From: an uncultured Pedosphaera sp.
GTDB lineage: Bacteria > Verrucomicrobiota > Verrucomicrobiia > Limisphaerales > Pedosphaeraceae
Direction of reading: 5' to 3'
Assembly (NCBI GenBank): GCA_903930565.1
Contig: CAIYZC010000228.1
Coordinates: 1-53,130 of the forward strand
DNA: 53,130 nucleotides
In this document: positions 1 to 53,130 of the stretch, piece after piece
Numbering within the stretch: the stretch's first letter is position 1
Layout: each line of letters begins with the position of its first letter
Notes under the pieces: generated by a model
What the model saw: only the letters and a program-made list of their open reading frames with translations
Told to the model about the DNA's origin: nothing
Database searches by the model: none
Position numbers and translations under genes: made by a program

Positions 1-2046
1 CGTGGTCACCACCGTGGCGGCGGGGGCGCCGACCACGCTGCCGTAGGTGTTGCCGGTGCGAATCTCATCGAATTGGTCGGCAAAACCGCCACCCTGAATG
101 TTGAAACCCACGCCGGTAATGGTGCCCACATCATAGGCATTCCAAGTAAGGTTGGCCGCCCCCGCCGGCGCGTTCGTGCCGGCGGCCGAATCCAGCCAAG
201 CACTAACCGTATCGTTGGCTCCCGCGGTGTTGAAATCAATTTTCACCACAACGAGATGCGTCTGATTATAGATGAAACCGCCCGTGATTTGCTGCCCGGA
301 GAAGGTGGTAATCCCCTGGGCTCCGGCCCCGGCGGTGGCAATCGAGCCCAAACCGAGGCTGCCGGCCGTCGCACTATAGGGAGCCGTGAGACCAATGATG
401 AGGCTGGTGGCACCACTGCCAAAAAGGACAAATCCATTCAAGTTTCCGCCGTTGTTGCCCAGCTGATTAAATAGAAAGCTGACATACTTCGTTCCCGTCG
501 AAAGCGGGCTGGCCAGTGTAACCTGATCGCGGCCGCCGGTGGTGGAAATCGCCTTGTTACCGGACGGAAGATTCGCATAAGTCAAACCGCTGACGATGGT
601 TCCACTGCCCACCGTCCAGTTGCCGCTCAGGCCGGCGCCCGTGGCGGGAGTACTATTCGAAAAGCTCCCCAAGGAATAATTGAAAGACTCATAAGCTTTC
701 ATAAAAGCCACGGGCGAGCCGCTCACTTCCAAAGAATTCGCCCCTTCGCCGACGCTGTTGGTGGCGGAAACTTCATAATAATACGTGGTGCCGTTGGCCG
801 CGGTCAAATCGGTGTAGCCGGTCGTGCCCACGTTGGCGATGGTTGCTTCCGCGCCGCTGACGGTGGAGCGCTTCAACTTGTAACCGGAAGCGGCGATGCC
901 GGCACTCCAGTTCAAAACCACCTGACCGTCACTCGCACCGGCCGTCAAACCAGTGGGCGCGCCGGGCGCGGCCAGAACGGGCGCGGCGGCCACTTCCGGG
1001 CTATTGGCGCTTTCGCCACCGGCATTCACCGCCGAAACCACATAGTAGTAGGTTGCTCCTCCGGCCACGGAATCGGTAAAACTTGTTCCCGTCACCGCGC
1101 CGGCACCCGAAACGGTCACATAGCCCGAGCCACTGACGGTCGAGCGCTTCACATTGTAACTGACGGGGCCGCCGGCGGCGGCGTTCCAAGTCAAGGTGAC
1201 GGAGTTGCCACCCGGTGTGGCGCCCAAGCCCGTGGGCGTCGACGGAGCGGCGACAATGTAGCCAACCGCTTCGGACCAAGTGGTGCCGATGCGCAATTCA
1301 TCAAACACAAAATTGCCACCAGCGCCGGCGGGATTCACGATTGAACACGCGCCGAGGGTGAATTGCGGCATGGTAAAGGTTCCGTCCGGCGGGGATTCCG
1401 TGCTGGTATTGGCCGTGGGATTCACCCAGATGCCGCCGGTCCAACCCGAACCCGAGCCGACGAGTTTGACCACGATAAAATAGGTGCTGCCATAGGTGAT
1501 ATTGGCCGTGGCTGATTCCCACTTGTTGGGGCCGGCATCGCTGTAGCCAACCTGCTGGTTGACACCGAGCTTGCCGGTCGTGCCGGTGACCGGCGTCGTG
1601 ACGCCCACAAACATTCCATTGCCGCCCGTGTTCAGTTCCAAACCGACTTTGTTGCCACCCGGATTGCCGCTCATGTTAAAGAGATAGCTCACATAAATGG
1701 TTCCGCTGGTGGGCGGGCTGGACAGATTTTCGCCGGAGTACGCGGCGGTTTGCTTCAAGGCGTTGAAGCTCGTGCCAAGACCGGGATACGTCAGGCCGGC
1801 CACAGTGGTCAGTCCGCCGCCATTATAGCCGCTGCTGAACCCGCCGCCGGAGGTCTGTGTCGGGGTGCCGGAAGAGAAGCTGGGTGCGGCCCCCAAAGCA
1901 TAATTATATGGCTCCTGAGCAATGAGCGAGGCAAAGGCATTTGACGCCACCAACACGAATAGTGCCAGCAGGATGAGTAATTGGCGTGTGGGCTGTTGAG
2001 GCGCAGTTTTATTTTGGCCGGTCATTTTTGTTTTGGATGTATGCAT
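1..2046 (-). CDS. Secreted FN3-domain protein, 3' end beyond window
   Basis: The frame is open from an ATG at 2046 (in-frame alternative 2025) to the left edge, about 682 codons without a stop, so the C-terminus is missing. A hydrophobic segment near residues 15-35 (LLILLALFVLVASNAFA) looks like a signal peptide. Next comes a module opening with EPYNYALG (about residue 44), then two fibronectin type III repeats (about 263-355 and 356-445) with the usual PTGL, V.L.W.A and YYY.V.A.N motifs. A second module opens with ESFNYSLG (about 453) and ends near a FDEIRTG motif, like FDELRIG in the first. The repeated FNY.LG...FDE.R.G unit resembles concanavalin/LamG-like modules of secreted PVC proteins. 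A role in the envelope or in glycan binding is inferred; no catalytic motif is visible. Confidence 0.8.
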   Translation of the reverse strand, partial: MHTSKTKMTGQNKTAPQQPTRQLLILLALFVLVASNAFASLIAQEPYNYALGAAPSFSSGTPTQTSGGGFSSGYNGGGLTTVAGLTYPGLGTSFNALKQTAAYSGENLSSPPTSGTIYVSYLFNMSGNPGGNKVGLELNTGGNGMFVGVTTPVTGTTGKLGVNQQVGYSDAGPNKWESATANITYGSTYFIVVKLVGSGSGWTGGIWVNPTANTSTESPPDGTFTMPQFTLGACSIVNPAGAGGNFVFDELRIGTTWSEAVGYIVAAPSTPTGLGATPGGNSVTLTWNAAAGGPVSYNVKRSTVSGSGYVTVSGAGAVTGTSFTDSVAGGATYYYVVSAVNAGGESANSPEVAAAPVLAAPGAPTGLTAGASDGQVVLNWSAGIAASGYKLKRSTVSGAEATIANVGTTGYTDLTAANGTTYYYEVSATNSVGEGANSLEVSGSPVAFMKAYESFNYSLGSFSNSTPATGAGLSGNWTVGSGTIVSGLTYANLPSGNKAISTTGGRDQVTLASPLSTGTKYVSFLFNQLGNNGGNLNGFVLFGSGATSLIIGLTAPYSATAGSLGLGSIATAGAGAQGITTFSGQQITGGFIYNQTHLVVVKIDFNTAGANDTVSAWLDSAAGTNAPAGAANLTWNAYDVGTITGVGFNIQGGGFADQFDEIRTGNTYGSVVGAPAATVVTT

Positions 2047-2162
2047 TACAGTGAAGGGTTCCGGGTTCTGGTATAGTGCCTCATAAGAGACTGGTATCAT
2101 GGAGTTTGCCTGCCCCTTTTTCGGTTTTTCGAGTACGAGGTCACTGGCCACCCACCCCCACC

Positions 2163-2714
2163 TCAAAACGGGGAGGCGTAATCGCGGAGCGCCGGGAACG
2201 CGAGGTCGCGGGGGGAGAGGATGGGGGCGGCGACGGGCCAGGCGAAGGGGATGCTGTTCCACAAGATGCCGGCGTCGTGGGCGGGGGCGTGGACCTCGCT
2301 GCATTGATAAACCATCATCGAATCGTCCGCAAGGGCCAGGAAGCCGTGGGCGAAGCCGATGGGGACGAAGAGCATTTCGCGGTTCGCGGCGCTGAGTTCG
2401 CGACTGTAGGTTTGGCCGTAAGTGGGCGAAGCGCGGCGCAGGTCGACGATCACGTCCAACACGGCGCCCAGCGGACAATAGACCAATTTGTCCACCGCGT
2501 GCGGCGGGGTTTGGAAGTGGAGGCCGCGCACGACATTGCGCCGGGACACGGAGAAGAACTCCTCCCGGGGCGTGAAGGGCAGGCCGGCCTCGCGGAACGC
2601 CTCCGTGTGATAGGTTTTGACGAACGCGCCCCGGGCGTCGTGGAACACGGGGGGCCGGATGACGAACGCCCCCGACATGGGCGTGGCGACCAGTTGCAGC
2701 GGGGCTTGGGCCAT
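2163..2714 (-). CDS. rfbC: dTDP-4-dehydrorhamnose 3,5-epimerase family protein
   Basis: The 183-residue protein matches the RmlC/RfbC cupin family in length and motifs: FVKTY near 31-35, VVRGLHFQ (catalytic-type His66), VDKLVY (Lys76), GFAHGF (His123) and VYQC (Tyr136). Family members epimerise C3 and/or C5 of a nucleotide-bound 4-keto-6-deoxyhexose in the cytoplasm. The usual WND near the C-terminus is WNS here. The gene lies 12 bp downstream of rfbH on the same strand, with no rmlA, rmlB or rmlD nearby. A CDP-3,6-dideoxyhexulose 5-epimerase role, as in ascarylose synthesis, is therefore as plausible as dTDP-rhamnose synthesis. The family call is firm; the substrate is inferred. Confidence 0.85.
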   Translation of the reverse strand: MAQAPLQLVATPMSGAFVIRPPVFHDARGAFVKTYHTEAFREAGLPFTPREEFFSVSRRNVVRGLHFQTPPHAVDKLVYCPLGAVLDVIVDLRRASPTYGQTYSRELSAANREMLFVPIGFAHGFLALADDSMMVYQCSEVHAPAHDAGILWNSIPFAWPVAAPILSPRDLAFPALRDYASPF

Positions 2715-2726
2715 GGCGGGGTGGGC

Positions 2727-4166
2727 TTAGTGGCGGCGGACGAAGGCGTGGATGGTCTCGATGAGGTACGCGAGCATGGCCGGGGTGAGGCCGGGATAGG
2801 TGCCGACGAAGACAGATTCGCGCATGATTTGATCCGCGCCGGTCATTTCACCCACCACGCGGAAGGCGTCGGGGCGTTGTTGCCGGAGGCTGACGAAGGC
2901 CGGTTGGCGCAGCAGGTTGCCACCGAACAACATGCGGTTGCCGATCTTGGCGGCGTCGAGGGCGCGGACGAAATCGCGGCGGCTGAAGGGCGCGCCAGGG
3001 CGGACGAGCATCATGAAGCCGAACCACGAACACTCGGTCCGATGGCCGCTGGCGTCCCACGTGAACCCTCCGGGGGTCCAACCGGTGGCGTGGGTGGGGA
3101 GTTGGAACAGGAAGAACTCCTCCAAATCGGCGAGGCCGGCACGGAGCGTTTGCCAGTTGTCCATACGCGCCTGGATGAACGCGGGGAGTTTGCGGAGCTG
3201 CTGGCGGCCGATGGCGGCCTGCAGATCCAGGGGCTTCAGGTTGTAGCCGAAGTGACTGTAGATGTACTTGTGGTCGTAGCCCTCGGGCAGTTCGCCCAAT
3301 TGCCAGCCGAAGCGTTTGTTGCAGGTGTTGTCCCTGCCGCTGGGGCACCAGCAATCGCGACCCCAGTCGCGAAAGCTCTCGACCAAGACCTTGAGCCGGG
3401 GTTCCCGCACGATGTTCACCGCGCCGCCCTCGCCCATGGTCAGATGGTGCGGGGGATAAAACGACTGGGTGGAGAGATCGCCGAAGGTGCCGGTGAGCCG
3501 GCCGTCGTACCGGCAGCCCAAGGCGTCGCAATTGTCCTCAATCAGCCAAAGCCCGTGGCGACGGCAAAACTCCGTGGCGGTGGCCAGGTCGAAAGGATTG
3601 CCCAGCGTGTGGGCCATCATCACGGCCTTGGTCTTGCCGGGCGTGAAGGCGCCTTCCAATTGTTCCAAACGACCGTTCAGCGTCACCGGGTCATTATCGA
3701 TAAACACTGGCACCAAGCCGTTTTGCAGGATCGGGGCGACCGTGGTGGGGAAGCCGGCGGCCACCGTGATGACTTCATCGCCGGGGCGCAACTGGCGCTC
3801 GGCCAGTTTCGGACTGGTCAGGGCGGCGATGGCGAGCAGGTTGGCGGAGGACCCGGAGTTCACCACCAGCGTTTTTTTGACCTGGAGGAACGCGGCCAAT
3901 TCATGCTCGAAGGCGTCCCCTTCGGGACCCAGTGTGAGCCAGAAATCCAAGGTGGCGCCGACGGCGGCGGAAACTTCCTCTTCATCGAACACCCGGCCGG
4001 CGTAGGGCACGACGGTTTGGCCCGCCACAAACGGGGCACGCGGGGCCGCGTCCGGGGCGGCGGCGGCGGTTTCGTAGCCGGGCCGGTGATTCGAGTGCGC
4101 CAATTGGGCGTACTCGCGGGTGAGCCGGAGGATCTCAGCCTTCAATTCTGCGGGCGATTTTGACAT
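2727..4166 (-). CDS. rfbH: RfbH/AscC-type CDP-4-keto-6-deoxyglucose-3-dehydrase
   Basis: The 479-residue protein resembles E1 (RfbH/DdhC/AscC) throughout. These PMP-dependent iron-sulfur enzymes remove the C3 hydroxyl of CDP-4-keto-6-deoxyglucose on the way to 3,6-dideoxyhexoses. Diagnostic features are SFYPPHHLTMGEGG at about 235-248, where His replaces the PLP-binding Lys of ordinary aminotransferases, and the [2Fe-2S] ligands DCWC (272, 274) and C282, with C213 in EDNCDALG as the likely fourth. VNSGSSANLLA and PGDEVITVAAGFPTT are also family motifs. The start at 4166 was chosen because MSKSPAELKAEI aligns with known N-termini; an upstream ATG at 4322 would add 52 non-family residues. The companion reductase (E3/AscD) and cytidylyltransferase are not in the window. 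Confidence 0.93.
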   Translation of the reverse strand: MSKSPAELKAEILRLTREYAQLAHSNHRPGYETAAAAPDAAPRAPFVAGQTVVPYAGRVFDEEEVSAAVGATLDFWLTLGPEGDAFEHELAAFLQVKKTLVVNSGSSANLLAIAALTSPKLAERQLRPGDEVITVAAGFPTTVAPILQNGLVPVFIDNDPVTLNGRLEQLEGAFTPGKTKAVMMAHTLGNPFDLATATEFCRRHGLWLIEDNCDALGCRYDGRLTGTFGDLSTQSFYPPHHLTMGEGGAVNIVREPRLKVLVESFRDWGRDCWCPSGRDNTCNKRFGWQLGELPEGYDHKYIYSHFGYNLKPLDLQAAIGRQQLRKLPAFIQARMDNWQTLRAGLADLEEFFLFQLPTHATGWTPGGFTWDASGHRTECSWFGFMMLVRPGAPFSRRDFVRALDAAKIGNRMLFGGNLLRQPAFVSLRQQRPDAFRVVGEMTGADQIMRESVFVGTYPGLTPAMLAYLIETIHAFVRRH

Positions 4167-4358
4167 GTGAACTAGTTGCCGTGCTGCTTCGGGCGTCAAC
4201 ATAAAGACGCGGCCCCCGCGAAGCAAGGCGCGGTTGGCGGCGGCCGCAGGCGACGGGAATGGGTTTGCGCAGCCGCCAGTGTCTTTCGGAAAGCCCTCCC
4301 GCGGGGCAGATTGAACTGGCAACCCCCGCCCCGGTAATCCGGATGGGCGCCTGATCGC

Positions 4359-5693
4359 TCACTCCGCCGCGGAAGCCAACTGGACGGCCGCGGCTTGCAA
4401 CCCCCGCAAAATGGCGTCGGCCAAGGGTTCGGGAAAGCCGGGCGGGAGCACCCCCCGCACGGTTGCCAGGACCTGGGGGGTCTCGGCGCAGAGCTCGTCC
4501 AAGATCCCGGGCATCCCGGGCAAGCCACAGCGCTCCGCCGTGGCGAGCCAGTGCCGGCGGCGAATTTCCGCCCAATGGTAGTGGGGGCTTTTGCCGCTGA
4601 CCGCCATGGCCATTTTGATTTTCTGGCGGGCCAGCAGGCCGCGGCCATGACCGAGCACGGGGTAAGCCGACAAGACATCGTAACGCGGCGTCAGGTGGTA
4701 GGCGCCCCCGGGGCGGAGGAACAGACTGAAATTCTTGGCGTGCCCGTCGATGGCCGCAAGCAACCAAAACACGACCTGCGTGCGCAGAAAATCCCGGCGA
4801 TCCGCGGCGGCATGCTCCGATCCCTGCAACAGCTCCAAGATCCGCTGAATCCCCGGCCCGCCGTCCGGCACGTATTTGCAGGCGGAGGCGGTGGCCGTGG
4901 CCTGGCACAAATCCTCCTGGGGAACCCGCAACCAATACGACCCATCCTCTGAAAGTCGCCGGTCAAAGCGCTCCACGACCAGCGCTTTGAAATCCCCGAA
5001 GATTTCCATGCGGGAAGCGGCGGTGGGGACGCCGAACGCCCGCAGAATTTGCCCGCACAGCCATTCGTTCTCCACCGAGGTGGACAGGTCGATGCCCTGC
5101 GGGCTTATCCCCATGGGCAGCTTGAGGATGTGGGTGGTGGGCGTGGGCCCCCGGGGGCGCCACCAACCGCCGGCGTGCCAGAGCAGCGCGGTTTTCTCCT
5201 GCGCCCCGGCGAGACTGATTCGAAAGTCCGCCCAGGCGTTGGGCGCCACCTCGGCCATCCGCAAGCCGGCCACTTGGTTGAGCACTCCGCCGACTTCCTC
5301 CCGCGTGAGGGGCTCCCCGACGATACGGTGGATCGAATCCGGGGTGGCCTCCTCCGGGAGGATTTGCAAGGCGCCCACGCAGTCCTGGCCGATGGCATGC
5401 AGCAGGTCGAATGCTTCGTTGCGCGGCACGCGAAACCGGAGTTGGATGCGCTCGCGAATCTGGCGATTGTCGGGCAACAGGTTGTCGAAAAAAAACTCCA
5501 CCCTTTCGCCGCGGTAGGGCTCACCGGCGGCGCGCAACGGCAGCGAAAGCGAGATGGGCCGGGCGCGGGGCGAATCCAGCCACGACGCGGCATAGTCGAA
5601 CTCCTGCCGCCCGCCCGGCGGAGTCCGCCAATAACCAACCCGCTCCCCGTTCATCCACACGGCGAGGCAGCGTAATTTTCGCGCGCGCGCCAT
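4359..5693 (-). CDS. hipA: HipA-family serine/threonine kinase toxin
   Basis: The 444-residue protein has the HipA layout: an N-terminal subdomain with FFFDNLLPDN (67-76), an ATP-loop and regulatory motif SLAGAQEKTAL (160-170), and a kinase core with DGHAKNFSL (Asp316, Asn321) and RYDV (Asp339) as catalytic and metal-binding residues. HipA kinases phosphorylate targets such as glutamyl-tRNA synthetase and cause growth arrest unless held by HipB. The ATG lies 3 bp after the stop of the antitoxin gene, the usual translationally coupled order. All key kinase residues appear intact. The target cannot be read from sequence. Confidence 0.93.
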   Translation of the reverse strand: MARARKLRCLAVWMNGERVGYWRTPPGGRQEFDYAASWLDSPRARPISLSLPLRAAGEPYRGERVEFFFDNLLPDNRQIRERIQLRFRVPRNEAFDLLHAIGQDCVGALQILPEEATPDSIHRIVGEPLTREEVGGVLNQVAGLRMAEVAPNAWADFRISLAGAQEKTALLWHAGGWWRPRGPTPTTHILKLPMGISPQGIDLSTSVENEWLCGQILRAFGVPTAASRMEIFGDFKALVVERFDRRLSEDGSYWLRVPQEDLCQATATASACKYVPDGGPGIQRILELLQGSEHAAADRRDFLRTQVVFWLLAAIDGHAKNFSLFLRPGGAYHLTPRYDVLSAYPVLGHGRGLLARQKIKMAMAVSGKSPHYHWAEIRRRHWLATAERCGLPGMPGILDELCAETPQVLATVRGVLPPGFPEPLADAILRGLQAAAVQLASAAE

Positions 5694-5696
5694 GGC

Positions 5697-5942
5697 TCAC
5701 CACTCCGCTTTCACCGCCGCCGAACCCTTGGGCCGAACCACCAATTCGAGATCCAAGGCCGAGAGCAACCGGTAAATCCGGGCCAGACTGGTGGTGGTGG
5801 GGTTGGCCTCCACTTGCGAGACGGCGCTCTGCGGCAACCCGCAACCGGCGCCCACCGCTTGCTGGGTTAGTTTTCGCTCCCGCCGGTAGCCCCGCAGGAC
5901 GGCCCCCAATTGTTGGGGGGTTCGTGCAACATAATCGCGCAT
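5697..5942 (-). CDS. hipB: HipB-type antitoxin, HTH repressor
   Basis: This 81-residue protein contains one Xre/HTH_3 helix-turn-helix, roughly residues 24-60 (LTQQAVGAGCGLPQSAVSQ followed by a scaffold helix), and a short tail ending in KAEW. Like other HipB proteins it should dimerise, bind the HipA kinase and repress its own promoter. It is the first gene of the hipBA pair. The ATG at 5942 lies within a box (5940-5952) that recurs at 6138-6150, consistent with autoregulation close to the start codon. No Shine-Dalgarno sequence is visible and the predicted leader is only a few bases, so translation may be close to leaderless. Confidence 0.9.
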   Translation of the reverse strand: MRDYVARTPQQLGAVLRGYRRERKLTQQAVGAGCGLPQSAVSQVEANPTTTSLARIYRLLSALDLELVVRPKGSAAVKAEW

Positions 5943-5952
5943 ATCTAGTTTA
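5940..5952 (+). repeat. Operator-like box, copy 1
   Basis: CATATCTAGTTTA covers the hipB start codon and the region just downstream of its predicted -10. A copy with one change is at 6138-6150 in the same orientation. HipB binding is inferred. Confidence 0.4.
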
Positions 5953-5953
5953 C

Positions 5954-5982
5954 ATGATAATCAACAAACATCGTTTATACAA
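5954..5982 (-). promoter_or_regulatory. Predicted sigma-70 promoter of hipBA
   Basis: On the minus strand a -35-like TTGTAT (5977-5982) and a -10-like TATCAT (5954-5959) are separated by 17 bp. Transcription would begin about 5-7 bp upstream of the hipB ATG at 5942. Confidence 0.4.
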
Positions 5983-6137
5983 GATATTTTGTCTTTATCT
6001 GCTAAAACTGATATGGCGCCGATCTTGGCACTCCCGTCAGTCCGAGGGGCGCGATCCACGGCCATAGTAATTTGACAGCTGGCGGGTCCCGGCCGAACGG
6101 CCCAACGTGCTGGGAGTGCGGGGGCACGATAGCCGGG

Positions 6138-6150
6138 CATATCTGGTTTA
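6138..6150 (+). repeat. Operator-like box, copy 2
   Basis: CATATCTGGTTTA matches the box at 5940-5952 at 12 of 13 positions, 198 bp away. It sits upstream of the predicted promoter of the rightward gene at 6301, so one regulator could control both directions. Confidence 0.4.
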
Positions 6151-6157
6151 AGTTATA

Positions 6158-6186
6158 TTTCATAAATATAGTTTAAACTATATAAT
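6158..6186 (+). promoter_or_regulatory. Predicted promoter with palindromic operator
   Basis: A perfect -10 TATAAT (6181-6186) follows a weak -35 (TTTCAT, 6158-6163) at 17 bp. The spacer ends in a perfect 12-bp palindrome TAGTTTAAACTA (6169-6180), a good operator candidate. Because transcription would start near 6193, the GTG at 6187 cannot be the translation start of the downstream gene, which supports the ATG at 6301. Confidence 0.45.
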
Positions 6187-6300
6187 GTGGTTTTATTAGC
6201 TAAAGCAGATAGGATAAAACCTTTGCCGGTTCAGCCGGTCCCGCGGGTCGTTTGGCGATTTTCCCTTGCCTTTGCGGCGCGGGCGTTGGCCAATAAGGGC

Positions 6301-6804
6301 ATGCGTGAACTGCCTCACACCCACGGCTGCTTTGTTTGCGGGGAGAGCAATCCCCGGGGACTCAATCTGCGCTTCCACACGGATGGCACCACAATCCACG
6401 CCCGGTTCGTGCCCGGCCCGGAGCACGTCGGCTTCCAGCAAACGGTGCATGGGGGCATCACGGCCACGGTGCTGGACGAAATCATGGTCTGGGCGTGCGC
6501 GGTGCGCACGGGCAAGTTTTCGTATTGCGCGGAGATGAAGGTGCGCTACGTGAGCCCGGTGCGGCCGGGCGAGGAAACCATCGCGACCGCCGAACTGGTG
6601 GCCAACCGCCGGCAGCGCTTGTTTGAAGCCAAGGGCGAACTACGCTCCTTGACCGGCCAACTCCTCGCCACAGCCACCGGCAAATACGTTCCCGTACCCA
6701 ACACCAACATCGAGTCGATGCTGGGGGAAATCGTGGGGGACACGAGCTTTTTGGCCGTTGCCGCGGCAGCCGCTGCCGCCGCCGAGACCGGCAAGGAAGA
6801 GTGA
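6301..6804 (+). CDS. PaaI-like hotdog-fold thioesterase
   Basis: The 167-residue protein begins MRELPHTHGCFVCG and has the hotdog thioesterase pattern: GxNP.GL near the N-terminus, then HGGITATVLDEIMVW (about residues 50-64), where the His-Gly-Gly and the Asp-Glu on the central helix correspond to the catalytic region of PaaI/YbgC-type acyl-CoA thioesterases. A MKVRY.SPVRPGEE strand follows. Two cysteines (CFVC) near the N-terminus are typical of a subgroup. The C-terminus is a low-complexity alanine run. The family's general role is hydrolysis of acyl-CoA thioesters; the substrate is unknown. The start was chosen from domain boundaries and promoter position. Confidence 0.8.
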   Translation: MRELPHTHGCFVCGESNPRGLNLRFHTDGTTIHARFVPGPEHVGFQQTVHGGITATVLDEIMVWACAVRTGKFSYCAEMKVRYVSPVRPGEETIATAELVANRRQRLFEAKGELRSLTGQLLATATGKYVPVPNTNIESMLGEIVGDTSFLAVAAAAAAAAETGKEE

Positions 6805-6887
6805 AGGGCGGCGGGCCGCTTGGGGACGTGGGCCAAACCTTGACGCAGGGCGGAAGGCGGGTTATGGGAACGGGGTAGCTGCGCGGC

Positions 6888-7121
6888 ATGAATCCATTCT
6901 TTCGCCAAATCCGTTCGCTCCTGCGCCTCGTCGGCGCCGGCGTAATCATGATTGGCGCGCTGGAGGTGGCCTTTTATTGGGTCAAGTGCCGCCGCCTGGA
7001 CCTGCCCCCCGAACCACTGCCCATGGCCCTACGCTCGCTCCCCGTGTTGGCCGGGGTGGGGATTGTGCTCGCGAGTCCCGCTTGGGCGCGCCGGCTCGCC
7101 CGCTATTTTTTTGATGAATAA
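6888..7121 (+). CDS. Small two-helix membrane protein
   Basis: A 77-residue protein with two probable membrane helices (about 12-32 and 50-64) separated by a short Pro-rich loop, and a basic C-terminus. No family was recognised. Its stop codon overlaps the start of the GH57 gene by 8 bp, which suggests real translation and coupling with that gene. Confidence 0.6.
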   Translation: MNPFFRQIRSLLRLVGAGVIMIGALEVAFYWVKCRRLDLPPEPLPMALRSLPVLAGVGIVLASPAWARRLARYFFDE

Positions 7122-8718
7122 CCCCCGGCATCCGGAAGCCGCCCCGCGCGGTGGACTCGCCTTGGTGCTGCACGCGCACCTGCCCTTCGTGCGCCACCCG
7201 GAGCACCCCCGTTTTCTGGAGGAGAACTGGTTGTTCGAGGCCATCACGGAGACGTATCTGCCCCTGCTCCAAATCATGGAGGGATGGTGGCGTGACGGCT
7301 TGGCGACCCGGCTGACACTCACCCTCTCGCCCACCCTGTGCGCGATGCTGCGCGATCCGCTGCTGCAGGACCGCTACGAGCAGCACTTGGCGGGTTTGTT
7401 GGAACTGGCGGAGAAGGAAACCCACCGCGCGCGCTGGGAACCGGCCACCCTCGCCCTGGCCGAAATGTACCTCGCCCGGTTCCGGGGGCTGCAGGCCTAT
7501 TATGAACAACTGGGCCGGGATGTGGTGGGCGCCTTCCGTCGCTTTCAAGAACAGGGGCGGTTGGAAATCATCACCTGCGCGGCGACCCACGCCCTGTTGC
7601 CCCTCCTGGCGGGGCATCCGCCGTCGTTGCGCGCCCAAATCCTGGTGGCGCGGGATGATTACCGGGAGTGCTTTGGCTGCGATCCGCGCGGCATCTGGCT
7701 GCCGGAGTGCGCGTACACGGACGCCGTGGAACCGGCCTTGCAGGAGGCGAATTTGCGGTGGTTCGTGCTCGACACGCATGGCGTGCTGAACGCCCGCCCC
7801 CGCCCCCGCTACGGGATCTACGCCCCGGTGTTCACGCCCAACTTCCTCGCCGCGTTTGGCCGCGACCAGGCCGCCGCCCGCCAAGTTTGGAGTCGTGAGG
7901 CGGGATATCCCGGGGACCAGGCGTACCGCGACTTCTACCGCGACATCGGCTTTGATTTGGATTTGGAGTACCTGCGGCCGCACTTGGCGGACCCGGAACG
8001 CCGCGGCTTTACGGGCCTGAAGTACCACCGCATCTCCGGGGGCGGACGGGACAAGCAGGTCTATGACCGCCCGGCCGCCCTGGCCAAGGCGGCGGAGCAC
8101 GCCCGCCATTTTGTCGCGGCCCGCCGGGACCAACTGGCGGAACTCGCCGCGGTGATGGACCGGCCGCCGTTGGTCGTGGCGCCCTATGACGCCGAATTGT
8201 TCGGCCATTGGTGGTATGAGGGGCCGGAGTTCCTCGACGCCTTGGTGCGGGCGGCGGTGGCCGAACCCGAGGGGCTGGAGTTGCTGACCCCGCATGAATA
8301 CCTGACCCGCCAACCGGCCCAACAAGTGGCGGAACCCAGCCCGTCCAGCTGGGGGGCTGAAGGCTACTGGAAGGTGTGGCTTAATGAGACGAACGCCTGG
8401 ATCTATCCGCACTTGCGGGTCGCCCAGGAACGCATGACGGAACTGGCGCGCCGGTTTCCGCACGCCGGCGGATTGACCGCCCGGGCGCTCCGGCAAGCGG
8501 GTCGCGAATTGCTGCTCGCCCAGGCGAGCGACTGGCCTTTCATCCTCCGCACCAACACGAGTCCCGAATACGCCCGCCGCCGGGTGACGGAACACCTGGC
8601 CCGCTTCACCGCCCTGCACGACCAGTTGCTCGCCAACCACGTGGACGCGGCCGCCCTGGCGGCCGTGGAGGCGCAGGACAACCTGTTCCCGCACCTCGAT
8701 TACCGTTATTGGGCCTGA
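7114..8718 (+). CDS. GH57 1,4-alpha-glucan branching enzyme
   Basis: This 534-residue protein matches GH57/DUF1957 branching enzymes, which cut alpha-1,4-glucan and rejoin it through alpha-1,6 bonds in glycogen synthesis. Visible motifs are LVLHAHLPFVRHPE (17-30), IWLPECAY with nucleophile Glu198, and APYDAELFGHWWYEGP with acid/base Asp359. The C-terminal part (VWLNETNAWIYPHL, then DWPFILRT) is the helical domain seen in this family. The ATG at 7114 overlaps the preceding small gene; a longer in-frame opening exists but is not conserved. No other glycogen genes are adjacent. Confidence 0.92.
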   Translation: MNNPRHPEAAPRGGLALVLHAHLPFVRHPEHPRFLEENWLFEAITETYLPLLQIMEGWWRDGLATRLTLTLSPTLCAMLRDPLLQDRYEQHLAGLLELAEKETHRARWEPATLALAEMYLARFRGLQAYYEQLGRDVVGAFRRFQEQGRLEIITCAATHALLPLLAGHPPSLRAQILVARDDYRECFGCDPRGIWLPECAYTDAVEPALQEANLRWFVLDTHGVLNARPRPRYGIYAPVFTPNFLAAFGRDQAAARQVWSREAGYPGDQAYRDFYRDIGFDLDLEYLRPHLADPERRGFTGLKYHRISGGGRDKQVYDRPAALAKAAEHARHFVAARRDQLAELAAVMDRPPLVVAPYDAELFGHWWYEGPEFLDALVRAAVAEPEGLELLTPHEYLTRQPAQQVAEPSPSSWGAEGYWKVWLNETNAWIYPHLRVAQERMTELARRFPHAGGLTARALRQAGRELLLAQASDWPFILRTNTSPEYARRRVTEHLARFTALHDQLLANHVDAAALAAVEAQDNLFPHLDYRYWA

Positions 8719-8728
8719 ACCGGCCGCC

Positions 8729-9505
8729 TCAAGCCAGGCGCACCGGGATGCCCCGGTCCGCCAGGAACTGTTTGGCCTCGCCGACCGTGTGCTGGCCGTA
8801 GTGGAAAATACTCGCCGCCAACACGGCATCGGCGCGACCTTCCAAGAGCACGGCGGCCAAATGTTCCAAACTACCCGCCCCGCCGCTCGCGACCACGGGC
8901 ACGCCCACGTTTTCGCTGACGCGCCGGGTGATGACCAAATCGAAGCCCGCCTTGGTGCCGTCGGCGTCGATGCTGTTCAGGACGATTTCCCCCGCGCCCA
9001 AACCGACGGCGTGCCGCGCCCAAGCCACGGCCTCCCACCCGGTGGCCTTCCGGCCGCCGTGGGAAAAGACCTCCCACCGGTCCGGGGCGGTCTTTTTGGC
9101 GTCGATGGAGACGACGATGCACTGGCTGCCGAACTTCTCCGCGCCCGCGCGGATCAGGTCCGGGGTGGCCAAAGCGGAGGAATTGATGCTGATTTTGTCC
9201 GCCCCGGCCCGGAGCATGGCGTACATGTCCTCCACGGACTTGATGCCGCCCCCCACGGTGAGGGGCATGAAGCATTGGTCGGCGGCGCGCTCAATGACCC
9301 CGATCATGGTGGCCCGGCCGTGGGCGCTGGCGGTGATGTCGAAGAAGACCATCTCGTCGGCGCCCTGTTCATTGTAGCGCAGGGCCAAGGCGACGGGATC
9401 GCCCACATTGCGGAGTTCGCCCGCCTCGGCCTTGCCGAATTGCACCCCACGGGTGACCTGCCCGTCATGGACATCCAGACAGGGAATGACGCGTCTTGCC
9501 AGCAT
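8729..9505 (-). CDS. hisF: Imidazole glycerol phosphate synthase cyclase subunit HisF
   Basis: The 258-residue (beta/alpha)8 barrel starts [12 protein letters not shown], with catalytic Asp11, and has the second catalytic Asp in VVSIDAKK (about 130). [17 protein letters not shown] and [13 protein letters not shown] are the phosphate-binding motifs. HisF cyclises PRFAR with ammonia from HisH, giving imidazole glycerol phosphate and AICAR. The ATG at 9505 fits the family; the frame continues upstream without conserved sequence. The gene converges with the GH57 gene (10-bp gap), and no other his genes are nearby. Confidence 0.96.
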
Positions 9506-9729
9506 TTGATTTGGATTCGGCCCGGGGCCGGTTGACTCTGCGGGGGCCGGCCCGGCCAAAAGCAGCCGGGCGCGGAACCCAGGATCAAGTTGGGCCAAAC
9601 CCAGGGAGAATAAAAGCAAGTTTTTGGCGTCCAATGAGTGCGCGGCGATGCCCGCCGGAGGGAACAGCCTGACGGGCGGGGAAATTGGGGGGCGAACCGC
9701 GCCGGGGGAACCACCCCGGCAACCAAGAG

Positions 9730-9758
9730 TTGCCAAGCGGTGGCTCATGTGCTTTAAT
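9730..9758 (+). promoter_or_regulatory. Possible promoter of the lpoB cluster
   Basis: TTGCCA (9730-9735) and TTTAAT (9753-9758) are spaced by 17 bp, with an A/T-rich leader up to the ATG at 9783. It lies in the 277-bp divergent gap after hisF. Confidence 0.35.
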
Positions 9759-9782
9759 GTCAGCCCTAAAATAATTATTATT

Positions 9783-10409
9783 ATGTTGCATCAATATCGC
9801 AGTTGGTTGTTGGCCGTGGCCGCGGCGGGGCTGTTCACCGGATGCGCCTCCAACGGAGTCCACAATCCCGGTGGTGTCGGGGTGACGGAAATGCGCCCGG
9901 ATGAACGTGGTTTCGTCGCCGGCACGGGTGTGGAATCGCAGGATTTGGTCGCCGTGACCGACAAAATGGCGCGCGGCATCCTGGGGGTGGCGCAAATCAG
10001 CCAGGCGCAGGGCACCCCGCGTGTCGTGCTGGACCCGGTCAAGAACGAGACCCGGTTCCCGATCAACAAGGACATCTTCCTCACCCGCATCCGCGCCCAA
10101 TTGAACGAGAAAGCCGCCGGGAAGGTGCTTTTCCTGGCCCGCGACCGCATGGCGGCGCTGGAGCGGGAGCGCGATTTGAAAGTTTCCGGGCAAGTGACCG
10201 CGAACTCCGACCCGCATGTGGTGGAATTCAAGGGCGCCGACTTCTTCCTGACCGGCACCCTCCAGGGCCTCACGACCAAAACCAGCGCCGGCACAAGTGA
10301 CTATATCCTGTACGCCTTCCAACTGATCGACGCCCGCACGAGCGACATCATCTGGGAAAGCTCCGCCGAGATCAAAAAGCAGGGGTTGGAAGACGCCGCT
10401 TACCGTTAA
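9783..10409 (+). CDS. lpoB: LpoB-like lipoprotein, penicillin-binding protein activator
   Basis: The 208-residue protein has a lipoprotein signal peptide with lipobox LFTGC (Cys21). The body resembles LpoB/Ycf[25 protein letters not shown], a Gly/Lys-Val-Leu-Phe-Leu segment, a [14 protein letters not shown] strand and the ending [15 protein letters not shown]. LpoB is an outer-membrane lipoprotein that activates PBP1b. It begins a run of four exported proteins resembling the ycfM-ycfL-COG3014 neighbourhood of other bacteria. The family call is good, but the function in this lineage is inferred. An ATG at 9747 is an alternative start without a better signal peptide. Confidence 0.82.
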
Positions 10410-10434
10410 ACCCCGCCGCCGAGGAACCCCCACC

Positions 10435-11616
10435 ATGAAAAAATGCTTTTGGGCGTTGCTGCTGGCGGCGCCCCTGTGGCTCGCCGGCTGCGCCTCGGAA
10501 AACCACGCCATTCCGGGATTAACCGGGGACATCTTGCTCGACGGTCCCAAGGCCATCGCGGTCGGCCCCCCCCGGGACAAAGTGCTGTGGCAATACCGCA
10601 CCGCCGCGGGCGCCCTGCACGCCGGCAATTACCCCATGGCGAAGTCCTACTTGGATGACGCCCTCGCGTCCATCGGTGGGATTTACGGCAAGGACGCCAC
10701 GGCCAAGCAAGCCCGGGGTTACTTTCATGGCGAGGAAAAGAAGACCTTCATCGGCGAGCCGTACGAGCGGGTGATGGCCTATTATTACCGCGGCATCCTG
10801 TATTGGATGGACGGCGAACCGGACAACGCGCGCGCCTGCTTCCGCAGCGGCCAGATTGAGGACAGCTCGGCGGTGGACCAGTACAGCAGCGATTACATTC
10901 TCTTGGATTATTTGGACGGATTGGCTTCGATCAAGACCGGCGGGGACGGGACGGAGGCCCTCAACCGGGTGATCAAGCAAACCACGCCGTATCCCAAACC
11001 GCCCGCCTATGAGCCCCAGGCCAACACCCTGTTCTTCATCGAGTTCGGCCAGGGGCCGCTCAAGTTTGCCACGGGGCGTTACGAGGAGGAGTTGCGGTTC
11101 CGCACTCCGCCCTCCCGAATCAAGTCCGCGGTCCTGCGCGTGGAGGACAAAGCCATCGCGCTCGGGCCGTATGACGATCTCGCCTACCAAGCCACGACAC
11201 GCGGCGGCCGGGTGATGGACCACATCCTGGCCAACAAGGCGGTGTTCAAGTCCACCACCAGCGTGGTCGGCGATGCCGCGCTGGTCAGCGGCGCCCTGGT
11301 GGCCGCGACGGAACGCAACACCACGGGCCTGGCGGTGGGCCTCGGCCTCATGGCGGCGGGGCTGACGAGCAAGATCATTTCGGCTTCGACGACGCCCGCG
11401 GCGGACATTCGGTGCTGGGACAACCTCCCGCATTACCTCACGTTTTCCGCCGTTTCCCTCGCCCCCGGGCCGCACACGGCCACGGTGGAGTTCCGGGACG
11501 AATTTGGCAACGTGCTGGCGGATTTGACCAAAACGATCAACCTGAACGTGGCCGCCACCCCGCGCGACACCGTCGTGTATGTCAGCGACCGTTCCCTCAC
11601 CCCTCAGAACCGATGA
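10435..11616 (+). CDS. COG3014-type lipoprotein with TPR-like repeats
   Basis: The 393-residue protein has a lipoprotein signal ending LWLAGC (Cys19). Residues about 60-200 contain TPR-like helices (AAGALHAGNYPMAKSYLDDA; YERVMAYYYRGILYWMDGEPDNARACF), followed by a Gly/Ala-rich hydrophobic segment at about 300-325. The C-terminus is beta-rich (PGPHTATVEFRDEFG). This matches an uncharacterised lipoprotein family (COG3014) that commonly neighbours LpoB-like genes. It lies 25 bp after the lpoB-like gene and overlaps the next gene by ATGA. No enzymatic motif is seen; a role in envelope assembly is inferred from context. Confidence 0.75.
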   Translation: MKKCFWALLLAAPLWLAGCASENHAIPGLTGDILLDGPKAIAVGPPRDKVLWQYRTAAGALHAGNYPMAKSYLDDALASIGGIYGKDATAKQARGYFHGEEKKTFIGEPYERVMAYYYRGILYWMDGEPDNARACFRSGQIEDSSAVDQYSSDYILLDYLDGLASIKTGGDGTEALNRVIKQTTPYPKPPAYEPQANTLFFIEFGQGPLKFATGRYEEELRFRTPPSRIKSAVLRVEDKAIALGPYDDLAYQATTRGGRVMDHILANKAVFKSTTSVVGDAALVSGALVAATERNTTGLAVGLGLMAAGLTSKIISASTTPAADIRCWDNLPHYLTFSAVSLAPGPHTATVEFRDEFGNVLADLTKTINLNVAATPRDTVVYVSDRSLTPQNR

Positions 11617-12035
11617 AAAAGACCTTTGCCTTGCTTGGCCTCCTGACCGCGACCGCCGCGTTCCTGCCCGGTTGCGCCACCGAGGATACCGGCGCGTTTG
11701 TGCCGGTGAACACCACCGTGAACGACCGGGAGAACCATGAGCCGATCGTGCTCATGACCGCGCGCGTGCAAGTCTCCGTGACCTGCAGCGGCATCCAAGT
11801 GCGCACGTTGGAGGACGGCCGCTTGGAAGTGAACGCCAATATCCGAAACCGGGAAGGCCGCCGCATCCAGGTCCAGATCAACTGCGAATTCAAGGACGAC
11901 CAAGGCTTTGTCACCGAGGCCGAAACGCCCTTTCAAAACCTCATCCTGACCGAAAACGCGCAGGAAACCGTGCATTTTGTCTCGTTGAACAACAAGGCCA
12001 AGCGCTTCACCATCCGGGTGCGCGAGGCCCATTAA
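11613..12035 (+). CDS. YcfL-like lipoprotein (DUF1425)
   Basis: A 140-residue lipoprotein with lipobox FLPGC (Cys21). The mature part is beta-rich, with NREGRRIQVQINCEFKDDQG and a final NNKAKRFTIRVREA strand, as in YcfL/DUF1425 proteins, which are found beside LpoB. The ATG overlaps the preceding stop by 4 bp, indicating translational coupling. The molecular role of the family is unknown. Confidence 0.75.
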   Translation: MKKTFALLGLLTATAAFLPGCATEDTGAFVPVNTTVNDRENHEPIVLMTARVQVSVTCSGIQVRTLEDGRLEVNANIRNREGRRIQVQINCEFKDDQGFVTEAETPFQNLILTENAQETVHFVSLNNKAKRFTIRVREAH

Positions 12036-12069
12036 GCACCGACCTTCCGCCGTCTCCACGGAGCCTGTT

Positions 12070-12996
12070 ATGAAGCAGCCACTTGTGTCCTGTTTGACGG
12101 CCGCCTGGGTGCTGGCCGCCACCGCCCGGGGCCAACAACTCCCGCCGGGCGAACGGCCCCCGCCACCGCCGCCGCCGGTCCCCGTGCCGATTTATTTGGC
12201 CCCCGCCACCACGCCGGCCGTGGTCCGGGACACGACCGCGGGCACGCGCGAAAAGGCGGTGTATGTTTACGACCAGAAGCCCCTGGGTCTGCCCCCCATG
12301 CTGATCGCTCCCGACCAGGCGCAGGCCATCGTCGAACGCTTCCGCACCAACTACGCCCGCTTGGAGAGCCCGCGCGTGCTCCTCTACATCAACCGGGCGC
12401 TGGTGGATGAACAAAGCGGCGTCAAGGTCGCCGGCGGCACGGCGACCACCACCAGCACCACCGGCGTGGACGCCGGTAGCGCCGCCGGCCAAACGGTGGT
12501 GCAACAAGCGCTCGTCGCCCGCGATGCCTTCGCCCCCTCCCTCGCGGACCGCGAAATGCTGCGCGATGTGGAACGCCTCTTCGGCCGGCCCTTCCGGTTG
12601 GCGGGCGTTGCCCTGGTGGATCAAGCCGTGGCCACCCAGTTGCTTCACAACCGCCCACTCAAGGAACTCCTGGCCCTAAATGAAGGCGCCCCGGCCGTGA
12701 AGGACCGGGAGGCCATCGCCAAACTGGCGGACGTGGTCATCGAGATCCTCGTCTCCTCGCACCAAGTGAACGCGGCGGAAGCCTCGGGCGACCACACTTA
12801 CACCCTGCCGGACGTGCTCGCCACCGCGATCCGCTTGAAGGATTCCAAGGTCATCGGCCAGGCTACCGCCGCCGAAGTCCTGCGCGGCCACGCCCCCGGT
12901 GTCGCCGCCCGCTACTTCACGCCTCCCGACATCACGGAGGCGACCGCGCTGGCGCTGATGGAAGACATCGCGCAAACGCTCACGCCGCGGAACTGA
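12070..12996 (+). CDS. Exported protein of the LpoB cluster, unknown function
   Basis: A 308-residue protein with a Sec signal peptide (about 1-21, cleavage near ATARG) and no lipobox. A proline-rich stretch (about 25-38) is followed by an alpha/beta region with PRVLLYINRALVDEQSG and DREMLRDVERLFGRPF, resembling the N-terminal strand-helix pattern of curli-assembly/LpoB-like proteins. Near the C-terminus, SGDHTYTLPDVLATAIRLKD and ITEATALALMEDIA are amphipathic segments. It is the last gene of the four-gene cluster, 34 bp downstream of the YcfL-like gene and followed by a strong terminator. The family was not firmly recognised. Confidence 0.65.
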   Translation: MKQPLVSCLTAAWVLAATARGQQLPPGERPPPPPPPVPVPIYLAPATTPAVVRDTTAGTREKAVYVYDQKPLGLPPMLIAPDQAQAIVERFRTNYARLESPRVLLYINRALVDEQSGVKVAGGTATTTSTTGVDAGSAAGQTVVQQALVARDAFAPSLADREMLRDVERLFGRPFRLAGVALVDQAVATQLLHNRPLKELLALNEGAPAVKDREAIAKLADVVIEILVSSHQVNAAEASGDHTYTLPDVLATAIRLKDSKVIGQATAAEVLRGHAPGVAARYFTPPDITEATALALMEDIAQTLTPRN

Positions 12997-13005
12997 GTTT
13001 TCGCC

Positions 13006-13037
13006 ACCCGGCCGGGTCAACCCCCGCCGGGTTTTTT
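13006..13037 (+). terminator. Intrinsic terminator after the LpoB cluster
   Basis: A 7-bp stem ACCCGGC/GCCGGGT (13006-13012 with 13026-13032) is followed by a run of six T (13032-13037), 10 bp after the stop at 12996. Confidence 0.85.
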
Positions 13038-13055
13038 GCGTACCGACCCGGCCGC

Positions 13056-13679
13056 TCAGGGGGTGGGCAGGCGGTTACGGTGCGCCCAGAGGTAAACGGA
13101 GGCGACGATGATCCCGAGGGCGATGATGACGGCCAAACCGGTGGCCACCTGCTGGATCAACACCGCGCGGCGCTGGGCGTTTTCCTTGCGGGCCCGCGCC
13201 TCGGCCTGGAATTGTTGGAAGCCCGCCTCCACGCGGGGATCGAAGGCCTCCTCGGCGCGCAGGCCGAGGGTCAACCAATCCGGTCCCAAAGGCCGCCACG
13301 CGGCGGGGAATTTGGCCCCGGCCTCCGCGTCCGGCGGGGCAAAGCCCAGTTGCTTCCACAGGGGTGCGTTCTCCCGGGTCCACAACCGCGTGAGGGCATG
13401 GTTCGCGGCGATGATCTGGAAGCGTTCCCAAAACCGCCCGCGCAACTCGTCCGCCAAGCTGAAATCCTCGAAGGCCTCACTGTGGAGGCGGCCCTGCCCG
13501 CCGGTCATTTCCAAGGCCAAAGCCCCCAGCAAGACCCCGTCCGCCGTCACGACCACTTGGAAATCGGTGAGGCGCCGTTCCAATTCCTCCGCCGCGTAGC
13601 GCATCCCCGCCCAGAGCCCGAGCAATTGGGGCAGGTCGTCCACCGTGGCCCGCCGCACCTGGGTTTCCGCTGGGTTCAT
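13056..13679 (-). CDS. GNAT-like protein with C-terminal membrane anchor
   Basis: The 207-residue protein begins MNPAETQVRRATVDDLPQLLGLW, a typical GNAT acetyltransferase N-terminus, and continues with a VVVTADGVLLGALAL strand. The acetyl-CoA-binding loop (Q/RxxGxG/A) is not clear, so activity is doubtful. Residues about 155-175 form an amphipathic or coiled segment, and about 178-198 form a membrane helix (LAVIIALGIIVASVYLW). A second ATG at 13697 adds six residues. It lies 28 bp after glcF on the same strand and is probably its operon partner. The GNAT call is moderate. Confidence 0.6.
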   Translation of the reverse strand: MNPAETQVRRATVDDLPQLLGLWAGMRYAAEELERRLTDFQVVVTADGVLLGALALEMTGGQGRLHSEAFEDFSLADELRGRFWERFQIIAANHALTRLWTRENAPLWKQLGFAPPDAEAGAKFPAAWRPLGPDWLTLGLRAEEAFDPRVEAGFQQFQAEARARKENAQRRAVLIQQVATGLAVIIALGIIVASVYLWAHRNRLPTP

Positions 13680-13707
13680 GGGGCTCCTCGCGTCCAACCG
13701 CGGTCGT

Positions 13708-15042
13708 TCAGGTGCCGCGGCGGTAGGCTTCCGCCAGCAGCGAGACCGGATGCACCACGCGCAATTCCAAACCCCGTTTACGGGCGCCGTTGATCAATTG
13801 CAACAGGCAGCCCGGGTTGCCGGTCGCCACGACCAGGGCTTTTGTGGCTTGGATATGATCCAGTTTGCGGTCCAACAGGTCGTTGGCCATGGCGGGCTGG
13901 ATGAGGTTGTAAATCCCCGCGCTGCCGCAGCACCAGGTGCTCTCCCCGAGTTCGACCAACTTGACGCCGGGAATGGCGCGCAGGACCTGGCGCGGTTGGG
14001 CGGTGATCTTCTGGCCGTGGCACAAATGGCAGGCCTCGTGGTAGGTGACGTTTTGCGCGGGGGCGTCGGCGGCGGCCGGCGCGGCGATGCCGATTTGCGC
14101 GAGCCATTCATGGATGTCCTTCACCTTGTGATCCCACGCCACCGCCCGCTCCCGGTACACCGGGTCGTCCGCGAGCAACTTGGCGTAATGTTTGAGGTGG
14201 GAACCACAGCCGGCGGCGTTCGTGATGATGGCGTCGAACTGGTCCGGCGGGAATTGGTCGAGCTGCTTGCGGGCGAGCTGTTGGGCAAGCTCCCATTCCC
14301 CGTTGTGGGCGTGCAGCGAGCCGCAGCAAAACTGCGTGGGCGGGGTGACGACCTCGCAGCCGTTGCGCGCGAGCACTTCGACGGTGTCGCGGTTCACGTC
14401 GCTGAAAATCAAATCCTGCGCGCATCCCGTGAGCATGGCGACGCGGTATTTGGAGGCCGCCCCGAGGGCCGGGGTGCGCGGGGCGATGAGTTCGTCCGAG
14501 AATTGCGCCTGCACGGGCGGGGTCATCGACTCCAACTCCCGGAGCCGCGCCGGCACCAGGCGCAACACGCCGCTGTGGCGCACGAACCAGGCCAGCCCGA
14601 GCTGCTGGTACAGCCGCATGCCCAAACCCACCAAGCGCAGGCGGTTCGGCTCCATGAACAACCACCGCAGGGTGAACCCGCGGATCAAACCGCGCCGCGT
14701 GGATTGCATGACCCCGCTGGCCTCCGCCTCGGCGCGGGCGTGCTCGAACAATTCCGCGTAATTGACGCCCGCCGGGCAGGCGGTCATGCAGGCCAGGCAG
14801 CCCAGGCAGAAATACATTTCGTCGGCGAACGCCGCCGTGGGCTCCAACCGGTCGTCCGCAATGGCGCGCATGAGCGCAATGCGCCCGCGGGGACTGTTGC
14901 GCTCCAGTTTGGTGGCGTCGTAAGTCGGGCACGTCGGCAGGCACAGCCCGCAGTGCATGCATTGCTGGACGACCGAGTAATCGAGGTCCTTGAGGTGCGA
15001 GCGGCGGGCCGGTGGGGCGGTGAGGGGGACCGGGGTGGACAT
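13708..15042 (-). CDS. glcF: Glycolate oxidase iron-sulfur subunit GlcF
   Basis: The 444-residue protein has two 4Fe-4S ferredoxin motifs, CMHCGLCLPTC (28-38) and CLGCLACMTAC (79-89), then two CCG-type domains (QFCCGSLH with AAGCGSH; CHLCHGQ with TWCCGSAG). This is the GlcF layout. The protein passes electrons from the FAD subunits GlcD/GlcE to the membrane during oxidation of glycolate to glyoxylate. glcD and glcE are not in the window. A related lactate-oxidising complex (LutA/LldE-like) is less likely because both ferredoxin motifs and the full length are present. It is 18 bp downstream of rimO. Confidence 0.88.
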   Translation of the reverse strand: MSTPVPLTAPPARRSHLKDLDYSVVQQCMHCGLCLPTCPTYDATKLERNSPRGRIALMRAIADDRLEPTAAFADEMYFCLGCLACMTACPAGVNYAELFEHARAEAEASGVMQSTRRGLIRGFTLRWLFMEPNRLRLVGLGMRLYQQLGLAWFVRHSGVLRLVPARLRELESMTPPVQAQFSDELIAPRTPALGAASKYRVAMLTGCAQDLIFSDVNRDTVEVLARNGCEVVTPPTQFCCGSLHAHNGEWELAQQLARKQLDQFPPDQFDAIITNAAGCGSHLKHYAKLLADDPVYRERAVAWDHKVKDIHEWLAQIGIAAPAAADAPAQNVTYHEACHLCHGQKITAQPRQVLRAIPGVKLVELGESTWCCGSAGIYNLIQPAMANDLLDRKLDHIQATKALVVATGNPGCLLQLINGARKRGLELRVVHPVSLLAEAYRRGT

Positions 15043-15060
15043 GGTGGTGGGGGGCCGGGC

Positions 15061-16773
15061 TCAGACCGGCTCGGCAATGAGATCGTAATCGGTGTGCGCC
15101 AGCACGCGGACGCGGGCGAACTCGCCGCGGGGCAATTTGCCCCGCACATAAACGCGCCCATCGATGTCCGGGGCGTCCGCCTCGCCGCGCGCGGTCAGGA
15201 AGCGGCCCTTCAATCCACGCGCCCCGGCGTCGGTCTCGCGGATCAAACCGTGCTCCCACGAGCTCAGGTTGGCCTTGCGGAGTTCCGCCGCGCTGGTTTC
15301 GCCTTCGACCAGCACCCGGATTTCCCGGCCCACGTACGACGCGGCGACGCCGCGCGCGACTTCCAACTGGGCCGCCATGGCCCGGTCGCGGCGCTCGCGT
15401 TTGACCGCGTCGGGAATTTGCCCGGCCATGCGCCCGGCGCGCGTGCCGTCCTCCTGGGAATAAGTGAAAATGCCGAGCCGCTCAAACTTCGTGGTGCGAA
15501 TGAAGTCCAACAAACTTTCGAAATACGCCTCGGTCTCGCCCGGAAAACCGACGATGAACGTGGTGCGCAACGCGATCCCCGGGATGCCGGCGCGGATTTT
15601 GGCCACCAAATCCACGATGTATTGCTGCGAGGTTTCGCGCCGCATCCGTTCCAGCATGTTTTCGTGGATGTGCTGGAGCGGCATGTCCACGTACCGCGCC
15701 ACCTTGGGGCAGGCGGCGATGGTCGCGATCAACTCGTCGGTCCAGTGCGCCGGATGGGTGTAGAGCAGGCGGATCCAAAAATCGCCCGTGATCGTGTCGA
15801 GTTCCCGCAGGAGTGTCGCCAGGGTGGTGGCGTCCGCGGGCAGGGCTTCCGCGGCGGCCTTGAATTTCGCGGGCGAAGCGATGTTCGGAGTGTGCCCCGC
15901 GCGCAAATCCAAGCCGTAGTAAGTGGAATCCTGCGAGATCAGGTTCAACTCCTTGACGCCGTCGGCGACGAGTTGCCGCGCCTCGCGCACCACGTCGGCC
16001 TGTTCGCGGCTGCGGTGCGCCCCGCGCATCCGCGGAATGATGCAGAAGCTGCACGGATGGTTGCAGCCTTCGGCGATTTTGACGTAAGCGAAGTGCTGCG
16101 GAGTGAGCCGGAAGCGCGGGGTCGCGAAATCGGGAATGTAGACGGGACGCGCGGTCACCTGGCTCAACGGCACCGCCGGCGCGGGGGGCGCGGCTTTTTC
16201 TCCCTTGGGGGCCACCACTTGCCGGGTCTGACCGAATTGCGGGGTGGCGCGAAGGCTTTCTTCGGCCTCGTGGGCCGTCAAATCCCGGTTTCGGTCCAAT
16301 TCGGCAAAGCGGTCAACGATGGCGGCCTTGCCCTTTTTCCCGGACGCTTTGGCGGGCGCTTGGGCCGCCAGACGTTCCTGCCGGTGGGCGAGCGCTTGGT
16401 GCACGATCGTGGTGACCTGCGCCACTTGATCAATGCCCATGAAAGCGTCCACCTCGGGCAGCAGTTTGGGCAATTCCTCGCGGAACCGTTGCGGCAGGCA
16501 GCCGGAGACGATCAAGCCCTGGCCGCGGTTCCGGGCGTCGCGCAGTTCGCCGGATTGGAGGATGGTGTCCACGCTCTCCTCTTGGGCGGAATCGATGAAG
16601 GAGCAGGTGTTCACGATCACCACGTCCGCTTCCGCGGCGTCGTTCGTGATCTCCACCCCGCCCTGCATGAGGGAGCCGAGCATGATCTCCGCGTCGACAA
16701 GATTCTTCGCGCAGCCCAGGGAGATGAGGCCGACACGCACCGGGCGATCCGTTGCTGGGGATGATTTGGTCAT
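15061..16773 (-). CDS. rimO: Ribosomal protein S12 methylthiotransferase RimO
   Basis: The 570-residue protein begins its UPF0004 domain with VGLISLGCAKNLVDAE, continues with NTCSFI and SGCLPQR (cluster cysteines), and has the radical-SAM motif EGCNHPCSFCIIPRMRG. RGxIRLLY-like, MPLQHI and TTFIVGFPGETE motifs and a C-terminal TRAM domain follow. RimO adds a methylthio group to the conserved Asp of ribosomal protein S12. It is longer than the usual ~440 residues because of a Lys/Ala/Pro-rich insertion at about 145-230, between the two iron-sulfur domains, and a smaller one at about 310-330. The ATG at 16773 fits the family; the frame continues far upstream over the MFS gene without homology. 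Confidence 0.95.
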   Translation of the reverse strand: MTKSSPATDRPVRVGLISLGCAKNLVDAEIMLGSLMQGGVEITNDAAEADVVIVNTCSFIDSAQEESVDTILQSGELRDARNRGQGLIVSGCLPQRFREELPKLLPEVDAFMGIDQVAQVTTIVHQALAHRQERLAAQAPAKASGKKGKAAIVDRFAELDRNRDLTAHEAEESLRATPQFGQTRQVVAPKGEKAAPPAPAVPLSQVTARPVYIPDFATPRFRLTPQHFAYVKIAEGCNHPCSFCIIPRMRGAHRSREQADVVREARQLVADGVKELNLISQDSTYYGLDLRAGHTPNIASPAKFKAAAEALPADATTLATLLRELDTITGDFWIRLLYTHPAHWTDELIATIAACPKVARYVDMPLQHIHENMLERMRRETSQQYIVDLVAKIRAGIPGIALRTTFIVGFPGETEAYFESLLDFIRTTKFERLGIFTYSQEDGTRAGRMAGQIPDAVKRERRDRAMAAQLEVARGVAASYVGREIRVLVEGETSAAELRKANLSSWEHGLIRETDAGARGLKGRFLTARGEADAPDIDGRVYVRGKLPRGEFARVRVLAHTDYDLIAEPV

Positions 16774-16835
16774 TAAAATGGGGGCCGCCGCGTCCGAGGC
16801 AACCCGACTGTGGGGCGCATCGTAACGAATGGCGG

Positions 16836-18083
16836 TCAGGAGGGCAAGGCGGGGCCGCGCGGGTGGAGTCCGCGCCGGTAGATCCAAAGGAACGGGACCA
16901 AACCCAACGCCAGCGCGCCGCTGATGGCCAGAACACCGGCGTTGGGAGTGTGCGGCAGCAGCGCCAGGGCCCCCGCCCCGATGGCGGGTCCGCCAAAAAC
17001 GCCGAAGCCAATCGCAGCCTCGTGAAAGCCGCCCCGCTTGCCGGTGGATTCCCCGGCATCCATCGAATAGAACAGGGAGGAATAATAGATCAACCCGGCC
17101 GCGGAGCCGAACACGATTTGGGCGGCGATGAGCACCGGCACGTTCGGACTGAGCAGGATGCACGCAAAACTCAGGGCCAGAGCGACGAAAGCCCCCAGCA
17201 GCCAGCGGAACCGGTAATGCCAGCCCGGCCAGAACCACAGGGCGAAAAACGCCGTCAACCGGACCCAAAACCAGACTGAACACACCAGCCCGGCGTACGC
17301 GTGGCTCAAACCCAAATGATCGGCCAGCTTGGGGATCACCGGCAGGATTCCGTTGATCGCCATATAGGCAAACGGGTTCGCCAGCCAGCCCAACAGCAGA
17401 AAGGTCCGCACGCGGGCGATCGGGCGGGGGTTCGGCCGCGGCGCCGCCGGGGTGGCCGCGGCCGCGGACGGAGTGGCGGGCAATTCGCGGGGCAGGGTGA
17501 GCAGGAGGATCAGTTCCAGGACATGCAACCCTACGGGCAACCAGAACAAGGTTTCGCCGCCAAATTTCTCGAGGAGCGCCCCGCCGGTGAGATAGGAGAC
17601 CGCCGCGCAGCCCGCCCACACGACGTTGTACGTGCCGGCCGTCCGGGCCATTCTGCCCGCGGCCTCGCACCGGCTGAGCACCGCCTGCAGGGTGGGCCAA
17701 GTCAGGCACATGCTGAAGGTCCAGAGCAACAACACGCCGAACTCCACCCCCAAGGCGGCGCCTTGAAAACCCAGCCACCGGGGAATCAGCCCTCCCAGCG
17801 CCAGGGCCAGGCCCATGCCGCCGAACCCCAGGCGCAGCGTGAACAAATATCCAAATTTTTGGGCGAACCGGCCGGCATTCCACGCCGAGAGCGTGTAGCA
17901 GAAACCATGCACCGCGGTCAGCCACAGGTTCTCCCGGTTGCCGAACCCAAAATGGTCCCGCATGTAGAAAAACAGGTAGTTGAAATAATACGCGGCGGCG
18001 AGGCTGTTCAAACCCTCCAGCGTGTAGCAGGTCAACCGCAGCCGGAGCCGGGCGGACGGCGTCAATTCGAGCGGGGCGGCCAT
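16836..18083 (-). CDS. MFS transporter
   Basis: The 415-residue protein has about 12 hydrophobic helices in two halves, separated by an Ala/Pro-rich cytoplasmic linker near residues 207-226. Features are typical of the major facilitator superfamily: NAGRFAQKFGYLFTLRLGFGGMG as the loop 2-3 region and a second-half helix pair around YRFRWLLGAFVALALSF. The substrate is not evident. It lies 4 bp after the Nudix gene and 62 bp before rimO, suggesting co-transcription. Confidence 0.85.
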   Translation of the reverse strand: MAAPLELTPSARLRLRLTCYTLEGLNSLAAAYYFNYLFFYMRDHFGFGNRENLWLTAVHGFCYTLSAWNAGRFAQKFGYLFTLRLGFGGMGLALALGGLIPRWLGFQGAALGVEFGVLLLWTFSMCLTWPTLQAVLSRCEAAGRMARTAGTYNVVWAGCAAVSYLTGGALLEKFGGETLFWLPVGLHVLELILLLTLPRELPATPSAAAATPAAPRPNPRPIARVRTFLLLGWLANPFAYMAINGILPVIPKLADHLGLSHAYAGLVCSVWFWVRLTAFFALWFWPGWHYRFRWLLGAFVALALSFACILLSPNVPVLIAAQIVFGSAAGLIYYSSLFYSMDAGESTGKRGGFHEAAIGFGVFGGPAIGAGALALLPHTPNAGVLAISGALALGLVPFLWIYRRGLHPRGPALPS

Positions 18084-18087
18084 GCGG

Positions 18088-18546
18088 TCAACCCGGGATT
18101 TCCGCCAGCGCTTGCAGGCAATACCACTTTACGGCCGCGCTCATGGGGGGCTGCAGGGTGTCCAACTCCGCCGCCGTGCACCACCGCAAATCATGGTGCT
18201 CGGCGGCGGCGAGTGCCAGCGCCCCCGCCCGCGGCCGGGCGTAATACATCATGCCGATGTGATCGTGGGTGGCGCTGATGCGGTGCAGGTCCAAAAAACG
18301 CGGGGCGATCAAGGCGCGGGTGCCGTCGCCGCTGGTGGGCGGCCGGTCGCCGAGCAACTCGATCTCGAAACCCGTTTCCTCAAACCCTTCGCGCAAGGCC
18401 GCCTGCTCGGGGTCCTCGTCGAGCTCAATGTGCCCGCCGGGCGGTAGCCACTTGTCCAAACCCCGATGGTGGACCAGCAGCACGCGGTGCTCCCGGACGA
18501 TCAGGAGGGCCACGGTGAAATCAATCTTTTCGTGCAGGTGGGGCAT
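18088..18546 (-). CDS. Nudix hydrolase
   Basis: The 152-residue protein contains a complete Nudix box (GHIELDEDPEQAALREGFEETGF, about residues 38-60) with the REGFEE metal ligands. Such enzymes hydrolyse nucleoside diphosphates linked to another group. The N-terminal EKIDFTVALLIVREHRVLLVHHRGLDKWLPPGG resembles small clean-up Nudix proteins. The substrate is unknown. It is 9 bp downstream of the FmdB-like gene and 4 bp upstream of the MFS gene. Confidence 0.88.
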   Translation of the reverse strand: MPHLHEKIDFTVALLIVREHRVLLVHHRGLDKWLPPGGHIELDEDPEQAALREGFEETGFEIELLGDRPPTSGDGTRALIAPRFLDLHRISATHDHIGMMYYARPRAGALALAAAEHHDLRWCTAAELDTLQPPMSAAVKWYCLQALAEIPG

Positions 18547-18555
18547 GGCGCGGGT

Positions 18556-19098
18556 TCAGTAATCGTACAGCCCGGCGTCGTGCTGATACGCTCCGCCGCG
18601 GCCCCCACCGCCGGCCCCACCGGGGCCGGGGCCTTCCCCGAGAAAATCCCCCAGCACATCCCCCATGTCCGCCTCGATTTTTTCGGGATCCTCGCCCGCC
18701 TCCAGGCGCTTGATGGCGGCTTCCATGTCCTTGGGCATCGCGCCGCCGGGCAACAGGCCCTGCATTTTGCGCATCAGATGCGCCAGATGGCGCGGGTTGC
18801 TTTCGTCCATGCCTGCCATGTCCCGCTCCATTTCACCCATGGCACGGGCCAGTTTGGGATCTTCCAAGTCCGGCATCCCGAGATCATTCCCTTCCACGTC
18901 GCCCGCCCCCGGGGCGCCCTCCCCCGCCGGCGGATCCGTTTCCCGCCCGCCGCGCGTGAGGGCAAACGTGCTCAGCTGCTTCTTGAGCTTGCGGTTCCCG
19001 CACTTGGGACAGACGGGCGTGCGTTCGGGGTTGATCCGGGGGGAGAAGAAATTGTACACGACCCGGCAGTGCGAACAGGCGAATTCGTAGATGGGCAT
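18556..19098 (-). CDS. FmdB-family zinc-ribbon protein with long acidic tail
   Basis: The 180-residue protein starts MPIYEFACSHCRVVY and has a zinc ribbon with CSHC and CPKC knuckles in its first 40 residues, as in the FmdB putative regulatory family. The remaining 140 residues are acidic, Met/Gly-rich and probably helical (MGEMERDMAGMDES; DMEAAIKRLEAGEDPEKIEADMGD), ending in a Gly-rich tail. Typical FmdB proteins are about 60-110 residues, so the tail is unusual. The start at 19098 is set by the zinc ribbon; an upstream ATG at 19185 adds unrelated residues. Confidence 0.8.
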   Translation of the reverse strand: MPIYEFACSHCRVVYNFFSPRINPERTPVCPKCGNRKLKKQLSTFALTRGGRETDPPAGEGAPGAGDVEGNDLGMPDLEDPKLARAMGEMERDMAGMDESNPRHLAHLMRKMQGLLPGGAMPKDMEAAIKRLEAGEDPEKIEADMGDVLGDFLGEGPGPGGAGGGGRGGAYQHDAGLYDY

Positions 19099-19184
19099 GG
19101 TGAACTGCTTGGTTGGGGGGACGGGAAAGCCCGCCGGCCAAATTGGCCGGGCCGGGCGGGAATCGGCGGCTGGCGGAAATGACA

Positions 19185-19225
19185 CCGGCCGGAGACAGCC
19201 CCCCCAAGGGGCTCCCTCCGGCCGG
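19185..19225 (-). terminator. Strong hairpin downstream of korB
   Basis: Arms 19185-19202 and 19208-19225 pair over 18 bp with two mismatches and a 5-nt loop, 10 bp past the korB stop. No T-run follows, so it may be a terminator, an RNA stabiliser or a repeated palindromic element. Confidence 0.5.
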
Positions 19226-19235
19226 GCGCGGGGAA

Positions 19236-20180
19236 TTACTTCAAGCGGTCGAAGGACTTCTGGAGAATCTGCCAGTCCTTCATGCCGGCGGTCTTTTCGC
19301 GGGCGGCGGCGATGATCTTGGCTTCGTTCGCGTTCTTCGTGGCGCGCGGCGCTTGATAGAAGATGCCGAAGCGGCCGGGGAACGGTTCGCCCGCCAGTTT
19401 GTAGGCGGCGATTTCGTCCGTGACATCATGGTCGGCGGGGACGGTGTTGAACACGCCGCCCTTGCGCGGGTTCGAGGCGTCGAAGGCGCCTTCATAGAAC
19501 TCGACGCATTCGCTGAGGCATTCGATGAAGCTGAACCCGTCGTGGTCCATCGCGGCTTCCATCATGGCGAGCACGTGGTTCGGATTCGTGTGGGTCGTGC
19601 GGGCCACGAAGGTGGCGCCCGCGGCGATCGCCTGTTTCATCGGGTTGATGGGCTGGTCGGTTGCACCGCCCACGTCCGTCTTGCTCTTGAAACCGATCGG
19701 GGAGGTCGGGGAGGTCTGCTTCTTGGTCAGGCCGTACACCCAGTTGTCCATGACCACGTAGGTCATCTTGATGTTCTTGCGGGCGGTGTGCGTGAAGTGG
19801 TTGCCGCCGATGGAGAAGGCGTCGCCGTCGCCGCCGAACACGAACAAATGCAAATCCGGGCGGGAAAGCGAGATGCCGCTGGCGAAGGGCAGCGCCCGGC
19901 CGTGGATGTAATGGACGCCGTGGGCTTGGACGAAGTAGGGGAACCGGCTGGAGCAGCCGATCCCCGCCACCGTCGTGATCTTTTCATGCCACAACTTGCG
20001 CTTTTCGATCAGCTTGAAATACAGGGCGAGCACGGAGAAGTCGCCGCAGCCGGGGCACCAAGTGGGATGGTCGGCCGCGATTTCCTTCTTGGTCAGGCCT
20101 TTGCGCTCCAGCGGGGCGCCGGCGGGCACCGCGGTGATGTTGCCGCCGCGGACAGGGAGGTCGGTGAGGGGAGAACTCAT
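19236..20180 (-). CDS. korB: 2-oxoacid:ferredoxin oxidoreductase beta subunit
   Basis: The 314-residue protein has the TPP-binding layout of KorB/PorB: HPTWCPGCGDFSVL (about 39-52), GIGCSSRFPYF, and GGDGDAFSIGGNHFTHTARKN carrying the Mg/TPP-binding Gly-Asp-Gly and Asn. With KorA it would oxidatively decarboxylate a 2-oxoacid, most likely 2-oxoglutarate, to the acyl-CoA and reduce ferredoxin. It is 28 bp downstream of korA. No separate ferredoxin (delta) subunit gene is adjacent, as in two-subunit KorAB enzymes. Confidence 0.93.
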   Translation of the reverse strand: MSSPLTDLPVRGGNITAVPAGAPLERKGLTKKEIAADHPTWCPGCGDFSVLALYFKLIEKRKLWHEKITTVAGIGCSSRFPYFVQAHGVHYIHGRALPFASGISLSRPDLHLFVFGGDGDAFSIGGNHFTHTARKNIKMTYVVMDNWVYGLTKKQTSPTSPIGFKSKTDVGGATDQPINPMKQAIAAGATFVARTTHTNPNHVLAMMEAAMDHDGFSFIECLSECVEFYEGAFDASNPRKGGVFNTVPADHDVTDEIAAYKLAGEPFPGRFGIFYQAPRATKNANEAKIIAAAREKTAGMKDWQILQKSFDRLK

Positions 20181-20208
20181 AATTATAGTGGGGGGGCTGG
20201 GGTTCAGC

Positions 20209-22032
20209 TTAAAACTTGCGCAGTCCGGTCGCCACGTTGACGCGGGCTCGTTCCACGATTTCCTTCACCTTGAAGGTCAGGCCGTCGGTCTTGGTCAGGC
20301 CGCGGATTTTGCCATCGCCGAACCGGGCGCGCAGCACGGCGCCCAACTGCCCGTAGCCATACAGGCCTTCATCGTTCATTTCGACCACTTGCACGTGGTT
20401 AAAACCGGCGAAAATGTTTTCCAAACCGGGCGGCAGCGGCGAGATGTGCCGCAGGTGAATGGCCGACACACTGTCCCCGGCGGCGCGGGCGCGGTCCACG
20501 GCTTCCTTGATCGGACCCTTGGTGGAACCCCAACCGACGAGCAAAACATTGCCTTCGCTGGGGCCATAAATCGCCGGCACGGGCAGCTCGGCGGCCAGGG
20601 TCTGCAATTTCTGGCGGCGCTTGGCGTTCATCTGCATGTGCAGCTTCGGCGAACCGGTCGGATGCCCGTATTCGTCGTGCTCCAAGCCCGTCGCGACGGG
20701 GTATTTGCCGTTTTCGATCCGCGTCCCGGGGGCCAAGTGGCGGGTCACGCCGCCCGCGGCCGACAAATCGTAGGGCTTGTGTTCCGCCACCGGCGTCAGG
20801 TCGGGCGAGATATCCTGGCACAACACTTCCAAATTCGGTTCGGGGAAGGCTTCGATCCGGGAGGCGATGGCCTGGTCGGAGAGCAAAATCACCGGCACGC
20901 TGAACTTGCGGGCGATGTTCACCGCCTCGATGGCGCTGTAGAAGCAATCCTCGACATCCGCGGGCGCGAGCACCACGCGGGGGGAATCGCCGTGACCGCC
21001 GAAGCAGGCGATGTTCAAGTCCGACTGCTCCACGTTGGTGGGCATGCCGGTGGAGGGGCCGCCGCGTTGGATGTCCACGACCACGAGGGGCATTTCGGCC
21101 ATGACCGCCCAGCCGAGGGCCTCGGTCTTGAGCGAAATCCCGGGACCGCTGGAACCCGTCACGGACACGCGCCCGCCGTAGCTGCCGCCGATGGCCATGG
21201 AAATCGAAGCAATCTCGTCCTCGCACTGGATGAAGTTGCCCCCGTACTTGGGCAATTCCCGGCGCAGCAGCTCCATGATGTCCGACCAAGGCGTGATCGG
21301 ATAACCGGCGCCGAAACGGACGCCGGCGGCGATCAAGCCGTAAGCGAGGGCTTCATTGCCATTCATGACGACTTGGGGACGGCCCTTTTTCTGGCTGTCC
21401 ACGAAGGCGAAGGTTTCAATCACATGGCCCAGCGAATGGCTGTAGCCCGCGTGGAACGCCGCCATGGCGTTGTTCAAAATGCTGGGGTCTTTGCTGGTAA
21501 AGCGTTCGCCGATCAGCTTTTCCAGCTTGGCCACGTTTAGATCAAACATCTTGGCCACCAGCCCCAAAGCATAGATGTTCTTGCCCTTGTCCTTCGCCGT
21601 CCCGCCGATGGCCTCCACGGTGAGGCCGGAAATCTGCACCCCCACGTGGTGGTAGAGGCTTTCCCAATCCGGGTTTGGTTTGATGTGGTCCGAATCGTAC
21701 AGCACAATCCCGCCCTTTTTCAGGGAAGCGATGTGTTCGTCGTAGGAGTGTTGGTAAAACGCCAGCAACACGTCGGCTTCGTCGCCCGAGCTGAGGACTT
21801 CCCCGGAACCGATGCGGACTTGGAAAATGGAGGGACCGCCCGAAATGGTGGCGGGAATGGTCATGTGGGTCATGACCTCCTGCTCGCTGCGCCCGGCCAG
21901 CCGGGCCAGAAAACCGCCAATGGCCTGAATCCCGTCCTGCGAATTGCCCGCGATGCGGATGATGGCTTCGGAAACCTTGGAAACCTTGAGGGTGCCGCCC
22001 GAAGCGGGGGCGGCCGTTGTTGCGTCACTCAT
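20209..22032 (-). CDS. korA: 2-oxoacid:ferredoxin oxidoreductase alpha subunit, gamma-alpha fusion
   Basis: The 607-residue protein is a fused gamma (about 1-195) and alpha (about 215-607) chain. The alpha part has NGNEALAYGLIAAGVRFGAGYPITPWSDIME, the GSSGPGISLKTEALGWAVMAEMPLVVVD segment and DIQRGGPSTGMPT, all typical of KorA. 2-oxoglutarate is the likely substrate by resemblance to KorAB, but other 2-oxoacids cannot be excluded. The start at 22032 precedes the conserved gamma domain; the frame is open for about 1 kb further upstream, antisense to clpS, and that part is not coding. A conspicuous hairpin lies 40-70 bp upstream of the start. Confidence 0.93.
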   Translation of the reverse strand: MSDATTAAPASGGTLKVSKVSEAIIRIAGNSQDGIQAIGGFLARLAGRSEQEVMTHMTIPATISGGPSIFQVRIGSGEVLSSGDEADVLLAFYQHSYDEHIASLKKGGIVLYDSDHIKPNPDWESLYHHVGVQISGLTVEAIGGTAKDKGKNIYALGLVAKMFDLNVAKLEKLIGERFTSKDPSILNNAMAAFHAGYSHSLGHVIETFAFVDSQKKGRPQVVMNGNEALAYGLIAAGVRFGAGYPITPWSDIMELLRRELPKYGGNFIQCEDEIASISMAIGGSYGGRVSVTGSSGPGISLKTEALGWAVMAEMPLVVVDIQRGGPSTGMPTNVEQSDLNIACFGGHGDSPRVVLAPADVEDCFYSAIEAVNIARKFSVPVILLSDQAIASRIEAFPEPNLEVLCQDISPDLTPVAEHKPYDLSAAGGVTRHLAPGTRIENGKYPVATGLEHDEYGHPTGSPKLHMQMNAKRRQKLQTLAAELPVPAIYGPSEGNVLLVGWGSTKGPIKEAVDRARAAGDSVSAIHLRHISPLPPGLENIFAGFNHVQVVEMNDEGLYGYGQLGAVLRARFGDGKIRGLTKTDGLTFKVKEIVERARVNVATGLRKF

Positions 22033-22380
22033 TAAGCGATCTCGTGTTAAATGCCGTATATTATGCAAAACCGCCGCGTAGGCTTTGGGGAGCCTTACGC
22101 GGCATCGTTGCAGCTTCACCCTAGCATCCGCCCCGGGGGAGTGCAATCGAAATTGCGCTCCCCCGGCGCCCACCCCCTCGGGACGCACGCAAAGCCCTGC
22201 CCCCCGGGACTTTGCGGACCCTGGACACCGCGGCGACGAAAAGGCGCCCACCCCCGCCCACCGGCCCGGGATCGGCCGCCCGGCTGCCGCCGCCCCTAAA
22301 AGCCGGACGCCCGCCGGGGGGGAGTGCCGGCCGCCCCTTTTGCCATTGGCGGGCACGGTGGCGGGGGGTAGTTTTAACCC
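22033..22380. other. Divergent korA/clpS intergenic region, no gene
   Basis: This 348-bp gap is AT-richer next to korA (22040-22070) and otherwise very GC-rich. Apart from the hairpin at 22073-22103, I see no conserved coding frame and no clear promoter for clpS. Confidence 0.55.
22073..22103 (-). promoter_or_regulatory. Hairpin in the korA upstream region
   Basis: Arms 22073-22084 and 22091-22103 are complementary with one bulged base and a 6-nt loop. It lies about 40 bp upstream of the korA ATG on the minus strand and would be in the leader or promoter. There is no T-run. Function unknown. Confidence 0.4.
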
Positions 22381-22680
22381 ATGGCCGAGACCGCGACCCC
22401 CGAAATTCTCCCCGACCTGGAGCCTGCCGAACAACCGGCGACGACCCCGGAGCCGGGTTGGTTGGTCATTTGCTGGAACGATCCGGTGAACCTCATGGAG
22501 TATGTGACGCACGTTTTCCAAACCGTTTTTGGCTGGTCGAAGGTACGGGCCGAGCGGCACATGCTCCAAGTCCATCATGAGGGTCGGAGCGTGCTGGTCC
22601 GGGAGAGTATGGAAAAGGCGGAGCATTACGTGCATCAACTCCAGGGCTACAGCCTGCACGCCACCATGGAGCGCGACTGA
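22381..22680 (+). CDS. clpS: ATP-dependent Clp protease adaptor ClpS
   Basis: The 99-residue protein has a disordered acidic N-terminus (1-26) and the ClpS core: VICWNDPVNLMEYVTHVFQTVFGW, with the ND binding-pocket motif, then AERHMLQVHHEGRSVLV and EKAEHYVHQLQGYSLHATME. ClpS binds N-terminal Leu, Phe, Tyr or Trp degrons and delivers the protein to ClpAP or ClpCP. Its stop codon directly abuts the ATG of the next gene. Confidence 0.95.
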   Translation: MAETATPEILPDLEPAEQPATTPEPGWLVICWNDPVNLMEYVTHVFQTVFGWSKVRAERHMLQVHHEGRSVLVRESMEKAEHYVHQLQGYSLHATMERD

Positions 22681-23214
22681 ATGAAATTGCGCCAAGCCAC
22701 GGAGGCGGGTTGGGAGTTCGAATTGGAGAAACGAGAGCACCACGCGCTCAGCCACCTGCTGGGGTTGTACCCGCTGGTGCCGGCGGGCCACCATGAATTG
22801 AGCCGCGGGGAGGACCGTCCCGAGGACGAAGCGCTGCTCCAATCGGCCTTGGCCGAACAGCAAACGGGGCACCGCACACGCGTGCGGGAGTGGCTCGACA
22901 CGCCCGGGCGCTTCAGCCCGCGCAAACAAGGCGTGCGGATGACCGTGGCGCCCGGGGATTTGGAGTGGCTGCTGCAGGTGATTAATGACGTCCGGGTGGG
23001 GGGGTGGTTGGCGCTGGGCGCGCCCGAGGATCCGGCGGCCACACGCGCGGCGGTGAAACCGGAAAACATCCAATATCTGTGGGCGATGGAGGTGGCGGGC
23101 TTCTTTCTCAACGCTTTGGTGAGCGCGCGCGCGGAGCCGCCGTCCCCCGCGGCGGACGGGGCGCCCACAGTCGAACCCGGGGACGAGCCGGAAGATGACG
23201 CCCCCGGCGCTTGA
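22681..23214 (+). CDS. DUF2017-like protein in N-degron operon
   Basis: The 177-residue protein starts immediately after the clpS stop. The body is mostly helical (ALSHLLGLYPLVPAG; PGDLEWLLQVINDVRVGGWLALG; IQYLWAMEVAGFFLNALV) and resembles DUF2017 proteins that neighbour clpS in actinobacteria. A disordered acidic tail (about 155-177) overlaps the next gene by 20 bp. Function unknown. Its position between clpS and aat suggests a part in N-degron recognition or its regulation. Confidence 0.75.
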   Translation: MKLRQATEAGWEFELEKREHHALSHLLGLYPLVPAGHHELSRGEDRPEDEALLQSALAEQQTGHRTRVREWLDTPGRFSPRKQGVRMTVAPGDLEWLLQVINDVRVGGWLALGAPEDPAATRAAVKPENIQYLWAMEVAGFFLNALVSARAEPPSPAADGAPTVEPGDEPEDDAPGA

Positions 23215-23929
23215 TTTCCCCGTCCGGCTCGGGCCGGACGATCCTTTTCCCGATCCGCGGAGCGCGAGCCCCGAAGGGTGGGTGGCGGTGGGTGGAGGCC
23301 TGGGGGTGCCGCGGCTGTTGGCGGCCTATCGGGCCGGGATTTTTCCTTGGTCTGCCCGGCCGGTGACTTGGTGGAGTCCGGATCCGCGGGGAATCCTGCC
23401 GCTGGACGGTTTCCGGGTGTCGCGGAGTCTGGCGCGGGTACGGCGCAGGGAAGTTTACCGGGTCACGTGGGATGAGGATTTCGCGGGCGTGGTGGCGGGT
23501 TGCGCGGCGTCCGCCCCGGGGCGCGAACAAACGTGGATCAGCCCGGAATTGGCCGCGGCCTACCTGGAGCTGCACCGGGCCGGACATGCCCACAGCGTGG
23601 AATGCCGGGCCGGGGAGACACTGGTGGGCGGGGTGTACGGCGTGGCGGTGGGGGGATTGTTCGCGGGAGAATCGATGTTTCACCGAGCCACGGATGCGTC
23701 GAAGGTGGCGTTGTGGCATTTGGTGGAGCGGCTGCGGGCGGGGGGCTTCGCGCTCTTTGACGTGCAACAGGTCACGCCGGCCACCGCGCCCCTGGGGGCG
23801 GTGGCCATCCCGCGGGGGGAATACCTGGACCGCCTGGCCGCCGCCCGGGAACTGCCCGCGCGGTTCACCTCCGGAGCGGCCCCGACGGGGGGGACCAATT
23901 TGACAAATGGCCGCCATGGACTACATTGA
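23195..23929 (+). CDS. aat: Leucyl/phenylalanyl-tRNA-protein transferase
   Basis: The 244-residue protein has the Aat signatures GWVAVGGGLGVPRLLAAYRAGIFPW, WWSPDPRGILPLDGFRVSRSL, HSVECRAGETLVGGVYGVAVGGLFAGESMFH and the DVQQVTPATAPLGAVAIPRGEY ending (Q.xTpHl..GA...R in the family; the usual His is Ala here). It transfers Leu or Phe from tRNA to proteins with N-terminal Arg or Lys, creating degrons read by ClpS. It overlaps the previous gene by 20 bp, consistent with one N-degron operon. Confidence 0.94.
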   Translation: MTPPALDFPVRLGPDDPFPDPRSASPEGWVAVGGGLGVPRLLAAYRAGIFPWSARPVTWWSPDPRGILPLDGFRVSRSLARVRRREVYRVTWDEDFAGVVAGCAASAPGREQTWISPELAAAYLELHRAGHAHSVECRAGETLVGGVYGVAVGGLFAGESMFHRATDASKVALWHLVERLRAGGFALFDVQQVTPATAPLGAVAIPRGEYLDRLAAARELPARFTSGAAPTGGTNLTNGRHGLH

Positions 23930-24084
23930 TTTGCGGAGGGTGGTGAGCCGACGGTGGACGCCCCGCTCCGGGGGGCCGGCGGAGTTCGGCGCCGGCTGGA
24001 TTTAGCGGCTTGACGCGCCCGGCTGGGAACCACAATCTGCCCCCATGGAATTTGGCGACCAACCCAAAGAACCAAAGGCAAACT

Positions 24085-25758
<1,674 letters not shown>

Positions 25759-25770
25759 GGCGGGGCGGGC

Positions 25771-26739
25771 TCACTGCGCGAAGTGGCACGCGGCCCAATG
25801 GCCGGGGGTGACTTCGCGCAAGGCGGGCACTTCGGCGGAGCAAAGCGGCAGTTGCGCCAGCGGACAACGCGGGTGGAACGGGCAGCCGGAGGGCGGGTGG
25901 ATCGGGGAGGGCACGTCGCCGGGCAGGATGGTCCGCGTGCGGGGCCGGTCGGGGTTCACTTCGGGGACGGCCGAAATCAGCGCCTGGGTGTAGGGGTGCT
26001 TCGGCTCGGCCACCACGGCGCGCGACGGCCCGAGCTCCACCACCCGGCCCAGATACATTACCATGACGCGGTGGCTGATGTGCTCCACCACCGCGAGGTC
26101 GTGTGCGATGAAGAGATACGCCGGTCTGCGCTGCTCTTGGAGGTCCTGCAACAAATTGATGATCTGGGCTTGGACGGAGACATCCAAGGCGCTCACCGGT
26201 TCGTCGCAGACAATCAGCGCGGGCTCGACAGCCAGTGCGCGCGCGATGCCAATGCGTTGCCGCTGGCCGCCGCTGAACTCGTGGGGATAGCGCCGCGCGT
26301 GGACGGGATCCAAACCGACGGCGCGCAATAATTCGGCCACGCGGGCTTCCCGCGCCGCGGGGGTGGGCGTGAGCCGGTGGATATCCAAAGCTTCGCCGAT
26401 GATCTCGCGAACGTTCATCCGGGGGTTGAGTGACCCGTACGGATCCTGAAAAATCATTTGGAACCGGCGGCGCCGGGCGCGCAGGGCGGCGCCGTGCAGA
26501 CCGGCGATGTCCTCCCCTTCAAAGAGAATTTGTCCGGCGGTGGGGTCCACTAGTTTCACAATCGCGCGGCCAAGGGTGGATTTGCCACAGCCGCTTTCGC
26601 CCACCAAACCGAGGGTTTCCCCGGCGGCGAGGGTGAAACTCACGCCATCCACGGCGCGGACCCATTGGCGCACCCGGCTGAACACGCCGTGTTTGACCGG
26701 GTAATGCACCTTCAAATCTTGGACGGCGAGGAGGTTCAC
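25771..26739 (-). CDS. oppF: Oligopeptide/dipeptide ABC transporter ATPase, OppF/DppF type
   Basis: The 322-residue protein has Walker [11 protein letters not shown]-loop [12 protein letters not shown], signature [15 protein letters not shown], Walker [13 protein letters not shown] and a switch His (AHDLAVVEH), plus the Opp/Dpp C-terminal cysteine motif (GCPFHPRCP...C). The GTG start at 26739 overlaps the stop of the upstream ATPase as GTGA and is preferred to an ATG at 26853, which would give about 38 non-homologous residues. It energises peptide import with OppD; permease and binding-protein genes are not in the window. Confidence 0.92.
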
Positions 26740-27698
26740 ACAGTGGCAAAGTAAGGGCAGCGGACGTGGCGGCCGGGTTCGACCTCGACCAACGCGGGGG
26801 CGGTGCCGGCGCATTCGGGTCGGGCGACCGGACAGCGGGGGGCGAACCGGCACCCGGTCGGGAAATCGCCCAAGTTGGGCACATTGCCCGGAATCGCCGG
26901 GAGTCGCCGGAGGTTGGCCTGGAGTTTGGGCACCGAATTCATCAACGCCCGCGTGTAGGGATGCAGCGGGCGCCGCAACAATTCGCGCGCAGGGGCGGTT
27001 TCGACCACCTGGCCGGCGTACATCACCGCCACGCGGTCCGCCATGTCGCCCACAATCCCCAAGTTGTGGGTGATCAGCAGGATGCTCATGCCCAGGCGCC
27101 GCTTCAAATCCCGGAGCAAATCGAGGATTTGCGCCTGAATGGTGACATCGAGCGCGGTGGTCGGTTCATCGGCCACCAGCAGCTTCGGCTCGGCGGCGAG
27201 GGCCATGGCGATCATGACCCGCTGCTGCATGCCGCCGGAGAGTTGGTGCGGATAATCGCGCGCCCGGGATTCCGGGGCCGGAATGCCGACCAGCTTCAAC
27301 AAGCGGACGACTTCGTCCGGCCCCGCCTGGGCGGGGCGGTGCAAACGCAGGGCTTCCCGGATTTGGTCACCGACACGGAAAACGGGATTCAAGGAAGCGC
27401 CGGGATCCTGGAAAATATAACCCACCACCCCGCCACGGATCGCGCGCAATTCCGCGGGCTTCATGCGGAGCACGTCCCGGTCCTGAAGCAAAATCTCACC
27501 ACCGGCGTACTGGGCGGGCGGCGTGGGAACCAAGCGGGCGATCGACTGGGCGGTGACGCTCTTGCCGCAACCGCTTTCCCCCACCAAGCAAAGCGTTTCG
27601 CCGGCCGCGATGGACAGCGACACATCATCCACCGCGCGGAGGGCGCGGCCGCCCAGGACGAAGTCGAGCGTCAGGTGGTTGATCTGCAGCAGCGGCAT
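26736..27698 (-). CDS. oppD: Oligopeptide/dipeptide ABC transporter ATPase, OppD/DppD type
   Basis: The 320-residue protein contains Walker [22 protein letters not shown], signature [15 protein letters not shown], Walker [13 protein letters not shown] and THNLGIV, with the C-terminal motif [15 protein letters not shown]. The [11 protein letters not shown] and TVQAQ-like (TIQAQ) segments are typical of the D-type subunit. The ATG at 27698 directly precedes the conserved start; another at 27728 adds ten residues. It is the first gene of a two-ATPase unit. Confidence 0.92.
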
Positions 27699-28319
27699 GA
27701 CGAAAACAAATCGGTCGGCGTCGGGCAAGGCGGCCGGAAGAACGCTTCCGCCGCCGCGCGGACGCGGGTTTTAGATACCCCGGAACTGCGGCCGGGGGAA
27801 GTGGATTTTCCAGCGGCGGGCCGAAAGGCGGGCGGGAGGGTGGAGCGCATCGCGCCACGGCGTCCCGTCAAGATCGCGGCCGGAACATTGGAGCGGCTTG
27901 GTGCTATTGGTAAAACGTTCTCGTCGCTGGCAACCGGGTGAAACCATCCCTCATGCCAAACCTCGGCGCAGGCGGTCGCGGATTGGAGTCGCCGATGAGG
28001 AAAACCGCCCCTGTGGAGGCCCGCCAACCCACGATCGCTAGTTCCCAAGCAGGGCCGGAGCGCGGCCGAGAGCTTTTCGCCCCGCCCCCGGCACCCGGGA
28101 AGGATTCACCCCTCCGGAAATGGCAGCGTGCCCGAAACACCACCAGGGTTGTCGGGGAGGTGTTTTGATTCGGACCCGGCTTGGGAAAAGAATTACCAAA
28201 CTTGATCACCCTTTTGGCCCTTGCTTTGCGCATGTATTAATGGAAGCCACGGGCGTAAGAGTCGGCCGCGGATGCGGTTGCTCGAGTTCGGGACTTCCAA
28301 ACCAGAACCAAATTGTTCC
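27699..28319. other. Gene-poor region upstream of the opp ATPases
   Basis: No frame in these 621 bp looks like a protein family. The base composition is more mixed than in the flanking genes. A weak stem, AAACACC/GGTGTTT (28135-28141 with 28159-28165), is present. A short minus-strand frame containing GDSNPRPP was examined and no tRNA cloverleaf was found beneath it. Confidence 0.5.
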
Positions 28320-28802
28320 ATGAGCACTATTATCTCCGCCAAGACGTTGTTTGAACCCAAGCTCTGCTTCAGTCCGCTGACCGCCACCGCCGTGGGCCCG
28401 GCAGGCCCCCCCTCGTCGTTGACCGTGAGCCCTTACTCCGGTCCCAGCACCGCGCTGGTCATCTCCGCGGCAGGCCTCGTAACGGCAGAGCAACTCCAAT
28501 GGGTCCAACTTGGCCTGAGTGTGCCCGCCGGCACGACGATCAATGGAGTCAGGGTTTGTTATCAGGTGATCGGGACACCCGGCACCCATATCACGCAAGT
28601 ACGACTGACCGAGATGACCACACCAAACGTGGCGGTGGTGCGATGGGATGATGCCGTGACGCTGGGCTCCACGACGCCGGTTTGTTACACCAGCAGGCAG
28701 GCCGCATTCGTCACCGCCGGAACGATCACGTTAATGCTGCGCATCGCCATCGCCAAAGCGCACGACCAGATTCTGCTGGGCGAGCTGGCCCTCGTGAATT
28801 AG
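28320..28802 (+). CDS. Orphan beta-rich hypothetical protein
   Basis: The 160-residue protein has no signal peptide or membrane helix. It alternates hydrophobic residues in strand-like segments (VQLGLSVPAGTTINGVRVCYQV; ITQVRLTEMTTP; TLMLRIAIAKAHDQILLGEL), suggesting a beta-sandwich. There are three Cys. No family was recognised. It stands alone between two gene-free stretches and is followed 19 bp downstream by a palindromic hairpin. The ATG at 28320 was chosen; an earlier in-frame ATG (28221) adds a low-complexity segment. Confidence 0.6.
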   Translation: MSTIISAKTLFEPKLCFSPLTATAVGPAGPPSSLTVSPYSGPSTALVISAAGLVTAEQLQWVQLGLSVPAGTTINGVRVCYQVIGTPGTHITQVRLTEMTTPNVAVVRWDDAVTLGSTTPVCYTSRQAAFVTAGTITLMLRIAIAKAHDQILLGELALVN

Positions 28803-29236
28803 AAGTGGACCGACTCACGCACCGGCCGGAGGCTAAGCCTTCGGCCGGCAGGCGCACCCGGTAGTTTCCCCCGCCACCTCCGGGGCGATGAGCCCCAAAT
28901 GAATTCGATACCTCGCGGGGTACACCGGGCCAAGCTCCAACAACCTTCGGGGTTGCCCGGATCTGGGCACGCCGCCAAAGCACCGCGCGTCGCTCTGGAC
29001 GGCGATATTCGAACTTTGACTTTCGTTTTTAGGCTGGAGGCCCAAAACCGGCCGTCCCTATTGACCATGCAACATCAGCGGGCATTTATTAGGACTCCCG
29101 TGGCGAACCCGCTGAATCGGCGGAAAGCTAGAGCCGGCGCCCAAGAGTCGGGTCCGATTGCAGGCTTAGGGACCAGTTGCCACCGCTATGGCCAGCCAAA
29201 CTGCCTAAGCCTACGGAGTTGGAAGCGGCACCCCAC
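28803..29236. other. Intergenic region with hairpins
   Basis: The 434 bp contain no convincing gene. Besides the palindrome at 28822-28848 there are short stems such as CAACCTTCGGGGTTG near 28938-28952 and a GGGGC/GCCCC pair near 28886-28901. The look is that of dispersed intergenic repeats, but no second copy was identified here. Confidence 0.45.
28822..28848. repeat. Palindromic hairpin after the orphan gene
   Basis: Thirteen-base arms (28822-28834 and 28836-28848) are complementary except for one G-T pair, around a single central base. It could be a terminator without T-tract or a REP-like palindrome. Confidence 0.5.
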
Positions 29237-30450
29237 TCACTCGTACCGCAGGGCGTCGATGGGGTCGAGGTGGGAGGCTTTGCGGGCGGGATAGAAGCCG
29301 AAGAAAATGCCGACGGCGGCACTGAAGAGGAAGGCGATCACAATGGAACTGGTCGAAGTAAGGGTGGGCCAGTTCATGTAGGTGGCCAGGGCTTTGGAAA
29401 CCCCCACGCCCAGCGCGATGCCGATGATGCCGCCGATCACGCTCAGGGTGACCGCCTCAATGAGGAATTGCATGAGGATGTCGCGACCGTGCGCGCCCAC
29501 GGCCATACGGATGCCAATCTCGCGGGTGCGCTCCGTGACGCTGACGAGCATGATGTTCATGATGCCAATGCCGCCGACTAGGAGCGACACGCCGGCGATG
29601 GCGGCGAGCAGGACGGTCATGACCTTGGACGTGGCGGTGGCGGCCTCGGCAATTTCCTGCTGGGTGCGCACCGTGAAATCATCATCCCGGCCCGGTTGGA
29701 TGCGGTGGCGCTGGCGCAAGAGCTCGGTGATTTCCTCCTGAACGTTGGCGAGTTCCTTTTCGTTGGCCGCCTGGGCGCTGATGGAGCGGAGCATGGTGCC
29801 GCCGCCCAGCCGCTTCATGGAGCTGGTGTAGGGCACCAGGACCACGTCGTCCTGGTCGCTGCCCATGACGGACAGACCCTTGGGGGCGAGTTCGCCGACG
29901 ATGCGGAAGGGGGCGTTTTTGATGCGGATGATCTGGCCGACGGGGCTTTCATCGCCGTAGAGCTGGCGGGCGGTGGTCTGGCCCACGACCGCCACCTTGG
30001 TGGCGCCGCGGACATCCTGGTCGGTGAACATCATGCCGTCCTGCAGCGGCCAGGTGCGGATATCCAGGTAATCCTCGGACTCGCCCAGTACGGAAGTGTA
30101 CCAATTGTCGTTGCCGGAAGCGACTTGGTTGAAACCGCGGACTTCGGGACTGGCGGCGACGACCTCGGGGATTTCCTTCTGGATGGCCTCGGCGTCTTCG
30201 ATACTGAGGGTGCCGGCGCTGCCCCAGCCCGTGCGCACGCCGCCGCGGGAGGTGCTGCCGGAGAAGATGAGGACCACGTTTTGCCCCAGGCTGGCGATTT
30301 GGGCCTCGACCTGGGCTTTGGCGCCGTTGCCGATGCTGACCATGGCGATGACCGCGCCCACGCCGATGACCATGCCCAGCATGGTGAGGACGGTGCGCAA
30401 CTTGTTGCGCCGCAGGGCGCGCAGGGCGATGCGGAAGGTGGCGAAGATTT

Positions 30451-30454
<4 letters not shown>
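29237..30454 (-). CDS. macB: MacB-type ABC transporter permease (FtsX family)
   Basis: The 405-residue protein has an N-terminal membrane helix (KLRTVLTMLGMVIGVGAVIAMVS), a large periplasmic domain (about 45-270) and three C-terminal helices, including SLLVGGIGIMNIMLVSVTERTREIGIRMAVGA. It ends in FFGFYPARKASHLDPIDALRYE. This is the MacB-periplasmic-core plus FtsX layout of mechanotransmission-type exporters of macrolides, lipids or peptides. Here the ATPase is a separate protein, overlapping by ATGA. Substrate not predictable. Confidence 0.92.
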
Positions 30455-31212
<758 letters not shown>

Positions 31213-31223
31213 GCCGGGCGGGC

Positions 31224-32621
31224 TCAGAAACGGCGGCCGCCGCCAAAGGGATTCGCCGCCGGCGCCGCGCCGGGACTGGCGGTGAGGTTCATCCCGACCA
31301 CCACGACATCGTTCTCAGCCAAGCCCTCCGTGACCTCGGTGAACGAGCCGTCGCTGATGCCGGTCTTAATCTGAATGGGTTTCAACGTGGCGGCTTTGCC
31401 TTCCGCGGCATTGCCCGGTGCCAACACATAGACCGTGCGTGTGGAAGAACGTTCGCCACGACCGCGGCCGCCCCCACCCCCGGGACCGCCCGAGCCGCCG
31501 GGACCACCCGCACCGCCAGGACGACCGCCACCGCCACCGCCACCGCCTTCGCCCCGTCGGCCGCCTTCACCGCCGCCGCCCGGGCCACGACCGCCCCCGG
31601 CCATTCCCGCACCGGGACCCATGCCCCCGCCGCCGCCGGGAGGACCGCCGGCCCCCATCATGCCGCCACCCGCGGGGCCGTTGGTGGCGCCGGGGGGACG
31701 GAAGCGCAGGGCGGCATTGGGAACCTTCAGCACGCCTTCCTTTTGCGCAATGATGATCGAGGCGTTCGCCGTCATGCCCGGACGCAACTTCTTGTCCTTG
31801 TTCTCCACGCTGATGACGGTGTCGTAGGTGACCACGTTTTGGTTGGTGGCGGCGGCGTTGCGCACTTGGGCGACAACCCCGTGAAAGGTGCGCGTGGGGA
31901 AAGCGTCCACCGAGAAGTTGACCTGCTGCTTCTCCTCGATGCCCCCGATGTCGGATTCGGACACCGCGGTATCGATCTGCATTTTGGCGAGATCGTTGGC
32001 GATCACGAAAAGGACCGGGGCGGTCATGCTGGCTTGAACCGTTTGGCCGACATCGACGTTGCGGGAGATCACTTCGCCATCGATCGGCGCGTAAATCGTG
32101 GAGCGGTCGAGGCTCACCTGGGCTTGCTGGAGGGCGGCTTGCTTGACCAGCACAACCGCCTCGGATTGGTGGGCGGTGGCCACGGCGGCGTCGTAATCCG
32201 CGTCGGAGATCAATTTGGCGGCGTGGAGCTTCTCGGCCCGGCGGGCTTCAACGGCGGCCAGTTCGGCGGCCGCCTTGGAGCTGGCCAGGTCGCCGGCACA
32301 TTGGTCGCGGGCCGCCTTGAAGGTGGCGGGGTCCAGTTGCGCCACGATCTGGCCGTTGGTGACCTTGGAATTAAAGTCCGCGTACAGCTTGCTGATGATG
32401 CCCGACACTTGGGAGCCGACCTGCACATTGACGAAGGGGTTCAATTGGCCGGTGGCGGTCACCGCCTGGGTCAGGTCGCCACGGGCAATGGTGGCGGTAC
32501 GGTATTCCGGTTCCTTTTCGGCGGAATGCTTCCAATAATAGAAGCCCGCGCCCGCGCCGCCGCCCAACAACAGGAGCAGGAACAACCAAAACAACCAGCC
32601 GGAACTTTGATTCTTTGCCAT
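31224..32621 (-). CDS. macA: MacA-like periplasmic adaptor with glycine-rich insert
   Basis: The 465-residue membrane-fusion protein has an N-terminal anchor (about 8-28), a lipoyl/barrel segment (GDLTQAVTATGQLNPFVNVQVGSQVSG), a helical hairpin (about 100-165), the IYAPIDGEVISRNVDVGQTVQAS motif and a beta-barrel domain, as in MacA/HlyD adaptors linking the ABC pump to an outer-membrane channel. An extremely Gly-rich tract (about 321-396, with GGGG and PGG repeats and some Arg) interrupts the C-terminal membrane-proximal region; this is not usual in MacA. A TolC gene is not in the window. Confidence 0.9.
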   Translation of the reverse strand: MAKNQSSGWLFWLFLLLLLGGGAGAGFYYWKHSAEKEPEYRTATIARGDLTQAVTATGQLNPFVNVQVGSQVSGIISKLYADFNSKVTNGQIVAQLDPATFKAARDQCAGDLASSKAAAELAAVEARRAEKLHAAKLISDADYDAAVATAHQSEAVVLVKQAALQQAQVSLDRSTIYAPIDGEVISRNVDVGQTVQASMTAPVLFVIANDLAKMQIDTAVSESDIGGIEEKQQVNFSVDAFPTRTFHGVVAQVRNAAATNQNVVTYDTVISVENKDKKLRPGMTANASIIIAQKEGVLKVPNAALRFRPPGATNGPAGGGMMGAGGPPGGGGGMGPGAGMAGGGRGPGGGGEGGRRGEGGGGGGGGRPGGAGGPGGSGGPGGGGGRGRGERSSTRTVYVLAPGNAAEGKAATLKPIQIKTGISDGSFTEVTEGLAENDVVVVGMNLTASPGAAPAANPFGGGRRF

Positions 32622-32887
32622 ATGCTGCGAAATTGCCTGACCGACAGTCCTTCCAGAGACACGGAGTAATCAAAAGGTTACGGTCTCGCCGGACCGGGGG
32701 CAAGGAATTCCGCCTGACCGGACGGACTAGGCCGGGCTCAATGCTCGAACCCGGAAAACCATCCGTGAACGCGTCGACGCCCAAACCCCATCGACCCTGG
32801 ATGGGGCGGCCAGGGCAGCAGTCGATACGGGGGGCGCGGAATTTTGGCCTTTGGCCGCTGCGTTTCGCGGATTAGGCTGGGCGCGCA

Positions 32888-33925
32888 ATGAACGATTTGA
32901 CCCAGCAACTCGCCGCCGGCACGCCCTTGACCGCAGGCCAGGTGAACACCGCCGTGGACCAATTGCTCGCCGCCGGGGTGCCGGACTTGGCCAAGGCGGA
33001 CTTCCTGTGCGCCCTCGCCCGCAAAGGGGAAACCGTGGGGGAAATCACGGCCTTCGCCATCGCGCTCCGCGCCCACGCGATTGTGCCACCCTTGGACGCC
33101 GCAACCCGGGCGGGGGAAATCCTGGATGTTTGCGGCACCGGCGGCGACCGGTTGAACACGTTCAACATCAGCACCACGGTGGCGCTGGTCTGCGCCGCCG
33201 CCGGAGTCGCGGTGGCCAAACATGGGAACCGCGCCGTGACCTCGAAATCCGGCAGCGCCGACGTGTTGGAGGCCCTGGGCATCCGGGTGGATCTGCCGCC
33301 GGAAGGCGCGGCGCAGTCCCTGCGCGAGCACGGTTTCGCATTTTTCTTCGCGCCGCATTACCATCCCACGTTTCGGCAGATCAAAGGCGCCCGGCAACTC
33401 TGCGCGGCGCGCGGCCAGCGCACGATCTTCAACCTGCTGGGTCCCCTGCTCAACCCCGCCCGCCCCTCGGCTCAGCTCATGGGCGTCCCCCGGCCGGAAT
33501 GGTGCGCCACCATGGCGCCGGTGCTGCAAGCCCTCGGCGTCCGCCGTGCCATGGTCGTCTGCGGACGGGTGGGCGAAGCCTGGCTGGATGAACTATCCAC
33601 CCTGGGCGACACCGAGATCGCCGAGTTCTATCAGGACCACGGCTTTAGCACCGCCACCCTGGCGCGCGAACATTACCCCCTGCAACCCGCCACCCTCAAG
33701 GACCTCGCGGGCGGCGATGGCACCCAGAACGCCGGGATCATCCGCCAACTCCTCGCCAACCGCGACCACAGTCCCCGCCGCGACGCCGTCCTCCTCAACG
33801 CCGGCGCCGGCCTCTTCCTCGCCGGCCGCGCCCGTTCCATCCTGGAAGGCTGGGAACTCGCCGCCGAAGTGCTCGCCGATGGCCGGGCGGAGGCCAAACT
33901 GCGGGCGTTGACCGGGCGGGGGTGA
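32888..33925 (+). CDS. trpD: Anthranilate phosphoribosyltransferase TrpD
   Basis: The 345-residue protein has the PRPP-binding CGTGGD motif (about 81-86), NISTTVALVCAAAGV, KHGNRAVTSKSGSADVLEALG, FFFAPHYHPT, RTIFNLLGPLLNP and the DE-containing LDELSTLGDTEIAE segment. It joins anthranilate to PRPP in tryptophan synthesis. It is a single gene without other trp genes around it, divergent from macA across a 266-bp gap in which no clear promoter was found. Confidence 0.96.
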   Translation: MNDLTQQLAAGTPLTAGQVNTAVDQLLAAGVPDLAKADFLCALARKGETVGEITAFAIALRAHAIVPPLDAATRAGEILDVCGTGGDRLNTFNISTTVALVCAAAGVAVAKHGNRAVTSKSGSADVLEALGIRVDLPPEGAAQSLREHGFAFFFAPHYHPTFRQIKGARQLCAARGQRTIFNLLGPLLNPARPSAQLMGVPRPEWCATMAPVLQALGVRRAMVVCGRVGEAWLDELSTLGDTEIAEFYQDHGFSTATLAREHYPLQPATLKDLAGGDGTQNAGIIRQLLANRDHSPRRDAVLLNAGAGLFLAGRARSILEGWELAAEVLADGRAEAKLRALTGRG

Positions 33926-34122
33926 ACACACAGCAGGGGTTTGCGGCTTGCCAGTTTGACCGCGGAGCCGGGGCACTCGATATTGGAATCAGCCCGAAAA
34001 TGAATCGGCGGCTCAGGATGCGCCGCGGGCGGGTCCACCCCGCCCAAGTCCGCCGCCCGAAACCCGAGGCGCTTCCGAGCGTCGTTCCCGATTCGTTTTA
34101 GAGGTGCGTTGCGAGCACAACT

Positions 34123-36273
34123 ATGACCGCCCCCATACTACTGCAAAAAGACGGCCGGCGCGTGATCCTTTGGTTTCGGCTGTGGTTGGCCTGCCGGCAC
34201 TGGATCGTGCCGGGGCTCCTCGCCAGCGCATTGTTCGGCCTGCTCAGCACGCTTTTATGGGGGCTGGACTTCCAAAGCGCGCAAACGGCCCTCGCGATTT
34301 TAGCGGGCGGCGCGACCGCGGTGGGACTGGAATACGGTTGGCACGGTTTGGGGCGCAAGCCCACGCCGGTCGGGAGTTGGCGGCGGCGGGCCGTCGGGGC
34401 GGGATTGATGGGAGGCTTGATCACCCAGCTACTCCTGCAATATCGCGGCGACGTATGGGTCGAGGAATGTTGGCTAACCCTGGGATGGGTGCCCGGCGTG
34501 GGAACTTGGTTGGGGCTATTACCCTCGGTGATTTACCGGCTCGTGGCGGCCTGGCGGCTCCCCATCGCGGAGTTGCCTGCAACGGACACGGCTCCCGCGG
34601 CGTTCCGCCAAGTGGAAGCGCTGGCCACTTGGTTGATCGGATGGCGCCACCTCCGGCGCAACACTATTCTCCTGGTCGGAGTGGTTTCGGCCGTGGCCTT
34701 GTCGTACGCGGTGGTAAATTGGCGGGCACACGCCGCGTGGACTCGCTACGAACAGCAACTCGCGGCCCAAGGTGAGTTCACGCGGTTGAACCACTTCATT
34801 CCCCCACCGGTGACGGACGACCAAAACTTCGCCATGACCCCGTTGTTGCGTCCTTTGTTGGATTACACCTTAAAGGATGACGGGTCCAAGGTCGGACCGG
34901 CTTGGCATCCGGGAGACGGCGCCGGCTTCGAACGGGTCCGCGCCATTAATTTGAGTCCCCCGCCAACGCCCATCACGCCGGCGCCGGATGGTTGGGATTT
35001 GCAACGCTGGCGGCAGGGAGCGCGGTTGAACCTGACCGCCTGGCAGCAATACTTCCGTGCCGAGCCGCCCTCCCCGGCGCCAACCAAACGGCAAGCGAAC
35101 GGCGGTTTCCCCCCGGCGGCCTTCGTAACCAATCCATGGCCCCACACCGCGCAAGCGCAGGTCCCGGCGGCGGACATTCTCATGGCGCTGGGCAAGTTCG
35201 CGCCCGAATTGGCGGAACTGCGCGCGGCGGCCCGGCGGCCGGCGGCTCGGTTTCCCGTGCATTACGAGGAAGGGGAAACCACATTGTTGCCGCATCTGGG
35301 CGTTTTGGCCCAGATCGGCCAAGTTTTGGCACTTCAGGGTGTGGCGGAATTGGAGCTCGGACAAAATAACGAGGCGTTGGCGGATTTTGAACTGGGATTG
35401 CACTTGGCGGACGCCTTGAAAACGGAGGCGATCACCCGCTCCCAAGTCCAACGCTTGCGCCTCCTGAGTTTGGCGTTGCAGCCGGTCTATGAGGGTTTGG
35501 CGGCACATCGCTGGAGCGAAGCGGAACTGCGAAGGTTGGAAGCCGATTTGGGCGCGTTCGATCTCTTGCAGGATTACGGCCGGGCGGTGCGGATCGAAGC
35601 GGCGGCCTTCAATGCTTTGGTGGACGAGTGCCTCGCCGACACTGCGCGATTAGAGGAATTTGTGGATCTGCCGCGGGGTAAACTGAACGACTCGGTGCGG
35701 GAACAAGAAGACCGGGACCGCGCCTGGTTGGCCCCTTGGCTCCCGGCGGGCCTGCTGGAGCAGAACAAACTGCTCGCCACCCGCACCTATTACGAACAAA
35801 TCCTACCGCTGATTGATCCCAAAGCCCGATGCGCCGATCCCGACCGGGCGCAACCCATCCAAATGGCTTTCCTTGCCACCGGCAAATGGAACAATCTGCT
35901 CGGACGCGCCCGGAGCGGGTGCGTGGTCTTCCCCGCCCGTTTCGCCCACGCCCAAACCGATTTGGACCTCGCGCGCCTCGCCTGCGCGTTGGAGCGCCAT
36001 TGGCGCGCCGAAGGCAAGTATCCCACCGCCCTCGCCGAACTCGTGCCCCACTACCTCGCCTCGATCCCCGCGGACATCTTCACCGGCGACTCGTTGCATT
36101 ACCACCTGACTCCGGGCGGCCGGTTCGTCCTCTACTCGGTCGGCTGGGACCAGATAGACGGAGGGGGCGAATTGCCGCGCACTTCCTACCTTTCCCAATA
36201 CGGGGAACCCTCCCGACGCGAAAGCGATCGCCAAGAGGCCGGCGACTGGGTTTGGCGCTATCCCGAACTGTGA
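34123..36273 (+). CDS. Large membrane-anchored protein of unknown function
   Basis: The 716-residue protein has about five N-terminal membrane helices (roughly 30-47, 58-74, 90-106, 118-145 and 185-203). A large soluble part follows, with a long helical section (about 370-560, including LQGVAELELGQNNEALADFELGLHLADALK, which resembles one TPR). The C-terminal 80 residues (YPTALAELVPHYLASIPADIFTGDSLHYHL...GRFVLYSVGWDQIDGGG) resemble the globular tail of type II secretion pseudopilin-like proteins. No catalytic motif or named family was recognised. It is a single gene, convergent with the FG-GAP gene across a terminator hairpin. Confidence 0.7.
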   Translation: MTAPILLQKDGRRVILWFRLWLACRHWIVPGLLASALFGLLSTLLWGLDFQSAQTALAILAGGATAVGLEYGWHGLGRKPTPVGSWRRRAVGAGLMGGLITQLLLQYRGDVWVEECWLTLGWVPGVGTWLGLLPSVIYRLVAAWRLPIAELPATDTAPAAFRQVEALATWLIGWRHLRRNTILLVGVVSAVALSYAVVNWRAHAAWTRYEQQLAAQGEFTRLNHFIPPPVTDDQNFAMTPLLRPLLDYTLKDDGSKVGPAWHPGDGAGFERVRAINLSPPPTPITPAPDGWDLQRWRQGARLNLTAWQQYFRAEPPSPAPTKRQANGGFPPAAFVTNPWPHTAQAQVPAADILMALGKFAPELAELRAAARRPAARFPVHYEEGETTLLPHLGVLAQIGQVLALQGVAELELGQNNEALADFELGLHLADALKTEAITRSQVQRLRLLSLALQPVYEGLAAHRWSEAELRRLEADLGAFDLLQDYGRAVRIEAAAFNALVDECLADTARLEEFVDLPRGKLNDSVREQEDRDRAWLAPWLPAGLLEQNKLLATRTYYEQILPLIDPKARCADPDRAQPIQMAFLATGKWNNLLGRARSGCVVFPARFAHAQTDLDLARLACALERHWRAEGKYPTALAELVPHYLASIPADIFTGDSLHYHLTPGGRFVLYSVGWDQIDGGGELPRTSYLSQYGEPSRRESDRQEAGDWVWRYPEL

Positions 36274-36396
36274 ATGGGGCCGACGTAAGGTTGGGGATGG
36301 AAGAGAATGTCCCATGCCTCCTTGCGCGGGGGTCAATTGAGCCCAGGTGGTGGGAAACGGCACGGCGCAATTCGAGAAGATCTCGCCCGGGTGGGG

Positions 36397-36432
36397 ATCC
36401 TGGTGCCGGCCGTGGGTCGGCACCAGGATTTT
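36397..36432. terminator. Bidirectional hairpin terminator
   Basis: Perfect 12-bp arms (36397-36408 and 36418-36429) enclose a 9-nt loop, followed by TTT on the plus strand. It lies between the convergent genes ending at 36273 and 36445. Confidence 0.65.
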
Positions 36433-36444
36433 AGAGCACCCACT

Positions 36445-37755
36445 TTATTTCCCCGGCAGGGGCTTCGGCTGGGCGGCTTGGTATTCGGCGGGGGTGACCT
36501 GCTTGGTTTCGTGCAGGAAGACGAAGGCGCCTTTTTTGTTGCCCATGACCACGTCGGGGTACTTCGGGTTTTGGATGTTGCCGGCGAGGATTTGCGTGCC
36601 GATGCCGCTGTTGTTGTCGATCAGGTTCGGGATGAAATCCACACCGCCTTTGCCGTCGCGGACGATTTTGAACCAATAGAGCACCGCGGGGGCGTTGGGA
36701 TCGACGTCGCCGTGGGCGCCGTGGGCCCAGAAACGTTTGCCGGTGACGATGTCCTTGATGCCGTCGCCATCCATGTCGATGAGGTCAATGGCGTGCAACT
36801 GGCCGAAGGCCACCCCGTAGCGGTTTTCGCCGGGCTCCTTGTTCATGATGAGGTGCTGCTTGAAGCCGATGCCGCCGTTTTCGCTCACTTGCTCATACCA
36901 CGCCAGACCGAACCCGTGGGCGGCGAGACTGGTGATGACGTCGTTCTTGCCGTCGCCGTTCACATCATAGACCCACATGTGCGCGCCGCCGGTGCCGAAG
37001 TCGGTCTTGTGGTATTTCCAGACGGGGTCGCCGGCGAGGGAGGCGGGTTGTTCCCACCAGCCGCCGTGCTCCAAAATATCCATTTTCCCGTCGCCGTTCA
37101 CGTCGCCGACGCCGAGACCATGAGTGAAGCGCTGCCAGTCGCCCTTGGGGGAGATGGGATGGAAGGTCCAAGGTTTCTCGGGGTGCGCCCAGTCGGCAGT
37201 GGCGTAGCCGAAGTAGCCGCCCGAATTGCAAACGATGTCGGGCTTGCCGTCGCCATTGATGTCCGCGAACCAAGGGGATTCGTTGTCCACCACATTGAAC
37301 ACCTGGTGGCGCTGCCAGTGGCCCTCGCGGCCGCGGGGGTTTTCGTACCAGGAGGCGTCCAGGCCGGGGAACCCGTAAATCATGATGTCCGTCCAACCGT
37401 CGCCATTGAAGTCGTAGGCGAACATGAAGAAGTTGTCGGAGTACTTGTTCTCGACCCCCAAACCGCCCTCGAAACCCTCGATTTTTTCCTCCGTGCCGTC
37501 CGCCTTCTTGCGGGTGAAGGTTTGGACGGCGGGGTAGAACTCGTGGCGTTTGGTGAAGTCGGGGCCTTCGTACCAGAAAGGACCGGCGGCGACGTCCATT
37601 TTGCCGTCGTGGTTGAAGTCGCCGAAAGTGGCGCCTTCGCTCCAGAACTTGTCCGTGAGTTGAATCTTTTTAAAGGAGTGGAGGATGTTGCCATCCTGGG
37701 CCACCGCGGTCGCCGCGGCGGTCAGCAGGGCGAGCGTAAGAGGTAGTGTGCGCAT
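36445..37755 (-). CDS. Secreted FG-GAP/VCBS repeat protein
   Basis: The 436-residue protein has a signal peptide (about 1-19, ending TAVAQ). At least five calcium-binding loops follow (DFNHDGKMD, DFNGDGWTD, DINGDGKPD, DVNGDGKMD, DVNGDGKND, DMDGDGIKD), spaced as in FG-GAP/VCBS beta-propellers. This indicates an exported propeller with bound calcium, typically a binding or adhesion scaffold. No enzymatic domain is attached. It is transcribed away from the terminator at its 3' side. Confidence 0.88.
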   Translation of the reverse strand: MRTLPLTLALLTAAATAVAQDGNILHSFKKIQLTDKFWSEGATFGDFNHDGKMDVAAGPFWYEGPDFTKRHEFYPAVQTFTRKKADGTEEKIEGFEGGLGVENKYSDNFFMFAYDFNGDGWTDIMIYGFPGLDASWYENPRGREGHWQRHQVFNVVDNESPWFADINGDGKPDIVCNSGGYFGYATADWAHPEKPWTFHPISPKGDWQRFTHGLGVGDVNGDGKMDILEHGGWWEQPASLAGDPVWKYHKTDFGTGGAHMWVYDVNGDGKNDVITSLAAHGFGLAWYEQVSENGGIGFKQHLIMNKEPGENRYGVAFGQLHAIDLIDMDGDGIKDIVTGKRFWAHGAHGDVDPNAPAVLYWFKIVRDGKGGVDFIPNLIDNNSGIGTQILAGNIQNPKYPDVVMGNKKGAFVFLHETKQVTPAEYQAAQPKPLPGK

Positions 37756-38087
37756 GGACCATTGGTCCCACTTTTACCCCGCGCGGTCAACTGGGAAAGG
37801 GGGGGAGGACGAACGGCAAGATTTGGGGATTTTGGCCAGTGGTACATCTGCGAGGTGCCGGGGAAACTTAAGCGCTACCCACCAGGCATGGGTCAGCGGC
37901 TGGAACGGCGGGTTCGGCTCACCGGGACGGCATGGTTCACACCGGTTCATTCTGTGTGCGCCACAAAGCGGTGCTTCACTTCGTTCACACCGCACTCCAA
38001 GACCTCGCGGTCGTCCGAGCCCGCAGAGTGGTGGCGCACCGGTCGCGGATGCGTGGAACGGCTGGTCGCGAGCGTTAGTAGCGGCGC
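37756..38087. other. Intergenic region, no gene seen
   Basis: This 332-bp gap upstream of the FG-GAP gene holds short frames without family resemblance. Repeated words such as CACACCG and GCACCGG suggest a decayed dispersed repeat. No clear promoter was identified. Confidence 0.4.
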
Positions 38088-39122
38088 CTATTTACCCAGC
38101 CACTTTTCCCAGTTCTTGGCGAAGGCGTCCACGTTCTCGCGGGTCACGGGGGTGAGGGGGCTGTTTTCGACGGGGGCGGCGGGGTTTTTCCCCAAGTGGA
38201 GTTTTTCCACGAGCCGGGCGACGGCGTTGTAACCGTAGCCGTAAACATCCTGCGAGAGGAGCAATTGCACGTGGCCGCTGCGGACGTAGGCCAACTCCGG
38301 CGGCAGGGCGTCCACGGAAACGCAAGAAACGGTGCCGGGCGGCCAGCGCAAAGCGCGGTCGGTGAAAAGCGGCCAACCGCCGAGCAGACCCCAGCCGGTG
38401 ATTTCGGGGTGGGCCTGCATGACCTGTTCGATCTTCGCGACGGCGTCCTGCGGGGTTTCCTTGTGGTAATACACATCCAGGAGCTTGATCCCGGGATACC
38501 CTTTGGCGGCCTGGCGGAAGCCGGCGGCGCGTTGTTGGAGGTTGGCGGCGTTGGGGTTGCCGTCGATGGCGGCGACCACGCCGCGGCCGTGGAGCAGCTT
38601 GGCCAGTTCCAGGAAGGTTTGTTCACCGCATTTGAAATCATCCACGCCGAGGGCGAGGAAGCGACGGCTGGCGGGCGCGTCGCCGGAGAAGGTGAGCACG
38701 GGCACGCCACGGCCCACGGCGCGGTCGATGGCGTCGTTGAGCTTTTTGGCGTCGGAGCAGGACAGGATGACGCCATCCACGCCGCCGAGGACCAATTGTT
38801 CCAGGTAATCCGCCTGTTTCTGACCGTCCTCTTCATTGGGGGTGCGCCAATCGATTTTGATGGTGAGGCCGTATTGCACGCCGAGTTCACGGGCGGCGGC
38901 GTTGGCGCCGGCCCGGGCGGCCTCGAAGAATTGGTTGCCCTGGGACTTGGCGATCATGCCGAAGGTGTAGCTTTTCTTCCCCTCCACGGGGGCGGCCGGG
39001 GTGGAAGCGATCAGCAGCGTCAACAGGCCGGGCACGAGCACGCACCAAGCGGCCAAGCGGCGGGCCAATGATCCACCCGCGAAAGCGGGCCGGCGGCAAA
39101 CGGAAGCAGGGTGAGCGGGCAT
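38088..39122 (-). CDS. Periplasmic sugar-binding protein, RbsB type
   Basis: The 344-residue protein has a signal peptide (about 1-40; the hydrophobic part LVPGLLTLLIASTPAAP) and a type I periplasmic-binding fold: FGMIAKSQGNQFFEAARAGANAAARELG, GVDGVILSCSDAKKLNDAIDRAVGRGVPVLTFSGDAP and AAIDGNPNAANLQQRAAGF. This is the Peripla_BP_4 family that delivers ribose-type sugars or autoinducer-2 to ABC importers. No cognate permease or ATPase is in the window. It is divergent from a sensor kinase gene, so a sensing role is possible. Confidence 0.85.
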   Translation of the reverse strand: MPAHPASVCRRPAFAGGSLARRLAAWCVLVPGLLTLLIASTPAAPVEGKKSYTFGMIAKSQGNQFFEAARAGANAAARELGVQYGLTIKIDWRTPNEEDGQKQADYLEQLVLGGVDGVILSCSDAKKLNDAIDRAVGRGVPVLTFSGDAPASRRFLALGVDDFKCGEQTFLELAKLLHGRGVVAAIDGNPNAANLQQRAAGFRQAAKGYPGIKLLDVYYHKETPQDAVAKIEQVMQAHPEITGWGLLGGWPLFTDRALRWPPGTVSCVSVDALPPELAYVRSGHVQLLLSQDVYGYGYNAVARLVEKLHLGKNPAAPVENSPLTPVTRENVDAFAKNWEKWLGK

Positions 39123-39282
39123 GGGGCAACGGTAACCGGCCGGGCCGGGGAGACAAGGAAAATGCGGGGAATGCCGATGACCGGAGGGCGTGAAATCGGA
39201 TTGGCAGCTGGCGGCGGGTGCGCCACATTGACCGTGCCTGCCCCGGTCGGGAAACCCAAAGTATCCGGGGACGGCGCCAACA

Positions 39283-40587
39283 ATGCCGCCCAAGTCCAAT
39301 TTTTTTGACAAACTGCTCGGCCGCCTCGGGCGGTTGGACGCGGAGGGCCTGCACAACGTGGTCCACCGCCTGGCCAGCGAGCGCAGCTTTCTGGAAACCC
39401 TGTTCAACACGATCGAGGACGGCGTGTTGGTGGCCGATTTGCGGGGGCGGATCCTTTATTACAACCGCGCCGTAACCCAATTGATCGGCGTGCCGGAGGC
39501 GGAGCCGGACAACCAGATGATCACGGATTACCTGCCGGAGCTGGACTGGCCGCAATTGTGCCGCCCGGTGAAAGGCGGCGGGGAACGGATCGTGCGACGG
39601 GAGCTGGAGGTCACTTATCCGCGGCCGCGGTTCCTGCGCCTGTACGCGGCCCCGTTGGAGCATGAAGCGGGCGGGGGCCCGGGCGTGGCGTTGATCCTGC
39701 ACGACGCCACGGAGGCGCGGGAAAAGACCTTCGCGGCGATTGAGAGCGAACGCGTCCAAGCCCTGACCCTCCTGGCGGCCAGCGTGGCGCATGAACTCGG
39801 CAACCCGCTCAACGCGCTGCACATCCACCTGCAACTGATGGAACGTGAGGTGCGCAAACTGCGCGGCGCGACGGGGGTGCTCACCGCCCCGACGGCGGGT
39901 TCGCCGGCCGGCCGCGGAGGAGCCCGCCGCGGCGGGGCGGGCGCCCCGGCGCCCACGGCCTCGGCCGCCCCCGATTACGGCGCGATCGCGGACAAGTTGG
40001 ACAATTACCTGGCGGTGGCGCGCGGCGAGATCGACCGTTTGGATTATATCATCACTGAATTCCTGCAAGCCATGCGGCCGACCCCGCCGCAATTGAAGGC
40101 GGGATCGCTGAACGACGTGGTGGCGCGCACGCTGGCCCTGCTCCGGCCGGAACTGGACAACCGGAATTTGGTGGTGCGGGAGCGGCTGGCGCGGCACCTG
40201 CCTTCCGCCCCGATGGACCAGGCGCAGTTGCAACAGGTGCTGGTCAACCTGATCAAGAACGCGATGCAGGCCATGACCCGGGGGGGCACGCTCACGTTGT
40301 GCACGGGCGAAGGGACGGACGGCGTGTGGGTGAGCGTCGAAGACACGGGGAACGGGATTCCGCAGGAGCAGATCAACCGGATTTTCGAACCGTTCTACAC
40401 CACCAAGGAAAAGGGCAGCGGGCTGGGGCTGATGATTGTGCAGCGGATCATCCGGGCGCACGGCGGCCGGATCGAGCTGGAAAGCCATGTCGGCCGGGGG
40501 ACGACCTTCCGGGTGTGGTTGCCGCAGCGTCGGTTGCTGGCGGCTTCGCCGCCCCCCGCGTCCGCGGCGGATGAACCGGCGGCTTGA
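39283..40587 (+). CDS. PAS sensor histidine kinase, NtrB-like
   Basis: The 434-residue cytoplasmic kinase has no membrane helix. A PAS domain (about 35-145; LFNTIEDGVLVADLRGRILYYNRA) precedes an H-box SVAHELGNPLNALH with phospho-acceptor His170. An Ala/Gly/Pro-rich insert at about 205-230 splits the dimerisation hairpin. The ATPase domain has N (LVNLIKNAMQAM), G1 (VEDTGNGIP), F (IFEPFYTTK) and G2 (GSGLGLMIV) boxes, all intact. It lies 69 bp before the NtrC-type regulator and is its likely partner. The signal is unknown. Confidence 0.9.
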   Translation: MPPKSNFFDKLLGRLGRLDAEGLHNVVHRLASERSFLETLFNTIEDGVLVADLRGRILYYNRAVTQLIGVPEAEPDNQMITDYLPELDWPQLCRPVKGGGERIVRRELEVTYPRPRFLRLYAAPLEHEAGGGPGVALILHDATEAREKTFAAIESERVQALTLLAASVAHELGNPLNALHIHLQLMEREVRKLRGATGVLTAPTAGSPAGRGGARRGGAGAPAPTASAAPDYGAIADKLDNYLAVARGEIDRLDYIITEFLQAMRPTPPQLKAGSLNDVVARTLALLRPELDNRNLVVRERLARHLPSAPMDQAQLQQVLVNLIKNAMQAMTRGGTLTLCTGEGTDGVWVSVEDTGNGIPQEQINRIFEPFYTTKEKGSGLGLMIVQRIIRAHGGRIELESHVGRGTTFRVWLPQRRLLAASPPPASAADEPAA

Positions 40588-40656
40588 GCGCGCCCAAATT
40601 ATCCTCCCGCAAGGGGCGGTTTGCGGTTAACTTGCCGGGGTCGGGAATGGCGGGTT

Positions 40657-42036
40657 ATGACGGACAAACCAATGTTATTGATCGTGGACGACGAGAAGCC
40701 GACGCGCGAAGGCCTGCGCGCGGCGCTCGAGGAGCACTACGATGTGTACGTGGCGGATGACGCCGCCGCGGCCCAAGGGCTGCTGGAGCGGGAGCCCTTC
40801 GCGGTGCTGCTCACCGATTTCCGGCTCCCCAAAGAGGACGGGATGCAATTGATCCGCCGCGCCAAAGCCCTGCCCCACCCGCCCGTGTGCATTCTGATGA
40901 CGGCCTACGGCTCGGAGGAGCTCGCGGTGGAGGCGATGAAGCAGGGGGCGGACGATTACATCGCCAAGGGCCGGCTGCAAATCGACGAATTGGAACTGCG
41001 CATCGCGCGGTCGCTGCGCCGGCAGAACCTGGAAGTCGAAAACACGACCCTCCGGCATCAGCTCGACGAGAAGTTCGGCCTGGGCAACATCATCGGCAAT
41101 TCGCCGGCCATGGCCGAGGTGTTCGACACCGTCCGGCAGGTGGCGCCGCAGCCGGTCACGGTGCTGCTCCAAGGCGAGAGCGGCACGGGCAAGGAATTGG
41201 TGGCCCGCGCCATTCATCAATTGAGCCCGCGCCAGCGCCAGCCGCTGGTGGCGGTGCACTGCGCGGCGCTCACGCCGACGCTCCTGGAGAGCGAACTGTT
41301 CGGGCATGAAAAGGGCGCCTTCACGGGCGCCACGGAACGGCGGATCGGGCGGTTCGAACAGGCGCAGGGGGGGACGTTGTTTTTGGACGAGATCGGGGAG
41401 ATCGACGCCACGATCCAGGTCAAATTGCTCCGCTTCCTCGGCGAGCGGGCGTTCGAGCGGGTGGGCTCCAACAAGACCCTCACGGCGGATGTGCGGTTGA
41501 TCGCGGCCACGAATAAGAACCTGGAGGAAATGGTGGCCGCGGGCACGTTTCGGGAGGATTTGTTCTACCGGCTGCGGGGCGTGGAATTGTGGCTGCCGCC
41601 GCTGCGGGAGCGCGGCGAGGATGTCGCCCTGCTGGCCCACCGGTTTTTGCGGGAATTCGCAAAGGCGATGGGCAAGGACGTGCGGGACTTCACCGCCGAA
41701 GCCCAGACGGCCCTGCTGCACCACCGCTGGCCGGGCAATGTCCGGGAACTGCGCGCCGCGATTGAGCGGGCGGTGGTGATGTGCCGCGGCGACCGGGTGA
41801 CGGTGCGCGACCTGCCCAAATCGGTCAGCGCCGACGCCGGGCGCCCGGGCAAAAATGGCGCGAGTCCGACGGCGATCGCGGGGAGCGGCACGGTGCGCGA
41901 CGCGGAAAAGCTTTTGATCATGCGGGCGCTGAAAGACTGCGACGGCTCCCGGACGGAGGCGGCGGACAAGCTCGGCATGAGCCGGCGCACGCTCCACCGC
42001 AAACTGCACCAATACCAACTGGAAGACTTCCGCTAA
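40657..42036 (+). CDS. NtrC-type sigma-54-dependent response regulator
   Basis: The 459-residue protein has a receiver domain with acidic pocket DDE (11-13), phosphorylation site Asp54 (LLTDFRLP) and Lys104. The AAA+ domain has Walker A GESGTGKE (173-180), the sigma-54 contact loop GAFTGA (220-225), GGTLFLDEIGEI and the R-finger region. A Fis-type helix-turn-helix (SRTEAADKLGMSRRTLHRKL) lies at the C-terminus. It should activate sigma-54 promoters when phosphorylated by the upstream kinase. A TTG upstream (40621) would add 12 residues. It is 3 bp ahead of the glycosyltransferase gene, pointing to co-transcription. Confidence 0.95.
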   Translation: MTDKPMLLIVDDEKPTREGLRAALEEHYDVYVADDAAAAQGLLEREPFAVLLTDFRLPKEDGMQLIRRAKALPHPPVCILMTAYGSEELAVEAMKQGADDYIAKGRLQIDELELRIARSLRRQNLEVENTTLRHQLDEKFGLGNIIGNSPAMAEVFDTVRQVAPQPVTVLLQGESGTGKELVARAIHQLSPRQRQPLVAVHCAALTPTLLESELFGHEKGAFTGATERRIGRFEQAQGGTLFLDEIGEIDATIQVKLLRFLGERAFERVGSNKTLTADVRLIAATNKNLEEMVAAGTFREDLFYRLRGVELWLPPLRERGEDVALLAHRFLREFAKAMGKDVRDFTAEAQTALLHHRWPGNVRELRAAIERAVVMCRGDRVTVRDLPKSVSADAGRPGKNGASPTAIAGSGTVRDAEKLLIMRALKDCDGSRTEAADKLGMSRRTLHRKLHQYQLEDFR

Positions 42037-42039
42037 ACC

Positions 42040-43845
42040 ATGATTCACATCCAAGATTGGGTCCACCGGCTCGAAGAGGGCGGCGGCCTGCGGCTCCTGC
42101 GGCCGGTGCTGCTCGGGCTCGTGCTGTTGGGGATTGTGGTAAGCTACAATTTGCGCGGCTTCCACGACCTGTCGAACCCGGAGGCGATGGACGCGGCGCA
42201 AGTGGCGCGGAACGTGGCCCAGCACCGGGGATTCTCCACCCTGTTCATCCGGCCTTTCAGCGTTTACCTGCTGCAACACGCCGCCGAGGACCGTCTCGGG
42301 CCGACGCCCGCGGGCGACACCACGGACCGGGCGCAAGTGCGCGGCCTCCATCCCGACCTGGCCAACCCCCCGCTTTACCCGCTGCTCCTGGCGGGGTGGA
42401 TGAAAATCACCCCTGCCGACTACGCCGTCCATCCCGGCCGCTCCATTTGGAACCGGGGCGGGAGTTTCTGGGTGTATCCGCCGGATTTTTTCCTGAGTTT
42501 GTTCAACCAAGCTTTGCTCTTTTTGGCGGCCGGGTTGGTTTTCCGGCTGGCCCGGCGGTTGTTTGACGCGCCCGTGGCGTGGACCTCGGCCGCCCTGTTC
42601 CTGGGCACGGACCTCTTTTGGCGGTTCGCGATCTCGGGCCTGCCCACGCTGCTGCTCATCGTGATCTTCCTGCTCTTGGTGGGCTGTTTGGCGTCCCTGG
42701 AAACCGGGGCGCGGGACAATGCGTCGTTCGGCCGGTTGGCCGCCTTGGCGGCGGCCACGGGCCTGCTGGCCGGATTGGGCGCGCTGACGCGGTATTCCTT
42801 CCTGTGCCTCGTGCCGCCGGTGCTCGCGTTCGTGGTCTTGTGCGTGCCCCGGCAACGCTCCCTGCTCTGCGCGATCGTGCTCCTGGTGGGTGGGGCGGTG
42901 ATCACCCCCTGGCTGTGGCGCAATTACCACCTCAGCCACACGCTCTTCGGCACCGCGGGCTTCGCGCCAATTGAGATGACCCCGCAGTTTGTCGAGTTCC
43001 GCCTGCAACGCTCCCTCAAGCCGGTCATCAGCAGTTGGGACGGCTACCAAGTCTGGTTCAAGACGCTCAAGAACACCCGGGCGCTCCTCCAGGACGAGCT
43101 CCCGCGGCTCGGCGGGAACTGGGTGATCGCGTTCTTTTTCGCCGGACTGATGATCCGCTTCAACAATCCGAAGCTCAACCGGCTGCGTTGGTTCGTCGCC
43201 GGTTGCCTGCCGCTGCTGGTGTTCAGCCAGGCCATGGGCCGGACCCAGATCAGTGAAGCCTCCCCGGTGCTCAACGGGGAAAACCTGCTCATCCTGGTCA
43301 TGCCCTTGATCATCATTTTTGGCGTGGCGGTTTTTTACGTCTTGATGGACCAAATGGTCCTGCAGCACCCCGCTTTCCGGGTCATGCTCATCGGCGTGTT
43401 CTGCACGGTGACGTGCCTGCCCATGATTTTGACGTTTTTCGCGGATCGAACCATGGCGCCGGCCTATCCACCCTACTATCCCCCGACGATTCAAGGCGTG
43501 GCCAACTGGATGCACGAGGATGAGTTGATGATGAGCGACATCCCGTGGGCCGTGGCCTGGTACGGCAAACGGCAATGCATCTGGACCACCCTCAACACGC
43601 AGGAGGATTTCTTCGCGGTATACGACTACATCAAACCGGTGCGGGCCCTGTACCTGACCCCGGAGACCTTGGACAGCCGATTCCTGAGCCAATGGGTGCG
43701 GGCCAGCGAGCACAGTTGGGGCACGTTCATCTTGGAAACCGTAAATCGTCAGCAAATCCCGGCGAATTTCCCCCTGCGCCAGGCGCCCAGCGGTTTCCTG
43801 CCCGAACAATTCTTCCTCACCGACCGCGAGCGGTGGAAGCAATAG
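42040..43845 (+). CDS. Membrane glycosyltransferase, PMT/ArnT-like (GT39/83 type)
   Basis: The 601-residue protein has about 10-12 hydrophobic helices and an acidic first periplasmic loop after helix 1 (NPEAMDAAQVARN), the position where ArnT/PMT enzymes carry catalytic acidic residues. A second conserved-type segment HPDLANPPLYPLLLAGWM follows. The C-terminal 150 residues are soluble. Such enzymes transfer sugars from polyprenyl-phosphate donors to lipid or protein acceptors. The precise acceptor is unknown. It is 3 bp after the regulator and 16 bp before the fucosidase gene. Confidence 0.78.
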   Translation: MIHIQDWVHRLEEGGGLRLLRPVLLGLVLLGIVVSYNLRGFHDLSNPEAMDAAQVARNVAQHRGFSTLFIRPFSVYLLQHAAEDRLGPTPAGDTTDRAQVRGLHPDLANPPLYPLLLAGWMKITPADYAVHPGRSIWNRGGSFWVYPPDFFLSLFNQALLFLAAGLVFRLARRLFDAPVAWTSAALFLGTDLFWRFAISGLPTLLLIVIFLLLVGCLASLETGARDNASFGRLAALAAATGLLAGLGALTRYSFLCLVPPVLAFVVLCVPRQRSLLCAIVLLVGGAVITPWLWRNYHLSHTLFGTAGFAPIEMTPQFVEFRLQRSLKPVISSWDGYQVWFKTLKNTRALLQDELPRLGGNWVIAFFFAGLMIRFNNPKLNRLRWFVAGCLPLLVFSQAMGRTQISEASPVLNGENLLILVMPLIIIFGVAVFYVLMDQMVLQHPAFRVMLIGVFCTVTCLPMILTFFADRTMAPAYPPYYPPTIQGVANWMHEDELMMSDIPWAVAWYGKRQCIWTTLNTQEDFFAVYDYIKPVRALYLTPETLDSRFLSQWVRASEHSWGTFILETVNRQQIPANFPLRQAPSGFLPEQFFLTDRERWKQ

Positions 43846-43861
43846 CCCGACCCGCTCCAAC

Positions 43862-45415
43862 ATGCGGCGCATTTTCAGTCTGCTCCTGACGGGCCTTCTC
43901 CTGCCGGCCGGGCCGCTCCGGGCGGCCGACCCGCCGCCGCCCCTGTTCGCGGACGATTGGGAATCCTTGCGGCGCGCCCCGGTGCCCGCGTGGTTCGAGG
44001 ACGCCAAATTCGGCATTTTCATCCACTGGGGTGCTTACAGCGTGGCGGGATACCACGCGCAGGGCAAGGGCTACGCCGAACACTTTCCCAAGTTCCTGTA
44101 CGCCTCCCCTGGGGAATATTATCCCTTCCTGCGGGAGCATTTTGGCGGCGTTCCACCCGCGTTTGGCTACCAGGATTTGATCCCATTATTCCGGGCGGAA
44201 AAATGGCGGCCGGAGGAATGGGCGGACTTGTTCCGACGGGCGGGGGCGCGCTATGTGGTACTCACCGCCGAACACCATGACGGCTTCGCCTTGTGGGATT
44301 CGGAGCTGACGCCTTGGTGCGCCACCAAGATGGGACCGCACCGAGACTTGGTGGGCGATCTGGCGCGCGCGGTCCGGGCACGGGGGCTGAAGTTTGCCCC
44401 ATCGTACCACCGGGAGCGGCATCCGGGGTTTTTCGCGCGGGAACTCTACGCCCCGGTCAGCACCCCGCGGCCGGACGTGGCGGCGGAGATCGCGCAACGA
44501 CCCGCCGCCGCCGGCCTGTACGGGCCCTTTGCCTACACCGACGAATTCATCGCGGATTACGTCGCCCGGTGGCAGGAGCTGGACCGCAAATTCCGACCGG
44601 ATTTCCTGTGGTTGGATGACATCCCGCTCTTCTACAAGGCCCCGAACGCGCCGGAGACCCAAAAATTCCGGAACGCCTGTCGACGAATGATCGCCGAATA
44701 CTTGAACGCCGCCGCCGCCCGGGGTCAGGCGGTGTATTTGAACAACAAGGGGCCGAACGGCAACTGGCCCGCCGGCGTGGGCTGCCGGGAGAAGGACAAC
44801 CTCCGCCTGCCGGTCAGCGGCCCCAAATGGCAAAACCCCGCCACTTTGGGCACCTCGTACGGCTACCTGGCGGTGGAGGAGGAACAGGACCGATACAAAA
44901 GTCCCGCGGAATTGATCCGTTTGTTATGCGATGTCGTGAGCAAAAATGGCAACCTGCTCCTGAACATCGGCCCACGGGCGGACGGAACCATCCCGGAGGG
45001 GATGACCCGCCGGCTGCTGGCCATCGGCGGTTGGCTGGACGTGAACGGCGAAGCAATCTACGGCACCCGCCCCTGGCGGGTCCCCGCGGAAACCCCGCCC
45101 AAGCCCGGCGAACGGACGGACGTAAGCCACCCGCCGCCCCCAACCCAGGATTGGCGCTTCACCTTGGGTGGTTCCGATCGCAAAACTTTGTACGCCATTC
45201 TCCTCGGTCCCGCGCCCGCGGGAGTTGAGGTCACCATTGCTTCATTGTCCCCCGCCGGCGCGGGGGCGGACTGGCCGGTCACCCGCGTGGACGTTCTCGG
45301 CAGCGAGGAACGGGTGGTTTGGCAACGCACCCCGGCCGGCTTGGTGCTCGCGCTTCCGCGCCAATTGCCCGCCCGGGCCGACCTGGGCATCGTGGTGCGG
45401 CTGGGGGGAAAGTAA
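43862..45415 (+). CDS. GH29 alpha-L-fucosidase, exported
   Basis: The 517-residue protein has a signal peptide (about 1-21, AxA at PLRAA). The GH29 fold follows: WFEDAKFGIFIHWGAYSV, EEWADLFRRAGARYVVLTAEHHDGFALWDS and DFLWLDD with the likely nucleophile Asp252. SKNGNLLLNIGPRADGTIPE and the C-terminal beta-sandwich close it. It hydrolyses alpha-L-fucosidic bonds in glycans in the periplasm or outside the cell. It is last in an apparent kinase-regulator-glycosyltransferase-fucosidase unit. Fucosidases are abundant in polysaccharide-degrading Verrucomicrobiota. Confidence 0.92.
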   Translation: MRRIFSLLLTGLLLPAGPLRAADPPPPLFADDWESLRRAPVPAWFEDAKFGIFIHWGAYSVAGYHAQGKGYAEHFPKFLYASPGEYYPFLREHFGGVPPAFGYQDLIPLFRAEKWRPEEWADLFRRAGARYVVLTAEHHDGFALWDSELTPWCATKMGPHRDLVGDLARAVRARGLKFAPSYHRERHPGFFARELYAPVSTPRPDVAAEIAQRPAAAGLYGPFAYTDEFIADYVARWQELDRKFRPDFLWLDDIPLFYKAPNAPETQKFRNACRRMIAEYLNAAAARGQAVYLNNKGPNGNWPAGVGCREKDNLRLPVSGPKWQNPATLGTSYGYLAVEEEQDRYKSPAELIRLLCDVVSKNGNLLLNIGPRADGTIPEGMTRRLLAIGGWLDVNGEAIYGTRPWRVPAETPPKPGERTDVSHPPPPTQDWRFTLGGSDRKTLYAILLGPAPAGVEVTIASLSPAGAGADWPVTRVDVLGSEERVVWQRTPAGLVLALPRQLPARADLGIVVRLGGK

Positions 45416-45454
45416 GCGCGTGCGGCCAGACCACTGTTCGACCGCTTACGCGGA

Positions 45455-46048
45455 TCATTTTTTCCGCCACCAGAGCATCAATTCCAGGCCGGTACGATTG
45501 GGATACGAGCGGGGAACCCAGTCGGCAAGGAGGTCGAAATGCGGGGAGAAGCGGGCCACCAGTTCGTCACGAGTGGTGCCGAAGGGCGGGCCGTCGGTGT
45601 CGGGGATGAGGTAATTCACGGCCAAGTAATGGCCGCCGGAAGGGAGACGCCGCCGGACGGCGGCGACGTAACGGTCACGGTCCGCGGGATTGATGGCGCA
45701 GAAGAGGGTGTGCTCGAACACCCAATCGACGGTGGGTTCGGCAACCGGCAGGTCGGCGGGTTCGCTCAGGAAATCGGCCAACTGGAACTCGGCGGTCAGC
45801 CCCGCCGCCAAGGTGCGCTCGGTGGCGAGACGGATGGCGCTGGGGGCCAAGTCGAGACCCGTGGCTTGAAAGCCGGCCGCGGCCCAGGCGCGAACATCGT
45901 GGCCGGTGCCGCACCCCGGCACCCAAACGCTGCCGCGGGGCAAATCGGCGTGGGCGGCGAGAAAATCGACCAAGCCGGGGGAGGCTTCGCCTTTTTCCCA
46001 AGGCATGTCGTTGGTCTGGTAATGCTGCTCCCAGTTGGTTTGGCTCAT
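45455..46048 (-). CDS. TPMT-family SAM-dependent methyltransferase
   Basis: The 197-residue protein starts with the TPMT-type W..HYQTNDMPWEKGEASPGLVDFL and has the SAM motif VWVPGCGTGHDVRAWA (about 41-56), then GLDLAPSAI and DWVFEHTLFCAINP. Bacterial relatives methylate thiol, selenium or tellurium compounds. The substrate is not predictable. It lies 10 bp from the stop of the upstream TPR gene on the same strand. Confidence 0.85.
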   Translation of the reverse strand: MSQTNWEQHYQTNDMPWEKGEASPGLVDFLAAHADLPRGSVWVPGCGTGHDVRAWAAAGFQATGLDLAPSAIRLATERTLAAGLTAEFQLADFLSEPADLPVAEPTVDWVFEHTLFCAINPADRDRYVAAVRRRLPSGGHYLAVNYLIPDTDGPPFGTTRDELVARFSPHFDLLADWVPRSYPNRTGLELMLWWRKK

Positions 46049-46058
46049 GGCGGCGGGG

Positions 46059-47267
46059 TCAGGGACGGGATCTGGCGGCGGCGTCGCGAAACGGTTGCCG
46101 GCGCTCGTAGAGCTTTAACCGTGCGGCCATGGAGGCGTGGTCGCTGTCGGCGGCCGGGGTGAGGGCGAGGGCGGCCCGTTGGTATTCCACCGCTTTCGTG
46201 AAGTCGCCCGCTTCGGCATGGGCGGCCGCCAGGGTGTCAATCAACCCCGCCCGGCGCCATTGGGTGTTCTGGCAGGCGCGCATGGCCAAGGGCACGGCGG
46301 CCGAACCGTCGCGCACCCCGTCGGCCGGAGCCGTGGCTTGCAGCCAGGCCAGGCTGTTGCAACTCTGGGCGTCCGCCGGACTGATCCGCACGGCTTCGCG
46401 GAAATCAACCAGGGCGGCGGACCATTCGCCCAGCTGGGTGCGGAGAAAACCGCGGAGGTTGATCACCTCCGTGGCCGCGGGGTCCTTTTGCAGCGCGGAG
46501 TCGCAATCTTTAATCGCGGCGTGCCATTGCCGCAGGTTCGCCCGCACGCGGGCCCGGGCGGTGTAATACTCGCCCTTCCCGGGTTCGGCGGCGATGGCGG
46601 CGTCGAAATCGGCGAGCGCCAACTCCGGTTGGCCCAGGCGCGCATAAATAAAACCGCGCGCCGCGGCGATGCCCGCATCCGGCCCGTCCGTGCGTTTTAA
46701 GGCGATCGTGTAGTCGGCGACCGCCCCCTTCAAATCGCCCTGCTCGGCGCGCACGAACGCCCGGTGCTCGTACAGACTACTGTTTCCGGAGCGGGTGCTT
46801 TTGTCGTCGTTGGTGTCGCCGTCGGCGTCGGCGCCCCGGTCCAATGCCACGGCCGCATCGAAATCCCGCAGCGCGGCCACGTAATTGGTCTGCCGGGCCT
46901 GGGCGTTGCCCCGCCATTCCAACGGCTCGGCGTCCGTATCGTCCAAGGCGATGGCATCCGTGAAGTCCTGGATCGCCTCGTCCAGCTTGTCCAACTGAAC
47001 GCGGGTGCGGCCGCGGCCGATCAAGGCTTCGGTGGACTCAGGGGATTCCGCCAGGGCCGCGGTGTATTCCTCCTCGGCCAGTTCCCAATCTTCATTTTCC
47101 GCCGCGGATTCCGCCGCGGTGAGATGGCGGGCGAGGCGGCCGGTGCCGAGGCAGTTTTCCACCACCCAGTCGTAGCCCGCCCGCCCGGTGAAGACCAAGA
47201 GGGTGAGCTCGGACGCTCCCGCCAGCAGGAGCAGCGGCAGCAGCCAGACGAGGGTTTGCTTTCTCAT
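46059..47267 (-). CDS. TPR-repeat protein with N-terminal membrane anchor
   Basis: The 402-residue protein has an N-terminal hydrophobic helix (LVWLLPLLLLAGASELTLLVF, about 5-25) and then eight or so tetratricopeptide repeats (for example NEDWELAEEEYTAALAESPES, LDKLDEAIQDFTDAIALDDTD, LRDFDAAVALD and LADFDAAIAAEPGKGEYYTARARVR). It resembles periplasmic TPR scaffold proteins. No specific partner is evident. The start at 47267 precedes the anchor directly; an upstream ATG at 47300 adds 11 residues. Confidence 0.82.
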   Translation of the reverse strand: MRKQTLVWLLPLLLLAGASELTLLVFTGRAGYDWVVENCLGTGRLARHLTAAESAAENEDWELAEEEYTAALAESPESTEALIGRGRTRVQLDKLDEAIQDFTDAIALDDTDAEPLEWRGNAQARQTNYVAALRDFDAAVALDRGADADGDTNDDKSTRSGNSSLYEHRAFVRAEQGDLKGAVADYTIALKRTDGPDAGIAAARGFIYARLGQPELALADFDAAIAAEPGKGEYYTARARVRANLRQWHAAIKDCDSALQKDPAATEVINLRGFLRTQLGEWSAALVDFREAVRISPADAQSCNSLAWLQATAPADGVRDGSAAVPLAMRACQNTQWRRAGLIDTLAAAHAEAGDFTKAVEYQRAALALTPAADSDHASMAARLKLYERRQPFRDAAARSRP

Positions 47268-47347
47268 GGCCCCGAACTCCGGTCCGCCCCCGCCCCGCAC
47301 GGCGGGCCGGCGGGGCGTTTGGGACGCTCAAATCATGACCGGCCAAC

Positions 47348-48799
47348 TCAGGCCGCGGCGGCTTTGGCGGCGGCGAGATCGTCGCGCCGTTGGGCCATCG
47401 TGGTGAAGAATTCGTAACCTTCGCGCAAGCGGCGGACACAGACATTCTTGTCCTCGAGCATCGTCTTGATGATGCGCAGGATCGGCTTGGGCCGCAGGTA
47501 ATAGCGGCGGTAGAATTTTTCGACGGACTCGAAAATCTCCTCCTTGGACAGGCCGGGGTATTCGAGCGTGGATTGCTGCAAACCGTCGCCTTCGACGAGG
47601 TCGGTTTTGTCCTTCTTGGCGAACCAGCCATTCTGGCGGGCCATGTCGAACAATTCCGTGCCGGGATAAGGCGCGGCGAGGGAGACTTGAATGCTGAACA
47701 CATCCAATTCCATGGCGTAACGAATGGTTTCCTCGATCGTCTCGCGGGTCTCGACCGGCAGGCCGAGGATGAAGGTGCCGTGGATGATCACACCGATGTC
47801 TTTGCACGCCTTGGTAAAGCGCTTGGCTTCCTCGATGTTGATGCCCTTCTTGATGCGGTCGAGGATGGTTTGGTTGCCGGATTCGTAGCCGACCAGGAAC
47901 AGGCGCAGGCCGCAGTCCTTCATGAGCTTGATGGTCTCATAATTGACGTTGGCGCGGCTGTTGCAGGACCAAGTCAAACCGAGGGGCTTGAGCTTCTGGG
48001 CGATTTCCCGCGCGCGGGGCAGATTGGCCGTGAAGGTGTCGTCATCGAAGAAAAACTCGCGCACCTGGGGGAACAAGCGCTTGGCATGGGCCATCTCGGC
48101 GGCGACGTTTTCCGCCGAACGGACGCGGTATTTGTGGCCGCCAATGGTTTGCGGCCAGAGGCAGAACGTGCATTGCGCGGGGCAGCCGCGGCCGGTGTAG
48201 AGCGACAGGTAGGGGTCGTTCAGGTAGCCGATGGAGTACTTCTCGATCTGGAGGTCGCGCTTGTACACGTCCGTAACCCAGGGGAGCACGTCCATGTCAT
48301 GGATCAATTCGCGCTCGGGGTTGTGGACGACCTTGCCCTCCTTGCGGTAGCTCAAGCCGTTCACATCCGCCAAGGGGCGGCCTTCGGCGACTTCCTTGCA
48401 GGTGTAATCAAACTCCTTGCGGCCAACCCAGTCGATCGCGGGCGAGGCCTTGAGCGTCTCCGTGGGGAGCACCGCGGCGTGGGCACCGACGAAACCGATG
48501 GTCGTGGCGGGCCGCTGGGACTTGATGGCCTCGGCCACCTTGGCGTCGTTGCGCAGCGAAGGGGTGGAGGTGTGGATGATGACGTGGTCGTAATTCTTGG
48601 CCTCGGCGAGGCAGGTGGCCACGTCAATGTCGTGGGGCGGGCAGTCCATCAGCTTGCTGCCGGGCACGAGCGCCGCGGGCTGCGCCAGCCAGGTCGGGTA
48701 CCAAAACGAACGGATCTCGCGTTTGGCTTGGTAGCGCGCACCGGCGCCGCCGTCGAAGCCATCAAAGGACGGCGGGGATAAAAACAGGGTCTTGCTCAT
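47348..48799 (-). CDS. hpnJ: Hopanoid-associated radical SAM protein HpnJ
   Basis: The 483-residue protein has an N-terminal B12-binding-like domain (TLFLSPPSFDGFDGGAGARYQAKREIRSFWYPTWLAQ is the HpnJ signature) and the radical-SAM motif GCPAQCTFC (Cys206, 210, 213). A GLPVETRETIEETIRYAMEL segment follows. HpnJ-type proteins act in hopanoid side-chain tailoring, and some homologues build the cyclitol ether head group of bacteriohopanetetrol. It is about 1.5 kb from hpnH on the same strand, separated by an ATPase/TOPRIM-like gene pair. Confidence 0.93.
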   Translation of the reverse strand: MSKTLFLSPPSFDGFDGGAGARYQAKREIRSFWYPTWLAQPAALVPGSKLMDCPPHDIDVATCLAEAKNYDHVIIHTSTPSLRNDAKVAEAIKSQRPATTIGFVGAHAAVLPTETLKASPAIDWVGRKEFDYTCKEVAEGRPLADVNGLSYRKEGKVVHNPERELIHDMDVLPWVTDVYKRDLQIEKYSIGYLNDPYLSLYTGRGCPAQCTFCLWPQTIGGHKYRVRSAENVAAEMAHAKRLFPQVREFFFDDDTFTANLPRAREIAQKLKPLGLTWSCNSRANVNYETIKLMKDCGLRLFLVGYESGNQTILDRIKKGINIEEAKRFTKACKDIGVIIHGTFILGLPVETRETIEETIRYAMELDVFSIQVSLAAPYPGTELFDMARQNGWFAKKDKTDLVEGDGLQQSTLEYPGLSKEEIFESVEKFYRRYYLRPKPILRIIKTMLEDKNVCVRRLREGYEFFTTMAQRRDDLAAAKAAAA

Positions 48800-48842
48800 A
48801 ATCTTCGTTCCGAACTGATTAAGCCGGCCGGCCGGCTTTTGG

Positions 48843-49301
48843 TCAATGGGTCAATAAATTCTGCAAATGTCCAAGGCGCGGGCTCTTCAGCTCCGCCAAC
48901 CGCTTCAACAACCGGCTCAGGTTGCCCAACCGCTGGTTGATCTCCGCATCCAAATCCCGAAGCTTGTCGCTCAAGCCAAATTCCGCCATTTCCACACCAG
49001 CGGATTTGGCCGTCTTGAGGAGCCATGGTTCCAACCGCGGGCAAATCACCAAAAGGCGGTTGCCGCGTTGGGCGTCCACCTTGAACCGAATATCGTACTG
49101 GCAGGACCGCTCCGCAAACCCCCGCAAATTGGCGGGCTCCGCGGAACCGGGATCCTCGTCCACCAAACCGATCACCGCCAGACGCTTCGCCAGGTGTTTT
49201 GCCACCCCGCCTTTGCCGTGGCAATGAATGATGTCCCGAGGCCCAACCCCGACCGACTGCGCCAGCGTCTCGTCCGGATAACACTCCAAATACAGATTCA
49301 T
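48843..49301 (-). CDS. Small TOPRIM-like protein paired with AAA ATPase
   Basis: The 152-residue protein opens with NLYLECYPDETLAQSVG, in which Glu6 ends a hydrophobic strand. It then has LAVIGLVDEDPGS with Asp48-x-Asp50 after a second strand, and a Gly-rich CHGKGG between. This Glu, Gly, DxD order is the TOPRIM metal-binding pattern. The C-terminal half is helical and basic. The ATG overlaps the stop of the ATPase gene by 4 bp (ATGA). In the OLD, Gabija and PARIS systems a TOPRIM nuclease works with such an ATPase, but those partners are larger. Nuclease activity is inferred from motifs only. Confidence 0.65.
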   Translation of the reverse strand: MNLYLECYPDETLAQSVGVGPRDIIHCHGKGGVAKHLAKRLAVIGLVDEDPGSAEPANLRGFAERSCQYDIRFKVDAQRGNRLLVICPRLEPWLLKTAKSAGVEMAEFGLSDKLRDLDAEINQRLGNLSRLLKRLAELKSPRLGHLQNLLTH

Positions 49302-50281
49302 TCCGGAACCAACCGGCCGAGGTTGAAAAAAGTGTCCACCCCCAACTCCAGCAATTCGGAAAGCTGCTCATCCGGGACTCGTTGCACCCGGGTTTCGTAA
49401 TTCTCCATCCGCGTGACGAACACCGCGAGATCGGCAATCGGCGTTTTCTCGACCAGCGCGGAGAGCAGATACGGATTGTGAGTCGTAAGAAAATACTGGT
49501 TGCGATCATCCAAGGCGATGCGTTCGGCCATCTGCTTGGTGTAAAATGGGAACGTGTTGGCCTCCGGTTCATCGAACAAAAGCGTGCAGTTTTGGTTCGT
49601 TTCCAACGCCGTCAGGAAAAAGACGATCCGGCGCAAGGTTTCCGAAACCGTGTTCCAAGGAAAGCTGAACAATTCTTCGCCGGTTTCCTTGGCAATCAGC
49701 AACTCACCACCCATTTGCTGAATCTGCAGGCGAAACCCCTTGGCGCGAAAAATTGTGCCAATCTGTTTGCGCAATTCCGCGTTGCCCGCCAACACCGCCA
49801 CCAAGTTATCGCCGAAGGGCGGATTGAGTTCCCCCGGCTGGGCATTGGGAAATGTAGCCATGCGATCGAACTGATAACTGCGTATCCGATGCTCAAATTT
49901 GCCTGATCTGACCAGCGTCTTTACTGCCGTGCCTAGTCGGTCCCATTGAAACTCGGCTCCCAAATCCGAACTTCCAGATTGGCCTTCATCCCCAAACCTA
50001 CCCAAAAATGAGTTGCCATCAAAACGAATCGTGCATTTCCAATTGCTTGCACAAATCGAAACAACATTTGAAAGATTCTGGTCGAAAAACAAATCGGCAG
50101 GGGAATTAAATCGCACGAAATCCGCCGGCCTAATCATTGCCTCCTTGGACAGCAACGACAGCGCCTCGAGGACATTCGACTTCCCGGCGTTCGGCTCCCC
50201 GATAAAGACATTCACGCGCTGAGCGTCAAACTCGGCAGCGCGAATGGACTTGAAATTCTCGATGCGGACGTGGTCGAGCAT
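49298..50281 (-). CDS. AAA ATPase of the AAA_15/21 (OLD/RecF-like) type
   Basis: The 327-residue protein starts MLDHVRIENFKSIRAAEF, typical of RecF/OLD-like ATPases, with Walker A GEPNAGKSN (28-36), Walker B CTLLFDEPEANTFP and a switch His in YFLTTHNPYLLSAL. A less conserved middle (about 60-200) replaces the coiled-coil arm. The ABC-type signature is weak (TVSETLRR). The start at 50281 fits the family; one at 50308 would overlap hpnH. It is translationally coupled to the small TOPRIM-like gene. Part of the gene (about 49900-50130) is clearly less GC-rich than neighbouring genes, hinting at transfer. Confidence 0.88.
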   Translation of the reverse strand: MLDHVRIENFKSIRAAEFDAQRVNVFIGEPNAGKSNVLEALSLLSKEAMIRPADFVRFNSPADLFFDQNLSNVVSICASNWKCTIRFDGNSFLGRFGDEGQSGSSDLGAEFQWDRLGTAVKTLVRSGKFEHRIRSYQFDRMATFPNAQPGELNPPFGDNLVAVLAGNAELRKQIGTIFRAKGFRLQIQQMGGELLIAKETGEELFSFPWNTVSETLRRIVFFLTALETNQNCTLLFDEPEANTFPFYTKQMAERIALDDRNQYFLTTHNPYLLSALVEKTPIADLAVFVTRMENYETRVQRVPDEQLSELLELGVDTFFNLGRLVPE

Positions 50282-50304
50282 GAGTGGCGGCCCCGCCGCC
50301 GAGG

Positions 50305-51735
50305 TCACTCCGGCTTGGGCGCGGAGTTTTTGGCGGCGATTTTGGCCAGCAGCTCGTCGCGCTGGGTGGTGTCGCCGGTGCCGCAGGATTCGCCCGCCGC
50401 ATGGGTGTGGTCGTGCGCGTCGGCTTTGCGGCTGAAGGCGGCTTGGGCGCCGTTCATCGCGGCGCGGGGGGAATTGATCGCCGCCTTGGCTTCAGCCAAA
50501 TGACCCTTGCCGATGGAAACCCCGTTAAAAGCTTTCACTTTGAGACCGGGGAGGTACGGCTTGGGCTTGGCGCCGAAGTTGTAGCGGATGTTCTTCCAAG
50601 TGTCGCCGGCCTTGTAATTGGTGCCCAAGGCGCCGCTGGGATCGTACCCGCAATGGACCATGCAGTTTTCACACCGGGGATCGCGGGCGACGCCGTCCAC
50701 GACGCCGTATTTCTCCCACTGCACCTTCTCCAGCATTTCGTGGTAGTGCGGATAATGGCCGTCGGTCATCAGATAGCAGGGTGCCTTCCAACCGCGGATG
50801 TTGCGCGTGGGAATGGCCCAAGCGGTGCAGGTAAGGTCGCGTTTTCCTGCCAGGAACTCCTGATAAACCGTGGTGCCGAAAATGGTGAAGCGGGTGCCCC
50901 ATTCCTCGATTTTGGCGAATTTCTTGACCGTCATCGCACGCGTGAGGAAGAAGTCTTCCGGTTGCTTGTTCAGGCGGGAGACCATGTCCTTTTTGGCGGC
51001 GTCGTATTCGTAGCCCGGGGAGATGGTGTGGCCGTCGACTTCCAAGGCCGAGAAGTACTCGAACATTTGTTCGATCTCCTGCATGTCGGTTTCCTTGTAC
51101 ACCGTGGTGTTGGTCGCCACTTGGTAGCCGAGGAGCTTGGCCATCTTGACGGCTTCCACGCATTCCTTGAAGACGCCTTCCCGCTCCACAATCAGGTCGT
51201 GGGTGTATTCCAAGCCGTCCACATGGACATTCCAGTACATCCATTTGCTCGGTTGGATGGTGGGGCGGCCGTCGGATTTGCCCTTGCGGATCGTGTCGGC
51301 GTCTTTGTCGGTGATGAGCTTTTGGGCGAGCAATTCCGTGAGGGTTGGCTCCAAGGCGGTGGAATAGGCGGAGGCGAGATAATCGCGCATCTTCTTCCGC
51401 ATGAACACGCCGTTCGTGCAGATGTAGATGATGCGGCCCTGGGCCTGCAAACCGGCGACCAGTTCCTCAATTTTCGGATAAATCAGGGGTTCCCCACCGC
51501 AAATCGAAACCATGGGCGCATCGCATTCCGCCGCGGAGGCCAGGCAATCCTCCAAGGGCATCATGTCCTTGAGGTTGGTGGAGTACTCGCGAATCCGGCC
51601 GCACCCGGTGCAGGTGAGGTTGCAGGTGTGCAGCGGTTCGAGTTGAAGCACGAGCGCGAACTTGGGGGTGCGCCGGATCTTGTGCTTAATGATGTGACGG
51701 GCGATTTTGACCGTGAGGGCGAGAGGAAAACGCAT
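50305..51735 (-). CDS. hpnH: Radical SAM adenosylhopane synthase HpnH
   Basis: The 476-residue protein begins MRFPLALTVKIARHIIKHKI and has the SAM cluster motif CNLTCTGC (Cys38, 42, 45), LVLQLEPLHTCNL and the GGEPLIYPKI segment of HpnH. HpnH joins 5'-deoxyadenosyl to diploptene, the first step to extended hopanoids. The protein exceeds the usual ~340-380 residues. There is an insert of about 45 residues at about 130-170, and a C-terminal extension (about 435-476) containing a DAHDHTHAAGESC cluster of His and Cys. It lies 8 bp downstream of a small lipoprotein gene. Confidence 0.93.
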   Translation of the reverse strand: MRFPLALTVKIARHIIKHKIRRTPKFALVLQLEPLHTCNLTCTGCGRIREYSTNLKDMMPLEDCLASAAECDAPMVSICGGEPLIYPKIEELVAGLQAQGRIIYICTNGVFMRKKMRDYLASAYSTALEPTLTELLAQKLITDKDADTIRKGKSDGRPTIQPSKWMYWNVHVDGLEYTHDLIVEREGVFKECVEAVKMAKLLGYQVATNTTVYKETDMQEIEQMFEYFSALEVDGHTISPGYEYDAAKKDMVSRLNKQPEDFFLTRAMTVKKFAKIEEWGTRFTIFGTTVYQEFLAGKRDLTCTAWAIPTRNIRGWKAPCYLMTDGHYPHYHEMLEKVQWEKYGVVDGVARDPRCENCMVHCGYDPSGALGTNYKAGDTWKNIRYNFGAKPKPYLPGLKVKAFNGVSIGKGHLAEAKAAINSPRAAMNGAQAAFSRKADAHDHTHAAGESCGTGDTTQRDELLAKIAAKNSAPKPE

Positions 51736-51743
51736 AGATTTAG

Positions 51744-51962
51744 TTATTCAGCTTGGTTGTCGACCCGGGCGGGCGGATTCGTCGCGGGGCTTTCAGGTAT
51801 GCCGATCCGCGCCGGGGGCGGCGCGGTCTGCATCAGTCCGGGCATAAAAAACGAGCCCGGCGACACGCTCTTCGAGCCGCTAAAGCCGCCGCAACCCGCT
51901 GTGCTGAGCAGGAGCATGGTTGGCAGCACAACCTGTTGAATGCTTCGACAATTCAATTTCAT
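51744..51962 (-). CDS. Small lipoprotein upstream of hpnH
   Basis: The 72-residue protein has a lipoprotein signal with lipobox STAGC near Cys24 (VVLPTMLLLSTAGC), followed by a Ser/Gly/Pro-rich chain (SPGSFFMPGLMQTAPPP) and no fold signature. It ends 8 bp before hpnH on the same strand, so it is probably the first gene of the run. Function unknown; an outer-membrane anchor or a lipid-linked factor is possible. Confidence 0.7.
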   Translation of the reverse strand: MKLNCRSIQQVVLPTMLLLSTAGCGGFSGSKSVSPGSFFMPGLMQTAPPPARIGIPESPATNPPARVDNQAE

Positions 51963-51979
51963 AACTAGACCCGCTAGTT
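51963..51979. promoter_or_regulatory. Inverted repeat between divergent genes
   Basis: AACTAG and CTAGTT arms (51963-51968 and 51974-51979) flank 5 bp in the 30-bp gap between the lipoprotein start at 51962 and the TPR gene at 51993. The position suits an operator that could affect both directions. Confidence 0.35.
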
Positions 51980-51992
51980 TAAGCTCGGTCTG

Positions 51993-52862
51993 GTGCGTGG
52001 CGCAACATCTATTTCCCGGCCGGCTTGTGAACTTGCCGTCAACCTTGCCTCCCTGGCCCGGTTGACGGCCGGATTTATCGTGGCCGTATGCTTGATCGGG
52101 GCGGCGCGGGCGACCGCCGGTGATGAGGCGCCCCGGCCGGCGTCGAGGGAGGGGGAAAAGGCGGCCTTGGCGCAATTCGCCCGGCACGCCGAAGCCGCCT
52201 TTATCGCCGCCCGGGAGCGCGCGGCCGCGCACGCCGACGACCTGGAGGCCGCCTGGCAATTTGGCCGGGCGTGTTTTGACTGGGCGGATTTCCCAGCCGC
52301 GAAGGCCCGGCGGGCCGAAATCGCCAACCTGGGGATCGCCGCCTGCCGCCGGGTGGTGTCCGCGGACACCAATTCCGCTCCGGGCCACTATTATTTGGCC
52401 ATGAATCTGGCGCAACTGGCCCAGACCAAAAGCTTGGGCGCCTTGGAGATTGTCACCCAGATGGAACGGGAATTCACCCGCGCCAAGGGGCTCGACCCCG
52501 CTCTGGATTACGCCGGGGCGGAGCGCAATTTGGGGTTGCTCTATCTGGAGGCGCCGGGCTGGCCCGTGAGCATCGGCAGCCACGCCAAGGCGCGGGAACA
52601 CCTGCACGCGGCCGTGGAGCGCGCGCCGGAGTACCCGGAAAACCACCTAAATCTGATCACCGCTTATGTCAAATGGGGCGACCGCGCCGCCGCCCGCAAG
52701 GAACTGGAAGTGCTGGACCACCTCTGGGCCCAGGCGCGGGCCACCCTGACTGGCGACGCCTGGGGCTCCGCCTGGCTGGACTGGGAGGACCGGCGGCGGA
52801 AACTGACCGAGGAGGCCAAAGAGACGCCGGCCACAACCGGCCACCGGCTGGGGCGCCCCTGA
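51993..52862 (+). CDS. Exported TPR-like protein
   Basis: The 289-residue protein from the GTG at 51993 has an N-terminal hydrophobic segment (about 24-42, LTAGFIVAVCLIGAARATA) and then helical TPR-like repeats (HADDLEAAWQFGRACFDWAD; APGHYYLAMNLAQLAQTKSLGALEIVTQMEREFTRAKGLDPALDYAGAERNLGLLYLEAPGWP; ENHLNLITAYVKWGDRAAARKELEVLD). A TTG near 52059 is a shorter start that puts the signal peptide at the very N-terminus. No named family; it resembles periplasmic TPR proteins such as TatT. It converges with the aminotransferase gene. Confidence 0.75.
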   Translation: MRGATSISRPACELAVNLASLARLTAGFIVAVCLIGAARATAGDEAPRPASREGEKAALAQFARHAEAAFIAARERAAAHADDLEAAWQFGRACFDWADFPAAKARRAEIANLGIAACRRVVSADTNSAPGHYYLAMNLAQLAQTKSLGALEIVTQMEREFTRAKGLDPALDYAGAERNLGLLYLEAPGWPVSIGSHAKAREHLHAAVERAPEYPENHLNLITAYVKWGDRAAARKELEVLDHLWAQARATLTGDAWGSAWLDWEDRRRKLTEEAKETPATTGHRLGRP

Positions 52863-52877
52863 GCGGGCCCGGCCCGC
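52863..52877. terminator. Possible hairpin between convergent genes
   Basis: GCGGGC and GCCCGC pair around CCG, 1 bp after the TPR stop and before the convergent aminotransferase stop at 52897. No T-run is present, so this is weak. Confidence 0.35.
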
Positions 52878-52896
52878 ACGGCGGCAACCGGAGCCG

Positions 52897-53130
52897 TCAA
52901 GCCGCCGCCAGGGCGACGTCGAGCACGGCCAGGAGAAAGTCGGCATCCGCCCGGGTGAGGCACATGGGCGGGGCGATGCGCAGAACATTGCCATGCAGGC
53001 CGCCCCGGCCGAGGAGCAACCCCAAATCCCGCGCGGCCTCGAGAACCCGGGAACAAGCGGCGCGGGCGGGTTCCTTGGTCGCGCGATCCTGGACCAACTC
53101 CACGCCCAAGAGCAGTCCGCGGCCGCGCAC
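52897..53130 (-). CDS. Class III aminotransferase, C-terminal fragment
   Basis: Only the last 78 codons (including stop) lie in the window; the gene runs past the right edge. [15 protein letters not shown] and [38 protein letters not shown] match the C-terminal domain of PLP-dependent class III aminotransferases. The [17 protein letters not shown] form is closest to alanine-glyoxylate/4-aminobutyrate types. Substrate cannot be assigned. Confidence 0.85.

Follow-up and report, generated by a model that had tools for sequence, protein, structure and literature searches.

A two-gene ATPase and putative mini-TOPRIM unit between hpnH and hpnJ as a candidate conflict module

TOPRIM-type proteins are frequent partners of ATPases of the AAA_15/21 type, and AAA-TOPRIM_OLD pairs have been shown to act as antitoxin and toxin (PMC10440598). 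In AbiL and RloB-type pairs the effectors are separate from the ATPase (PMC10440598). In PARIS, AriB is kept on a hexamer of AriA, is set free when a phage protein acts as the trigger, and cleaves tRNA (PMC12409363). Class 4 OLD proteins, the class of PARIS, have been reported from bacteria only, and not every OLD protein serves defense: Cran1 has a role in the cell cycle of archaea (PMC12796447). Here we analyzed a gene pair of related design that sits among hopanoid biosynthesis genes.

The pair lies in a stretch of 53,130 nucleotides that was analyzed as a whole (the window). The ATPase gene (49298..50281, minus strand) encodes an AAA_15/AAA_21-type (OLD/RecF-like) protein of 327 residues from an ATG at 50281, with a GTG at 50308 as an alternative start. 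The small gene (48843..49301, minus strand) encodes a putatively TOPRIM-like protein of 152 residues. Upstream of the pair lies hpnH (50305..51735, minus strand; NCBIfam TIGR03470, 366 bits, cut-off 225), whose stop codon is 23 nt ahead of the ATPase ATG. Downstream, a gap of 43 nt separates the small gene from the start of hpnJ (47348..48799, minus strand; TIGR03471, 761 bits, cut-off 578), and all four genes share the minus strand. An earlier note on this DNA had described an ATPase overlapping a 152-residue protein by 4 bp, flanked by hpnH and hpnJ in the same orientation, and it was right on each point: both frames are intact and have 49298..49301 (minus strand) in common, and both flanking genes score above their model cut-offs. 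Its description of the pair as less GC-rich is clearly true of the ATPase gene (GC 0.525, GC3 0.64) and only slightly so of the small gene (0.586, GC3 0.74), as judged against hpnH (0.594, GC3 0.80), hpnJ (0.615, GC3 0.85) and the window (0.646).

Two other genes of the window are recorded here. BstC is the outer membrane protein of a sterol transporter, and a TPR protein encoded divergently from hpnH (51993-52862, plus strand), possibly involved in lipid transport, matches its model below the cut-off (81.8 bits, cut-off 350). About 43 kb from the pair, a toxin-type gene for a HipA-type kinase (4359-5693, minus strand) matches HipA_C at 158.6 bits and Couple_hipA at 87.6 bits.

The ATPase scores 64.7 bits against Pfam AAA_15 and 45.9 bits against AAA_21, above the curated cut-offs of 32.1 and 27, respectively. 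It carries Walker A (GEPNAGKS, residues 28-35) and Walker B (LLFDEPE, around residues 234-240), as expected from the earlier description of an OLD/RecF-like ATPase with complete Walker motifs. Together, profile and motifs place it in AAA_15/AAA_21. His 268, within TTHNPYLL, is conserved in the family. Profile comparison showed local matches to the AriA, AbiLi, HEC-01A and OLD models, and profile searches gave weak similarity to RecF, RecN and SMC.

The small protein has no family match in sequence searches of Pfam, NCBIfam, PADLOC, PHROGs or the PDB. The earlier note had proposed comparing it with Pfam and PADLOC and had suggested that the pair may be unrecorded; the small protein matches nothing in either collection, in line with that suggestion. 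DUF7423 (E 0.033) and mad4 (E 0.047), each matched weakly by one member, were dismissed as noise. All ten members of the family share residues E6, C7, D10, H26, G31, D48, D50, P88, E91 and W93 without exception, and E6, D48 and D50 thus provide the conserved Glu and DxD of TOPRIM type throughout. TOPRIM domains carry a Glu after the first strand and a DxD after the third. In the small protein, E follows predicted strand 1, DxD follows strand 3 and an LExW motif follows a later strand, which is the order of TOPRIM and DUF4276 proteins. AlphaFold models built from only two sequences were of low confidence in both input orders (pLDDT 43.9 and 43.5) and show a strand-helix-strand-helix-strand order compatible with TOPRIM. 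Based on the motif and the predicted order of strands and helices, the small protein is likely a TOPRIM domain. The Glu...DxD pattern reported in the earlier note therefore holds in ten of ten members, but the TOPRIM assignment attached to it is only suggested, given a poor model and the profile comparison that follows.

We regard as unlikely the alternative that the small protein is another kind of effector or regulator, in which the acidic residues serve a different fold. In its favor, there is no significant profile match to any of the TOPRIM families compared (Pfam, DUF4276 and a PDC-M31B-like set). The hhalign comparison with short DUF4276 partners is suggestive (score 19.5, P 0.032; two of 100 column-shuffled controls scored as well), and the PDC-M31B-like set showed no profile similarity at all. 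However, the E, DxD and LExW positions follow the predicted strands as in TOPRIM and DUF4276, the hhalign alignment places LEpW on LEsW, and, as noted above, such ATPases often have TOPRIM-type partners (PMC10440598).

We found ten paired copies, nine in distant bacteria of one phylum and one in an archaeal pleolipovirus. Both proteins are ~30-57% identical to their counterparts in distant genomes; relatives of the small protein are encoded by a metagenome-assembled genome (L003, 57%), by the virus GahPV1 (L002, 42%) and by several genomes belonging to the order and class of the window. Purifying selection acts on both genes (pN 0.18-0.32, pS 0.68-0.86). Because the pair recurs in distant genomes and is under such selection, it is not a chance find. 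The ATPase lies beside the small gene in 10 of 10 copies, two of these ATPases being cut by a contig end. The two genes are separate reading frames in every copy that has both, and the 4-bp overlap is repeated in six loci (L003, L071, L009, L010, L078 and L072). A search of 298 genomes of the order with the ATPase alignment returned six carriers, clearly set apart in score from all lower matches; the small gene is downstream in all five that have a visible neighbor, the sixth (G462) ending at a contig end. Trees of the two proteins divide the copies into the same two groups. The pair is a real, conserved and mobile two-gene unit.

The window's phylum was covered by whole-genome searches and the other collections by single-query scans. 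Judged by the small protein, the pair occurs in 5 of 320 genomes of the order, 5 of 384 of the class and about 4 of 388 of the phylum, these samples overlapping in part. A further match in G177 (E 4e-4) was rejected because there is no pair at that locus. The viral contigs yielded no relative of the small protein. Prophage-like loci retrieved with the ATPase alignment were set aside as a different subfamily. In these viral contigs (L013, L014, L015, L016 and L018), the ATPase has a partner of ~220 residues with an EGITD...QxDTD pattern that resembles PDC-M31 and is weakly similar to DUF4276/RloB, forming another split ATPase/TOPRIM-like subfamily. Another viral contig (L012, 8001-8660) encodes a short relative of the ATPase (219 residues) with an altered Walker B and no small partner, which looks degenerate.

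In GahPV1 (an archaeal pleolipovirus/provirus; L002, 5020-7174) the pair corresponds to gp15 and gp16 and is flanked by gp14 and gp17, paralogous genes for winged-helix regulators. The related provirus GacPV1 has one winged-helix gene, to which gp14 and gp17 are both related, and no pair at the corresponding place; the genes on both sides of the site correspond between the two. The pair is thus accessory cargo in GahPV1 too. The ATPase is unmentioned in the paper describing GahPV1, and our literature search found no paper on the ATPase with its 152-residue partner. Carriage between these paralogous regulators, together with the wide scatter of the family, could also reflect a selfish addiction or superinfection-exclusion module, in which the ATPase neutralizes a nuclease toxin and the role is to stabilize the carrier or exclude rival viruses instead of protecting the cell. 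This appears rather improbable, since most copies are chromosomal with no adjoining integrase or replicon gene, and the pair is found in none of 72,556 plasmid records and in one of 50,697 phage records.

Since a TOPRIM domain is also present in RecR, one may ask whether the pair processes DNA in the manner of RecF with RecR, acting on replication or recombination intermediates. The weak resemblance of the ATPase to RecF, RecN and SMC is in keeping with such a role, as is one copy located beside a topoisomerase-type gene, probably parC. We nevertheless consider it very unlikely, because the pair is sporadic (~1-2% of genomes), is absent from congeners and has an invariant Glu and DxD of catalytic type.

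Between hpnH and hpnJ, the pair occurs in three genomes: that of the window, L003 (the same as G509) and G614. In G462 the ATPase is directly behind hpnH, and the location behind hpnH is common to four genomes, each of a different family of the order. The contigs of G450 and G478 lack the sequence upstream of the pair, and the gene downstream in G450 is not hpnJ; three genomes of one genus carry the pair beside acnA. We examined the stretch between hpnH and hpnJ in 51 further members of the order, and none of them has the pair there. The spacing comparison proposed in the earlier note gave a gap of at most 281 nt in 39 of these genomes, including one of the same genus (hpnH 92% and hpnJ 96% identical) in which hpnH and hpnJ are adjacent, as they are in other members of the window's family. 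The other 12 have gaps of 347-2056 nt. The pair does not show the constant presence with hpnH and hpnJ that would be expected of hopanoid biosynthesis genes, nor is it kept in all relatives as part of hopanoid metabolism, the outcome that the note had named as speaking against its own reading. The suggestion of an insertion into a housekeeping cluster agrees with the absence of the pair from the 51 genomes; the insertion is not a one-off, as the presence behind hpnH in four families shows.

Other genes occupy the same junction in relatives. G456 and G455 carry DUF433 with DUF5615 (PIN-like), and G399 carries DUF5615. ParE-like toxins are encoded there in G437 and in G430. G430 and G472 have a near-identical ATPase, the G430 copy matching the candidate defense family HEC-04 (E 3e-155). 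The inserts of G396 and G418 encode nucleotidyltransferases, those of G465 and G473 acyltransferases, and that of G408 a small membrane protein. The junction loci in relatives are L036, L039, L042, L046, L055, L057, L108, L110, L113, L116 and L124. Given these assorted inserts, the hpnH-hpnJ junction is likely a landing spot, and much of the cargo is of toxin or defense type. A function linked to hopanoids, such as regulation of HpnH/HpnJ or membrane surveillance, would suit the position directly behind hpnH in four families, but it is most improbable in view of the 51 junctions without the pair, the copies that neighbor acnA or a topoisomerase-type gene or are carried by an archaeal virus, and the many unrelated genes at the same place.

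In the trees of the pair, the copies located in hpn operons are placed with the archaeal-virus copy, whether or not as a single clade. In a tree of 37 hpnJ sequences the three pair carriers are not grouped, and three changes are needed. Either one old insertion followed by many losses or repeated arrival, for instance by recombination through the hpn flanks, may account for the distribution.

We think it fairly probable that the pair is a translationally coupled two-gene conflict module in which the ATPase restrains a mini-TOPRIM nuclease; it would probably be an abortive-infection or toxin–antitoxin module. Several lines of evidence point this way: the intact motifs, the reciprocal linkage and sporadic spread of the two genes, and their carriage by one virus and absence from GacPV1. 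In other genomes, moreover, the site that the pair occupies holds genes of the ParE-like, DUF5615/DUF433, nucleotidyltransferase or HEC-04 type. Furthermore, the ATPase has local matches to AriA, AbiLi, HEC-01A and OLD, and PARIS and AbiL offer a mechanistic template. Against a conflict module, we note that no known defense gene lies directly beside the pair within the window and that the small protein has no significant TOPRIM profile match and an AlphaFold pLDDT of 44. A housekeeping role would likewise be compatible with a place in such an operon of housekeeping genes.

In such a conflict module, the small protein would be a minimal metal-dependent TOPRIM nuclease, with E6 and D48/D50 binding Mg2+ or Mn2+. 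By analogy with AriA and AriB in PARIS, an oligomer of the ATPase may keep the small protein inactive. On sensing an infection signal the ATPase would release it, and the freed protein might then cut tRNA or DNA, so that growth stops. The window's pair is predicted to be expressed by read-through from the hopanoid operon.

A broader claim, for which we judge the chances to be about even, is that the pair represents an unlisted family in which an ATPase guards a mini-TOPRIM nuclease of ~150 residues, a family that is common to bacteria and an archaeal pleolipovirus and comes to lie repeatedly at a toxin/defense landing site inside the hopanoid operon of one bacterial order. If true, it would be a compact addition to the growing set of ATPase and TOPRIM immune pairs. 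At ~150 residues, the effector would lend itself to structural studies of the way in which an ATPase restrains a nuclease, and its occurrence in bacteria and an archaeal virus would show that such systems extend across domains. The junction of hpnH and hpnJ would be a simple genomic place to seek further unlisted modules, and it would warn that genes within a hopanoid operon need not concern hopanoids.

Among known systems, PARIS (AriA/AriB, class 4 OLD) resembles the pair in having an ABC-type ATPase gene next to a separate effector gene, likely as sensor and effector, with the TOPRIM nature of the small protein putative. However, the small protein matches no AriB/DUF4435 model in Pfam or PADLOC, and the ATPase matches AriA just around Walker A and Walker B. 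The family is also present in an archaeal virus, unlike the class 4 proteins reported. HEC-01, a PADLOC candidate system of an AAA_15 ATPase with a DUF4276 protein, has the same two-gene order and a separate small partner, and the E ... DxD ... LExW order recurs in its short DUF4276 partners. It differs in that the similarity of the window's ATPase to HEC-01A is just local (~1e-15), and the small protein has no HEC-01B/DUF4276 match up to E 10 and is 152 residues long, as compared with about 190-230 in HEC-01. The window's own genome carries three HEC-01 pairs (contigs C661, C300 and C361; L084, L090 and L092) that match the models at E ~1e-60 to 1e-200 and have separate partners of about 196-230 residues, so the two-gene ATPase architecture is common.

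AbiL (AbiLi/AbiLii) and RloB-type pairs likewise combine an ATPase with a separate effector, which in their case is TOPRIM_OLD and was neutralized by the ATPase in tested pairs (PMC10440598), whereas the small protein has no RloB match in Pfam and the ATPase matches AbiLi partly. OLD proteins of classes 1 and 2 and Gabija GajA belong to the same ATPase superfamily and share the acidic pattern, provided that the 152-residue protein is TOPRIM, but they are single fused proteins (PADLOC models of ~530-690 positions) as opposed to two frames, and the pair lacks the helicase partner of Gabija. Cran1 is vertically inherited and apparently essential, while the window's pair is sporadic. The earlier view of known systems as having larger or fused nucleases is thus partly correct and too strong, because the effectors are separate in AbiL and RloB-type pairs (PMC10440598), and HEC-01 partners are separate and about 190-230 residues long. 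By sequence-based membership tests, the window's pair is not HEC-01, PARIS, AbiL/RloB or Gabija. A two-gene architecture of ATPase and separate effector is already known; what would be new is an unlisted family with an effector of ~150 residues and, by its motifs, a putative TOPRIM domain. By analogy, the best reading is that the pair may be an unlisted minimal variant of the two-gene kind in which an ATPase guards a TOPRIM nuclease, as represented by PARIS, AbiL and HEC-01.
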